A stretch of 43,451 bases of DNA, from the IMG/VR virus record IMGVR_UViG_3300028559_000074, positions 1-43,451 of that record; one strand, written 5' to 3'. This stretch comes from a virus. This document shows positions 1-43,451 of the stretch, piece after piece. Within the stretch, counting starts at the first letter, position 1. Each line of letters opens with the position of its first letter. The notes beneath the pieces were generated by a model, which saw only the letters and a list, made by a program, of their open reading frames with translations, made no database searches and was not told the DNA's origin. Made by a program: the position numbers and the translations under genes.

Positions 1-390
1 ATCTTCTGAATCATCGTAATTGCTACCAGAAAGGAGAGTCCCAAATAAAACCTCAGGTAGGTATAAATTATGGTCTTTGTGTATTACAACTTCAATACCA
101 CCATTATCCCATACAGATATAATATCATTTTTAATATTAATTTTAATAGTATTTAATTTAGAACCTTCTCTTTTCGATTCATCCACACTATTTACAACTA
201 TTTCATCTATTATTTTTAAAAAAGATGGTACGATAGTAATTTCCTTCCTAACCATTTTATTATTATCTATTATCCATTTTAAGGATGTATTTGGTTTATT
301 AGAGCCTACATATGTACCTGGTCTCAATAATACATGACTTATTTGGTCCAATACTTTATATTTTTCTTCTATTGTTTTAACTTTTCCCAT
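1..390 (-). CDS. Type II DNA topoisomerase ATPase subunit (gp39-like), partial
   Basis: Reading the minus strand from the ATG at 388-390 gives 130 codons with no stop before the left edge, so the gene is cut by the window. Visible elements are RPGTYVGS (residues 23-30), the ATP-binding stretch EIVVNSVDES (63-72, with N67 and D70), WDNGGIEV (94-101) and LPEVLFGTLLSGSNYDD (111-127). These match the GHKL ATPase domain of type IIA topoisomerases, and the last one is closest to the T4/eukaryotic form. The product should power strand passage with the cleavage subunit at 1807-3147. Its start overlaps the 3' end of the upstream homing endonuclease by 14 bases, so the two may be co-transcribed. The family call is secure; only the N-terminus is seen. 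Confidence 0.88.
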   Translation of the reverse strand, partial: MGKVKTIEEKYKVLDQISHVLLRPGTYVGSNKPNTSLKWIIDNNKMVRKEITIVPSFLKIIDEIVVNSVDESKREGSKLNTIKINIKNDIISVWDNGGIEVVIHKDHNLYLPEVLFGTLLSGSNYDDSED

Positions 391-1648
391 TTAGAATTTC
401 ATCTATTTTATTTTTTATATTTTCATTATATTTTATTACTTTGAAAGTTATTTTATTATTTTCACAATATTTATTTTTAATATTATCTCTCTTTTTTGTA
501 ATTTTTAATCCATCATTTCCACCAAAATATTTTATTGGTTTATAATGTTGTATTCCATTATATTCTATACATAAATTTCTTTCTGGTATATAAAAGTCAA
601 AGACTAAGTTTGTTATATTTATACAATCATCAAATTTTTTTTGATGTATATATACTAATCCTGATTCTTTTAACAATTTTATTATTTCTCTTTCACCTTT
701 TGATGATTTACAAATTGGACATCCTGAACCAAATATATGAATTGAAGTCATTTGTTCAAATTTGCCATGTTCTGGACATATTATCTCGATTTTACTAAAT
801 GCACTTCTATATATTACATTTGAATAATCATAGAAATTATTATGTTTTAAATTACACTTTTTAATAAATAATTCAGTATTCATTTTTTTACCTGAACAAT
901 ATGGACAACCATCATATCTTAGGTGATCTTTCAATGTTTGTTTAAATATCCCATGTTCTGGACAAATTATTTCACATTTTTGTTTATTATTAATATATTT
1001 AACTAAAGAATAATCATATTTATTGTTAAATTTACTATTACATTTATCAATATAATTATTATTTCTTAATTTTATTTTTGAACATTCATTACAACCATTA
1101 CCATTAAGATGATTTGAAATCTTTTGTTGAAATTCCCCATGATCTGGACATATAATAATTATATTATCAATAATACCATTCATTATAACTGATAGTGAAT
1201 AGTCATATTTATTACAATGTATTATATTTGATCTTTTAATAAAATCTTCTATTTTTAATGAAAATTTATCAATAACACATTTTTTACAAGTTTGTCCATT
1301 TAGATGTGAATTTGGTTGTTGTTCAAAAATACCATGATCAGGACATATTATTTTAACCTTTATCTTACTATGTTTATATTCAACTAATGAATAGTCATAA
1401 TAATTTTTATGTATTATAGTACACCTCTCTATAAAGGATTTTAATGTTAATTTATTACTATTATAACCACATTCTCTACACCCACTTTTATTTAAGTGTC
1501 TCATCACACCTTGTTCAAATATACCATGATCTGGACATATTATTTTTATTTTATCTTTGACTGTATTAAAAATAACCAATGAATAATCGTATTTATTATT
1601 ATGTATAATATTTAGCTTCTCTATAAGTTTTTCTTTAGTATATCTCAT
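377..1648 (-). CDS. Homing endonuclease with five zinc-finger-like repeats and Vsr-like nuclease domain
   Basis: This 423-residue protein has five tandem repeats of about 62 residues (roughly residues 1-320). Each carries YDYS, then IICP(D/E)HG(I/E/K)F, then H-L-x(3)-G-C-x-x-C, a likely zinc-binding DNA-recognition unit. The C-terminal 100 residues contain FDFYIPERNLCIEYNGIQHY, whose spaced Asp, Glu and His resemble the Vsr-like (EDxHD) nuclease fold of phage homing endonucleases. It lies between the two topoisomerase subunit genes, and its last 14 bases overlap the start of the ATPase subunit. It probably cuts a sequence in phages lacking the insertion and spreads by repair. Function is inferred from architecture. 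Confidence 0.82.
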   Translation of the reverse strand: MRYTKEKLIEKLNIIHNNKYDYSLVIFNTVKDKIKIICPDHGIFEQGVMRHLNKSGCRECGYNSNKLTLKSFIERCTIIHKNYYDYSLVEYKHSKIKVKIICPDHGIFEQQPNSHLNGQTCKKCVIDKFSLKIEDFIKRSNIIHCNKYDYSLSVIMNGIIDNIIIICPDHGEFQQKISNHLNGNGCNECSKIKLRNNNYIDKCNSKFNNKYDYSLVKYINNKQKCEIICPEHGIFKQTLKDHLRYDGCPYCSGKKMNTELFIKKCNLKHNNFYDYSNVIYRSAFSKIEIICPEHGKFEQMTSIHIFGSGCPICKSSKGEREIIKLLKESGLVYIHQKKFDDCINITNLVFDFYIPERNLCIEYNGIQHYKPIKYFGGNDGLKITKKRDNIKNKYCENNKITFKVIKYNENIKNKIDEILNGKS

Positions 1649-1806
1649 TATCTATTTATTAAAAAAAGTATCTACCTCTTTGTATTTTTGTTAATTATAT
1701 TTCTGTAATTTAAGTATTATCCATATCTTTAATGACACTGATGGTTTCCTGCTATTGTTTAATTTACCAATTTAAACTAAACAAAATAAATTAGATATAT
1801 AAAGAT

Positions 1807-3147
1807 ATGGAACAAAAATCTATAACAGAATTCCTTTCTCAAGAATATAAAGAGTTTGCTCTTTATTCTATTGAAGGTAGAGCTATTCCATCTGTGATAG
1901 ATGGTTTTAAACCAACTCAAAGGAAAATTATTCACATTGCTAATATTGTTTGGAAAAGTGGTTCTGAAAAGAATCTTAAAGTATTCCAACTATCTGGTAA
2001 GGTAGCTTCTGATGCATTTTATCATCACGGAGATATGTCTTTATCAAATGCAATTATTAATTTAGCACAGAAATTTAAAAATAATGCTCCACTTTTAGAA
2101 GAAGATGGTCAATTCGGATCTTTAAGATCACCACAAGCTGGTGCTCCACGTTATATTGGTACTAAGTTAAGTCCTAACTTTCGACTGATGTATAAAGATT
2201 TTGAATTACTTAATTATAAAGAAGAAGAAGGTGAAATAATTGAACCTAAATTCTTTCTACCTATTATTCCAACCGTTTTAATAAATGGTGGATCTGGTAT
2301 TGCCGTTGGATTTGCTTCTAATATATTAAATAGAGATGTTAAAGAGATTATAGATGTATGTGTTAAATATTTGAATGGAAAGAAAATAACTACTGTTAAA
2401 CCATCTCTAATAGGATTTACAGGAACATATACACAAGATATTGAGAATTCTAAGAAATGGTATATAAGAGGTACTCTATCTAGAGCAAACACAACAACTG
2501 TTAAAATCACAGAACTACCACCTTCAATGACATATGAAAAGTATGAAGAAATACTTGATAGATTAGTAGAGAATAAAGATATTGTATCTTATGAAGATAA
2601 TTGTAAAGACAATGTTGATTATACTTTAAAATTCACAAGAAATAGTTTAGAGACTATCGATGATGATAGATTATATAAACTTCTAAAACTAGAGGAATCT
2701 GAAACTGAAAATTTCAACACATTAGATGAAAATGGTAAATTAAAAATATTTGAAAGAGTTGAAGATATAATTAAATATTTTGTTGATTTTAGATTATCAT
2801 ACTATCAGTTGAGAAAAGACCATCAACTTGATAAAATGCAACAAGAACTTAAAGTATTAGGTAATCGTGGTAAATTTATCAAAGCCATTTTAGATGGTAA
2901 AATAGTTGTGAATAATAAAGCCAAGGATGAAATAATAACACAAATTGAATCAATTGCTATTGAAATGATAGATGGTTCATATGATTATCTTTTAAGAATG
3001 CCAATCTATTCTTTAACTAAAGAGGTGTTTGATAAATTGAAACAAGATTTCACTTCTAAGAAAGAAGAAATTGAGAAACTAAAATTGATTGATCCAAAAG
3101 ATATGTATATTGAGGATTTATCTGAACTAAAAAAGAAATTTAAATAA
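1807..3147 (+). CDS. Type II DNA topoisomerase cleavage subunit (gp52-like)
   Basis: The 446-residue product is about the length of T4 gp52. It opens with a GyrA/ParC-type winged-helix region: EGRAIPSVIDGFKPTQRK at about residues 23-40, then GDMSLSNAII at 75-84. The catalytic tyrosine is Y116 in AGAPRYIGT, preceded by the GQFGS strand (101-105), and NGGSGIAVGFASN follows. The last third is helical and charged. It should form the DNA gate and join the ATPase subunit encoded divergently at 1-390 to relax or decatenate phage DNA. The ATG follows an AT-rich stretch (tagatatataaagat) that resembles the putative phage late promoter. There is no visible damage. Confidence 0.93.
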   Translation: MEQKSITEFLSQEYKEFALYSIEGRAIPSVIDGFKPTQRKIIHIANIVWKSGSEKNLKVFQLSGKVASDAFYHHGDMSLSNAIINLAQKFKNNAPLLEEDGQFGSLRSPQAGAPRYIGTKLSPNFRLMYKDFELLNYKEEEGEIIEPKFFLPIIPTVLINGGSGIAVGFASNILNRDVKEIIDVCVKYLNGKKITTVKPSLIGFTGTYTQDIENSKKWYIRGTLSRANTTTVKITELPPSMTYEKYEEILDRLVENKDIVSYEDNCKDNVDYTLKFTRNSLETIDDDRLYKLLKLEESETENFNTLDENGKLKIFERVEDIIKYFVDFRLSYYQLRKDHQLDKMQQELKVLGNRGKFIKAILDGKIVVNNKAKDEIITQIESIAIEMIDGSYDYLLRMPIYSLTKEVFDKLKQDFTSKKEEIEKLKLIDPKDMYIEDLSELKKKFK

Positions 3148-3148
3148 T

Positions 3149-3445
3149 ATGGAAAAAATGAAACGATACGAGGACTTCAAGAATGAAGATAACAAAACTG
3201 ATATCCTCACAAAAGAAGAACTTGAAAGAGTGAAATGGACTAAATATAAAATTATAGTACCTACTTTAGAGGACAAATTAGAATTAGAAAAAGCGTTTGA
3301 ACACATTCACTATTGTAATATCGATACAGATAATATAGCTGTTAATCAATTAGCTCACGAGTATCTAACAGAAGAAATAACAGGGGATCCTAGACACATA
3401 AACAATATTATAGTTGATGAAGAACTTTACAATAAAATAAAATAA
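3149..3445 (+). CDS. Hypothetical protein (98 aa)
   Basis: No family is recognised. The gene begins one base after the topoisomerase stop codon, so it is almost certainly translated from the same transcript. Two in-frame ATGs are possible: 3149, and 3158, which gives MKRYEDFKNED and would loosely fit the MKYLKxF-type N-terminus seen elsewhere in this window. The protein is charged and soluble, with no membrane segment or cysteine cluster. The C-terminus (DEELYNKIK) is short and helical. Downstream is the promoter of the rhomboid gene, so this gene probably ends the topoisomerase operon. Confidence 0.72.
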   Translation: MEKMKRYEDFKNEDNKTDILTKEELERVKWTKYKIIVPTLEDKLELEKAFEHIHYCNIDTDNIAVNQLAHEYLTEEITGDPRHINNIIVDEELYNKIK

Positions 3446-3471
3446 AAGGTTTTTATCTTAGATTTTATTCT

Positions 3472-3479
3472 TATATTTG
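3472..3479 (+). promoter_or_regulatory. Bacteroidota-type promoter, -7 element
   Basis: TATATTTG matches the Bacteroidota -7 consensus TAnnTTTG. The -33 region is TTT at 3450-3452 rather than TTG, so this is a weaker match than others in the window. It sits 18 bases before the rhomboid ATG at 3498. Confidence 0.65.
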
Positions 3480-3497
3480 TGTACTAAATAAAAAACT

Positions 3498-4091
3498 ATG
3501 TTTGAAGGAACACCTCTAATTAAAAAGATTTTTTGGATCAATGTACTGGCTTTTTCACTAACGCTAATATTAGCGAGTATTAATTTCAGTGTATTTGAAC
3601 GTTTTGCAATGTGGTCATACAAAGGTGATAACTTCTATCCTTGGCAACTTATTACATATCAATTTTTACATGCTGGATTTTTTCATATTATATTTAATAT
3701 GTTGGCTTTATTGAGTATAGGTCCATTCGTTGAGAGGTTTCTTGGTAAGAAAAAGTTTCTACCATTTTACCTCTTATGTGGAGTAGGTTCTGCACTATTA
3801 CATATGTCAATAAGTAATAATGTTACCGTTCCAATGGTTGGTGCATCTGGTGCTTTATTTGGATTACTTGTATTATTCTCAATCATTCATCCAAATGAAA
3901 AACTATATTTGTTTTTTATTCCAATTGGAATCAAAGCAAAATATATGGTTGGTGGATTGATTGCCATAGAAGTATTACTTGGTCTATTCTCAACATCGGA
4001 TGGTATAGGACATTGGGCACACGTAGGTGGTGCATTAACTGGTATAACACTATATCTTTTTAATAAAAGGTATTTAAGTAATAATATATAA
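3498..4091 (+). CDS. Rhomboid-family intramembrane serine protease
   Basis: The 197-residue product is an integral membrane protein with about six hydrophobic segments. It has the rhomboid signatures in order: HAGFFHIIFNMLAL (58-71, the helix 2 histidine/asparagine motif), GASG (115-118) with catalytic serine S117, and HWAHVGG (172-178) with catalytic histidine H175. Length and motif spacing fit a minimal six-helix bacterial rhomboid. Rhomboids cleave transmembrane segments inside the bilayer, and here the host inner membrane would be the site. A near-consensus promoter lies just upstream and the HAD gene starts three bases downstream, suggesting a new operon. The substrate is unknown. Confidence 0.9.
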   Translation: MFEGTPLIKKIFWINVLAFSLTLILASINFSVFERFAMWSYKGDNFYPWQLITYQFLHAGFFHIIFNMLALLSIGPFVERFLGKKKFLPFYLLCGVGSALLHMSISNNVTVPMVGASGALFGLLVLFSIIHPNEKLYLFFIPIGIKAKYMVGGLIAIEVLLGLFSTSDGIGHWAHVGGALTGITLYLFNKRYLSNNI

Positions 4092-4094
4092 TAG

Positions 4095-4658
4095 ATGAAA
4101 CCTCTTTTAATCTTAGATCTTGATGAAACACTAATTCATACTGAAAATGTACCAGATGAATATGCTGCTCAATATGACTATGATTTTAGGTTTAATGGAC
4201 GTGGTGAATCAGCATTTTATACAAAGAAACGACCTTATCTTGAACAGTTTTTAGATTATGCTTTTGAAAATTTTGATGTTGCTATTTGGACTGCCGCAGG
4301 TGAAGATTACGCAAAAGAAATTATTAAAAATATCGGAATATTAGAATCATCACTAAACTTTTTCTATACAAAAGATAAGTGTACTATCAAACTTAGTCTC
4401 GACTATTCTGATTATTATGGTGTAAAAAATCTTAATAAATTAAAGAAGGGTGGATATGATCTGAATCGTGTTTTGATTGTTGATGATATTAGAGAAACTG
4501 CTGTTAATAACTATGGTAATCTTATATTGATTAAACCATTTACAGATAACACTGATGATACTGAGTTACTTAAACTAATCTCATACTTACAAACTATTAA
4601 AGATGAACCAAATTACAGAAGAATTGAAAAACGAGGATGGTCAAATTCGAGTAAGTAA
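4095..4658 (+). CDS. HAD-superfamily phosphatase, FCP1/SCP (NIF)-like
   Basis: The protein opens with LLILDLDETLIHTE, the HAD motif I DxDxT, with nucleophile D8 and acid D10. This is the sequence style of the FCP1/SCP (NIF-domain) phosphatases. IWTAAG (64-69) supplies motif II, and VLIVDD (126-131) the C-terminal aspartates. At 187 residues it is a single catalytic domain with no BRCT. Members dephosphorylate proteins, while distant phage relatives may act on nucleotides or polynucleotide ends; the sequence does not decide. It follows the rhomboid gene by three bases and its end overlaps the next gene by 56 bases. Confidence 0.85.
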   Translation: MKPLLILDLDETLIHTENVPDEYAAQYDYDFRFNGRGESAFYTKKRPYLEQFLDYAFENFDVAIWTAAGEDYAKEIIKNIGILESSLNFFYTKDKCTIKLSLDYSDYYGVKNLNKLKKGGYDLNRVLIVDDIRETAVNNYGNLILIKPFTDNTDDTELLKLISYLQTIKDEPNYRRIEKRGWSNSSK

Positions 4659-5022
4659 TTTATCTGACTATAAAATTCAACTTGAATGTTGGATACCTAT
4701 ACTTTTATCACATAATGATTCACTTAGAGTAATCGGTAGGATTAAATTAAAGACACGATATAGTATTGATAAGGATGAAAGGAGACATCATTTTGAATTA
4801 CCAACCTACAATATTATCTACCCAAAGGATAGATTTTTACAAATTATTTCACAATCTTGGAAAATTAAGAAAAAATTCATATCTTTGCAAATGGATCATT
4901 CCCTATACAAGATAGGTGACTATCAAGTAAAAGGTAAAATACACGGATTAATATTTGATGATCCATCTTGGGCAAGAAACTACTTATTAGAAACTATACT
5001 AAATGAGACCAGAGACAATTAA
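4603..5022 (+). CDS. Hypothetical protein (139 aa)
   Basis: No family is recognised. The ATG at 4603 lies inside the HAD gene, a 56-base overlap that is long for this window. The next in-frame ATG is about 97 codons in, so the early start is preferred; a non-ATG start nearer 4658 is possible. The sequence is rich in beta-forming residues (CWIPILLSHNDSLRVIGRIKLK) and has no cysteine cluster or membrane segment. It is followed by an overlapping gene at 5003, so it sits within the 3498-5663 operon. Confidence 0.65.
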   Translation: MNQITEELKNEDGQIRVSNLSDYKIQLECWIPILLSHNDSLRVIGRIKLKTRYSIDKDERRHHFELPTYNIIYPKDRFLQIISQSWKIKKKFISLQMDHSLYKIGDYQVKGKIHGLIFDDPSWARNYLLETILNETRDN

Positions 5023-5365
5023 AAATCAAATAGATAAAAATATCGTTTCTCTATTAGAGAATATGGATTACGAGGAGGTTTGTAAGTATATCAATGATAT
5101 CTCAACCCGATTTAATTCCAGAATTTCTGATGTTGATGTAAGTGATCTAAAATCAATAGAGAGTTGTTCTGATGCAAGAGTAAGATATACTGCTTATTAT
5201 GTATTCTTTTCTAATAAGAGGATTCAGGATATTCTTAGGATAGAGAATAAAAAACTAAATAAAAACAGAATATTGAATTTCAAAACTCTTCTCTTTAAAG
5301 AGAGGCTTTTAAGTTGCTCAAAAATAGAAAATTCTATAAATTTCAAATACAAAAAGCTAATATAA
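5003..5365 (+). CDS. Hypothetical protein (120 aa)
   Basis: No family is recognised. The ATG lies 20 bases inside the preceding gene, suggesting translational coupling. The protein is mostly helical and highly charged, with a basic C-terminal half (KNRILNFKTLLFKERLL). The MDYEEVCKYINDIS stretch near residue 25 and the later SCSDARVRYTAYYVFF segment suggest a small helical-repeat fold, but this is only a guess from composition. Confidence 0.65.
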   Translation: MRPETIKNQIDKNIVSLLENMDYEEVCKYINDISTRFNSRISDVDVSDLKSIESCSDARVRYTAYYVFFSNKRIQDILRIENKKLNKNRILNFKTLLFKERLLSCSKIENSINFKYKKLI

Positions 5366-5369
5366 TAAT

Positions 5370-5663
5370 ATGACACAGAGTATTGATTTAACAGGTAGCT
5401 TAGCATTCGTGACTCCAAATCTGAATGTATTATCAATAAATTCAGCGAATAATGAAAAATTAATGGAGATAACTAATGATGGTGATGTTTTTTTCAGACT
5501 TAATGGTGTGTGGAAAAAAATTGAATGTGAGAATGATATATCACTGATGTTTGTCGCTGTTATATCTGGATTAACTGGAGTTCAATATAAAGATAAGAAT
5601 GAATTAATTTCTAAAATTATAAAAAATTATAGAGGAAATCAGATTGATAAAATTTTGAAATAA
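5370..5663 (+). CDS. Hypothetical protein (97 aa)
   Basis: No family is recognised. It starts four bases after the previous stop codon. The first half looks like beta strands with a turn (TNDGDVFFRLNGVWKK), a pattern common in small phage virion or accessory proteins. The C-terminus ends in a short helix (GNQIDKILK). It is the last gene before the near-leaderless promoter at 5677, whose -33 TTG overlaps this gene's final codons. Confidence 0.65.
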   Translation: MTQSIDLTGSLAFVTPNLNVLSINSANNEKLMEITNDGDVFFRLNGVWKKIECENDISLMFVAVISGLTGVQYKDKNELISKIIKNYRGNQIDKILK

Positions 5664-5676
5664 TGTAAAGAATCCG

Positions 5677-5684
5677 TATATTTG
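5677..5684 (+). promoter_or_regulatory. Bacteroidota-type promoter, near-leaderless
   Basis: TATATTTG with TTG at 5655-5657 and a 19-base spacer is a full consensus match. The ATG at 5689 begins only five bases after the -7 element, so transcription should start at or within a few bases of the start codon. Confidence 0.78.
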
Positions 5685-5688
5685 TCTT

Positions 5689-5904
5689 ATGACAAACAGA
5701 GATAAGAATACAATTTGGAACATTCTAAGTAAGTATGACAACACACTAACCTCTATGTGTGATTCTCTTTCTAATATTTTACAAGAAAAATCAGAAAAAA
5801 ATGATTACATTAATGTTTTCAGAAACTATCGTAAGATGGATATTGAAGATACTAAAATAGTTGATATTGTTCTTGGTGACAAAATACTAATATCTGTTAA
5901 CTAA
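5689..5904 (+). CDS. Hypothetical protein (71 aa), near-leaderless mRNA
   Basis: No family is recognised. It is a small charged protein with a helical first half (DKNTIWNILSKYDNTLTSMC) and a beta-like end (KIVDIVLGDKILISVN). Its own full-consensus promoter lies five bases upstream of the ATG, so the mRNA is expected to be leaderless. Having a dedicated strong promoter suggests an early, independently expressed gene. Its 3' end overlaps the convergent reductase gene by eight bases. Confidence 0.68.
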   Translation: MTNRDKNTIWNILSKYDNTLTSMCDSLSNILQEKSEKNDYINVFRNYRKMDIEDTKIVDIVLGDKILISVN

Positions 5905-6649
5905 ATTTATTACTAAACCATTCAGTGAAATCTCTATAAGACTCTTTTAGGCTATCTAAGAGAGTTTTTTCTTTTAAGAAGTCTTTGTAGTCTTGTTTAT
6001 ATCCTTTTAGAGTTTCATCAGTAGGATCAGTAGTCCATTGTCTATTAAATGATAATTCTTTTGGTGTTTGGAATCCAAAATATTTTAAAACTTCTTTTTC
6101 AAGTTCAACAGCATCCTGACCATTCCAGTTATGGCCCATTGCTACTATTCCAACTTCTTTGTCTTTTAATATATTAGATTCACCTAATGAAGCATGTCTA
6201 TTTTCTAACCAAGTTAATCTTTCAATAAGTTGAGTATAAACGGCATTCATTTTACCCCATCTAATAGAACCAAAAAATACTATAATATCTGATTCATATA
6301 TCTTATTTGCAACCACATACATTTCATCTGATGGATTATTAACAGAAGCCCAGCATCTAACAATTTTATGTGGATTTTTCTTATCATCTTTTAAAATGGC
6401 ATCTTTGATACCACAGTTATTTCCACCATGTCTTGATACATTCCCTTCACAAGGAAATATTTTTAATTTAGAGACATCAATAACTTCACAATTTTTTAAT
6501 TTATTTCTTATTTCTAAAGCTAGTTCGGATGATTTTGGTAATTCTTTTTCACCAGACCAACGATTTGATGTTGTTAAAAATACTATTCTAGATCCCTCGG
6601 AATCCTTCACTTTTAAATAATTAAAAAATTTCTTGATAAATCTCTCCAT
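5897..6649 (-). CDS. Flavodoxin-fold NAD(P)H-dependent oxidoreductase
   Basis: The 250-residue product has a flavodoxin-like core. A beta strand and phosphate-binding loop (IVFLTTSNRWSGEKELPKSS, residues 22-41) are followed by a helix (ELALEIRNKL) and strand (CEVIDVSKL). Later come the strand-loop DIIVFFGSIRWGKMNAVYTQLIERL and EVGIVAMGHNW, placed as in FMN-reductase and flavodoxin-2 proteins. It probably binds FMN and reduces a quinone or other small acceptor in the host cytoplasm. It is an isolated minus-strand gene with only short gaps, and may be a metabolic gene picked up from a host. The fold is more certain than the substrate. Confidence 0.72.
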   Translation of the reverse strand: MERFIKKFFNYLKVKDSEGSRIVFLTTSNRWSGEKELPKSSELALEIRNKLKNCEVIDVSKLKIFPCEGNVSRHGGNNCGIKDAILKDDKKNPHKIVRCWASVNNPSDEMYVVANKIYESDIIVFFGSIRWGKMNAVYTQLIERLTWLENRHASLGESNILKDKEVGIVAMGHNWNGQDAVELEKEVLKYFGFQTPKELSFNRQWTTDPTDETLKGYKQDYKDFLKEKTLLDSLKESYRDFTEWFSNKFS

Positions 6650-6655
6650 ATTCTA

Positions 6656-6663
6656 TATATTTG
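6656..6663 (+). promoter_or_regulatory. Bacteroidota-type promoter for 6727 operon
   Basis: TATATTTG with TTG at 6633-6635 and a 20-base spacer. It lies between the divergent reductase gene and 6727, leaving a leader of about 60 bases. A TTTTAATATATGAATG stretch follows directly, resembling the second AT-rich motif of this genome. Confidence 0.6.
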
Positions 6664-6726
6664 TATTTTAATATATGAATGTATATCATGATGTTTCATG
6701 AAGTTAAATTTAAAGAAAAATAATAG

Positions 6727-7128
6727 ATGGCATTTAAAGATTCATTACAGATGATGCTTGAAAACCTAGCAGATCAAACGATAAATGGTAGAATATCTTG
6801 GATACCTATCAGTAATACAAAAATGGAAATTGATATTGAAGATATTAAATTTGAATTTCTAGTAAATTGGAGATTGGAAATTGATACCGGATGGACTATG
6901 AGTCCAGGTTGGATAAATATGAAATCTAAAGATTTGGACTTTATTTTATATTCACATAACTTCCCTGAACAGATTACCCAGATTAAGGAATATCTATGTA
7001 AAATTCATTTTGACCAACATAAGCCATCGGATCAAAAAGTTATTGATCAGATTGACAACATATCTAAAACTTTATCTATACAAGAGTATCGAGATAAAAA
7101 AATATCAAATATTTTTGATGAAAGATAG
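6727..7128 (+). CDS. Hypothetical protein (133 aa) with shared C-terminal tail
   Basis: The main body is unrecognised. It has a helical start (MAFKDSLQMMLENLADQTIN) and a tryptophan-rich middle (GRISWIPISNTKMEIDIED, later GWTMSPGWINM), suggesting a small beta-sheet domain. The last 17 residues are SIQEYRDKKISNIFDER, one of seven copies in this window of a recurrent tail, R-[DE]-x-[KQ]-[IL]-x-x-[IL]. The TTTGATGAAA bases that encode the tail's FDE also contain the ATG of the next gene at 7118. Confidence 0.72.
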   Translation: MAFKDSLQMMLENLADQTINGRISWIPISNTKMEIDIEDIKFEFLVNWRLEIDTGWTMSPGWINMKSKDLDFILYSHNFPEQITQIKEYLCKIHFDQHKPSDQKVIDQIDNISKTLSIQEYRDKKISNIFDER

Positions 7129-7540
7129 AGATAAAGTAAAAGAAAAATTTGAAATACTTGATTGGTTTTGGTTCAAATCAAGATGTACTAATAAAGCTGG
7201 TCATAGGAATGAAAGAGCACAAAAGAACTTTGATTCATATTTAAAAATATTTTTAACAGAAATGGAATATACTGGACAAACAAAAAGTGAAATTCAAAAA
7301 AACTTCAAAAGAATTGAAGATATAATGTCTAAATCCGACGATAAAGACAGACAAATCTATTTAGCTCAAACACAAGCTAACCGTATCACAGATGAATGGA
7401 AAAGTATAAATAGAGCAATGGCCGCGAAAGAAATGGGTCATGAACATCTATTTGAAGTATTTTTCCGAAGGGCCTATGAACTTGGCTCTGTTGGAAAACA
7501 AGAATATCGTCAATATCAATTAACAAAATTAGGAATATGA
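7118..7540 (+). CDS. Hypothetical protein (140 aa)
   Basis: An open frame reaches back to 7010, but the ATG at 7118 (MKDRDKVKEKF) is preferred because it overlaps the preceding gene by only 11 bases and skips a basic leader that antisense-matches nothing. The product is mainly helical, with WFWFKSRCTNKAGHRNERAQ near the start and ITDEWKSINRAMAAKEMGHE in the middle. No catalytic motif is visible. The end is coupled to the next gene through an ATGA overlap at 7537. Confidence 0.68.
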   Translation: MKDRDKVKEKFEILDWFWFKSRCTNKAGHRNERAQKNFDSYLKIFLTEMEYTGQTKSEIQKNFKRIEDIMSKSDDKDRQIYLAQTQANRITDEWKSINRAMAAKEMGHEHLFEVFFRRAYELGSVGKQEYRQYQLTKLGI

Positions 7541-7911
7541 AAAATCAATTTAAAGTATCTCAATTATTTGTAGATATATTTCAATACTTTAATGTATATG
7601 ATCAAAGAGATCGTATGAAAAATCTATCTAGAGTAGAGTTATACCTATTATTGGATACTTGTGTAGATGCTCATGATGAAGATGATTCAACGGTTTGTCA
7701 GAACTTCTCACCATATATGAATGAGATTAAAGATATCTTAGGAATTCAAAATGGATATGAACCAACTGATTCTGATTTGAAAGAGTTAATAAAACAAACT
7801 GATCCTATTTTAAACGTTGAAAAGGTTACAGAATCAGGTGAGTATTTACCGGACGTCTTTACCAAACTAGAAGTCAGAGAATTAAAACTAAATAAAATTT
7901 TTGATAAGTAA
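7537..7911 (+). CDS. Hypothetical protein (124 aa) with shared C-terminal tail
   Basis: The body is unrecognised: an acidic, helical protein containing YLLLDTCVDAHDEDDSTVCQ near residue 40. It ends in KLEVRELKLNKIFDK, another copy of the recurrent tail. The ATG overlaps the preceding stop codon (ATGA), so translation is likely coupled. A strong promoter begins just after the gene. The -33 TTG of that promoter (7901-7903) lies within its final codons. Confidence 0.7.
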   Translation: MKNQFKVSQLFVDIFQYFNVYDQRDRMKNLSRVELYLLLDTCVDAHDEDDSTVCQNFSPYMNEIKDILGIQNGYEPTDSDLKELIKQTDPILNVEKVTESGEYLPDVFTKLEVRELKLNKIFDK

Positions 7912-7922
7912 TAATTTATCCC

Positions 7923-7930
7923 TATATTTG
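7923..7930 (+). promoter_or_regulatory. Bacteroidota-type promoter for 7951
   Basis: TATATTTG with TTG at 7901-7903 and a 19-base spacer matches the consensus fully. The gene start at 7951 is 20 bases downstream. Confidence 0.78.
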
Positions 7931-7950
7931 TAATCTTAAATAAACTAAGA

Positions 7951-9153
7951 ATGGATACAGAAAACATTAATGCTGAGGTAAGTGAAGTCACTGAACCACG
8001 TATTGGTAAATATAAACCAAAACGTAAATTTATAAATTTTATTACTGGGCTTAAAGGTCGAGTTCGACTTTTGAATAATGTTGCCTTTATTAAAGGTGAG
8101 GAATTATCTGGTATGTTAGAAGGTGCTATTTTCAAAATCACTATTTGTGATGAAGATACAATTGACTTTGAAGAACTAGATACTAACTTATCAACTCCAG
8201 AAATGATTCAACGATTTATCGATGATATTGATTCCCGTGATGTTACTGGTTATACCCAAAAATTTGTAGTGTCTAGTCTTAAATTTCAAGATGAAGATGC
8301 TAAACCTTGCTATCTTGAAGTAGAAAACACTAAACCAATTGATATGTTATTTTCACTATTTGACGAAGAATCTTCTAAAGAGATTTCAGAAAAAGGTATG
8401 TCTATCCTTGATGCTCTTTTCAGCTCAGAAACAGATGAAGAACTGAGTCTTTCCGAAAAAGATGTCCAAACTATTTTAGATGCGGTGGAGAACCCTCCAG
8501 TACCAAATGAACCTTTGAAAAAAGCGGCAGAGAGTTATATGGAAGAATCTTTTCGTAAAATGAATGAAGAAAAGGTTCTTGAACTTAAAGACCGTATTGA
8601 AAAGACTGAGAGAGAAATTCTGAAATTTAAAATGGATGTTAAACAGACAGAATCTAAAATCATATCCTCCTCTGATAGTTTGAAGATATTGAATAGTCGT
8701 CTTGAATCTTTACAACCAAAAGATGAACCAATTGGATATGATTTCTTTGTATCCACTGAAAATAAGAGTGATATTGAACCAGATGAAAACTTAGTTGCTG
8801 TTGTTGAAAAAATTGCTCCTGTGTTGAAACTGAATACTCCTGTAGTTATCGATATGTTAACTAAAGGATACTACACTATTAAAATTCAAAAACAAGTTCA
8901 AAGTGAAGAAGAAAATACAATTGAACGAGAAATCTACAGAAAGATTGTAAGTATTGATGTGATGGGTAAAGTTGATATGATATCACCTACTGAATTTGAG
9001 TATCGCGGTGATATGACTTGGCACCAACTAGTTGATAAGATGATCCGTATGGGGTTTGAGCAAAATCCAGAGTTTGATAAGATAAGCGGTTCTAACTCTT
9101 ATGAAAGTAAAGAAGAAGAATCTTCTAATCAAGAAGACAAAACCGCAGAGTAA
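7951..9153 (+). CDS. Hypothetical coiled-coil protein (400 aa)
   Basis: No family is recognised. Residues 1-130 look like a beta-rich domain (GRVRLLNNVAFIKGEELSGM). Residues 135-185 are acidic, and residues 185-260 form a clear charged coiled coil (EEKVLELKDRIEKTEREILK). The last 140 residues contain a second globular region (FEYRGDMTWHQLVDKMIRMG) and an acidic, low-complexity end. It has its own strong promoter and more C-ending codons than neighbouring small genes, which suggests good expression. A structural or scaffold role is possible but unproven. Confidence 0.75.
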   Translation: MDTENINAEVSEVTEPRIGKYKPKRKFINFITGLKGRVRLLNNVAFIKGEELSGMLEGAIFKITICDEDTIDFEELDTNLSTPEMIQRFIDDIDSRDVTGYTQKFVVSSLKFQDEDAKPCYLEVENTKPIDMLFSLFDEESSKEISEKGMSILDALFSSETDEELSLSEKDVQTILDAVENPPVPNEPLKKAAESYMEESFRKMNEEKVLELKDRIEKTEREILKFKMDVKQTESKIISSSDSLKILNSRLESLQPKDEPIGYDFFVSTENKSDIEPDENLVAVVEKIAPVLKLNTPVVIDMLTKGYYTIKIQKQVQSEEENTIEREIYRKIVSIDVMGKVDMISPTEFEYRGDMTWHQLVDKMIRMGFEQNPEFDKISGSNSYESKEEESSNQEDKTAE

Positions 9154-9203
9154 TACAAACAACAATTAATTTAATTTTAAATAATTTAACCAACCACTAA
9201 CTT

Positions 9204-9683
9204 ATGAAAGCAAAAAGAAGTTTTAAAAAATGGGCATCTTATAAATATAAGAAAATCTTAGTAAGACTGAAAACAAGGTCTAAATCTATGTTGGAGAATA
9301 AATCCAGAAGACCAAAATTGAATGAGATTCAAAAACCACTATATGATATTTGTCACAAATTAATTTCTGAGCCTACGACTGAGTTAAGATCTAATTCAAT
9401 AGATTATACATTTCATATTGAAAATGATAATTATCTAGTTATAATTAGATCAAATCAAATAACAGAACAGAGTTATTCAATAAGCTTGGTTGAATTAAAT
9501 TCTGTAAATCAAACACCAGTATTTGTTGATATTCCTTTTCCATCGGAATTTGTGAAAATAATTGTTGAGAAGTTTGACAGGGAAATGCAGAAAAGAATGA
9601 AGAATCGTCAGACTCTAAAAACAACCAAAGTTGCTAATAGACTTCAATCTATTTTAAAGCAAATTGAATTGAAAGAATTTTAA
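9204..9683 (+). CDS. Hypothetical protein (159 aa) with basic N-terminus
   Basis: No family is recognised. The first 45 residues are strikingly basic (MKAKRSFKKWASYKYKKILV), suggesting nucleic-acid or membrane contact. The rest alternates strands and helices (NYLVIIRSNQITEQSYSISL) and ends with a basic helix. The stop codon overlaps the next ATG (TAATG at 9681-9685), indicating translational coupling with the 9683 gene. Confidence 0.68.
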   Translation: MKAKRSFKKWASYKYKKILVRLKTRSKSMLENKSRRPKLNEIQKPLYDICHKLISEPTTELRSNSIDYTFHIENDNYLVIIRSNQITEQSYSISLVELNSVNQTPVFVDIPFPSEFVKIIVEKFDREMQKRMKNRQTLKTTKVANRLQSILKQIELKEF

Positions 9684-9937
9684 TGAGAGTAATTGCTATA
9701 AAAGATGCACCAATCGTAGATGTTTCTGCTTGGACAAAAAAGAGTGGTTTAACACAGGCTTATAAAGTGGGAGATATATTTGAGTTGTCTAAAGAGTATT
9801 CAGATCCTAACTATCACAGAACCTATATGGTTATATTCAACCACCATATAGGTTCTTACATGGAAGTAAACTATGAAAATTTCATAACACTTGATGAACA
9901 CCGAGAGAATCAAATAAATGAATTATTATCTACATAA
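9683..9937 (+). CDS. Small SH3-like protein (84 aa) with shared C-terminal tail
   Basis: Residues 1-65 look like a small beta barrel: a strand (MRVIAIKDAPIVD), then YKVGDIFELS, TYMVIFNHHIGSYMEV, and NFITLDE. The pattern x-VG-x-x-(Y/F)-x-V/L ... NFI is shared with the 36546 gene. The tail LDEHRENQINELLST is one of the seven recurrent C-terminal tails. The gene overlaps its upstream neighbour by one base and the convergent homing endonuclease by 28 bases. Confidence 0.72.
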   Translation: MRVIAIKDAPIVDVSAWTKKSGLTQAYKVGDIFELSKEYSDPNYHRTYMVIFNHHIGSYMEVNYENFITLDEHRENQINELLST

Positions 9938-11595
9938 ATATTTAATTCGAATTTTATCTTACCACAATCCCAGATTTTGTCAACTACTATAGAGTCAACA
10001 TACTCCTTTTCTGTACAAGAATATTTTAACTTAGACTTCTTAAAATTCGACTTATGAACTCTCTTATTATTAACTACATATTTATAATCTGGTAAACTCT
10101 CATTAATATTATTAAATCCTAATTTATAATATAAATTACCAATGCTCCAATCTCTATCTGCATAACTAACTATTCTAATTGGATTGTAATTTTTTATAAA
10201 ATATTTTAGTAGTTTAGATGCTCCTCCAACTACATTTGTTTCTATTTTGTTACAAAATCTGGATAGATTCCAACCACTATCTTCCATTCTTTTACGACCT
10301 TCAAAGTTATTAAAAGTCATTACAGAAACTAATTCTTTATTATAAATAAGACCTAGTTTTAAACTACTTTGATCAACTCCTTGTATATGATTATCTTCTA
10401 AAAAATTAGAAACCGATTTTAATTGAACTACTTCACATTTTCTAGCCCATATTCTATTATCAGTTTTTCCTAACCAATTTTTAATTTGACTCTTGACTAT
10501 ATTACAATTAAAAGACCAATCATCTTCCCATATGTGTATAATTCTTATATCTTTTTCCAAAAAATACTTAGTTTTATCACTATGATAGTTTTTATCTTTC
10601 AATTTTTCAGAGTGCCAGTAAAGACCATTAAATTCAAAACCTAATTTAATTTCTGGTAGATAAATATCTATCTCTAATTTGTCTCTATAACTTTTAACTA
10701 CCTCTCCTTTATAAATTGACAAGATAAATCTATATAATTCATCTTCTTTTATAGAACGACTATCTCCAATAGGATTACAAACAGTACATAGTTTTAAGTT
10801 AGATCTTAATCTATTATGATAACTTGAACTATCTATATAAAAATAGTGGTCTAAATTATTATCACATTTAAATAGAGAGACTTTATTATCAACATATTTT
10901 ACATAATTACTATTGTTTGTTATTTTACAATCTCTTATTAAATCAGATTGCATCGGAGAATTTGATCCATATAATTCATTGTTAGTCTTTTTTATCTTCT
11001 CCCTTATAACCGGTGATGAAAGTTGAGACTCATATCCAGTTCTTTCAATATTTGTTTGTTTTACTTTATCATAAAACTCACTAACCTGTGAAGGATGTTC
11101 AACTCCATACTTATCTCTGAAAATAGATTTTATCCTTTCACTATCCATAAACGGATTTTCATATCCAAATTTATCCAAATTGGTTTTATATACTTTTTCT
11201 TTGAAGTTTATAGATTTTGAGAAATGATCAACGCCGTATTTTGCAATTGATGTTTTTTTAACCTTCTCATTTCTGTCAGGGTGTTGTGAATAATATTCAA
11301 CTCCATATTTATCTTTATTATATTCCTTTAATTTTATATGAGAACATTTGTCACAAGTATATATAGGGTATTTAACACAAGAGTTTATATTTTTATTATA
11401 TGCTTGATATTTTATATATCTCTCAACAAAACAAATATCACAACAAACATTAACTTTCAAATTACTACCATTCTGTAATTGTGTTTCAGTTTCAACTTCA
11501 ATTATATCTCGTAAGGAGATATTTTCATAAAATTCTTTATAATATTCAATATTTTTCCTAGTTATTTTAATTTTTACTTTTCTATCTAAAATCAT
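9910..11595 (-). CDS. Homing endonuclease, Hef-like, with KYG repeats
   Basis: This 561-residue protein is built from modules. Residues 1-90 have two Cys pairs (CCDICFVER and YTCDKC). Residues 95-220 hold about five repeats of the type DKYGVEHPSQ, a DNA-contacting repeat common in phage homing endonucleases. The middle has the Vsr/Hef-like core: EIDIYLPEIKLGFEFNGLYW, HSE, then IRIIHIWEDDW. The C-terminal 170 residues (VVGGASKLLKYFIKNYNP, YKLGF) look like the GNAT-like extension of this family. A palindromic AT motif precedes the ATG. Its 3' end overlaps the convergent 9683 gene by 28 bases. Confidence 0.85.
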   Translation of the reverse strand: MILDRKVKIKITRKNIEYYKEFYENISLRDIIEVETETQLQNGSNLKVNVCCDICFVERYIKYQAYNKNINSCVKYPIYTCDKCSHIKLKEYNKDKYGVEYYSQHPDRNEKVKKTSIAKYGVDHFSKSINFKEKVYKTNLDKFGYENPFMDSERIKSIFRDKYGVEHPSQVSEFYDKVKQTNIERTGYESQLSSPVIREKIKKTNNELYGSNSPMQSDLIRDCKITNNSNYVKYVDNKVSLFKCDNNLDHYFYIDSSSYHNRLRSNLKLCTVCNPIGDSRSIKEDELYRFILSIYKGEVVKSYRDKLEIDIYLPEIKLGFEFNGLYWHSEKLKDKNYHSDKTKYFLEKDIRIIHIWEDDWSFNCNIVKSQIKNWLGKTDNRIWARKCEVVQLKSVSNFLEDNHIQGVDQSSLKLGLIYNKELVSVMTFNNFEGRKRMEDSGWNLSRFCNKIETNVVGGASKLLKYFIKNYNPIRIVSYADRDWSIGNLYYKLGFNNINESLPDYKYVVNNKRVHKSNFKKSKLKYSCTEKEYVDSIVVDKIWDCGKIKFELNIYVDNNSFI

Positions 11596-11609
11596 TTTAC
11601 TATATTTGT

Positions 11610-11625
11610 TTTAATATATATTAAA
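11610..11625 (-). promoter_or_regulatory. Palindromic AT-rich motif upstream of homing endonuclease
   Basis: TTTAATATATATTAAA is a perfect 16-bp palindrome beginning 14 bases upstream of the homing-endonuclease start. The same palindrome lies at 14926-14941. It contains the recurrent TTAATATATA motif in both directions. A late-promoter role is inferred. Confidence 0.5.
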
Positions 11626-11678
11626 AAGTCAAACTCTCCCTATTATAAAATAATTTTTGGAAATTAGATTTTTATCCG

Positions 11679-11686
11679 TATATTTG
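11679..11686 (+). promoter_or_regulatory. Strong Bacteroidota-type promoter for 11710
   Basis: TTTTTGG (TTG at 11657-11659), a 19-base spacer and TATATTTG form a full-consensus promoter. The same TTTGG plus TATATTTGTAAAA form is seen at 21763 and 21842. The ATG is 23 bases downstream. Confidence 0.85.
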
Positions 11687-11709
11687 TAAAATAAAATAAA
11701 AGACATAAG

Positions 11710-13191
11710 ATGATTGTTAAAAACATACACGAAAAATTACTGAATTCAATTCAGACAATGCTTATCGATACGAAGGTCAATCTCCCATATTATGGTGAGT
11801 TTAACCTACATATTAGTTTCCATGAGCAAGACTCAATTGGAACTTGTGCAGTCAACGTGACTTCAAAGGGTATGAATTTCTTTTACTCTCCGAAGTTTCT
11901 TGAAGATATGTCTCAAAAAGAAGTCAACTTCATTGCACTTCATGAGGATTTTCACTTATTGTTTAATCACCCACGTAGAACTATTACTGGTCAATACGAT
12001 CATAAATTATCTAATATCGCTCAAGACATGATTATCAATCACGTTATTTGGGAAGATATTTCACACTCTTTCGTTGAAATTCCTAAGAATAAAGATGGTA
12101 AGAACATGGCTTTATTCGTTCCTAAAGACTACACAGGTAAACTTATCTTCGAAGAGTTATATGAGTGGTTGAAAGAAGAAAAAGATAAGTTTCAAAAGAA
12201 ACAAAAAGAAGGTAAGAGTAAAAACTCTGAGTGTAAGTCTTGTGAAGGATCTGGTAAGAAAGATGGTAAGCAAAAAGGTGAATCCGGTAAAGGTCAAAAA
12301 GACGGTAAAGGTCAAAAAGACGGTGAAGGAAAAGGCGAGGGAGGCCAAGGTGAAGGCCAAGGTGAGTCCTGTCCAGATTGTGATGGAACTGGTAATGAAG
12401 GTGGTAAAGATGCGTCTGGTAAACCATCATATGGTCCTTATGGTAAAAACCCATCTGGTAAAGATGGTGATGCTATCGATACTTGGAGTACAGATCAAAT
12501 CTTCCAAGACTTAGAAAATGGTACTGGTGAGTATCTTGACAAACATATTGGTGACGATGTACCGGAAGAAATGCGTGAGGCGATGGTTCGTGACGTAATG
12601 GATCGACTTGCATCTCGTGGTCTTTCAGCGGGGAATGTTGAGTCAACTATTAACAAACTTCGTAAACAACGTAAAGATTACTTGAAAGAGATTAAGCGTT
12701 CTGTATCTAATATGATCTTTGGTCACATTAAACAAAAGACTATTGTTAAACCAAATCGTCGTCAGATTGCAGGATTGAAAGGTAATCGTAAGATTAAGAG
12801 TAAAGTAAACGTTATTCTTGACACAAGCGGTAGTATGGGTGGTCAAGGCACGTTTGAAAGAGTTCTTTCTTATGTTTATCGAAATGATATCGAAATCAAC
12901 TTCATCCAAGGTGATACCGAGGTTAAGTGGGTAGAGAACTTCAAGAAAGCAAAATCTCTTGAAACTATGAAGATTCATGGTCTTGGAGGTACTGTACTTC
13001 AACCAGCCGTTGATTATGTAGTTGAACACTTTAATGATTTCAACAATGTCATGCTCACGGACGGTTATTGTGACAATCTTGATCTTTCTAAAGTTAGAGG
13101 AAAGATACTGATTATATCAGTTGGTACAAAAGTACCTATTGCAAGAACTAATAATAAGGTCAAACAAATTTGTATAGAAAATACACATTAA
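11710..13191 (+). CDS. Zincin metallopeptidase-VWA protein with DnaJ-type zinc insert (DUF2201-like)
   Basis: This 493-residue protein has three parts. Residues 1-155 hold a zincin motif, IALHEDFHLLFNHP, with H78-E79-x-x-H82. Residues 160-250 are a Gly/Lys-rich linker carrying two DnaJ-style CxxCxGxG motifs, CKSCEGSG (175-182) and CPDCDGTG (221-228). Residues 365-490 are a VWA domain with the metal site DTSGSM (371-376). This layout resembles the DUF2201 metallopeptidase-VWA family, usually partnered by MoxR-type AAA ATPases, and such an ATPase is encoded at 23173. C-ending codons and a strong promoter suggest high expression. Whether it is an active protease is unknown. Confidence 0.85.
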   Translation: MIVKNIHEKLLNSIQTMLIDTKVNLPYYGEFNLHISFHEQDSIGTCAVNVTSKGMNFFYSPKFLEDMSQKEVNFIALHEDFHLLFNHPRRTITGQYDHKLSNIAQDMIINHVIWEDISHSFVEIPKNKDGKNMALFVPKDYTGKLIFEELYEWLKEEKDKFQKKQKEGKSKNSECKSCEGSGKKDGKQKGESGKGQKDGKGQKDGEGKGEGGQGEGQGESCPDCDGTGNEGGKDASGKPSYGPYGKNPSGKDGDAIDTWSTDQIFQDLENGTGEYLDKHIGDDVPEEMREAMVRDVMDRLASRGLSAGNVESTINKLRKQRKDYLKEIKRSVSNMIFGHIKQKTIVKPNRRQIAGLKGNRKIKSKVNVILDTSGSMGGQGTFERVLSYVYRNDIEINFIQGDTEVKWVENFKKAKSLETMKIHGLGGTVLQPAVDYVVEHFNDFNNVMLTDGYCDNLDLSKVRGKILIISVGTKVPIARTNNKVKQICIENTH

Positions 13192-13192
13192 T

Positions 13193-13223
13193 AAAAAATC
13201 CCAGTTAATTACTGGGATTTTTT
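13193..13223. terminator. Bidirectional terminator hairpin
   Basis: A perfect 13-bp stem (AAAAAATCCCAGT with its complement) closes a TAATT loop and is flanked by A and T tracts on both sides. It separates the convergent 11710 and 13205 genes and overlaps the stop codon of the latter. Confidence 0.9.
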
Positions 13224-14032
13224 ATTTTATTTTGAAACAGTAAAATATCAATATTCTTTTTTGAAGAATTTAATCTTCTCTTTGTTACACAAAGGTTATC
13301 ATAATCAGAAGTTTCAATAGGACTCTTTTCTAAATAAAAACACTCTCTTATTGATATCTTATGGTCTATTGATGGATAATCACCATCATTTGAATCAAGT
13401 AGAAAATTATCTTTTATATACTCTCCATCATAAAAATCATATCCATCCCACGTTTCCAAAAATTTTGATTTTATTGATTTATAATAGTTCCAAGATACTC
13501 TATAGAATTCTTTGTATGTTGAGTATTTATCATTTGTATAGTCAATCCAATCTCCACTTTTATTTCTCTTTTCTCTAATTTTATCTCTAACTTCAACTGA
13601 TTGAAAAACATTATATACACCATACTTGTTTTTTACTATATCATCCCTCTTTTTTGAAAAGTAGGTTCCTTTACATAATACATTCTCTACACCATATCTT
13701 TCTAAACAGGTTGTTTTATTTTTTTCAGGATTTCTAAAAGTAGAAGATCCATACTTTTTCATACAGGTATCTTTTTGCTTTTGATTAACAATAGTTGATA
13801 ACTTAGCACAAGATATCGAACAAAACTTTTTCTCTTTTTTCTTGTTTAAATATCCTAAATTTAAATTTTCAAATTTAACAATGTTATCACAATTTGCACA
13901 AATATCTTCACCATCAACTTTTAAAAATTCATCATAATAGGTTTTAGATGTCATGTTTTTATGAGAATGTGATATATGAATTGATAGGTGTTTCCTATCT
14001 CTAACTTCAAATGAGCAAATTTCACAAATCAT
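13205..14032 (-). CDS. HNH-type homing endonuclease with zinc finger and KYG repeats
   Basis: The 275-residue product begins with a C2H2-like finger (CEICSFEVRDRKHLSIHISH). A second Cys cluster follows (ICANC, later FCSISC), then KYG repeats (MKKYGSSTFRN, LERYGVENV, NKYGVYNVFQSVE). The C-terminus has an HNH-like core: SIDHKISIRECF, then a spaced YDNLCVTKRRLNSSKKN. It is therefore a nuclease-plus-targeting array of the same modular type as the other homing endonucleases here. It is overlapped by a tiny zinc-finger gene upstream and shares a terminator with the metallopeptidase gene. Confidence 0.8.
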   Translation of the reverse strand: MICEICSFEVRDRKHLSIHISHSHKNMTSKTYYDEFLKVDGEDICANCDNIVKFENLNLGYLNKKKEKKFCSISCAKLSTIVNQKQKDTCMKKYGSSTFRNPEKNKTTCLERYGVENVLCKGTYFSKKRDDIVKNKYGVYNVFQSVEVRDKIREKRNKSGDWIDYTNDKYSTYKEFYRVSWNYYKSIKSKFLETWDGYDFYDGEYIKDNFLLDSNDGDYPSIDHKISIRECFYLEKSPIETSDYDNLCVTKRRLNSSKKNIDILLFQNKIKNPSN

Positions 14033-14159
14033 CCTTTAATTTCTTTTTATCTCTCTGTTTATATTTCAATTCATTTCTTTTGCATTGAATTTTGCAGAAT
14101 TTTTTATTTGATCTTCCTTGTATTTCATTTAAACAATTTCTATATTTACACTTTCTCAT
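14022..14159 (-). CDS. Tiny Cys-rich protein (45 aa) upstream of HNH homing endonuclease
   Basis: The minus-strand ATG at 14157-14159 opens a 45-codon frame that ends 11 bases inside the homing-endonuclease gene. It encodes two Cys pairs, CKYRNC and FCKIQC, spaced like the small zinc ribbons found inside phage homing endonucleases, plus a very basic tail (KQRDKKKLK). The overlap and Cys pattern support a real gene, possibly a split-off DNA-binding module of the downstream enzyme. It could also be a remnant of that enzyme's N-terminus. Confidence 0.55.
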   Translation of the reverse strand: MRKCKYRNCLNEIQGRSNKKFCKIQCKRNELKYKQRDKKKLKDDL

Positions 14160-14227
14160 AATACTATATATTAAATATTTGTCCTTCCTTTTAAAAACTT
14201 GATATGATATTTCTTATACATAAATAA

Positions 14228-14689
14228 ATGATACTCTTAATTAGATGTGATAAGGAAGTAAAGAGTTATAATAAGTGGACTACCACTTTTAACTCTGATA
14301 TGTCTGATGTTAACGATGTGTTCGTTAGCAACGGAATTTCCACATTTCTACTTTATAGAAGTAAGCTTCCAAGTGAATTTAAAAAAACATCAAATCCAAA
14401 AAGAGGAATAAACTCAATATCATCATTTGATTTTACAAAAGTAGAACAAGATTGTATCATATTCTATCATGGTGATGTTCTTAAAGAAGGTGATGAAGTG
14501 GCAATTGAGAATTTATTTAATTATTGTCATAACAACAACAAACATTTAGTTATTCAGTTTAGTTTGGATAACCAACATATGATTAATCATATCTGTACTG
14601 GATCTGAGGTTTATGTTGAAAGAGAGGATTTAAGCAGGTTTCTACTTCAATTACATAGAAATATAAAAATAGATAATCTTTTGGGTTAG
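14228..14689 (+). CDS. Hypothetical protein (153 aa)
   Basis: No family is recognised. The sequence alternates strands and helices (MILLIRCDKEV, DCIIFYHGDVLKEGDEVAIE, KHLVIQFSLDNQ), which suggests a small Rossmann-like or CheY-like alpha/beta fold. No nucleotide-binding loop or clear catalytic motif is seen. It ends in a convergent four-base overlap with the 14686 gene, with no terminator between them. Confidence 0.65.
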   Translation: MILLIRCDKEVKSYNKWTTTFNSDMSDVNDVFVSNGISTFLLYRSKLPSEFKKTSNPKRGINSISSFDFTKVEQDCIIFYHGDVLKEGDEVAIENLFNYCHNNNKHLVIQFSLDNQHMINHICTGSEVYVEREDLSRFLLQLHRNIKIDNLLG

Positions 14690-14925
14690 AATTCTATTTT
14701 TTCTACATTTTTCAAATCAACCTCATATTCACTACCATCAATTTCAACCGTAATTAAACCATCATCATCTACACTCATTGGATTAATTGCCATATCTGGA
14801 TCATTATCAGGTAAGTTATTAACAATAGTTGTATAGATAAATCCTTTACTTTGAATACAATCAATTATATCTTGTATAGTAAAGTTTTTGTATTTGAATG
14901 ATTCAAAAAATTTCAAGTATCTCAT
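14686..14925 (-). CDS. Hypothetical protein (79 aa) with MKYLKxF-type N-terminus
   Basis: The protein starts MRYLKFFESF, one of several N-termini of the form M-[KR]-[YH]-L-x-x-F in this window. They resemble the T4 capsid-targeting peptide of internal head proteins. FFES would fit an (L/I/F)xE cleavage site. The rest is a small acidic domain, ending in beta strands (DGLITVEIDGSEYEVDLKNV). Its ATG abuts a perfect AT-rich palindrome shared with the divergent 14957 gene. A head-protein role is inferred only. Confidence 0.68.
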   Translation of the reverse strand: MRYLKFFESFKYKNFTIQDIIDCIQSKGFIYTTIVNNLPDNDPDMAINPMSVDDDGLITVEIDGSEYEVDLKNVEKIEF

Positions 14926-14941
14926 TTTAATATATATTAAA
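14926..14941. promoter_or_regulatory. Shared palindromic AT motif between divergent genes
   Basis: TTTAATATATATTAAA (extendable by one base pair each side) is a perfect palindrome between the starts at 14925 (minus) and 14957 (plus). Both genes carry the MKYLKxF-type N-terminus, so a shared late promoter or operator is likely. Confidence 0.55.
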
Positions 14942-14956
14942 AATTTATTTTTTAAA

Positions 14957-15733
14957 ATGAAGTACTTAAAGAAATTTAATGAAGAGTTAAAAGCTCAAAC
15001 TTACAAAAACGCTGCTCGTAAATTAAAAAAAATCTTGAAAGAAAAACCTGCTTTAGGCAAGGCTATTGGTGCTGAAGAAAGGGCTAATAAATTAGAACTT
15101 TATTCGAAAGATGTTCAAGAAAGACAAGATATTGAAGCTTGGAAAAAAGAAATTGAGCAATTCAGCAAATATGGTGAGTTTAATATTGAAATGTCTATAT
15201 CAGGAAAACCACTTATTAAGCCTAAAGTATATTCATTTTATTTAGATATAGTGCCAGAAATTGAACAGATGATTGATTCTTGGGATGAAGAAGATCCGGA
15301 TAATAGAGAACTTACATTTGGATTCTGTGCGGGATTAATTCCAAAAACTATTGAAGATAGAGAGGAAATTAAAATGAATTTTAATAGTGATTTTTGGAAT
15401 GGACACACCTGGGGATTCTGGATTTATCCAACTTATACGGTTTTAAATAGTGAGGTCACTTTCAAAGGTCTTACAATTTATAACTATGATACCTCACCTG
15501 ATCATCAAATAGCTGATAGAAAAACAGCAGTTGCTTTGAAAAAATTATTAGTAAATATATTTGATCCTATATTTGATTATCCAAGTGGACATAAAGATAT
15601 TACAGATATGTATGATAAGATTGAGAGAGATATAATTCAAGGACTTGAAATTTCAGCAACATATGGAATCGATATGGGTAGAATCCAAGAAGATATAAAA
15701 AAATTACCAATAATGGACTTTTATATACAATGA
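14957..15733 (+). CDS. Hypothetical protein (258 aa) with MKYLKxF-type N-terminus; paralogue of 15730
   Basis: An open frame extends back to 14888, but the ATG at 14957 gives MKYLKKFNEELKAQ, matching the shared N-terminal peptide and leaving the promoter motif outside the gene. Residues 10-60 are helical and basic. The remainder has mixed strands (YSFYLDIVPEIEQM, TWGFWIYPTYTVLN) and a helix DRKTAVALKKLLVNIF, which aligns with DRRSANNFKNILRKIL in the next gene. The two are therefore tandem paralogues. Their functions are unknown; a packaged internal protein is possible. Confidence 0.7.
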   Translation: MKYLKKFNEELKAQTYKNAARKLKKILKEKPALGKAIGAEERANKLELYSKDVQERQDIEAWKKEIEQFSKYGEFNIEMSISGKPLIKPKVYSFYLDIVPEIEQMIDSWDEEDPDNRELTFGFCAGLIPKTIEDREEIKMNFNSDFWNGHTWGFWIYPTYTVLNSEVTFKGLTIYNYDTSPDHQIADRKTAVALKKLLVNIFDPIFDYPSGHKDITDMYDKIERDIIQGLEISATYGIDMGRIQEDIKKLPIMDFYIQ

Positions 15734-16530
15734 GACACTTAAAAAAATTTGAAGAATTAAATTTAGATACTTATCTTAAATATGGTGAACTGCTTAAAAA
15801 GAAAGGCCATGAGGAAAGAGGACAAAAAATGATAGATTGGGCTAAGAGAGGCCAACTTGATGATACTCCTGATGTTAATCTTTGGATAAAGTGGATGAAT
15901 GATTATCGTGGGCAAGGAGTTAGAAAATCGATAGTAAAGGGTCTTATTAGTGATGTGCCAATTAAAGCTAAAGTTCAAATGGTGCATGTTGATCTAGATC
16001 AATTAAAAGATGATTATGATTATCATAAAGAGGAGAATAGTTATCCAATAACTATGACTATTAACTTTAGTATTGATCAATCAGAATTAGAAAAAATAAA
16101 GCCAGATTATTTGGACCCATTTAAAGGTGAGACTAACGTTTCTGGTACTTCATATAAAATATACCCAATGCAGTTAAGTTCATCATTCAAATTAGATGAA
16201 AATGGTAATATAAAAGAAGTTTCTCCAGTAACTACGTTCACTTATGGTGAAATGGGTGCTATTTTCAGTGATAGAAGGTCTGCTAATAATTTTAAGAATA
16301 TACTTAGAAAAATATTAACTAACGAAATTAAGATTTATACTGGATATAAAGATGAAGATGATGGACAATTTATGACCAATTCAGAAGCGATGTTTCAAAT
16401 ACTCACCAAAGAAATACCTACTATTGAAATATCTGATATAGAGATGATAATAGATGTTTTTAAGAATATCAATACAAACACTTTATATAGTGAAAATTCT
16501 TTAGAAGCATCTAAAAGAATTTATCAATAA
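15730..16530 (+). CDS. Hypothetical protein (266 aa) with MKYLKxF-type N-terminus; paralogue of 14957
   Basis: It begins MRHLKKFEELNLDTYLKYGE. The start codon overlaps the stop of the preceding paralogue (ATGA). A helix with GHEERGQKMIDWAKRG parallels AEERANKLELYSKDVQ in the first copy, and DRRSANNFKNILRKIL parallels DRKTAVALKKLLVNIF. The middle is beta-rich (NSYPITMTINFSIDQSELEK). No catalytic motif is visible. The gene ends at a clear terminator hairpin (16562-16589). Confidence 0.7.
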   Translation: MRHLKKFEELNLDTYLKYGELLKKKGHEERGQKMIDWAKRGQLDDTPDVNLWIKWMNDYRGQGVRKSIVKGLISDVPIKAKVQMVHVDLDQLKDDYDYHKEENSYPITMTINFSIDQSELEKIKPDYLDPFKGETNVSGTSYKIYPMQLSSSFKLDENGNIKEVSPVTTFTYGEMGAIFSDRRSANNFKNILRKILTNEIKIYTGYKDEDDGQFMTNSEAMFQILTKEIPTIEISDIEMIIDVFKNINTNTLYSENSLEASKRIYQ

Positions 16531-16561
16531 TTTTTTGAGTGTCATATAAAATAATTATAAT

Positions 16562-16589
16562 AACCTGAAATAAACTTTCAGGTTTTTTT
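16562..16589 (+). terminator. Rho-independent terminator
   Basis: AACCTGAAA, a TAAAC loop and TTTCAGGTT make a 9-bp hairpin followed by a T run. It ends the 14957-16530 operon. Confidence 0.85.
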
Positions 16590-16641
16590 ATTATCATTTA
16601 AGATGTGTTGAGTATATTTTGACTTTTCCGGTATTTATAAT

Positions 16642-16655
16642 TTAATATATAAAAA
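16642..16655 (+). promoter_or_regulatory. AT-rich putative late promoter of homing endonuclease
   Basis: TTAATATATAAAAA lies 10 bases before the ATG at 16666. It is one of the best copies of the recurrent motif and follows directly after a terminator, so some promoter is expected here. Confidence 0.5.
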
Positions 16656-16665
16656 TAAAAAATGT

Positions 16666-17529
16666 ATGAGAATATATTGGACAAAGGAAGAAGAAGATAA
16701 ATTAAGATATTATTATGAAGAGTTAGGTCTATCATTATCAGAATTATATAATTATTTCATTGAATATTATCCAAATAGGACAAAAACATCAGTTGAAGTA
16801 AAAATAAATAAGCTTAAACTTAGACATACAAAAGAACAAATATCAAATATAAAATCAAGATTGAATTCTGGAGAAGGTAATGGTATGTTTGGTAAGATTG
16901 GTCCAAATAAAGGTTTAACCAAAGAAAATTCTGAAAGAATTAGAAACTCTTCAATGAAAATATCAATTACATTAAAAAAAATGTTTGAAAATGCAGAATT
17001 AGATAGATCTGGTGATAAAAATGGTATGTATGGTAAGCAATCTTGGTCTAAAGGTAAAACAAGATATGATGATAGTAGATTAGTTGATAATTATAATAGA
17101 AAATCAATTAGTGCAAAAAATAGATGGAGTAAGTTATCTGATATTGAAAAAGATATAAGAATAGGTAATCTATCATTGGCTGCTAATAAAGCAAAAAAAG
17201 ATACAAAGATTGAGGTAATAATAAAAAATAAATTAGAAAATATGAATATAAATTTCACTAAAAATTATAGATGTGATAGATATATTTTTGATTTCTACCT
17301 AGTAGATTATAACTTTGTAATAGAATGTCAAGGTGACTATTGGCATGGTAATAGTAAATATTTCAAAATTTTAAATGAAATACAAATAAAAAATATCGAA
17401 AGGGATAAAAATAAAATAAAATATTTAGAAGAAAATAAAATAAAATCACTATTTTTGTGGGAGAATGAGATATATAAGTTTAAAGAAAACTTAGAAGAAA
17501 TAATTTTAAATAAACTAAATGAAAATTAA
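16666..17529 (+). CDS. Homing endonuclease with HTH, NUMOD3 motifs and Vsr-like nuclease
   Basis: Residues 1-60 resemble a Myb/SANT-like helix-turn-helix (YWTKEEEDKLRYYYEELGLS). Two NUMOD3-type motifs follow, GMFGKIGPNKG and GMYGKQSWSKG, which contact DNA in modular homing endonucleases. The C-terminal 100 residues hold the nuclease: YIFDFYLVDYNFVIECQGDY then WHG, with the same Asp...Glu...His spacing as in the 377 and 9910 enzymes. The gene overlaps the CCA-adding enzyme start by 11 bases and does not interrupt it, so this is an intergenic free-standing insertion. Confidence 0.83.
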   Translation: MRIYWTKEEEDKLRYYYEELGLSLSELYNYFIEYYPNRTKTSVEVKINKLKLRHTKEQISNIKSRLNSGEGNGMFGKIGPNKGLTKENSERIRNSSMKISITLKKMFENAELDRSGDKNGMYGKQSWSKGKTRYDDSRLVDNYNRKSISAKNRWSKLSDIEKDIRIGNLSLAANKAKKDTKIEVIIKNKLENMNINFTKNYRCDRYIFDFYLVDYNFVIECQGDYWHGNSKYFKILNEIQIKNIERDKNKIKYLEENKIKSLFLWENEIYKFKENLEEIILNKLNEN

Positions 17530-18673
17530 AAAATTTGATGCATTTTTAGAGAGTAAAAATGATTTGTACGATATAATTCCACAATCTATTAAGGATATAA
17601 GTATCCTTTTTAAAGAGAATGGTAAGGAGTTGTATTTAGTTGGTGGTGCTGTTAGAGACTTTATTAATAATGAAAATCCCAAGGATTTTGACTTATGTAC
17701 TAATGCAACACCTGATGAAATATTAAATATAGTCAAAGATAAATATAAAACGACTGAACAAGGTAAATCATTTGGAGTAATAGTTATATACACAAAGGAC
17801 CAACCAATGGGTATAGAAGTAGCTACATTTCGAGAAGATATGTATGATGATAAACTTGGAATAACTAGAAATCCGGAAATTAAATTTTCCACAATTGAAA
17901 AAGATGTACTTAGGCGTGATATAACATATAATTCTATGTTCTATGATTTAGAAAAAAGAAAAATAATTGATTTGGTCGGTGGTATTCAAGATATTGAAAA
18001 TAAAATGACTAGATTTGTGGGGAATCCAAATGATAGAATAACCGAGGATCCTTTACGGATTTTACGTGTTCTACGATTTTCTTGTAGGTATAATTTTGCC
18101 ATAGATTTGGATACAAAAAAATCAATTATTAAAAATAAAAATAAATTATCTATAATCTCACAAGAAAGAGTCTGGGAGGAAATGAAGAAAGCATTTAAAC
18201 AAGCAAAATCCTACAAACAATATCTTGAGTTTTTTAATGAGTTTGATATGTGGAAGGAAGTATTCCCAGGTTCTAAAATCAATACTGATATTGAAGAAGC
18301 GGATAAACTAACATCTTATATTGCTAATCTATTTAAGTTTGAAGATACTCAAAAACTTGAAAATAAGATGATACTCCAATATAAAATTGAAGGAGATATT
18401 GCTTCTAAAGTTGTGTTTCTAATAGATTTATTAAAATTGAATCCTGAGAATGCTTTTGATTTATACAAGAAGAAAGTAAGGTGTCATTGTACTTCTGCAC
18501 AAATTATAGATTGGTTGGATACTTGTGGAGTTCATAGTAAAATCTTTATTAGATTTATTGACTATGTTCCAAGTGTATCTGCTGAAGATTTGATGGCTAA
18601 AGGTTTTAAGGGTCGCGAGTTAGGAATAAAGATTAAAGAAATTGAAATAGAAAAATTCAAAGAGACTCTTTAA
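17519..18673 (+). CDS. CCA-adding enzyme / poly(A) polymerase family nucleotidyltransferase
   Basis: The 384-residue product shows the class II nucleotidyltransferase core. LVGGAVRDFI (40-49), the catalytic pair in KDFDLCT (D57, D59), LRRDITYNSMFYD and EDPLRILRVLRFSCRYNF appear in the order and spacing of bacterial CCA-adding enzymes, and the length is typical. It would add or repair CCA on tRNA 3' ends. That fits the tRNA-Leu at 22542, whose CCA is not encoded. The N-terminus MKIKKFDAFLES loosely resembles the shared capsid-targeting-like peptide. It overlaps the upstream homing endonuclease by 11 bases. Confidence 0.92.
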   Translation: MKIKKFDAFLESKNDLYDIIPQSIKDISILFKENGKELYLVGGAVRDFINNENPKDFDLCTNATPDEILNIVKDKYKTTEQGKSFGVIVIYTKDQPMGIEVATFREDMYDDKLGITRNPEIKFSTIEKDVLRRDITYNSMFYDLEKRKIIDLVGGIQDIENKMTRFVGNPNDRITEDPLRILRVLRFSCRYNFAIDLDTKKSIIKNKNKLSIISQERVWEEMKKAFKQAKSYKQYLEFFNEFDMWKEVFPGSKINTDIEEADKLTSYIANLFKFEDTQKLENKMILQYKIEGDIASKVVFLIDLLKLNPENAFDLYKKKVRCHCTSAQIIDWLDTCGVHSKIFIRFIDYVPSVSAEDLMAKGFKGRELGIKIKEIEIEKFKETL

Positions 18674-18686
18674 TAGAGTCTCTTTG
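18658..18686. terminator. Bidirectional terminator between convergent genes
   Basis: CAAAGAGACTCT, loop TTAAT and the perfect complement form a 12-bp stem. It overlaps the end of the CCA-adding gene and separates it from the convergent 18697 gene. Confidence 0.85.
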
Positions 18687-18696
18687 AAAAATAATT

Positions 18697-19338
18697 TTAT
18701 CCTTTACTTAATTTATCATACAATTTTTTGTAATCAAATGTTAAAATAACACCATCTAAATCTAAATACCTATCTTCCATATATTCTTGTGTTGATCCGT
18801 GTATTGTGGCTAACCTTTTACAATCTTCTTTAGTAATTTTTCTTAATTCTGCAGTTGAATTAGTTGGAAAATACCAATTTTTTAATGTAATAACTGCATT
18901 TTTAAGTTCTTCAAGAGATCTTGTTCGGACTTGATTAGTCATTTGTGTAGTGTTAATAAAGGTACAAATATATCCTTCTGAAATTCTACCAGCAACCGAT
19001 TGTAAAACTTCAAGTTCTAAATTAGAATTATTCATTAACATTCTTTGGCTACTCCAATTTCTTTGACTATAAGACCTTTCCAAAGTTTCACACTCTGCAT
19101 CTGCTTCTAATGTAAATTCCCAAACTGCCCATTTAGCTTTAGTTAGATCTACTCTAGTAAAATCTTCTGACCAATAGCAAGAACGATTCTCTTTTATTTT
19201 AAATCCTAAATCTAAAATATCCCAAAAAGTATCTTTTATATCATTAAAAGAATATTCAAATCCTGTGTGAATAGTTGAATCTTCATCATCATCATCATCA
19301 TCTGATTCGAAAATTCTAAAATCTCTTAAATGCTTCAT
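18697..19338 (-). CDS. Hypothetical protein (213 aa) with MKYLKxF-type N-terminus
   Basis: The frame is open from 19383, but the ATG at 19336-19338 gives MKHLRDFRIFESDDDDDDED, matching the shared N-terminal peptide with a good candidate cleavage site (IFE/S) before an acidic run. The extended start would add a hydrophobic leader that crosses an AT-rich promoter-like stretch. The rest has strand and helix features (WAVWEFTLEADAECETLERS; EGYICTFINTTQMTNQ) with no known motif. It is convergent with the CCA-adding gene and divergent from the secreted-protein pair. A packaged head protein is possible. Confidence 0.68.
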   Translation of the reverse strand: MKHLRDFRIFESDDDDDDEDSTIHTGFEYSFNDIKDTFWDILDLGFKIKENRSCYWSEDFTRVDLTKAKWAVWEFTLEADAECETLERSYSQRNWSSQRMLMNNSNLELEVLQSVAGRISEGYICTFINTTQMTNQVRTRSLEELKNAVITLKNWYFPTNSTAELRKITKEDCKRLATIHGSTQEYMEDRYLDLDGVILTFDYKKLYDKLSKG

Positions 19339-19365
19339 AAATGTATATATAAATTCTTTAATTAG

Positions 19366-19407
19366 AAAGAGATAATTTATCAATATATAATTGAAAATTA
19401 TCTCTTT
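19366..19407 (+). repeat. 13-bp inverted repeat directly before secreted-protein start
   Basis: AAAGAGATAATTT (19366-19378) and its exact complement (19395-19407) flank a 16-base loop containing AATATATAA. Six T's then lead straight into the ATG at 19411. It may be a terminator-like hairpin in the 5' leader, or operator half-sites around a promoter. Confidence 0.7.
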
Positions 19408-19410
19408 TTT

Positions 19411-19980
19411 ATGAAAAAAATACTATTATTATTATCAATTTTAATATCTTCTACCTTGTTCTCACAGACACAAGTTTGTCCAGATGTTGTTTGTATTAAT
19501 ACACAAGACCAAGACTATTTTGTTCTCACAACACCTGGATCTACATATAATTGGCAATTATCTGGTGGTGGTGTTATACAATCTGCTGAAGCTACCGATA
19601 CAGATGCTGATGGTAGGATAGAGATAATTATCGATTGGGGTGCTGTAATTGGTTCTTATACATTACAGGTTACTGAGACAAATATCAATGGGTGTGTTGG
19701 TCTTCCAGTTACTTGTCAAATTAATATTGTGAATGGTGCAAATGTTACAATAAATGCCGTTGGTCCTTTTTGTACTGGTGATCCAATTACTAATTTAGTT
19801 GGTAATCCTGCTGGTGGTGTATTCTCTGGTGTTGGTGTGGTTGGTAATACATTCAATCCATCTGCTGGCTCCCAAACTATAACATATACCTATAATGATC
19901 CTAATGGATGTTCAGGTTCAGCAACTTATAATATTGTTGTTAATCCTATACCGGTAACATCACCAATTTACAAACAATAA
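19411..19980 (+). CDS. Secreted PKD/Ig-like domain protein
   Basis: The N-terminus MKKILLLLSILISSTLFSQT is a classical signal peptide of the Bacteroidota style, with cleavage before Gln. The mature part has two Ig/PKD-like units. The first runs from PGSTYNWQLSGG to SYTLQVTE, with paired cysteines (CVGLPVTC). The second runs from CTGDPITNLVG to a CSGSATYNIVVNP ending. Such repeats are typical of Bacteroidota surface and gliding-associated proteins. No CHU_C sorting domain is present here, but the next gene has one. The first unit resembles the N-terminal domain of that neighbour. Its role in infection is unknown. Confidence 0.82.
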   Translation: MKKILLLLSILISSTLFSQTQVCPDVVCINTQDQDYFVLTTPGSTYNWQLSGGGVIQSAEATDTDADGRIEIIIDWGAVIGSYTLQVTETNINGCVGLPVTCQINIVNGANVTINAVGPFCTGDPITNLVGNPAGGVFSGVGVVGNTFNPSAGSQTITYTYNDPNGCSGSATYNIVVNPIPVTSPIYKQ

Positions 19981-19993
19981 GGATATCTATAAA

Positions 19994-20045
19994 ATCTCAT
20001 AATTATCTAGTAATATATACTATAAATACTAGAAAATTATGAGAT
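19994..20045 (+). repeat. Two-part inverted repeat covering the start codon of the T9SS-cargo gene
   Basis: Outer arms of 11 bp (19994-20004 with 20035-20045) and inner arms of 6 bp (CTAGTA 20007-20012 with TACTAG 20027-20032) pair exactly, separated by 2-base internal loops. The terminal loop contains ATATATACTATAAA. The ATG at 20039-20041 lies inside the outer 3' arm. Confidence 0.75.
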
Positions 20046-20611
20046 TGATATTTATTTTTCTATTTTTACTTTCATTCAATCTTAAAGGTCAAGTTATTAG
20101 TCTTACTAACTGTGATTCTTTAGATCGTGTTCAAACATTTTATGTTGATCTACATACTGGATCTACATATGAGTGGTCAGTTAATGGCGCGACAATTTTA
20201 AATACCAATGAGAATAAAGTAACTATTCTTTGTCCTAGTTTTGAATCTAGTTTTACTATATCAGTTATTGAGAGAAATGCTAATAATTGTCCGGGAGAAG
20301 CCAGGAAATTATTAGTAGAGATAACGCCTTGTCAGGATGAGGTTATTTGGATTCCATCCGCCTTTACTCCAAATGGTGATAACCGTAATGATATATTTAG
20401 AGTAATGGGAACTATATCATCAAAGGAATTCTCTTTACAAATCTATAATAGGTGGGGCGAATTAATTTTCGAGTCTAATGATGTTGAAGTTGGTTGGGAT
20501 GGTACTTACAAGGGTACTCTTGTTCAAGATGATATTTATACGTATAGAGTATTCTGTTTGGTTAATTCCAGATACTATTTAAAATATGGTTCAGTAACTT
20601 TGATAAGATAA
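20039..20611 (+). CDS. Secreted protein with CHU_C-type (type B) T9SS sorting domain
   Basis: The 190-residue product has a signal peptide (MRLIFIFLFLLSFNLKGQ). A PKD-like domain follows at about 25-97 (TGSTYEWSVNG...CPGEARKLLVEI). Residues 104-190 form a C-terminal domain with the CHU_C / gliding-motility signature: PSAFTPNGDNRNDIF (106-120), IYNRWGELIFES (135-146) and GWDGTYKG (152-159). In Bacteroidota this domain directs proteins through the type IX secretion system to the cell surface or outside. A phage gene with it should use the host's T9SS during infection. Neighbour 19411 is a likely partner. Confidence 0.9.
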   Translation: MRLIFIFLFLLSFNLKGQVISLTNCDSLDRVQTFYVDLHTGSTYEWSVNGATILNTNENKVTILCPSFESSFTISVIERNANNCPGEARKLLVEITPCQDEVIWIPSAFTPNGDNRNDIFRVMGTISSKEFSLQIYNRWGELIFESNDVEVGWDGTYKGTLVQDDIYTYRVFCLVNSRYYLKYGSVTLIR

Positions 20612-20641
20612 TTTTATATATATCAAAAAATTTAAATTATA

Positions 20642-21385
20642 ATGACTTATTATCTATCATATATTAAAGACACCTTGAGCAACAATTATCTAGGTATAAA
20701 AATAGAACCGGGATTGGTTGGTTCTTTTCTTGACCAATTGAAAACTGTACTTAGTGAAGAGGATTATGAAGTATATACTAAAAACCAACAAAATAGAGAT
20801 CATGGTTCACATCATATAACAGTTATTAATGTTATGGACTATAACAAATTAAGTAAAGAAATCGGAGTATCTAATTTTATTGAAAATTTAGAAGATATTT
20901 TAAAATATCCAATAGATGATATAAAGATTTTAGGACTTGGTACTGCTCAGAAGAATGAAAATCGAGCTTATTTTGTTGTTTGTCAATCTGATAAATTGGA
21001 TGCTATTCGTACTAGATTTGATTTACCTAAGCAAGACTTTCACATAACTTTAGGATTTAAATGGAAAGATGTTTTCGGTGTTAGAAAGAATGAAGTTATG
21101 AATATAAAATCTAGATTTCTTAAAGAGTTAAAACAGGAATTTTATAAAAAAGAAAATTTTAATTTTATAAAAAAAATAAAAAATTATGATTTATCTGAAG
21201 ATGTAGAGATAGTACCTATTTCTATTTCAGATGATTTTCTAAAAGTCTTATGTGATGATACTATCATGGATGTCGGATTTTCTTCTGATAAAAATGAACT
21301 TTTCATTTTCACAAAATATAAAAAATCTATCGACGTAAGTAGATTACCACTAACCGAGATATATAGAATTTTAGAAAATATTTAA
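20642..21385 (+). CDS. 2H phosphoesterase-like protein
   Basis: Two HxT motifs mark this as a likely 2H phosphoesterase: SHHITVI (H58, T60) and DFHITLGF (H134, T136), 76 residues apart and each on a predicted strand. In this fold the two histidines hydrolyse 2',3'-cyclic phosphates or cyclic oligonucleotides. T4 Acb1, which destroys CBASS signals, has the same pair, as do RNA-repair LigT/CPDase enzymes. The remaining 100 residues form a second, unrecognised domain (DVEIVPISISDDFLKVL). It follows the secreted genes by 30 bases with an AT-rich promoter-like stretch. Substrate is undetermined. Confidence 0.75.
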   Translation: MTYYLSYIKDTLSNNYLGIKIEPGLVGSFLDQLKTVLSEEDYEVYTKNQQNRDHGSHHITVINVMDYNKLSKEIGVSNFIENLEDILKYPIDDIKILGLGTAQKNENRAYFVVCQSDKLDAIRTRFDLPKQDFHITLGFKWKDVFGVRKNEVMNIKSRFLKELKQEFYKKENFNFIKKIKNYDLSEDVEIVPISISDDFLKVLCDDTIMDVGFSSDKNELFIFTKYKKSIDVSRLPLTEIYRILENI

Positions 21386-21400
21386 AAAATAAATTATATT

Positions 21401-21733
21401 ATGAGTTCAAAACTTTTTAATTTCTACTCTTTTGATGAATGTAGTGATGAAGATAAACTTTTTAAGAAACTTGATTTGCTTAAAAATGAATCAAAAATAC
21501 ATTACACACAAGACGACAATTACCTAATTAAAATTAAAGACCTTGAATTATCGGATGATGAAATTGAAAAACTATCTGTATTTTTAGATTCTTTAAATGT
21601 ATTACCTTATTTGGGCCACGAGGATGAAGGGGATACTGATTTCGATGACTATGATGATTCTGATGATGATATTGATGATAATTACAACGGTAGATATAAG
21701 TCTAGGAATGATGATTATGATGATGATTATTAA
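21401..21733 (+). CDS. Acidic small protein (110 aa)
   Basis: No family is recognised. Residues 1-70 form a compact charged domain (LFNFYSFDECSDEDKLFKKL, DLELSDDEIEKLSVFLDSL). The last 35 residues are almost entirely Asp, Tyr, Asn and Arg, a strongly acidic low-complexity tail. Such tails can mimic DNA or bind basic partners. It starts 15 bases after the 2H gene and is probably co-transcribed with it. The strong tandem promoters of the next gene begin 30 bases downstream. Confidence 0.65.
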   Translation: MSSKLFNFYSFDECSDEDKLFKKLDLLKNESKIHYTQDDNYLIKIKDLELSDDEIEKLSVFLDSLNVLPYLGHEDEGDTDFDDYDDSDDDIDDNYNGRYKSRNDDYDDDY

Positions 21734-21762
21734 AAAAATTTTGGTGGGTTAAGTTTTTTCCG

Positions 21763-21770
21763 TATATTTG
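21763..21770 (+). promoter_or_regulatory. Strong Bacteroidota-type promoter, upstream of a tandem pair
   Basis: TTTTGG (TTG at 21741-21743), 19 bases, TATATTTGTAAAACAAAC. It is the first of two near-identical promoters before the gene at 21886. Confidence 0.82.
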
Positions 21771-21841
21771 TAAAACAAACAACGAGTCAATCATCTTTAA
21801 AAAATACTTTGAAAAAAGTTTGGTGAATGATAAAAATTTCG

Positions 21842-21849
21842 TATATTTG
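21842..21849 (+). promoter_or_regulatory. Strong Bacteroidota-type promoter, downstream of a tandem pair
   Basis: TTTGG (TTG at 21820-21822), 19 bases, TATATTTGTAAAACAAAC, with the ATG 36 bases downstream. The initial transcribed sequences of both copies are also alike, suggesting a short duplication. Confidence 0.84.
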
Positions 21850-21885
21850 TAAAACAAACAAACAAACAACTAAAAACTCAACTCT

Positions 21886-22512
21886 ATGGCTACTACTAAT
21901 CTTTTTTCAAAGGCAAAATCTAAAGCAGTTACAAAAACAACTGATAAGAAAGACTCTAAGGTTCGTATTTCTATCGAAGATCCTTCTTTCTTTCAAAAAA
22001 TACAAACACTTGAGACTCTTCAAGATCGTATGAAATCTGATAAAGCTAAGGCTGATATGATTTCTGACGAGATTAAAGACCTTGGTAAAGACAAGTGGAC
22101 AGAAATGTACCAAAAAACTGGTAAAAATCCAGGCTCTGTAATGTTAGAGTCTGTTATTGGTGAAGATACAGCACAAGTTATGTTTGTTCCTTCTGACAAA
22201 TATATCTCACTTTCACCTGAGAAAGCAGAATCTCTTCGTGAAGAGTACGGTGAAGAAATCGTTGAAGAAAAAACCACTTTCGCTTTTGATAACGAAATGA
22301 TTGAAAAATACGGTGAAGTTCTTTCAATGTTGATTGAGAACTGTGAAGATATTTCCGATGATGATAAAGGTAAAATCATCAAAGCAGTAACAGCGTTCTC
22401 TGTGGCGAAAGGCACAATTGATGTGATGAAGAGTTATGGTTCAGTTGAGAAAGTAATGGAAGAAGTAAGACCAGTAATCTCTTTGAAAGGAGTAGAGGTA
22501 GTAAAAGGCTAA
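21886..22512 (+). CDS. Strongly promoted hypothetical protein (208 aa)
   Basis: No family is recognised. It is a soluble, helix-rich protein with a Lys/Thr-rich start, a helical segment TLQDRMKSDKAKADMISDEI, a beta region (GSVMLESVIGEDTAQVMFVP) and a helical end (TIDVMKSYGSVEKVMEEVRP). Two tandem full-consensus promoters drive it, and it uses C-ending and CGT codons more than its neighbours, both signs of high expression. The same promoter style precedes the zincin-VWA gene (11710) and the MoxR gene (23173), so it may belong to that module. It ends at a perfect terminator. Confidence 0.78.
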   Translation: MATTNLFSKAKSKAVTKTTDKKDSKVRISIEDPSFFQKIQTLETLQDRMKSDKAKADMISDEIKDLGKDKWTEMYQKTGKNPGSVMLESVIGEDTAQVMFVPSDKYISLSPEKAESLREEYGEEIVEEKTTFAFDNEMIEKYGEVLSMLIENCEDISDDDKGKIIKAVTAFSVAKGTIDVMKSYGSVEKVMEEVRPVISLKGVEVVKG

Positions 22513-22513
22513 T

Positions 22514-22540
22514 AAAAATACCTCTCTTAGAGGTATTTTT
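22514..22540 (+). terminator. Rho-independent terminator
   Basis: AAAAATACCTCT, loop CTT and AGAGGTATTTTT form a perfect 12-bp stem two bases after the stop codon of the 21886 gene and directly before the tRNA. Confidence 0.9.
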
Positions 22541-22541
22541 G

Positions 22542-22624
22542 GCCGGGTTGTTGTAATGGTAGCCAAGACGGACTTAAAATCCGTTGGACATTCGTCCGTG
22601 TGGGTTCGAGTCCCACACCCGGTA
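22542..22624 (+). tRNA. tRNA-Leu (anticodon UAA)
   Basis: The 83-base sequence folds as a class II tRNA. The acceptor stem GCCGGGT pairs with ACCCGGT (first pair G-U). The anticodon loop CTTAAAA gives UAA, a long variable arm (GGACATTCGTCC) follows, and the T-loop is GGTTCGAGTCC. Discriminator A is at 22624. The CCA end is not encoded (CAAAG follows), so the phage CCA-adding enzyme or the host enzyme must complete it. UAA-anticodon leucine suits the TTA-rich codon use of this genome. Host contamination is unlikely given its phage-gene setting. Confidence 0.94.
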
Positions 22625-22659
22625 CAAAGTAGACACTGGTGAAAACATATTTTTGAGTG

Positions 22660-22670
22660 TTAATATATAA
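22660..22670 (+). promoter_or_regulatory. AT-rich putative late promoter of HNH gene
   Basis: TTAATATATAA lies 15 bases upstream of the ATG at 22686, after the tRNA. It matches the recurrent motif seen before the other homing-endonuclease genes. Confidence 0.45.
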
Positions 22671-22685
22671 TTAAAAAATATTAAC

Positions 22686-23106
22686 ATGAGTGATGAAGAT
22701 TTCATAAAAATATGCCTCGATTCAAAATCGATGGCTGAAGCATCAGTAAAGATTGGTATACACTTTAATACATTTAAGAGAAAGGCAATAAAACTAGGAG
22801 TTTACTCGCCTAATCAATCTGGTAAAGGTATTTCAAAAAAATTACCTCTATTAATTCAGACATCTGAGATTCTAGAGGGAAAACAACCACAGTATAGCAC
22901 TTTTAAACTAAAATTAAGACTTTTTAAGGAAGGATTAAAAAATAATAAATGTGAAATTTGTGGTATTTCAGAATGGAATGGAACTAAAATGTGAGCTTGA
23001 CCATATAGATGGTGATAGAAAAAATCATCAGATAGATAACTTACGAATTATATGTCCAAATTGTCATAGTCAAACTGAAACGTATAGATCAAAAAAAAGA
23101 AAATAA
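22686..23106 (+). pseudogene. HNH homing endonuclease broken by a frameshift
   Basis: The first frame encodes an HTH-like N-terminus (MAEASVKIGIHFNTFKRKAI) and the start of an HNH domain (NKCEICGISEWNG), then stops at 22992-22994. The next frame continues the domain without pause: CELDHIDGD, NLRIICPNCHSQTETYR, to a stop at 23104-23106. In intact relatives the W of SEW and the D of LDHIDG are ten codons apart; here they are 25 bases apart. This suggests a five-base deletion. It lies 61 bases after the tRNA. A sequencing error or programmed frameshift is possible but less likely. Confidence 0.82.
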
Positions 23107-23141
23107 TTTTTATTTTTTATTTGAATTGATAAAATAATCCT

Positions 23142-23149
23142 TATATTTG
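23142..23149 (+). promoter_or_regulatory. Bacteroidota-type promoter of MoxR gene
   Basis: TATATTTG with TTG at 23121-23123 and an 18-base spacer. The ATG at 23173 is 23 bases downstream, nearly the same leader length as at the 11710 gene. Confidence 0.78.
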
Positions 23150-23172
23150 TATAAATAAAAACAGAAAAAAAG

Positions 23173-24288
23173 ATGATGAATAACAGCAAAATGATGCCAC
23201 AGGAATTTGTCGATGGACTATCGACTTTAACTAAACGTGAACAGTCTTATTTCCGAATGATGTGGGGTAAGTCAGGAGTTCTTTACATCACGGCTAAACC
23301 GGGTGTAGCTAAATCTGCAATTGCTCGTTCAATTGCACAGAAGATGAATTTCCGATATATGGATATCCGTTTGTCAATGGTTGACGAAACTGACGTAGGG
23401 TTATACCCAAGTATATCTGAGATTGATGATGTTAAATGTCTTGACTTCGTTGTTCCTCGTTGGGCTATTGAGGCGAACAAACAACCTACGATCATCCACT
23501 TTGAAGAGTTGAACCGAGCATCTCAATCAGTTCGTAACGCAGCACTTCAAATCCTACTTGAACGTCAAATCGGTGTGAATTTCAAATTCAACGATACAGT
23601 ATTGATGATGTCTTCTGGTAACCTTGGTGACGAAGATGGTACAGACGTAGAAGAGTTCGATTCGGCTTTGAACAACCGTTTGATCCACGTTAAACACACA
23701 TTATCTTTTACTGACTGGGTTGATGGATTCGCTAAAGATAATGTTCACCGTATGGTTGTATCTTATCTACAAGCTCATCCTGAGAACTTGTACAAGACAT
23801 CTGAAGGAGCACAGGCTTACGCCACTCCACGTTCTTGGACTTTCTTGAGTGACTTCATCGTATCAAACTTTGGTATGGACGCTCATCCTCGTGAATTCCT
23901 TCCAATCCTTCGTGAAGTAGCAGCAGGATACGTTGGTAACTCAGCAATGAAGTTCCTTCAATATTGTGAAGATATGTTGAATATTAATATCAATGATATC
24001 ATCAACGACTACGACCGTGTAGCGACTGACTTGAAAAAGTATAATCGTGACAAGAACTCTGAATTGATTCAAGATCTTAAAACAATGGATCTTGGTAAAT
24101 TCACCGAGAAACAACTTACTAACGTAACTAAGTTCCTTAAAGGAGTTGGTGAAGATGAATTAACAGCTTACCTTTTGTTTATTCTTGATAACAATCTTGA
24201 TATCTCGAAACCAAAGATTAAAGGATTTATGTTAGAATTCAAAGATGTTCTTGGAACCATCAAACGAATTAATAAGCCTAGTAAATAA
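23173..24288 (+). CDS. MoxR-like AAA+ ATPase
   Basis: The 371-residue protein has a Walker A variant, AKPGVAKSA (41-49), and a Walker B, TIIHFEELNRA (106-116), with the Asn-Arg-Ala ending typical of MoxR ATPases. A sensor-1 stretch, VLMMSSGN (143-150), and arginines in FDSALNNRLIHV follow. The C-terminal 150 residues are helical. MoxR ATPases remodel proteins and usually act with VWA proteins. The VWA-zincin encoded at 11710 is the obvious partner although 10 kb away. Strong promoter and C-rich codons suggest abundance. Either of two adjacent ATGs (23173, 23176) could be the start. Confidence 0.9.
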   Translation: MMNNSKMMPQEFVDGLSTLTKREQSYFRMMWGKSGVLYITAKPGVAKSAIARSIAQKMNFRYMDIRLSMVDETDVGLYPSISEIDDVKCLDFVVPRWAIEANKQPTIIHFEELNRASQSVRNAALQILLERQIGVNFKFNDTVLMMSSGNLGDEDGTDVEEFDSALNNRLIHVKHTLSFTDWVDGFAKDNVHRMVVSYLQAHPENLYKTSEGAQAYATPRSWTFLSDFIVSNFGMDAHPREFLPILREVAAGYVGNSAMKFLQYCEDMLNININDIINDYDRVATDLKKYNRDKNSELIQDLKTMDLGKFTEKQLTNVTKFLKGVGEDELTAYLLFILDNNLDISKPKIKGFMLEFKDVLGTIKRINKPSK

Positions 24289-24308
24289 TTGATTTTGTTG
24301 TGTGTGGT

Positions 24309-24349
24309 AAAGGGGGTCTTGTTTTAAACAAAGACCTCCTTTTTTTTTA
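24309..24349 (+). terminator. Rho-independent terminator after MoxR gene
   Basis: AAAGGGGGTCTT pairs with AAGACCTCCTTT (one G-T pair) across a GTTTTAAACA loop and is followed by a long T run. Confidence 0.85.
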
Positions 24350-24357
24350 TAATTTAC

Positions 24358-24570
24358 ATGAATAAAATTCAGATTTCAATTATAAATGATTTAGGTACAT
24401 TTAAAGGTGAAATTATGGAAGTCACAGATGAACAATTTACACAAATTAAAAAGTTATCTAAAGACTTTTATACAAACGGCTTTGAAATGACAACCGAATC
24501 AGGTGGATTTATGATAATTCCTCCTGAAATAATAAAAAATTCTTTATTTACGATAGAAATAATAAAATAA
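24358..24570 (+). CDS. Hypothetical protein (70 aa)
   Basis: No family is recognised. It is a small alpha/beta protein (KIQISIINDLGTFKGEIMEV, then FEMTTESGGFMIIPPEII). It starts right after the MoxR terminator and is followed after one base by the YkuK-like gene, with which it is probably co-transcribed. No promoter of the TATATTTG type is seen directly upstream. Confidence 0.66.
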   Translation: MNKIQISIINDLGTFKGEIMEVTDEQFTQIKKLSKDFYTNGFEMTTESGGFMIIPPEIIKNSLFTIEIIK

Positions 24571-24571
24571 T

Positions 24572-25225
24572 ATGTTTAGAAATAGATTTAAAAAGTTTGG
24601 TGGGGATCACATACCAGATATAGTAGAGTACTTAAAAGATTATGTTAAGAATGATCCAACAACAACAATTAGTGTTGGTTGTGACTCTATTCAGAAAAGA
24701 AAGAGAACAATATACGCCTGCACTATAATGCTTTATAATACAGATATAAAGAACGGAGCTCACGTTGTTTTCTTTAGAGAGAATATTGATAAAATCCGTG
24801 AGAATTTTGAACGACTTCATAAAGAAGCTCAGTTCTGTTATGATATTGCCGATTTTTTGAATACCGAACTTAATGGTTTCTATGAAAGAAAGGACTTAAC
24901 AGAGATAGAAAGAAAGAGATATAAGTTTCACTTACTTAAATGCAACGGTGAATATGAGCATTTACAAGCTCATCAAGAAGATTCATTTGTTAAAAATCTA
25001 ACACTTACAGATTTTGAGAGAACAAATGTTTATAACCTTGTTGATATTCACGTTGACTTTAATCCAAGTGAAGGAACTATAAATGAGAAAGGAGTATCTA
25101 AGAATAAATCTAACCTAGCTTATAAAGCTTTTGTTCCTTGGTTGAAAGGATTAAACTATCGAGTTTTATCAAAACCCTCCGGTTTTGCTTCGACTTCAGC
25201 GGCAGACCTTCTTCTTCAAGATTGA
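24572..25225 (+). CDS. RNase H-like protein of the YkuK/DUF458 family
   Basis: The 217-residue product matches the DUF458 (YkuK) layout. ISVGCDSIQKRKRTIYACTI near residue 34 carries the first acidic strand of an RNase H-like fold. HVVFFRENI follows, then VDIHVDFNPSEG with the second acidic site, and the KSN...LNYRVLSKPSGFASTSAAD ending. Family members are predicted nucleases of unknown physiological substrate. In a phage it may process RNA or DNA ends. It follows the 24358 gene by one base. The family call is good; the activity is untested. Confidence 0.82.
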   Translation: MFRNRFKKFGGDHIPDIVEYLKDYVKNDPTTTISVGCDSIQKRKRTIYACTIMLYNTDIKNGAHVVFFRENIDKIRENFERLHKEAQFCYDIADFLNTELNGFYERKDLTEIERKRYKFHLLKCNGEYEHLQAHQEDSFVKNLTLTDFERTNVYNLVDIHVDFNPSEGTINEKGVSKNKSNLAYKAFVPWLKGLNYRVLSKPSGFASTSAADLLLQD

Positions 25226-25260
25226 TCAGGAGGGAAGGTAGCTGTTTTTATATATAGTTA

Positions 25261-26016
25261 ATGACTTATTATATTCTATATGAAACAACAAATTTAGTAA
25301 ATGGTAAAAAGTATAGAGGAATACACAAAACTCTAAAATTGAATGATGGATATTTAGGAAGTGGTAAAGTACTTTTAAATGCTGTCAATAAATATGGAAA
25401 AGAAAATTTCCATAGAGAAGTTTTGGAGTTTTGTTCTTCGTATGAGGAACTTATTGAAAAAGAAAAGATATATGTAGATGAAGATTGGGTTAATGACTAT
25501 TCCAATTATAATCTAAAGACGGGTGGACAGAGTGCTGGCATTTTATCTGATGAATCAAAAAATAAAATATCTGAAACTTTAAAGAGAAGATACGAAAGTG
25601 GTGAAATTATTGCTTTTCATCCAAAAGGAACTATTCCTTGGAATAAAGGAAAATTTGGGTTATATAGCGAAGAATATAGAAAAAAAATTTCAGAATCTCT
25701 TAAGGGAAAAGAACCTTGGAACAAAGACATGAAAGGACAACAAGTGGCTTGGAATAAGGGCCTTAAATTAGGACCACAGAGTGAGGAGGAAAAAAATAAG
25801 AAATCAGAAACTCTTAAAAAAAGGTATGAAACTGAGGAACACCATTCGAAGGGTACCGAGCCTTGGAACAAAGGTAAAAAAGGTGTTCAGGTGGCTTGGA
25901 ATAAAGGAATAGAAATGGAAAAAGTAGAATGTCCTCATTGTAGTAAAAAAATAGATAAATTAAATGCCAAAAGATGGCATTTTGATAATTGTAAATTAAA
26001 ACCTTTACAAGATTAG
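25261..26016 (+). CDS. GIY-YIG homing endonuclease with NUMOD3 repeats and zinc finger
   Basis: Residues 1-95 are a GIY-YIG nuclease domain: YYILYETTNLVNGKKYRGIH at the start, the DGYLGSGK turn, NKYGKENFHREVL and a catalytic-type Glu in LIEKEKIYVDE. Four NUMOD3-like DNA-binding repeats follow (TIPWNKGKFG, EPWNKDMKG, VAWNKGLKLG, EPWNKGKKG). A C-terminal finger (CPHCSKKIDK...HFDNC) ends the protein. The layout resembles the Seg-type enzymes of T4. It is an intergenic insertion between the YkuK-like gene and 26021. A tttttatatatagtta stretch precedes the ATG. Confidence 0.88.
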   Translation: MTYYILYETTNLVNGKKYRGIHKTLKLNDGYLGSGKVLLNAVNKYGKENFHREVLEFCSSYEELIEKEKIYVDEDWVNDYSNYNLKTGGQSAGILSDESKNKISETLKRRYESGEIIAFHPKGTIPWNKGKFGLYSEEYRKKISESLKGKEPWNKDMKGQQVAWNKGLKLGPQSEEEKNKKSETLKKRYETEEHHSKGTEPWNKGKKGVQVAWNKGIEMEKVECPHCSKKIDKLNAKRWHFDNCKLKPLQD

Positions 26017-26020
26017 TCGT

Positions 26021-26407
26021 ATGTTTGAACTCAACTATATTATGTTAGAAAAAATGGGATGGGACGATGCTCGGAGAAACTTTGGTGATATAATACTATC
26101 CGGTTTTAGTGACTTTGAAAAGATAGAATATTTTGATAAATCTCGATACTACTTTTTTCCAGAGGAAAGACAAGTACTCTTTCTTTTAAAAGAAATAATT
26201 GCTTTTCCTAATCATGACCCTAAACTTAAAAAAAACAAAAAGTATAATGAATATAAATTTATTAAAGTAGATTTTTCAAAAAAGAAACCAAAATACGTAT
26301 CAAAAAGTTGTAAATCTAATATAGAATTACTATATTTGATACGTGAAAATTTAGCCTGTGATATCACATATCAAAGGCTTTTCCAAATTAACTCAATTAT
26401 AAAATGA
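26021..26407 (+). CDS. Hypothetical protein (128 aa)
   Basis: No family is recognised. The first 60 residues are helical and aromatic (MGWDDARRNFGDIILSGFSD, SRYYFFPEERQVLFLL). A basic middle follows (KLKKNKKYNEYKFIKVDFSK), then a helical end. There is no transmembrane segment and no visible active site. Its stop overlaps the start of the DUF151 gene (ATGA at 26404), so the two are probably translationally coupled. Confidence 0.66.
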   Translation: MFELNYIMLEKMGWDDARRNFGDIILSGFSDFEKIEYFDKSRYYFFPEERQVLFLLKEIIAFPNHDPKLKKNKKYNEYKFIKVDFSKKKPKYVSKSCKSNIELLYLIRENLACDITYQRLFQINSIIK

Positions 26408-26967
26408 AAAGAGAAGTAAAACTTATCGGACTATCATACTCACAAAGTCAATCACATTCATATGTCGCTGTTCTTTCAGAAGTCAATGGACTTAGAAAGT
26501 TACCAGTAATTGTAAAAACCCCTGATGCTCAAACAATTGCTCTTAAACTTGAGAAGATGAAATCTCCAAGACCACTCACACATGACTTGATTAAGTCTGT
26601 TGCTGATGGATTTAATATCGATTGTCAAGAAGTTTGTGTATTCAAAGTACTTGAAGGAATATTCTATTGTAAAATGACACTTAACAATGGTGTTGATGAT
26701 ATTGAGATAGAAACAACAGTTGGTGACGCTATTTCTATGGCACTTATCTTTGATTGTCCTTTATATGTAACTGAAGATGTTTTGGCGAGTTGTGGAATAC
26801 ACACTGATGATGAAGGAACACCAGTTCCAGATGCACCTAAAAAGAAAAAGAAAGAGAATGTTATCTCCATTGATGATCTTAAAAAGATGATGAATGAAGC
26901 TATTGAAAATGAAGAGTATGAGATAGCTGCGGAACTTCGTGATAAAATAACAAAAATGGAAAAGTAA
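26404..26967 (+). CDS. Bifunctional nuclease (DUF151) domain protein with UVR motif
   Basis: Residues 1-135 match the bifunctional nuclease (BFN/DUF151) domain: VAVLSEVNGLRKLPVIVKTP, then DAQTIALKLE, RPLTHDLI and TTVGDAISMALIFDCPLYV. A Lys-rich linker leads to a UVR motif at about 152-187 (DDLKKMMNEAIENEEYEIAA, then ELRDKI), as in UvrB/UvrC interaction helices. The same domain pair occurs in chromosomal genes of Bacteroidota, so this is a likely host-derived auxiliary gene. BFN proteins have been reported to have RNase and DNase activity; the role here may be DNA repair. It is followed after one base by 26969. Confidence 0.85.
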   Translation: MKREVKLIGLSYSQSQSHSYVAVLSEVNGLRKLPVIVKTPDAQTIALKLEKMKSPRPLTHDLIKSVADGFNIDCQEVCVFKVLEGIFYCKMTLNNGVDDIEIETTVGDAISMALIFDCPLYVTEDVLASCGIHTDDEGTPVPDAPKKKKKENVISIDDLKKMMNEAIENEEYEIAAELRDKITKMEK

Positions 26968-26968
26968 A

Positions 26969-27244
26969 ATGGGAAATCTAAAGTCTAATATGACAAAAGA
27001 AGAATGGTGGGATTTAGTAGATAGTGTTCGTAATCAACCTCTAGAGTCTCATTCCGATAAAGTAATTGATATCATGAATAATGATAAGGATGATAAAATA
27101 ACTAGATTAGAGATTATTAATCATGCTAAAAATGATAAACCAGTAGGTAGAATCCTTACCTTATATAAGGATATGGGACATTTTGAAAACATTGAATTGT
27201 CTTATCAGGATGATGGTAAAACACTTAAAATATTTCTAACATAA
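26969..27244 (+). CDS. Hypothetical protein (91 aa)
   Basis: No family is recognised. It is small and acidic, with a helical start (TKEEWWDLVDSVRNQPLE) and a beta-strand end (FENIELSYQDDGKTLKIFLT). It lies one base after the DUF151 gene and three bases before 27248, within the 26021-29207 run of plus-strand genes. Confidence 0.66.
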   Translation: MGNLKSNMTKEEWWDLVDSVRNQPLESHSDKVIDIMNNDKDDKITRLEIINHAKNDKPVGRILTLYKDMGHFENIELSYQDDGKTLKIFLT

Positions 27245-27247
27245 TTT

Positions 27248-27625
27248 TTGTCTAAAACTAACGCAAAATCAGAATTTTTAAATCATATTGGATATAGTAA
27301 TTCAAAAGTGATTTGTGCCCAAGTACAAAGAGGAGATAATTATGATGTTGATGAAGAAATTACCGAAAGGAATTTTATATTAACTACTGGATATTCCCAA
27401 GAAGATTGGAATGATTTCCTATCTAAAATTGACTTCTTTTATCATAGTGGATACGGTGGTCAAGAACTTTTTGGTACAATTTGGTACGAAGATGGAAATT
27501 GGTCAGATCGTGGAGAATATGATGGATCGGAGTGGTGGAATTATAATAAGTGTCCGGATATACCAGATGATATTAGAAGAATAGATAAAGAAAGAGATCA
27601 GAAATTGAATCAAATAATTAAGTAG
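27248..27625 (+). CDS. Hypothetical protein (125 aa) with shared C-terminal tail; TTG start
   Basis: There is no ATG in the frame; the best start is TTG at 27248, three bases after the previous stop. The body is rich in aromatic residues (YHSGYGGQELFGTIWYEDGN, EYDGSEWWNYNKCPD) and probably a small beta domain; the family is unknown. The end, RRIDKERDQKLNQIIK, is one of the seven copies of the recurrent tail. The TAG stop shares a base with the GTG start of the next gene, so expression is coupled. Confidence 0.66.
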   Translation: MSKTNAKSEFLNHIGYSNSKVICAQVQRGDNYDVDEEITERNFILTTGYSQEDWNDFLSKIDFFYHSGYGGQELFGTIWYEDGNWSDRGEYDGSEWWNYNKCPDIPDDIRRIDKERDQKLNQIIK

Positions 27626-28296
27626 TGGAACCAATAGACATATATTTTGGTAAAAGAGACATCTTCTACTGTGTGGTAATAGAAGATGTTTCGATTGCCC
27701 GTGATAATAAACTATCTGAGTTATTTGGTGAACCAGTGACTATTTCTTATTATAGTTTTCCAAGAACAACTCAACACATTTACTGTGCTAAATTTTGGAA
27801 GGATAAAAATTCTGCTTTACACAATGCTCGTTCAAATCGTCGGGTTGTTGAACTAACAAGAGAACAGTTTATAGATGCTATTCCTGATAGCAGTGAAGTA
27901 GATAATCAAGATTCGAACTATCTAAAAAATCTAGAGAGAAAAAAGGAAGAGGTTAAATACCAAAAAACATGGAAAGAATATCGTAAGAAATATAAGGCTA
28001 TCGGTGCTTATGTTAAGGTAAGTGATCCGCAATGGTGGTTGCCTTGTAAAGAATGTGGATTAATTCCATTAGTGTGGGAATTTAACAATGGTCGTTCAAC
28101 TGCTTGTGGTTGTGGTAAGAATGAATATGATCACCATTCAATCCACGCTGAAAGTATTATGTCTTTTGTGACTAGAAATGATGGAAGTGCTTTGGGTTAT
28201 AATACATCTGAACTTAGAATGAATTGGAACCAGTGGGTTAAAACTGGACAAGATATTTTTAAAGAACAGAAGAAAAAAAATGATAAATTATGGTAG
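27625..28296 (+). CDS. Zinc-ribbon protein, Lar-like C-terminus (223 aa); GTG start
   Basis: The GTG at 27625 overlaps the preceding TAG stop. Residues 1-95 form an unrecognised alpha/beta domain and residues 100-125 a charged helix. The C-terminal part has PCKECGLIPLVWEFNNGRST (C141, C144), then ACGCGKNEYDHHSIHAES and NWNQWVKTG. This Cys-pair, EYDHHSIHAES, W-N-x-W pattern resembles the zinc-finger of Lar/restriction-alleviation-type phage proteins, though the match is loose. It might aid evasion of host restriction; that is inference. The last seven bases overlap the glycosyltransferase start. Confidence 0.65.
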   Translation: MEPIDIYFGKRDIFYCVVIEDVSIARDNKLSELFGEPVTISYYSFPRTTQHIYCAKFWKDKNSALHNARSNRRVVELTREQFIDAIPDSSEVDNQDSNYLKNLERKKEEVKYQKTWKEYRKKYKAIGAYVKVSDPQWWLPCKECGLIPLVWEFNNGRSTACGCGKNEYDHHSIHAESIMSFVTRNDGSALGYNTSELRMNWNQWVKTGQDIFKEQKKKNDKLW

Positions 28297-29207
28297 GATA
28301 TCATGTTTTCTATCAATCTAAAGAATCTGATGATAAATTTGAAGAGATAAACTATCTTGCTCAAATTGCTTCGATCCTTTTTTGGAAAAAAAATGAAGGA
28401 AAAATGATCCTTTATTGTAACTCTAAATATTTAGACTTCATAAAAAAGTGGGGTATAGATACTTTATATGATGAAATAAACACCGAGTGTTTAGATAATA
28501 TTCCATATAAAGAGTATCTAAGTAAATATTGGAGTTTCTGTAAAATAGAAGCAGCTTTTGATATATCAAAAAAGCATAGTGATTTTGCTATTATAGATAC
28601 AGATCTTTGGATACACGAACCTCTAAATATAGATTCAAATTTTGAATTTATAGGATATCATTCTGAACAAAAATTGGATCACCCTGAAAATCCGTATATT
28701 GATCCAAATAACTTCATGGATAAAGAAGATTTGTATAATTTTGACTGGTCTATTATTCCAATAAACTGTGCATTTTTATATTTAAATTCAAAGGAATTGG
28801 TAAGTGAATGGTATAAATGGAGTTTAAAAATAATACAAAACAATAAAGATAATGAGAAAAAAAATATGTCGGCTGACACTATTTTTATTGAACAAAGAAT
28901 GTTACCATCTTTGGTGAATAAACTCGGAATGAAGTCGGGAACACTTATACCGAATGTATATCAACCACATATAAAATCTGATAATATGGGTAGTGAATGG
29001 ATTCCTAAAATTGGATTCGATGTTAAGAATCAATATGTGACTTGGAATATTAAACATGTGTGGGGGTTGAAAAAGATGTATGATGATCCGAGTATTAGAA
29101 ATCTTGTTATAGATACTGTGGCTGGATCATTAGATAGGTATTTTATAGATTGGAGGATTGATTTAACAAATCTACTTGATAAAGTAGAAGAATGTTATTC
29201 TCACTAA
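28290..29207 (+). CDS. Glycosyltransferase-like protein (GT-A type)
   Basis: The 305-residue product has the feel of a GT-A glycosyltransferase. It has an N-terminal strand-helix region (EINYLAQIASILFWKK, KMILYCNSKYLDFIKKWG) and the DxD-type metal-binding motif in DFAIIDTDLWIHEPL (D103, D105). A later segment, CAFLYLNSKELVSEW, fits the acceptor side. Such enzymes transfer sugars from nucleotide sugars. In phages the targets are modified DNA bases or host surface glycans. The ATG overlaps the previous gene by seven bases. A second, different glycosyltransferase starts at 42956. Confidence 0.7.
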   Translation: MVGYHVFYQSKESDDKFEEINYLAQIASILFWKKNEGKMILYCNSKYLDFIKKWGIDTLYDEINTECLDNIPYKEYLSKYWSFCKIEAAFDISKKHSDFAIIDTDLWIHEPLNIDSNFEFIGYHSEQKLDHPENPYIDPNNFMDKEDLYNFDWSIIPINCAFLYLNSKELVSEWYKWSLKIIQNNKDNEKKNMSADTIFIEQRMLPSLVNKLGMKSGTLIPNVYQPHIKSDNMGSEWIPKIGFDVKNQYVTWNIKHVWGLKKMYDDPSIRNLVIDTVAGSLDRYFIDWRIDLTNLLDKVEECYSH

Positions 29208-29278
29208 ATTATTTTTAATAAATTTTAATAATCTACTAAACTTTATTACTTACTAGAATATAAAAGAGAAAATAAAAA

Positions 29279-30166
29279 ATGGAACAATTAATTATGAAGA
29301 ATACGGTTAAGCCGTATGAGCAAACTATGATTAAACCTCTTGACTTTGACAGAATGGTACAAAAGTTAAGAGGATTTTTTTTGTCAAAAAATTTTAAAGA
29401 AACATTTCCTCAACCTAGAGTTTCAATTTTAGCAGCTTGTGAGGATCCAAAAACAATTCGTAAGTATAAATTCTCTGAGACTGAGTGGCCTATGATTCAA
29501 ACAAATCAAATGTGGTTAGAACATGATTTAATGAAGGAACCAGAACTTGAAGGAGTTTTTTGTTTGACTACATCTTATAGAGATGAACCAAATCCAATTC
29601 AAGGTCGTCATAATAAAATATTTCCAATGTTTGAAGCAGAACATACAGGAGATTATAAAAACCTTCTAGAAACACTTTCAAATCTTTGTACACATTTAGG
29701 ATTTGTTGAAGATGTTAAAGATATAAGATTTTTTACTTATGATGAACTTTGTGAGAAATATGGTGTTTCTATTTTAGAATCAGAACACGAAGAAATGATG
29801 TGGAAAGAATATGGTGATGTGGTTGCTATCACACATTTCCCAGAAAGAACAAGCCCATTCTTTAATATGAAATCTATTGGTACTAATAAATATGGAGAAA
29901 AAGTATTTGCTAAATGTGACTTTATAATCTGTGGTCAAGAAACAATCGGAGCTGCTGAGAGAGAAACTGATATAGAGAAAATGAGAGAAATGTTTTATAA
30001 TATATCTGATGGTCAATACGCTTCTCAATTATTTGAATTATTTGGTGAAGAAAGAGTTGAATCAGAATTAGAAGATTTTTTTAAACTTGAAATGATCACC
30101 AGATGGGGATTTGGAATGGGAGTTACCAGATTAGAAAGAGCGATGAAGTTGAAGAATCTAATTTAA
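29279..30166 (+). CDS. Stand-alone class II aminoacyl-tRNA synthetase catalytic domain (AsnRS/AspRS/LysRS-like)
   Basis: The 295-residue protein is a class IIb synthetase core without an anticodon-binding domain. Motif 2 is seen in FCLTTSYRDEPNP (R101) with the following RHNKIFPMFEAEH. Motif 3 is GFGMGVTRLERAM (277-289, with R284). FIICGQETIGAAERETDI lies between them. Full-length AsnRS, AspRS and LysRS carry an extra N-terminal OB domain. Free-standing cores include EpmA (lysylation of EF-P) and AsnRS-derived asparagine synthetases. A role in modifying a protein or small molecule is thus as likely as tRNA charging. Confidence 0.85.
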   Translation: MEQLIMKNTVKPYEQTMIKPLDFDRMVQKLRGFFLSKNFKETFPQPRVSILAACEDPKTIRKYKFSETEWPMIQTNQMWLEHDLMKEPELEGVFCLTTSYRDEPNPIQGRHNKIFPMFEAEHTGDYKNLLETLSNLCTHLGFVEDVKDIRFFTYDELCEKYGVSILESEHEEMMWKEYGDVVAITHFPERTSPFFNMKSIGTNKYGEKVFAKCDFIICGQETIGAAERETDIEKMREMFYNISDGQYASQLFELFGEERVESELEDFFKLEMITRWGFGMGVTRLERAMKLKNLI

Positions 30167-30177
30167 TAATATAAAAT

Positions 30178-30205
30178 AAAAATGGAGGCTTAGGCCTCCA
30201 TTTTT
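30178..30205. terminator. Bidirectional terminator
   Basis: AAAAATGGAGGC, loop TTAG and GCCTCCATTTTT form a perfect 12-bp stem between the convergent 29279 and 30190 genes. Confidence 0.9.
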
Positions 30206-31176
30206 ATTTTATTATATATCTTTTCTTTTTTTAATATTTTAAATCCTTTACTCTCAAGCGTATTCATTAATCTATCAAAATTAATATTTATATCATTTTC
30301 TTTGAAGAATTTTTTAACTTCACTTCTTCCTATAAAAATATAGATTTTACCATCCGGTGACTCTATCTCATATTGGCATAAATTTTTGTTTAATTTACCA
30401 ACATTATTTATCTTTTGTTCTTCGGACCAACTCATATCTCTATATTCATTATCTTTACTATGTAGTTTATATCCTTTAGATCCATTCTTATAAAGTATTG
30501 AATCGCTGCTTATTTTAAACCTGCTTTTGAGACCTAATTTATTATTCAAATCTTTAAAATAAATTGAAACCTGTTTAGTTCCTCTAAAAGATAGAATATC
30601 ACCCTCAGGATTTTCTATTTTATAGACGATTGACATTGTTTCTTTAATTTTTTCAATTTGTTCTTTACTTTTACTTACTCCTTTATTAACATGTGTATTT
30701 TTGCTATAGTATTCCTTCAGTGAGTTACTAGTTCTGATAGCCTTCTCTTCACTTCTACTTATCTTTTGAAATATAGTAGATTTTTTCAATGAGTCTGATA
30801 ACTTCTTTCTCATTTCATCTGTATAAGTAATATTTTTCTCAAACTCACCATCACATAAATTAACCAATGGACCTTCCTTTTTATCTTTTCTACCAATTGC
30901 TTTAATCATTTGTCCTTCTAATTTAAAAGCTTCAACCTCACTCATATTTTCAAAATATTTTAATATAATAGGTTTTAAACCAATCGATAATATCGATCTT
31001 ATTTTATTTAATTTAGGAGTATTTCTAATTGAAACACTTTCATATAAGTGCATCTTATATCTTTCTCCAGAACCCTTACCTATATAAAATGGTTCAAAAT
31101 TAAATTCATATTCTCCAAAAATAAAACTACCAGGTTTTCTAGGATCTAAATAGACATATACATAATAAACATTCAT
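30190..31176 (-). CDS. GIY-YIG homing endonuclease (328 aa)
   Basis: The N-terminus has a GIY-YIG-type core: YYVYVYLDPRKPGSF, then FYIGKGSGERYKMHL, NTPKLNKIRSIL and the Glu of EAFKLEGQMIKAIG. Basic NUMOD-like segments (MRKKLSDSLKKSTIFQK; SKEQIEKIKETM) follow. Two similar modules near the C-terminus, IENPEGDILSFRGTKQVS and IESPDGKIYIFIGRSEVKKF, are likely DNA-binding repeats. It is an intergenic insertion convergent with the synthetase-like gene. TTTTAATATATAG lies just upstream of its ATG on the minus strand. Confidence 0.82.
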   Translation of the reverse strand: MNVYYVYVYLDPRKPGSFIFGEYEFNFEPFYIGKGSGERYKMHLYESVSIRNTPKLNKIRSILSIGLKPIILKYFENMSEVEAFKLEGQMIKAIGRKDKKEGPLVNLCDGEFEKNITYTDEMRKKLSDSLKKSTIFQKISRSEEKAIRTSNSLKEYYSKNTHVNKGVSKSKEQIEKIKETMSIVYKIENPEGDILSFRGTKQVSIYFKDLNNKLGLKSRFKISSDSILYKNGSKGYKLHSKDNEYRDMSWSEEQKINNVGKLNKNLCQYEIESPDGKIYIFIGRSEVKKFFKENDININFDRLMNTLESKGFKILKKEKIYNKIKMEA

Positions 31177-31231
31177 ATATCTATATATTAAAATAGTATC
31201 CTCTCCATTTTGGAATATGATTTTAAATCCT

Positions 31232-31239
31232 TATCTTTG
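31232..31239 (+). promoter_or_regulatory. Bacteroidota-type promoter, near-leaderless
   Basis: TATCTTTG with TTTTGG (TTG at 31210-31212) and a 19-base spacer fits the TAnnTTTG consensus. The ATG at 31245 begins five bases after the -7 element, as at 5689. Confidence 0.78.
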
Positions 31240-31244
31240 CATAA

Positions 31245-31589
31245 ATGAAATTATATCTAGTTGAAATTGGAACGAATCATTTAAAGTATAAATATTTAAG
31301 TGATTATTTAAATCTGTATGTGTTAAATAAATTACTGGAAAAGGAAGAAGAATATTATCCTATATTAAATAATAACGATCACCAAATGATTAAAGATTGT
31401 GGTGGGACGATAGTTTTAAATGGTCGTGTGATTGATCGTGTACAAAATCGAGTTTGGATTATAAATATAGAACATGATGAACGTTGTGTTATTTCCACAT
31501 ATGAAAGGAAATTTAGTGAAATGGTTAATGGTGTTAAAATAACAGTTAGAAGAGATATAAAATTAGAATCTATTTCTAAACAATTATAG
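31245..31589 (+). CDS. Hypothetical protein (114 aa), near-leaderless mRNA
   Basis: No family is recognised. It has a small mixed alpha/beta sequence (MKLYLVEIGTNHLKYKYLSD, then GGTIVLNGRVIDRVQNRVW and a basic, beta-rich end, GVKITVRRDIKLESI). Its own consensus promoter five bases upstream implies a leaderless transcript and independent, perhaps early, expression. The next gene, a 38-codon zinc-knuckle ORF, starts 22 bases downstream and could share the transcript. Confidence 0.7.
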   Translation: MKLYLVEIGTNHLKYKYLSDYLNLYVLNKLLEKEEEYYPILNNNDHQMIKDCGGTIVLNGRVIDRVQNRVWIINIEHDERCVISTYERKFSEMVNGVKITVRRDIKLESISKQL

Positions 31590-31611
31590 ATTATTTTTAT
31601 AGGAATAGAAT

Positions 31612-31728
31612 ATGAAACCTAAGGAAAAGCCTAAAGAAAAGCCTAAAGAAGTGTGTTCTTTTTGTGGTGAGGATCATCATATAAATCAATGCACACTTTA
31701 CATAATTTTAATATCATCTGGGTGTTAA
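31612..31728 (+). CDS. Micro-protein with zinc-knuckle-like motif (38 aa)
   Basis: The ATG at 31612 opens a 38-codon frame. The first half is a KPKE repeat (three units, from a direct DNA repeat). Then CSFCGEDHHINQC gives C-x2-C-x4-H-x3-C, close to the CCHC zinc knuckle of nucleic-acid-binding proteins. The end is hydrophobic. The composition is unlike random AT-rich DNA, which supports a real gene, but it is short and no close family is recognised. Confidence 0.5.
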   Translation: MKPKEKPKEKPKEVCSFCGEDHHINQCTLYIILISSGC

Positions 31729-31776
31729 CATATAAAAATATTAATATAAGTGCAATAAAAATTAGAAAACAATAAC

Positions 31777-32406
31777 ATGTCAAAACTAACTAAAGAAAGA
31801 GGCTTTAAAATAAGAGAGGAACACTCAGGTGTATTAGAGAAACAAATATGTGATAATCACAATTTGCAACAAATCGGTGGTAGTCGAACAAAAGTAGATG
31901 GGACTGATGGAACCTCGAATAAGAGTATTAAAAATGCTAGCGGTTCCAGTACGCAGGTACATCTAACTACACAAAATCACTTCATTAAATCATTGGAACT
32001 TGATTCACAATCAGCAGAATTCATTAAGTTTTTCTGTGGAAACAAAGAAATGAATAATAATGGTAAAGATAGATTTACAATTAACCAAATTGATGAATCA
32101 ATAACTGAGTCTTTTAAAAAATTTCTAAATGAAAATAAATTAAGAATAATTGATCTAATTATTAGAAATGGATTCAATATAACACATGTTATCTTTAATG
32201 ATATTACAAATAAAAAAGAGTATGAATTAACATATGATGAGATTATTGAAAGAGTTTTAGACTGTGAGTGGAAATTCATGAAAGGTGGTATTCATTTGAA
32301 AAATTCAGATGGTAAAACCTATTTTCATTTTCAAAGAGAGGGTAAAAGAAATCCAAGTAACAGATATAATGTTTTATGGCATGTACATAAACATCTTTTT
32401 GTTTAA
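31777..32406 (+). CDS. Candidate restriction endonuclease (209 aa)
   Basis: This protein is convergent with a DNA methyltransferase gene and shares its terminator, the classic layout of a restriction-modification pair. Near residues 40-65 it has DGTDGTSNKSIKNASGSSTQ followed by VHLTTQ. D44 and the S50-x-K52 pair, near a beta strand, could be a PD-(D/E)xK-like active site with Ser in place of Glu. The C-terminal half has ITHVIFNDI and the end GIHLKNSDGKTYFHFQREGK. The family is not recognised with certainty; restriction activity is inferred from context and motif. AT-rich promoter-like DNA (31728-31745) lies upstream. Confidence 0.55.
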   Translation: MSKLTKERGFKIREEHSGVLEKQICDNHNLQQIGGSRTKVDGTDGTSNKSIKNASGSSTQVHLTTQNHFIKSLELDSQSAEFIKFFCGNKEMNNNGKDRFTINQIDESITESFKKFLNENKLRIIDLIIRNGFNITHVIFNDITNKKEYELTYDEIIERVLDCEWKFMKGGIHLKNSDGKTYFHFQREGKRNPSNRYNVLWHVHKHLFV

Positions 32407-32434
32407 AAAAGAGAGGATAAATCCTCTCTTTTTT
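32405..32434. terminator. Bidirectional terminator
   Basis: AAAAAAGAGAGGAT and its perfect complement form a stem of about 12-14 bp with a very small loop between convergent genes. Confidence 0.92.
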
Positions 32435-33152
32435 ATTTTATATTATTTAGTCTAGACTTAGATATATCTAAGTAGTTTGAATCTAATTCAATTCCTATAA
32501 AATCTCTTTTAATCTTTTTTGAAACTACTGCTGTAGTTCCAGATCCCAAAAATGGATCTAATATTAAATCACCTTCTAGTGATGTTAGTAGTATGCAATT
32601 TTCAACTAGTTTTTCTGGAAATGGAGCTGGATGTTTACTACCCCTATCAGGGTTTATTGTCCAGACTTCTGAATGATATTTAGAATCAAGATTTTCTTTA
32701 AATGTTCTTGGCTTTGACTTAACTAACCAATATATGTGTTCAGTACAAGGTAATAAAACATCTTTTCTAATATTTGGACTTGACAATCGATTCCAAATAA
32801 TAAGTTGATAAAGAGATAAATCACTCTTACTTATAAAGTCTGTTGGTAGATATACTTTATTTTTATGTCTTCTAGGTTTATGATTGAAAAAAATTGAGCC
32901 GTTTGGTTTTATAATTCTCATCATTTCATTTAATATTTCAATCATCCAAAAACTATATTCTTCTTCTGATAAATCATCATCATAAGTTGAGTAATCGATA
33001 TTAAATTTTTTCCAAACTTGATTACCTGGATTTACCTTACCTCCAGTTAAACCCTTTTTATTATAAGGTGGTGATGTTACTATTACATCAATAGTATTTG
33101 ACTCAATTTCTTTCATAGCACTCAAACAATCTCCTAAAATTAATTTTTCCAT
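32433..33152 (-). CDS. DNA methyltransferase, N4-cytosine/N6-adenine beta class
   Basis: The 239-residue product has the catalytic motif TSPPY (26-30) near the N-terminus and the SAM motif DPFLGSGTT (199-207) near the C-terminus, an order (IV before I) that defines the beta class. It methylates an exocyclic amino group of A or C in a specific sequence. Convergent gene 31777 may be the matching nuclease. Alone it would protect phage DNA against host restriction. On the minus strand TTTTAATATATAAAA-type DNA lies just upstream of the ATG, close to a divergent copy serving 33255. Confidence 0.92.
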   Translation of the reverse strand: MEKLILGDCLSAMKEIESNTIDVIVTSPPYNKKGLTGGKVNPGNQVWKKFNIDYSTYDDDLSEEEYSFWMIEILNEMMRIIKPNGSIFFNHKPRRHKNKVYLPTDFISKSDLSLYQLIIWNRLSSPNIRKDVLLPCTEHIYWLVKSKPRTFKENLDSKYHSEVWTINPDRGSKHPAPFPEKLVENCILLTSLEGDLILDPFLGSGTTAVVSKKIKRDFIGIELDSNYLDISKSRLNNIK

Positions 33153-33168
33153 TTTCTTTATTATTTTC

Positions 33169-33183
33169 TTTTATATATTAAAA
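33169..33183 (-). promoter_or_regulatory. AT-rich putative late promoter of methyltransferase
   Basis: On the minus strand the sequence reads TTTAATATATAAAA, 17 bases before the methyltransferase ATG. It matches the recurrent motif. Confidence 0.45.
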
Positions 33184-33238
33184 TCAATACACTCTGTTTC
33201 AACTTTTTCAACTTTTTCAACCGAAACTTTCATTTTTA

Positions 33239-33250
33239 TTAATATATAAA
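33239..33250 (+). promoter_or_regulatory. AT-rich putative late promoter of RHH gene
   Basis: TTAATATATAAA ends four bases before the ATG at 33255. It is divergent from the copy at 33169-33183. Confidence 0.45.
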
Positions 33251-33254
33251 TTAT

Positions 33255-33407
33255 ATGAAAAACAAGAGAAAAGTTAAAGCATTCTTCACCATCGATCCTG
33301 ATTTATATGAAGAATTTGAAAAACACATTGATAAAAATCTTTTAGATAAGTCAAAGCTTATAGAGTTCTTAATTAAAGAATATCTAGATAAGAAAAGTTT
33401 AACTTAA
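33255..33407 (+). CDS. Ribbon-helix-helix-like DNA-binding protein (50 aa)
   Basis: The 50-codon frame begins with a basic arm (MKNKRKVKA), then a strand (FFTIDPDLYEEFEKHI) and two helices (DKSKLIEFLIKEYLDKK). This strand-helix-helix order with the basic start is typical of Arc/MetJ-type dimeric repressors. It may control the adjacent methyltransferase or the 33461 gene. The divergent AT-rich motifs on each side leave a shared regulatory region of about 100 bases. It is not otherwise recognised. Confidence 0.65.
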   Translation: MKNKRKVKAFFTIDPDLYEEFEKHIDKNLLDKSKLIEFLIKEYLDKKSLT

Positions 33408-33460
33408 ACTCTCATTATATTAAAATATAGAACCGAATATAATTTATCAATAGAAATAAA

Positions 33461-34435
33461 ATGATACAACACTTAGAATCTTCACTAATTGAAAAGGATG
33501 TTGAGAATGCTTGGCGTTCCAAAATAAATAGTCTTTTCCCAGACTCAACAATGACATCACCTTATAATACTGATGGGTATTTAGAATCTGAGGATGGTAA
33601 AATATCTTTACTTCTGGAGTTTAAATTTCAAGAAAATTTAAAATCTAAACTAGCACAAGTAAATATTCTAAGTCAAACACTATATTATATCAAGAAATTT
33701 GAGAAAGAAGGTAGAAAATTACCTAAAGTTATCCTAATTGCTGATAAAAACGAATGTTTTATTTTACACTCTAATCCACTTTCTAAATATTTAGATTATA
33801 GTTTAAATTGGAATGCTGCTGCATCCACTGCTTTTAAGATAAATCCAGAATTAATATCCGATATGTTAGAGGATCCTAATATAAATCCATTTGTATTTGA
33901 TATTGTGACTGGATTTAACTTCCTTGCTATTAAGAATAAAGTAGTTGAATTATCTGAGAATGTAACTCGTTTGGTTAAAGTTACTGAGCATAATATCAAT
34001 AATGTATTTGAGTATTTTCAGAAAAATGTTTTAGGTAAAAATGCACTTTCTGTTAATGAGGTGGCTAATTTATTTGTTAATCTTATTATTAATCCAGGTG
34101 AGAATTACTTACATCCTAAGAGAAAGAATATATTAATCACAAAATCATTTGGTGATGTTTATGTTAATACTGACAAGTATGTTTCATTTTTTAGTCACTT
34201 TGATGGTGAGCAATATTCTATTAGGGATAAGGAGAAATTAACATCTATTGTTGATAGAATTGTTGAGGATGAAACTCGTCGTAGAAAAGGTGAATTCTTT
34301 ACACCAACTATTTGGGTTGATGAAGCTCATAAGATGATTACAGAAGCTTTTGGTGAAAACTGGAAAGAAGAATATGTTGTGTGGGATCCGGCCGTGAAAT
34401 ATATAAAATATGTCAAGAAAATCATCTATCAATAA
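33461..34435 (+). pseudogene. N6-DNA methylase-like protein truncated at its SAM motif
   Basis: Residues 1-280 form a plausible N-terminal region of a large restriction/methylase-type protein, with a charged strand (GKISLLLEFKFQ), a VILIADKNECFIL strand and the block DETRRRKGEFFTPTIWVDEA. That block introduces the methylase domain. The expected SAM motif starts as VVWDPA but then turns into unrelated VKYIKYVKKIIYQ and stops. Intact relatives continue CGTGN. The break lies next to the start and AT-rich promoter-like motif of the 34410 gene, so a deletion has probably fused the two. The remainder may still be expressed as a truncated protein. Confidence 0.7.
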
Positions 34436-34916
34436 AATAAAAAGAGACAACTCTAAATCTAAAGATATATCCGCAGCTTTTGTAATGTATCTCTATGAAA
34501 AATCTCACTCTCCTATCTCCACCAGATTTACTGGGATGGGTTTATCTGAATGTGATGTTATATCAGTTTCTAAATCAGATTACATTTATGAGTATGAAAT
34601 CAAAATATCTCGAGCAGATTATAAAAAGGACTTCATAAAAGAAAAACACTCCCAGATGATCAGGGAGAATCATACAAAGATTGTAAAGGGAGAAATGATG
34701 TATCTGTCTCCAAATTATTTTAACTTCATTACACCAAGAGGATTAATTTCTTTAGAAGAAGTTCCAGAATATGCTGGATTAATTTATATCAATGATGATT
34801 TTACATTTGATGTAATAAAAAAACCACTCCTACTACATAAGACTAAAGCTAGTCCTCAATTTATAAGAAAGTTAGCACACAATCTTAGTTGTAAATTAGT
34901 TTTTAAATCTATTTAA
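34410..34916 (+). CDS. Predicted PD-(D/E)xK nuclease-like protein (168 aa)
   Basis: The product has a likely restriction-endonuclease-fold core: SECDVISVSKSDYIYEYEIK, with D49 and E63-x-K65 spaced as in PD-(D/E)xK enzymes, then SRADYKKDF and a helix. NYFNFITPRGLISLEEVPEY and a C-terminal helix (SPQFIRKLAHNL) follow, resembling MmcB-like DNA-repair nucleases. It overlaps the end of the truncated methylase gene by 26 bases and the convergent 34909 gene by eight. The sequence gaaatatataaaat abuts its ATG. Nuclease role is inferred. Confidence 0.68.
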   Translation: MSRKSSINKIKRDNSKSKDISAAFVMYLYEKSHSPISTRFTGMGLSECDVISVSKSDYIYEYEIKISRADYKKDFIKEKHSQMIRENHTKIVKGEMMYLSPNYFNFITPRGLISLEEVPEYAGLIYINDDFTFDVIKKPLLLHKTKASPQFIRKLAHNLSCKLVFKSI

Positions 34917-36507
34917 CTATTAAATGAGCTGCCGACCAATCAGATTCGGATTTAGCAAATCTTATAATATCTGTTATTATCCTATTTTGACTTTTTTGTG
35001 GAAGGCTTGAAATCCAGTTTGAGAATATTACTGCCTGCATCCTTGAATTTGACTCTTGTGTTTTTGGATGTTTAATATCCTCTTTGAATGCATATTCTAA
35101 ATCACTATTATGAAATTTGTAATCTTTACGAGATGATCCCGAAAGACTTGGCATGAACTTTTTCATTATTTTTAAAATATCTTCCTCATCTTTAATAAAT
35201 TCTATATCCTTTGATATCTTTTCAGGAACCAAGTAGTTTATTAAAGCTCCAGCTTTTCCAGACATGTGTTGAGATTTCAGTGAACCCTTAACTTCAATAC
35301 ATAGATTAGAATTAATTTGAGTTTCAAAAGTTCTGAGATCTATTTTTCCACTTCCGGGGTTACCTGATATTAAATAGTTATAATTAATAACTACTGTTTT
35401 TAAATCACTTGAAACTTCAAAATCAGATAAAGTATGAGATACTTGAGTTGGTTTTAAATTAACTGGAAATGTATAGTGTGGTGGAGTAACTTGTTGTTTT
35501 AGAGAAACTCCAATTATACCAGTTTTTTGTTTAATTGATTCTTTGAAAAAATCATTAAACTGTTCTAATGAATAATTATATTGATTCCAAAATTCTTCAT
35601 TTTTAAAAGCTCTATCATATCCCTTATAACATATCCATATATCCGATGGATTCCATTTGGATAGAGATGTTCTTTTTGGAATTTTATAAGTTGTTTGTGA
35701 ATTTGCATTAGTCATATAATCTTCCGGCCCTACCCATTCTGGTATACCAGCTTTTAAATCGGCCTTATCATCTTTAGCCCACTGTAAAACACTATTAAAA
35801 AAACTAATCTCCTCCTTGATTAAATATTCTGCTTCATAATTTAATATTAAATCTGTTGAGTTTTTATAAAATCCTTGAATATTTGATATACTATCACCCA
35901 ACCAATCAATTAGAGTTTCTGATTGTTGCATAGCTGATTCATAAATTTCTTTATTATCATGAAAATCTTCAAATTTTTCAATACTTTCACCCGATATAAT
36001 AGTGGGTCTAAATGTTATATCATAATTAAAATTTATCAAACCATTCTTACCATATACTTTAATCATTTTACCCTTCTGTTTCCAAATAAGTTGAGCTAAG
36101 ATAATTAAAAATGCTGTTTCTCTGAAATAATCACCACGACTTGCTGCTCTTCCCTTAGCTTCTTTTTGAACTAAACGATCAGTTTTTTCACCTATTGGAA
36201 CACATGCAAATGGATATTTTGAATCACCAGTTTCATAATGAAATAGTTTAGTGTGTTTAGATATAACATCTGAATAAACCTCAATACTAAATGATGAACG
36301 TCTAATAAAAATAACTTTATCTTCTGGATTAGGTTTAGATTCAGTAAATTTAAAAACCATACTAGGATTTAATCTCAACTTTTCAAGACTTTTAACACCT
36401 TTATCACTTTGAGGAATATAATCAATACCATGCTTATCAATGGTAAATGTAGCTTCAAAAATTTTTGAAAAATTAGTGAAATTATTAAACTTATTAAGAT
36501 ATTTCAT
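34909..36507 (-). CDS. Large hypothetical protein (532 aa) with MKYLKxF-type N-terminus
   Basis: The frame is open to 36531, but the ATG at 36505-36507 gives MKYLNKFNNFTNFSKIFEAT, the shared N-terminal peptide with IFE/A, a good match to the T4 prohead-protease consensus. The remainder has no recognised domain. Visible parts are FRRSSFSIEVYSDVIS-like strands, KGRAASRGDYFRETAFLIIL at about 130-150, WNPSDIWICYKGYDRAFKNE in the middle, and GSLKSQHMSGKAGALINYLV near the end, which may bind a ligand or nucleic acid. It may be a large internal head protein injected with the DNA. Confidence 0.72.
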   Translation of the reverse strand: MKYLNKFNNFTNFSKIFEATFTIDKHGIDYIPQSDKGVKSLEKLRLNPSMVFKFTESKPNPEDKVIFIRRSSFSIEVYSDVISKHTKLFHYETGDSKYPFACVPIGEKTDRLVQKEAKGRAASRGDYFRETAFLIILAQLIWKQKGKMIKVYGKNGLINFNYDITFRPTIISGESIEKFEDFHDNKEIYESAMQQSETLIDWLGDSISNIQGFYKNSTDLILNYEAEYLIKEEISFFNSVLQWAKDDKADLKAGIPEWVGPEDYMTNANSQTTYKIPKRTSLSKWNPSDIWICYKGYDRAFKNEEFWNQYNYSLEQFNDFFKESIKQKTGIIGVSLKQQVTPPHYTFPVNLKPTQVSHTLSDFEVSSDLKTVVINYNYLISGNPGSGKIDLRTFETQINSNLCIEVKGSLKSQHMSGKAGALINYLVPEKISKDIEFIKDEEDILKIMKKFMPSLSGSSRKDYKFHNSDLEYAFKEDIKHPKTQESNSRMQAVIFSNWISSLPQKSQNRIITDIIRFAKSESDWSAAHLIVK

Positions 36508-36545
36508 TAAACTATATATAAAATAAAACACACTTAATTTTAAAA

Positions 36546-36737
36546 ATGTTAGTTGTATCTAAACGTCAAACAGTAAATCTAACCATGGGTAAAGTTTATC
36601 GAGTTTTGGAATCTCCAGGAAAACGATATACTATTATCAATGATAGAGGTCAACTGAGCGATACAAGTGTTAATAATTTTATTCCTATAGAAGAAGCTAG
36701 AGAATCTAAATTAAATAAACTTTTTGATGAAAAATAA
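36546..36737 (+). CDS. Small SH3-like protein (63 aa) with shared C-terminal tail
   Basis: Residues 1-47 form a likely small barrel (VNLTMGKVYRVLESPGKRYT, IINDRGQLSDTSVNNFIPI), similar in pattern to the 9683 gene. The tail IEEARESKLNKLFDEK is the clearest copy of the recurrent C-terminal motif. The bases encoding LFDE (TTTTTGATGAAA) also contain the ATG of the next gene at 36727, the same arrangement as at 7118. It starts the cluster 36546-37480. Confidence 0.74.
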   Translation: MLVVSKRQTVNLTMGKVYRVLESPGKRYTIINDRGQLSDTSVNNFIPIEEARESKLNKLFDEK

Positions 36738-36978
36738 ATCACTATTTCTTATTTCCGTGGGTGTTTTGAACCTACTTCACGGTCTAACACACATTATTCA
36801 ATTTATTCAATCAATGTTTTTAATAACATATTCAATGGAAGTCCATAACCAATCGTGGATTGACGAATTGATGCATAATCCTATTCTGGCTTTAATATGG
36901 GCTATAATCGGTATAACATCTTTAGTAATCGGTATTAGAGATTATAGACACCATAAAAATTGTAAGCATGAACATTAA
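36727..36978 (+). CDS. Small membrane protein (83 aa) with His-rich C-terminus
   Basis: The ATG at 36727 overlaps the tail of the preceding gene (a TTG at 36724 is an alternative). Two hydrophobic segments are predicted, FLISVGVLNLLHGLTHIIQF (about 6-25) and ILALIWAIIGITSLVIGI (about 53-70). The C-terminus is basic and His-rich (RHHKNCKHEH), probably cytoplasmic and perhaps metal-binding. No family is recognised. Small two-helix phage membrane proteins often affect lysis, exclusion or host envelope, but nothing here decides between these. Confidence 0.68.
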   Translation: MKNKSLFLISVGVLNLLHGLTHIIQFIQSMFLITYSMEVHNQSWIDELMHNPILALIWAIIGITSLVIGIRDYRHHKNCKHEH

Positions 36979-37216
36979 AGAATTAATACAAGAACAATAT
37001 CCTAATAGTAAACATGCTAATACTATTAAGGTTGCTAAATTGATAGATGATAAATTTATCTATACCGAACTTAATAGTGGAGCTAGTGTTTTTTATGAGA
37101 TTAGAGAAGGCAGACTTTATATTTATAAAAGAAATGAGGTTACTAACCGAGAAGATAATGAAAGATGGCTTCAAATATTCCGAGAATCTAAGTTAAATGA
37201 TTTATTAGAAGAATGA
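36968..37216 (+). CDS. Hypothetical protein (82 aa) with shared C-terminal tail
   Basis: The start overlaps the preceding gene by 11 bases. The body is small and beta-rich (KVAKLIDDKFIYTELNSGAS, VFYEIREGRLYIYKRNEV). The tail WLQIFRESKLNDLLEE is another copy of the recurrent C-terminal motif and is very like that of 36546, so the two proteins in this cluster probably share a partner. No other motif is visible. Confidence 0.7.
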   Translation: MNIKELIQEQYPNSKHANTIKVAKLIDDKFIYTELNSGASVFYEIREGRLYIYKRNEVTNREDNERWLQIFRESKLNDLLEE

Positions 37217-37217
37217 A

Positions 37218-37230
37218 TTAATATATACTA
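37218..37230 (+). promoter_or_regulatory. AT-rich putative late promoter
   Basis: TTAATATATACTA ends one base before the ATG at 37232. The gene it precedes carries the MKYLKxF-type N-terminus. Confidence 0.42.
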
Positions 37231-37231
37231 A

Positions 37232-37480
37232 ATGAAGTATTTAAAAACATTTCAAGAATTAAATGAAGATATCAACATTCCAGTTGAGATTGGAGATACC
37301 ATATATCTAGGAAAATTCAAAAATAAGAAAACTGTTATTAAGAAAATTGATAAAGATGAAACTGGAATGCCAACTATAAATGGTAAAAAAGTTGTCACAT
37401 TCAGAATACAAGAACCTAAAAAGAATCCTAATTTCAAAGGATATCGAAGTCGATTCAAAAAGAAGAAGAAAGAAGACTAA
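37232..37480 (+). CDS. Small protein (82 aa) with MKYLKxF-type N-terminus
   Basis: The N-terminus MKYLKTFQELNEDINIP is a clear copy of the shared peptide. It is followed by a compact beta domain (IGDTIYLGKFKNKKTVIKKI, then GMPTINGKKVVTFRI) and a strongly basic tail (RSRFKKKKKED). Basic composition suits a DNA-associated internal head protein, but this is inferred. Proteins of this general form recur in T4-like phages; the function is unknown. The AT-rich motif directly upstream suggests separate late expression from the 36546-37216 operon. Confidence 0.72.
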   Translation: MKYLKTFQELNEDINIPVEIGDTIYLGKFKNKKTVIKKIDKDETGMPTINGKKVVTFRIQEPKKNPNFKGYRSRFKKKKKED

Positions 37481-37525
37481 ACAATTTCAATTTTTTTCAC
37501 TAAAAAGATTAAATAATTTTTAATT

Positions 37526-38398
37526 ATGATAAGTTACATGGGAGCCAAATCAGGCTCTATGGGTAAGTGGATTGTAGACTTTATCCCAAAAGATATAAAA
37601 GTATTTTCTGAACCATTTAGTGGTATGTTTAATGTTTATCTAACTATGGATTTAGATAAATATCCTTATTTAGAAAAAGTAATCTATAATGATTTTAATG
37701 TTCTAAATGCTAATATATTTGCTTGTGCTAGAAAATATAAAGAGTTTTATACCCACTTGGAAAGTCAAGAATGTCAGCAGAGAAGAAAAGACGGTTCATC
37801 AACAGATCCGAAATTTAAAAAATGGTTTGATGAATATCAAAAAGATATTTTTACAAATCAACCTGAATTGGATATGGATAATCCAGATTATGAAAATGGT
37901 GTTAAATATTCATATGTTCTATCACAAGTTTTTTCTGGATCTAAACCAGAAACCAGTTCTTTTATAGATTTGAAGGGTAAATATAACTGTAAGTTTGAAT
38001 CATTTAGAAGAAAAATGAATGGTTCTAATCATGGTAAGAATATATTAAATCACTTAGATAAAATTTCAAATGTTGAAAGTACAGATTTTGAGGAATTAAT
38101 GTTAAAATATGATAGTCCAGAAACATATTTCTATTTAGATCCACCATACTATAACTGTGAAAAGTATTATAGTAATCATGAATTTGGATTAGAAACACAT
38201 AAGAGACTAGCTGATTGTATTAAAAAGTTAGAAGCAAAGTGGTCATTATCATACTATTATTTTCCAGAGTTAGAGGAATGGTTTCCAAGAGACCAATATC
38301 ATTGGGAAGAAAAGGAATTTAATAAGATATCAGGAGCTAAGAAAGGTCAAGAAACGACTAAAGGAACAGAGCTTCTAATAATGAATTATGAAAAATGA
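37526..38398 (+). CDS. DNA adenine methyltransferase, D12/Dam class
   Basis: The 290-residue product has the SAM-binding region in YMGAKSGSMGKWIVDFI and VFSEPFSGMFN (26-36) and the catalytic DPPY at 205-208 (YLDPPYYNCEKYY). This is the I-to-IV order of the alpha class, to which Dam belongs. It would place N6-methyl groups on adenine. The start is ATG at 37526 after an AT-rich gap. It overlaps the next gene by 11 bases, and a third methyltransferase begins at 38590. Confidence 0.88.
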   Translation: MISYMGAKSGSMGKWIVDFIPKDIKVFSEPFSGMFNVYLTMDLDKYPYLEKVIYNDFNVLNANIFACARKYKEFYTHLESQECQQRRKDGSSTDPKFKKWFDEYQKDIFTNQPELDMDNPDYENGVKYSYVLSQVFSGSKPETSSFIDLKGKYNCKFESFRRKMNGSNHGKNILNHLDKISNVESTDFEELMLKYDSPETYFYLDPPYYNCEKYYSNHEFGLETHKRLADCIKKLEAKWSLSYYYFPELEEWFPRDQYHWEEKEFNKISGAKKGQETTKGTELLIMNYEK

Positions 38399-38609
38399 TA
38401 TAAGTGACTTAATCAAAGAGATTAAGAAAATTAAAAAAGGTAAAACTATCTGGTCTTCTAAAACTGTTAAAGCAGAGACAAGAAAACTTAGATCAGAATG
38501 GACAACTGAAATGGCTAATGATATTGCTAAATTTTCATCAATAGATGCTGAGGAAGAACTAAAAGCTTTATTATTAAAAGAACTAGGAAATGATAGAGAC
38601 TCCATTTAA
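38388..38609 (+). CDS. Hypothetical protein (73 aa) between two methyltransferases
   Basis: No family is recognised. It is a highly charged helical protein (NDISDLIKEIKKIKKGKTIW, then SEWTTEMANDIAKFSSIDAE). It overlaps both flanking methyltransferase genes (11 and 20 bases), which implies tight co-expression. A specificity or regulatory partner of one of them is possible, with no direct evidence. Confidence 0.68.
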   Translation: MKNDISDLIKEIKKIKKGKTIWSSKTVKAETRKLRSEWTTEMANDIAKFSSIDAEEELKALLLKELGNDRDSI

Positions 38610-39435
38610 CTACACCGGTTCGAAGTTTAAACTACTTGAACAACTACTACCACAATTTGATTACACAAAACCTTATTTTGTGGATCTTTTTTGTGGTGGT
38701 GGTTCTGTTTATACTAATGTCGTAGATAGATTTGAAAAAGTAATTGCTAATGATGTTATTAAAGATTTAATTGGGATCCATCAATTTTTATTAGATTCTG
38801 ATGATATAATAACTGAGACTAAAACACTTTGTCAAAACTTAAAAATAAGTCAAAAAGACTTTATTGAGTTAAGAGATAGTTACAACTTAACCCCTACACC
38901 TTCTAAATTATGGGCTTTGATGTTAAGTTGTAATTCTAACTTGATTAGATTCAATCAAAGGGGTAAATTTAATCAAACTTGGGGTAAAAGATCTTGGAAT
39001 TCCAACACCGAGACAAAAGTCTCAAAATTTATTCAACATATCAGAAAATTCTCTGATAAAATAAATTTTTCATCAAAAAATTTTAATGAAATGATTATTA
39101 GTAGAGATACATTTTACTATATGGATCCACCTTACGGATATATTAAAAACACAGATGGAAATATTGGTGATAAACAAATATCTGAAGCTGGATATAATAA
39201 TTTTTATTATAAAAATGATGATATTAATTTATATGATTTTTGTCATAAAATTAACAAATTAAATTCATCTTTTATGATATCTGGTGTAATAGAACATGGT
39301 GGTAAAAAAACTTGGATTCTAGATAAACTTATTTCAGATGGATTTAATCATAAAGAGCTAAATTTCAACTACGAGAAGATAAATAAAAGTGGTAGTAAAA
39401 AAGAAACTATAGAGGTTGTTGTTATGAATTATTAA
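38590..39435 (+). CDS. DNA adenine methyltransferase, D12 class
   Basis: Residues 1-45 hold NYTGSKFKLLEQLLPQ and the SAM motif VDLFCGGGSVYTNV (31-44). The catalytic motif is YYMDPPYGY, with DPPY at 179-182. MLSCNSNLIRFNQRGKFNQT lies in the region that recognises the target base and sequence. The length of 281 residues is typical of Dam-like phage enzymes. It is distinct from the 37526 enzyme, so the phage probably methylates two different sites. The 3' end overlaps the convergent homing-endonuclease remnant by 14 bases. Confidence 0.92.
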   Translation: MIETPFNYTGSKFKLLEQLLPQFDYTKPYFVDLFCGGGSVYTNVVDRFEKVIANDVIKDLIGIHQFLLDSDDIITETKTLCQNLKISQKDFIELRDSYNLTPTPSKLWALMLSCNSNLIRFNQRGKFNQTWGKRSWNSNTETKVSKFIQHIRKFSDKINFSSKNFNEMIISRDTFYYMDPPYGYIKNTDGNIGDKQISEAGYNNFYYKNDDINLYDFCHKINKLNSSFMISGVIEHGGKKTWILDKLISDGFNHKELNFNYEKINKSGSKKETIEVVVMNY

Positions 39436-39853
39436 TAATTTTATCAAATTCCTGATAGTTCTTATCAATTATAAACAAAAAATTATAACCCATCTCTTTA
39501 CACTTTTTCATTTTTGCTATATTTTTTTCATTATGTAATTCATATGTGTATGAAGATTTTATTTCAATAATTAAATTAAATTTTTTTATATAAAAATCTG
39601 GAAAATAAATCCTCTTCTTATTTAGAAAATATTCTATTGGTTCTATTTTAGATATTGTAATTTTAGAATGATAATTATCTATAAAATCTATTTCGTATTT
39701 GCCTTGACAGATTAGTCCATGATATTCATATTGTTTATAAGAAGATTTAACAGCTTTTTGATGTATATCATAATTTTGAGAAACATTTTCAAATCCATAC
39801 TTCAAAAGATTTGATAATTTAATTTTACTTTTAATAGCTTCACTCTGAAACAC
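39422..39853 (-). pseudogene. Truncated homing endonuclease (IEIKSS type), N-terminus missing
   Basis: The best start is GTG at 39851-39853; no ATG is available. It begins within what should be the last KYG repeat (LLKYGFENVSQNYDIHQKAV). It then has the linker seen in the 42036 enzyme (ICQGKYEIDFI) and the nuclease core YFPDFYIKKFNLIIEIKSSY, with Asp and Glu-x-Lys of the PD-(D/E)xK type. Relatives carry a zinc-binding N-terminus and several more repeats, so this copy is truncated by about half. Its start abuts another truncated gene at 39926. Confidence 0.68.
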
Positions 39854-39925
39854 GAAGATAATTACAGAGAGTTTCTTTTTAACTATTCCAGATTAGGAAT
39901 ACCCGATCCAACTAAATCAGTTCAT

Positions 39926-40507
39926 ATGTATTTTAAACCAAGTGGTGATTTAATGGAAATGCTTGATTATTTTGGCAGAACTTATAATATTATTCCTCAA
40001 GAAGGAGCTACTTTTGGATTTAATAAAGAATTAAGAAATGGTGGATTAGGAAGTACTTGGTGGTTTGTAAGAAGAACAGTTAAGGATTTTTTAGGCAAGG
40101 ATTCAGATGAGTATAGATTTCCTAGTTATTATGAAAATAAAGATTTATTTATAAAAGCCATAACTAAATATCAAAAAGATTTAATTGCCGGTGGTGTTGT
40201 TGGTAAACTCACTTATGATGAATTACTTAAGATGTCTAAAGAAGAAGGTAAACCATTACAAGTGTGGACTGAATCTCCTTGTTTACACAAAAGAGTTGTG
40301 AAAGTAAAAGATCCAAAACCATATAAGAATGAGCCGGTTTTAACAAAATCTGATTTTGAAAATTTGGGTATTAGTCCAGAACAAATACCACAATTCTATG
40401 AATCTGATTTTGGTAGAAAGATAAAAAGATTTAAAGAAGCTGCTCCTTATGAATTAAGAAGAGAAGAAGCTTTAAGACTATTAAACAGTTGGAAAGAAAG
40501 TATTTAA
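39926..40507 (+). CDS. Hypothetical protein (193 aa), probably 5'-truncated
   Basis: From ATG 39926 the frame encodes 193 residues (GDLMEMLDYFGRTYNIIPQE; STWWFVRRTVKDFLGKDS; ending EEALRLLNSWKESI) with no recognised family. The frame is open upstream to 39818, and from about 39845 it still reads like protein (KHEDNYREFLFNYSRLGIPD). The natural start therefore seems to be lost. The break coincides with the truncated 5' end of the divergent homing endonuclease, so the two were probably joined by one deletion. If translated, ATG 39926 would be the only start. Confidence 0.62.
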   Translation: MYFKPSGDLMEMLDYFGRTYNIIPQEGATFGFNKELRNGGLGSTWWFVRRTVKDFLGKDSDEYRFPSYYENKDLFIKAITKYQKDLIAGGVVGKLTYDELLKMSKEEGKPLQVWTESPCLHKRVVKVKDPKPYKNEPVLTKSDFENLGISPEQIPQFYESDFGRKIKRFKEAAPYELRREEALRLLNSWKESI

Positions 40508-40686
40508 TCTAAATCTTTAGGTTCTTTCTTCTTATCGTATTGATACTTTCTCCATCTTTCTAAATCAGATTCCATTAACTTTCTAAGTCGCTTAGACATA
40601 GTGAAAGAATTTTCTTCACAAAACTTTTTATATTCCTCAATTAGTATCTCAGGCATTCTGAGACTCATCATTCTATCTTTTGGCAT
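40504..40686 (-). CDS. Ribbon-helix-helix (Arc-like) repressor (60 aa)
   Basis: The frame is open to 40725, but the ATG at 40684-40686 (MPKDRMMSLRMPEILIEEYK) is preferred, because upstream codons cover the operator and promoter. The sequence has the ribbon-helix-helix order: strand (RMMSLRMP), helix (EILIEEYKKFCEENSF) and second helix (TMSKRLRKLMESDLERWR), plus a basic tail. Such dimers bind palindromic operators. A perfect 16-bp palindrome overlaps the divergent promoter at 40710, so the protein probably represses itself and the 40743 operon. Confidence 0.78.
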   Translation of the reverse strand: MPKDRMMSLRMPEILIEEYKKFCEENSFTMSKRLRKLMESDLERWRKYQYDKKKEPKDLD

Positions 40687-40697
40687 AATTGTAAATT

Positions 40698-40713
40698 TAT
40701 ATACATGTATATA
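40698..40713. promoter_or_regulatory. Palindromic operator candidate
   Basis: TATATACATGTATATA is a perfect 16-bp palindrome. Its last four bases overlap the start of the TATATTTG -7 element at 40710-40717, and it lies 12 bases upstream of the repressor start. Confidence 0.72.
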
Positions 40714-40717
40714 TTTG
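40710..40717 (+). promoter_or_regulatory. Bacteroidota-type promoter of 40743 operon
   Basis: TATATTTG with TTG at 40689-40691 and an 18-base spacer. The operator palindrome covers part of the spacer and the element itself. Confidence 0.72.
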
Positions 40718-40742
40718 TAATACACCGAAGTTTACAAAAACT

Positions 40743-41306
40743 ATGATTACTTTTTTTCATATCATGAATATGAGAAGAACAATAGTTATTAACTTATTTG
40801 GTGGTCCAGGCGTAGGAAAATCAACACTTTGTGCATCTGTATTTGCCAGATTAAAAATAATGGGAGTTGATTGTGAGATGGCTACGGAATATGTTAAAGA
40901 TATTATTTGGGAGGAAAGTTATAAAAAATTAGAAAATCAAATTTATATCTTTGGAAAACAACATGCTAGAGTTAATAGACTCTTAGGTAAAGTTGATGTG
41001 ATTATAACCGATTCACCATTATTAAATTCAATTGTTTATGACCAAAGTAAAAACGAACCATTGAAACAATTAGTTTTACATGAGTTTAAAAAACTAACCA
41101 CTTTAAACTTCTATATACATCGTAGGTTGAAGTATGAAGAGAATGGTCGAGTTCAGACCTTAGAACAAGCAATCGATGTTGATAATGCTTATCTAGACAT
41201 CATAAAAAACAATAATATAGAATACTCTGAAATAGAGCCAGGTGATATTGACACAATTGTTAAAAAAACATTATCTAAAGTAAATGAATTCGAGAGTGTA
41301 TCCTGA
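40743..41306 (+). CDS. P-loop NTPase (AAA/kinase-like)
   Basis: The product has a perfect Walker A, GGPGVGKST (20-28), and a Walker B-like strand, VDVIITDSPL. The later basic segment YIHRRLKYEENGRVQTLEQA and the small size (187 residues) resemble phage nucleotide or cofactor kinases, such as the AAA_28-type proteins. ATG 40743 is used here; ATGs at 40764 and 40770 (MRRTIVINLFG) are equally plausible and would start directly at the first strand. The gene is controlled by the divergent palindrome. Its end overlaps 41284 by 23 bases. Confidence 0.8.
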   Translation: MITFFHIMNMRRTIVINLFGGPGVGKSTLCASVFARLKIMGVDCEMATEYVKDIIWEESYKKLENQIYIFGKQHARVNRLLGKVDVIITDSPLLNSIVYDQSKNEPLKQLVLHEFKKLTTLNFYIHRRLKYEENGRVQTLEQAIDVDNAYLDIIKNNNIEYSEIEPGDIDTIVKKTLSKVNEFESVS

Positions 41307-41505
41307 GAAGATATTTAATAGAGAATTTGATTCATTTAAAGTGAAGATTTTAGAACTACATTGTCCAAAATGTTTTTCAAAGGATATTTATGCCGATTTG
41401 AACGATGTTTATGTTTGTAAAGAATGTTCGGATAAAAATGATTTTAAAAGTTTATTAACCATCGAACAAGTTAGAGATAGAAAAATTAAAAATATTTTAT
41501 CGTGA
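41284..41505 (+). CDS. Zinc-ribbon protein (73 aa) with shared C-terminal tail
   Basis: Residues 25-50 form a Cys4 ribbon: HCPKC (C27, C30), then VCKEC (C45, C48), spaced as in small zinc-ribbon DNA- or RNA-binding proteins. The end LTIEQVRDRKIKNILS is a copy of the recurrent C-terminal tail. The start lies 23 bases inside the NTPase gene, and its stop overlaps the GTG of the next gene, so all three are co-translated. Its role is unknown. Confidence 0.74.
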   Translation: MNSRVYPEKIFNREFDSFKVKILELHCPKCFSKDIYADLNDVYVCKECSDKNDFKSLLTIEQVRDRKIKNILS

Positions 41506-41849
41506 AGTTAGATGCGCAAATTATCAATCATAATTATGTGACTCGAATGGTGGTCTTTTCTATTTTCCTGTTTAAGAATTATCGTAAAGAAGAGGCTGTT
41601 TATTTCCAGATGATTAACAATTTTTTGAAAAAAAAGATTGGATATAAAATAGATTTATCTATTGAATGTGGTCCTAAATTAGCCTTAGAAGATTCAAGAG
41701 ATATACTAATTGAAAATATACTAAATGATGATGATGACTTTGATCCTATGAATTTGGTTGTTGCGACTTTTAAAACTGCACTAAAAGAAGTTAATATGCA
41801 AATTGACTTAAATAAAGAAGATAAATATGAGAATTACTTATATAGTTAA
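41502..41849 (+). CDS. Hypothetical protein (115 aa); GTG start
   Basis: No family is recognised. GTG at 41502 overlaps the preceding TGA. The protein is helical (NYRKEEAVYFQMINNFLKKK), with an acidic segment (ENILNDDDDFDPMNLVV) and an acidic end. It is the last gene of the 40743 operon; the following AT-rich gap carries the putative late promoter of 41897. Confidence 0.66.
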   Translation: MKLDAQIINHNYVTRMVVFSIFLFKNYRKEEAVYFQMINNFLKKKIGYKIDLSIECGPKLALEDSRDILIENILNDDDDFDPMNLVVATFKTALKEVNMQIDLNKEDKYENYLYS

Positions 41850-41881
41850 ATACTAAATATACAAAAATACACTTTTTATAC

Positions 41882-41895
41882 TTAATATATAAAAA
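41882..41895 (+). promoter_or_regulatory. AT-rich putative late promoter
   Basis: TTAATATATAAAAA ends one base before the ATG at 41897, the tightest spacing seen for this motif. Confidence 0.48.
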
Positions 41896-41896
41896 T

Positions 41897-42058
41897 ATGA
41901 AAGCTAAAGAAGTTATGAAAAAGTTTGATATATCAAGAAATACTTTATCAAACTGGGTTAAAAGGGGTTATATTAAATTTGAAAAGACACTTTCTGGTCG
42001 ATATATCTATATAATCGAAGAAAATAAAGATATTGATGATAATAGACAAGGAAGTTGA
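41897..42058 (+). CDS. MerR-like HTH micro-protein (53 aa) upstream of homing endonuclease
   Basis: A 53-codon frame encodes a MerR/excisionase-like helix-turn-helix: MKAKEVMKKFDISRNTLSNW, then VKRGYIKFEKTLSGRYIY, the classic helix-turn-helix followed by a wing. It overlaps the start of the homing-endonuclease gene at 42036 by 23 bases. Excisionase-like HTHs commonly bind DNA near mobile elements. It could be the targeting partner or regulator of the nuclease, or a split part of it. Confidence 0.72.
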   Translation: MKAKEVMKKFDISRNTLSNWVKRGYIKFEKTLSGRYIYIIEENKDIDDNRQGS

Positions 42059-42959
42059 TATCAGGATAGGTAATAAGGAACAACTAGAACATTATTCTAA
42101 ACTTGGATATCAACCAGAATGGAAAAAAATAATTATAGTAAAAGTTGATCATCTTATGTTAAAAAGTAATGTGAAACTTAGTGTTAAGTGTGATGTTTGT
42201 GAAATTGAAAAGACGCTGGTTTATTCAAAATATACCAAAAATACTAAAAATCTAACAGAAGATTATTGTTGCTCTAATAGATGTGCCATGACTAAACAAG
42301 AAAATACTTGCTTAGAAAAATATGGATTTAATTATCCTGCACAGAATAAGGATATCTATGTTAAAGTGTCAAAATCATGTTTAGATAAATATGGGGTCGA
42401 CCACTATTCAAAAACTGAAGAATATAAAGATAGATATAAAAAAACTTGTCTTGAAAAATACGGAGTTGATAGTTCAAATAAGAGTGTTGAGGTGAAGAAT
42501 AAAATTAGATTATCAATGATTAAAACTTGCGGATTTGAACACGCTCTTCAAAATAGAACAATATTTAGCAATCAACAAAAATCTTCATTTAAAATACTTA
42601 TGTATAAAAATACAAATTTGACTTATCAAGGTTCTTATGAAAAATATTTTTTAGAATTAATGGAGAATAAGGGACTATTGAATGATATATCAAATGGTAA
42701 ATCTTATAATTATAAATTTGATAACAAAGTTAGAGCATACCATTCAGATTTTCTATTTAATAATATAACAATTGAGATAAAATCATCTTGGACATATAAT
42801 AGAAATGATAAAGATAATTTATTAGAATTGAAAAATGAAACAAGATGGCAAACTGTCCGTGACATGGGTGATGACATAATTATTTTAAAATCAAAAGAAG
42901 AAATTAAAAACTATGTAGATAATATAGTATATAATATAAAAATAAATGAAATACAATGA
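42036..42959 (+). CDS. Homing endonuclease with KYG repeats and IEIKSS-type nuclease domain (307 aa)
   Basis: The ATG at 42036 follows an in-frame TTG at 42033. The N-terminus (MIIDKEVDIRI...SNVKLSVKCDVCEIEK) is homologous to that of the 9910 enzyme (MILDRKVKIKI...SNLKVNVCCDIC). A second Cys cluster (YCCSNRC) and KYG repeats (EKYGFNYPAQ, DKYGVDHYSK, EKYGVDSSNK) follow. The C-terminal nuclease differs: AYHSDFLFNNITIEIKSSWT, with the Asp and Glu-x-Lys of a PD-(D/E)xK site. It therefore pairs a shared targeting module with a different cutting domain. Its stop overlaps the next ATG. Confidence 0.82.
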   Translation: MIIDKEVDIRIGNKEQLEHYSKLGYQPEWKKIIIVKVDHLMLKSNVKLSVKCDVCEIEKTLVYSKYTKNTKNLTEDYCCSNRCAMTKQENTCLEKYGFNYPAQNKDIYVKVSKSCLDKYGVDHYSKTEEYKDRYKKTCLEKYGVDSSNKSVEVKNKIRLSMIKTCGFEHALQNRTIFSNQQKSSFKILMYKNTNLTYQGSYEKYFLELMENKGLLNDISNGKSYNYKFDNKVRAYHSDFLFNNITIEIKSSWTYNRNDKDNLLELKNETRWQTVRDMGDDIIILKSKEEIKNYVDNIVYNIKINEIQ

Positions 42960-43451
42960 AATATAGTATCCTACACATTGAGGGTGGCATCGGCAAAAAC
43001 ATATTAGCCACCGCAGTTGTGTCATCAATAAAAACTTCAGATCCTGAACGGAAAATAATTGTGGTTTCTGCTTGGCCTCAAGTATGGTTTAATAATCCAG
43101 ATGTTCATCAAGTATTTCCTTTTGGACAACTTGCTAATTTCTACAAAAATTACATTCAAAATCAAGATGTAAAAATATATCGACATGATCCTTATTTTTC
43201 TGAGGATTACATCTTGAATAAAAATCACCTAATTAATATTTGGTGTGATTTGTGTGGTTCACCTTGGAATGGAAAAGCACCACAAATTTATTTCTCACCT
43301 TTAGAAATAGAATATCTTAAATTAAAGATGTTACAGAATGTGACTAAACCAATCTTTTTACTTCATACTAATGGTGGTGGTGGAAATGCAAGACCATATT
43401 CTTGGTATCGCGATTTACCTTTTCAAAATTCTAAAGATGTGGTAGATCATT
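42956..43451 (+). CDS. Glycosyltransferase-like protein (GT9/GT-B type), partial
   Basis: The gene starts at ATG 42956, overlapping the homing-endonuclease stop, and runs off the right edge after about 165 codons. The N-terminus MKYSILHIEGGIGKNILATA has the Gly-rich loop and helix of GT-B enzymes such as ADP-heptose transferases. IIVVSAWPQVWFNNPDVHQV and FLLHTNGGGGN follow, the latter resembling the donor-phosphate loop. It would transfer a sugar to host or phage glycans or DNA. With 28290 it is the second glycosyltransferase of the window. The ending is not seen. Confidence 0.7.
   Translation, partial: MKYSILHIEGGIGKNILATAVVSSIKTSDPERKIIVVSAWPQVWFNNPDVHQVFPFGQLANFYKNYIQNQDVKIYRHDPYFSEDYILNKNHLINIWCDLCGSPWNGKAPQIYFSPLEIEYLKLKMLQNVTKPIFLLHTNGGGGNARPYSWYRDLPFQNSKDVVDH

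Follow-up and report, generated by a model that had tools for sequence, protein, structure and literature searches.

The window analysed here, a stretch of 43,451 nucleotides (positions 1 to 43,451 of the IMG/VR virus record IMGVR_UViG_3300028559_000074), carries genes B and C of a predicted phage operon for surface proteins, A-B-C, of which gene A is absent. The product of gene C is a phage-encoded protein with the well-supported signals of a type B cargo of the type IX secretion system (T9SS), and we predict that it is exported. The two- or three-gene unit is apparently widespread and apparently undescribed in the literature; it suggests that T9SS use is common to many Bacteroidota phages and not an isolated oddity, and it constitutes a compact gene unit with clear predictions. 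Our preferred reading, held tentatively and at somewhat less than an even chance, is that the host T9SS and a host shuttle export C together with B (and A) to the surface of the infected cell, with superinfection exclusion or the masking of receptors as the most likely purpose.

Gene C and its predicted type B sorting domain

Gene C and its parts are located in the window as follows:

20039–20611, plus strand: gene C (P0001), 190 aa, ATG start, with signal peptide, Ig/PKD-like domain, and T9SS type B sorting domain
20039–20089, plus strand: signal peptide of C, residues 1–17, with Gln at +1 (sequence; Q-rule)
20090–20326, plus strand: Ig/PKD-like domain of C, residues 18–96 (AlphaFold2 model strands; fold comparison)
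20333–20608, plus strand: type B sorting domain of C, residues 99–190 (profile matches; alignment A4; structure alignment)

The initial annotation had described the 190-residue product as a signal peptide followed by a PKD-like domain and a CHU_C-type sorting domain. Profile hidden Markov model searches bear out the sorting domain, which was matched above cut-off by both PF13585 (CHU_C; 63.2 bits, E 2.6e-17, cut-off 27) and TIGR04131 (T9SS type B sorting domain; 62.3 bits, cut-off 35, residues 105–176). The domain is located at the extreme C-terminus, with the final residues, ...GSVTLIR, found likewise in relatives, and P0001 retains the residues that are invariant in the phage C family (alignment A4, 32 sequences). 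Among PDB sequences, C is matched best by the CHU_C terminus of GhpA, the grappling-hook protein of Aureispira (E 3.6e-7). The signal peptide is upheld as well: MRLIFIFLFLLSFNLKG|Q (cleavage LKG|Q) obeys the Bacteroidetes Q-rule, whereby signal peptidase I exposes an N-terminal Gln (PMC5837995, PMC10653852), and Q18 is nearly invariant across the family alignment. When all ORFs of the window were scanned with a simple signal-peptide rule (hydrophobic core, early K/R, small residue followed by Q), used without SignalP, two passed, namely C and its upstream neighbour at 19411–19980.

For the PKD-like domain, the outcome is mixed. The AlphaFold2 model of C (mean pLDDT 87.7, pTM 0.57) does contain an Ig-like sandwich at about residues 18–96, followed by a second beta domain at residues 99–190, but the Pfam PKD_6 match remains below threshold (14.3 bits, cut-off 25). 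In fold comparisons, the N-terminal domain resembles PKD-type and Ig folds (Z 6.7–7.7), and the C-terminal domain aligns with the T9SS domains of PorZ (Z 8.1), PorU (7.8), and RgpB (6.6), with FN3-like domains of streptococcal proteases scoring equal or higher, up to Z 10. No enzyme domain was found in C by the Pfam search, the SprB-repeat profile PF13573 matched neither P0001 nor P0002, the product of gene B, and the type A sorting domain TIGR04183 had no match in the window.

Gene B and the local arrangement

The features of gene B and of the two gene starts are the following:

19411–19980, plus strand: gene B (P0002), 189 aa, with signal peptide (residues 1–18, then Gln) and two Ig-like domains, without a sorting domain
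19960–19977, plus strand: C-terminal tail of B, SPIYKQ, a variant of the P-I-x-H-N tail (alignment A5)
19366–19407, no strand assigned: hairpin immediately ahead of the start codon of B, where the flanking genes diverge (sequence; z -4.95)
19993–20046, plus strand: strong hairpin between B and C (-20.5 kcal/mol, z -5.4), with the C start codon in the 3' arm

Gene C had originally been presented as a lone cargo gene. The gene itself is real, but it forms an operon with B, and usually with A as well, and the adjacent B with its own signal peptide had been missed. In the window, B and C are adjacent on one strand, with B upstream, and B matches its family in alignment A5 (29 sequences); the structure model of B has a pLDDT of 87.3. 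The tail of the window B is without the His, and the identical letters are present in locus L220, which carries a full A-B-C operon. No tail-bearing A gene was found in the window, where the gene upstream of B (18697–19350) is on the other strand and no further ORF passes the signal-peptide scan. We rejected the possibility that B and C are one gene split by a frameshift, because both products start with a signal peptide and many phages have the two as separate genes. Both hairpins are among the strongest of the 58 gene starts in the window. A candidate T4-type late promoter, TATAAATA at 20021–20028, was discarded, since 14 such motifs were found in the window and 14.1 are expected by chance.

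An operon with a shared C-terminal tail in other phages

A scan with P0001 alone as the query gave no close relatives. The search for homologues in other phages, which had been proposed along with the lone-gene reading, was carried out in IMG/VR with a phage sorting-domain profile and proved productive, yielding 321 relatives from a single degenerate pattern, of which the best 80 were fetched; the IMG/VR sets represent these best 80 matches, and many of the records are fragments. The ORFs among the best 80 of the 321 relatives fall mostly into two length classes, of about 184–204 aa and 660–824 aa, and among 5'-complete ORFs, 39 of 78 from phages versus 2 of 58 from the best bacterial matches are no longer than 210 aa. 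Directly upstream of the distinct short C genes from the best 80 of 321, gene B is present in 30 cases out of 31, and the junction between the two genes in phages is usually a stop/start overlap or a gap of 0–2 nt. A second IMG/VR scan, seeded with a reduced B alignment, retrieved 62 distinct stand-alone B genes, which are followed directly by C in all 59 testable cases and preceded by a tail-bearing A in 61 of 62. Q-rule signal peptides were recognized in 38/39 C and 37/38 B proteins of the phage loci from the first scan. Signal peptides are present in both A and B, and no sorting domain was found in either.

The C-termini of A and B have in common a short tail of the form I-x-H-[N/D/Y/F]. 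The tail was detected in 32 of the 38 B proteins and 20 of the 22 cluster-4 A proteins of the first scan and, with a slightly wider pattern, in all 62 B proteins of the B-seeded scan. Of 471 other neighbour ORFs, 12 have such an ending (11 being A-type genes of these operons and the remaining one a truncated B). The tail is common to unrelated A families. A and B of the same operon have tails that are alike beyond expectation (p 5e-5 for 20 phage operons and p 0.026 for 9 bacterial operons), although these values are only indicative because the operons are related to one another. We dropped the idea that the tail is phage-specific once tails of this kind turned up in bacterial operons.

Single-chain forms and the virion alternative

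The long phage proteins (660–824 aa) hold B and C back to back, with B at columns 416–577 and C at columns 579–748 of the long profile. These fused forms carry large conserved N-terminal domains, and their N-terminal part showed no match to the commonest A; SprB repeats (PF13573) are present only in the fused relative L260. Since the fused gene and the operon adjoin the same neighbour families, the two probably do the same job. Fusion of two genes is usually taken to mean that their products cooperate; on this reasoning B and C would act together in one place, as would A by extension.

In one marine lineage, the fused gene is located between the tail sheath/tube genes and the tail terminator/baseplate hub genes (the terminator match being weak). 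This position inside a tail module is compatible with the proteins being tail or capsid decorations, with the signal peptide and sorting domain as relics or otherwise used. We consider such a virion role very unlikely. The initial annotation had raised a tail fibre found only in virions as the finding that would contradict its interpretation; at the sequence level, C has no PHROG match, and its signal peptide speaks against its being a virion part put together in the cytoplasm. Furthermore, the neighbours of C in the window are not structural genes, and the signal peptide and sorting domain are retained together in highly divergent phages.

Bacterial counterparts

Searches for B in bacterial genomes recovered mostly domains inside long proteins, plus complete operons. 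On a 3-Mb contig of a Cryomorphaceae MAG, three consecutive genes encode an A of 460 aa ending in ...PIFHYN, a B of 227 aa ending in ...AIFHYQ, and a C of 345 aa with a CHU_C domain. At E 1e-10, 23 of the 196 genomes of the same order contain B-like genes, roughly a dozen of which stand alone, and the B-like regions read in that order have the same kind of operon. Judging from these sequences, which for the bacterial operons come largely from MAGs, the A-B-C architecture is common to phages and bacteria. The operons of this architecture lie in some Flavobacteriales chromosomes (L315 6794–9907 and L340–L347), where signal-peptide proteins with an I-x-H tail lie beside a CHU_C gene, as in phages; unlike the phage operons, they are chromosomal, among apparent housekeeping genes, and encode a C of about 340–350 aa.

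The similar operon in bacterial chromosomes is compatible with phages having captured host genes of little function to them, as is the sorting-domain tree (108 columns, poorly resolved), in which the phage rows cluster without forming one clade. However, 62 distinct phage B loci retain the operon together with its tail and signals, which argues for selection in phages, and we regard such capture as the least probable of the explanations considered. The same tree provides no support for a single acquisition of the sorting domain by phages.

Predicted export and possible roles

Type B substrates cross the outer membrane via the T9SS and are collected and apparently anchored by PorP/SprF-like shuttles (PMC9143113, PMC12618676), with orphan type B substrates using an unlinked shuttle (PMC12618676). 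No PorP/SprF gene was found in 18 phage records, compared with 5–15 in each of five bacterial control genomes, and the phage would therefore need host shuttles. From the signal peptides, sorting domain, operon, tail, fusion, and shared neighbour genes described above, we infer a route that covers export, co-transport of A and B, shuttle use, and biological role. The products of A, B, and C would all enter the Sec pathway, after which the sorting domain of C would lead to translocation by the host T9SS and anchoring on the infected cell by a host PorP/SprF-like shuttle. B (and A, where present) would reach the surface in complex with C, perhaps docked via the short C-terminal tail; joint delivery of B and C is supported by the fused single-chain versions in other phages. 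The surface assembly would then mask or displace T9SS-exported host adhesins or receptors, resulting in superinfection exclusion or in the protection of progeny virions from readsorption. We favour masking or displacement since adhesins exported by the T9SS may act as receptors for phages and since gliding-gene mutations confer phage resistance (PMC13288928). If the operon does block receptors, it would represent a superinfection exclusion route specific to Bacteroidota. Blocking of superinfection and altered gliding or adhesion, both put forward in the initial annotation, are possible as putative roles.

We know of no precedent for the export of proteins without a sorting domain, as proposed for A and B, which may remain in the periplasm instead. 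If they are carried by C, the T9SS would move complexes and not just proteins with their own sorting domain. In an extended version of this idea, the operon would encode a multi-subunit T9SS cargo of Bacteroidota phages and some of their hosts, with A and B travelling with C via the docking tail and the variable surface structure controlling superinfection. We rate this version as rather improbable; if true, it would be new in two respects, as a strategy of phages and as a mode of T9SS transport.

A different possibility is that the phage proteins occupy the host T9SS or the PorP/SprF-like shuttle and lower the display of host adhesins (possible receptors), in which case the displayed content would matter little. 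Four relatives consist of only a signal peptide and a type B sorting domain, with about 90 residues in the mature form:

L019, 9512–9859 (W01 597508–597858): cargo-less relative
L022 (W02 498837–499217): cargo-less relative
L087 (G014 254936–255271): cargo-less relative
L090 (G023 25999–26376): cargo-less relative

These four cargo-less proteins fit competition better than masking and make it a serious rival. In Flavobacterium johnsoniae, the endogenous level of the shuttle is low, and type B fusions require additional shuttle when overproduced (PMC12618676), which also speaks for competition. Nevertheless, neither a conserved B and tail nor a variable A would be needed for it, and the fused forms devote large conserved domains to their N-terminal part; we judge competition to be unlikely as the main role. 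Alternatively, the complex could be a phage-encoded adhesin, causing infected cells to stick, aggregate, or glide differently and thereby aiding phage spread. The SprB repeats in a fused form and the main domain, which differs among A families, point in this direction, but we give an adhesin role a low probability. Export of C with B (and A) for receptor masking or superinfection exclusion remains our preferred reading.

Relation to described systems

T9SS type B substrates of Bacteroidota (SprB; the orphans Fjoh_1123, Fjoh_1720, and Fjoh_4934; and PG1035) have, like C, a Sec signal peptide and a C-terminal CHU_C/TIGR04131 domain, and the orphan substrates, again like C, have no shuttle gene alongside (PMC12618676, PMC9143113). 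In contrast to these proteins, C is phage-encoded, very small, and linked to B and A, which are without a sorting domain. The sprC-sprD-sprB-sprF gliding operon of F. johnsoniae encodes a type B adhesin together with further envelope genes, an arrangement comparable to that of the phage operon; SprB repeats recur in the fused phage form, whereas the phages are without sprF.

The initial annotation stated that no phage system built on T9SS export had been described. This has to be corrected, because three type A T9SS cargo genes were described in Cryophage in 2020 (Bellas et al. 2020, PMC7468147), so that phage T9SS cargo as such is already known and the statement is partly wrong; the type B A-B-C unit appears new. 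The Cryophage genes resemble C in being phage genes with a T9SS sorting domain for which use of the host system was proposed, and superinfection exclusion is mentioned. They differ in that the type A domain is attached to endoglucanase, GH39, and PA14 proteins, and the portion of the source available describes no A-B-C operon or tail; the window C, for its part, has neither a type A domain nor an enzyme domain. As far as searches of the openly licensed PMC literature reach, the new elements comprise a conserved A-B-C unit whose protein C is of type B, the covarying tail common to A and B, the fusion as an alternative form, and the spread of these genes among huge phages and others. Phages of Porphyromonas gingivalis, as here, encode Q-rule proteins suited to the Bacteroidota signal peptidase, and these were proposed to modify the host outer membrane (PMC10367356); unlike the present reading, that paper makes no mention of the T9SS.

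Phage affiliation and genomic setting

The window fits a Mahaphage-type huge phage of Bacteroidota. Its topoisomerase subunit (1807–3147) shares 76% and 74% identity with those of LR756502 and LR745206, phage genomes of 642 and 635 kb, respectively, the sizes of which are consistent with that clade and which we take to be genomes from the study of Al-Shayeb et al. 2020. For Mahaphage genomes (>634 kb), replication in Bacteroidetes was predicted in every case, and the same study reported phage proteins with a predicted location at the membrane or on the cell surface (Al-Shayeb et al. 2020, PMC7162821). In the two relatives, LR756502 and LR745206, type B domains occur at three and four places, and a type B domain match was obtained in 8 of the 37 IMG/VR records related by topoisomerase, 7 of these being over the cut-off. 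Type A domains (TIGR04183) were detected in 9 of the 15 records tested, and their positions in related huge phages include W01 325937, W02 298450, W03 338067, W04 36883, W05 654254, G013 19390, and G028 298865. At some of the loci, the gene just upstream of the A-B-C operon encodes a protein whose C-terminus is type A-like.

The region of the window between the CCA/polyA polymerase and 2H phosphoesterase genes (17519–21385) is a variable slot, in which related phages have different genes or none. Orthology by position in this slot was rejected, as W01 has a cargo-less CHU_C gene there and the others have unrelated genes or none. In the related phage contigs G020 and G029 (L122, L123), a 349-aa ORF divides the CCA/polyA polymerase homologue into two parts, much as a mobile element would. 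Seven ORFs of the window resemble mobile endonucleases, three on the plus strand (16666–17529, 25261–26016, and 42033–42959) and four on the minus strand (377–1648, 9910–11595, 13205–14032, and 30190–31176). They include a GIY-YIG type (30190–31176), a NUMOD3-like match (25261–26016), a Vsr-like match (16666–17529), and three DUF7487 proteins (starting at 9910, 13205, and 42033) that are similar to one another.
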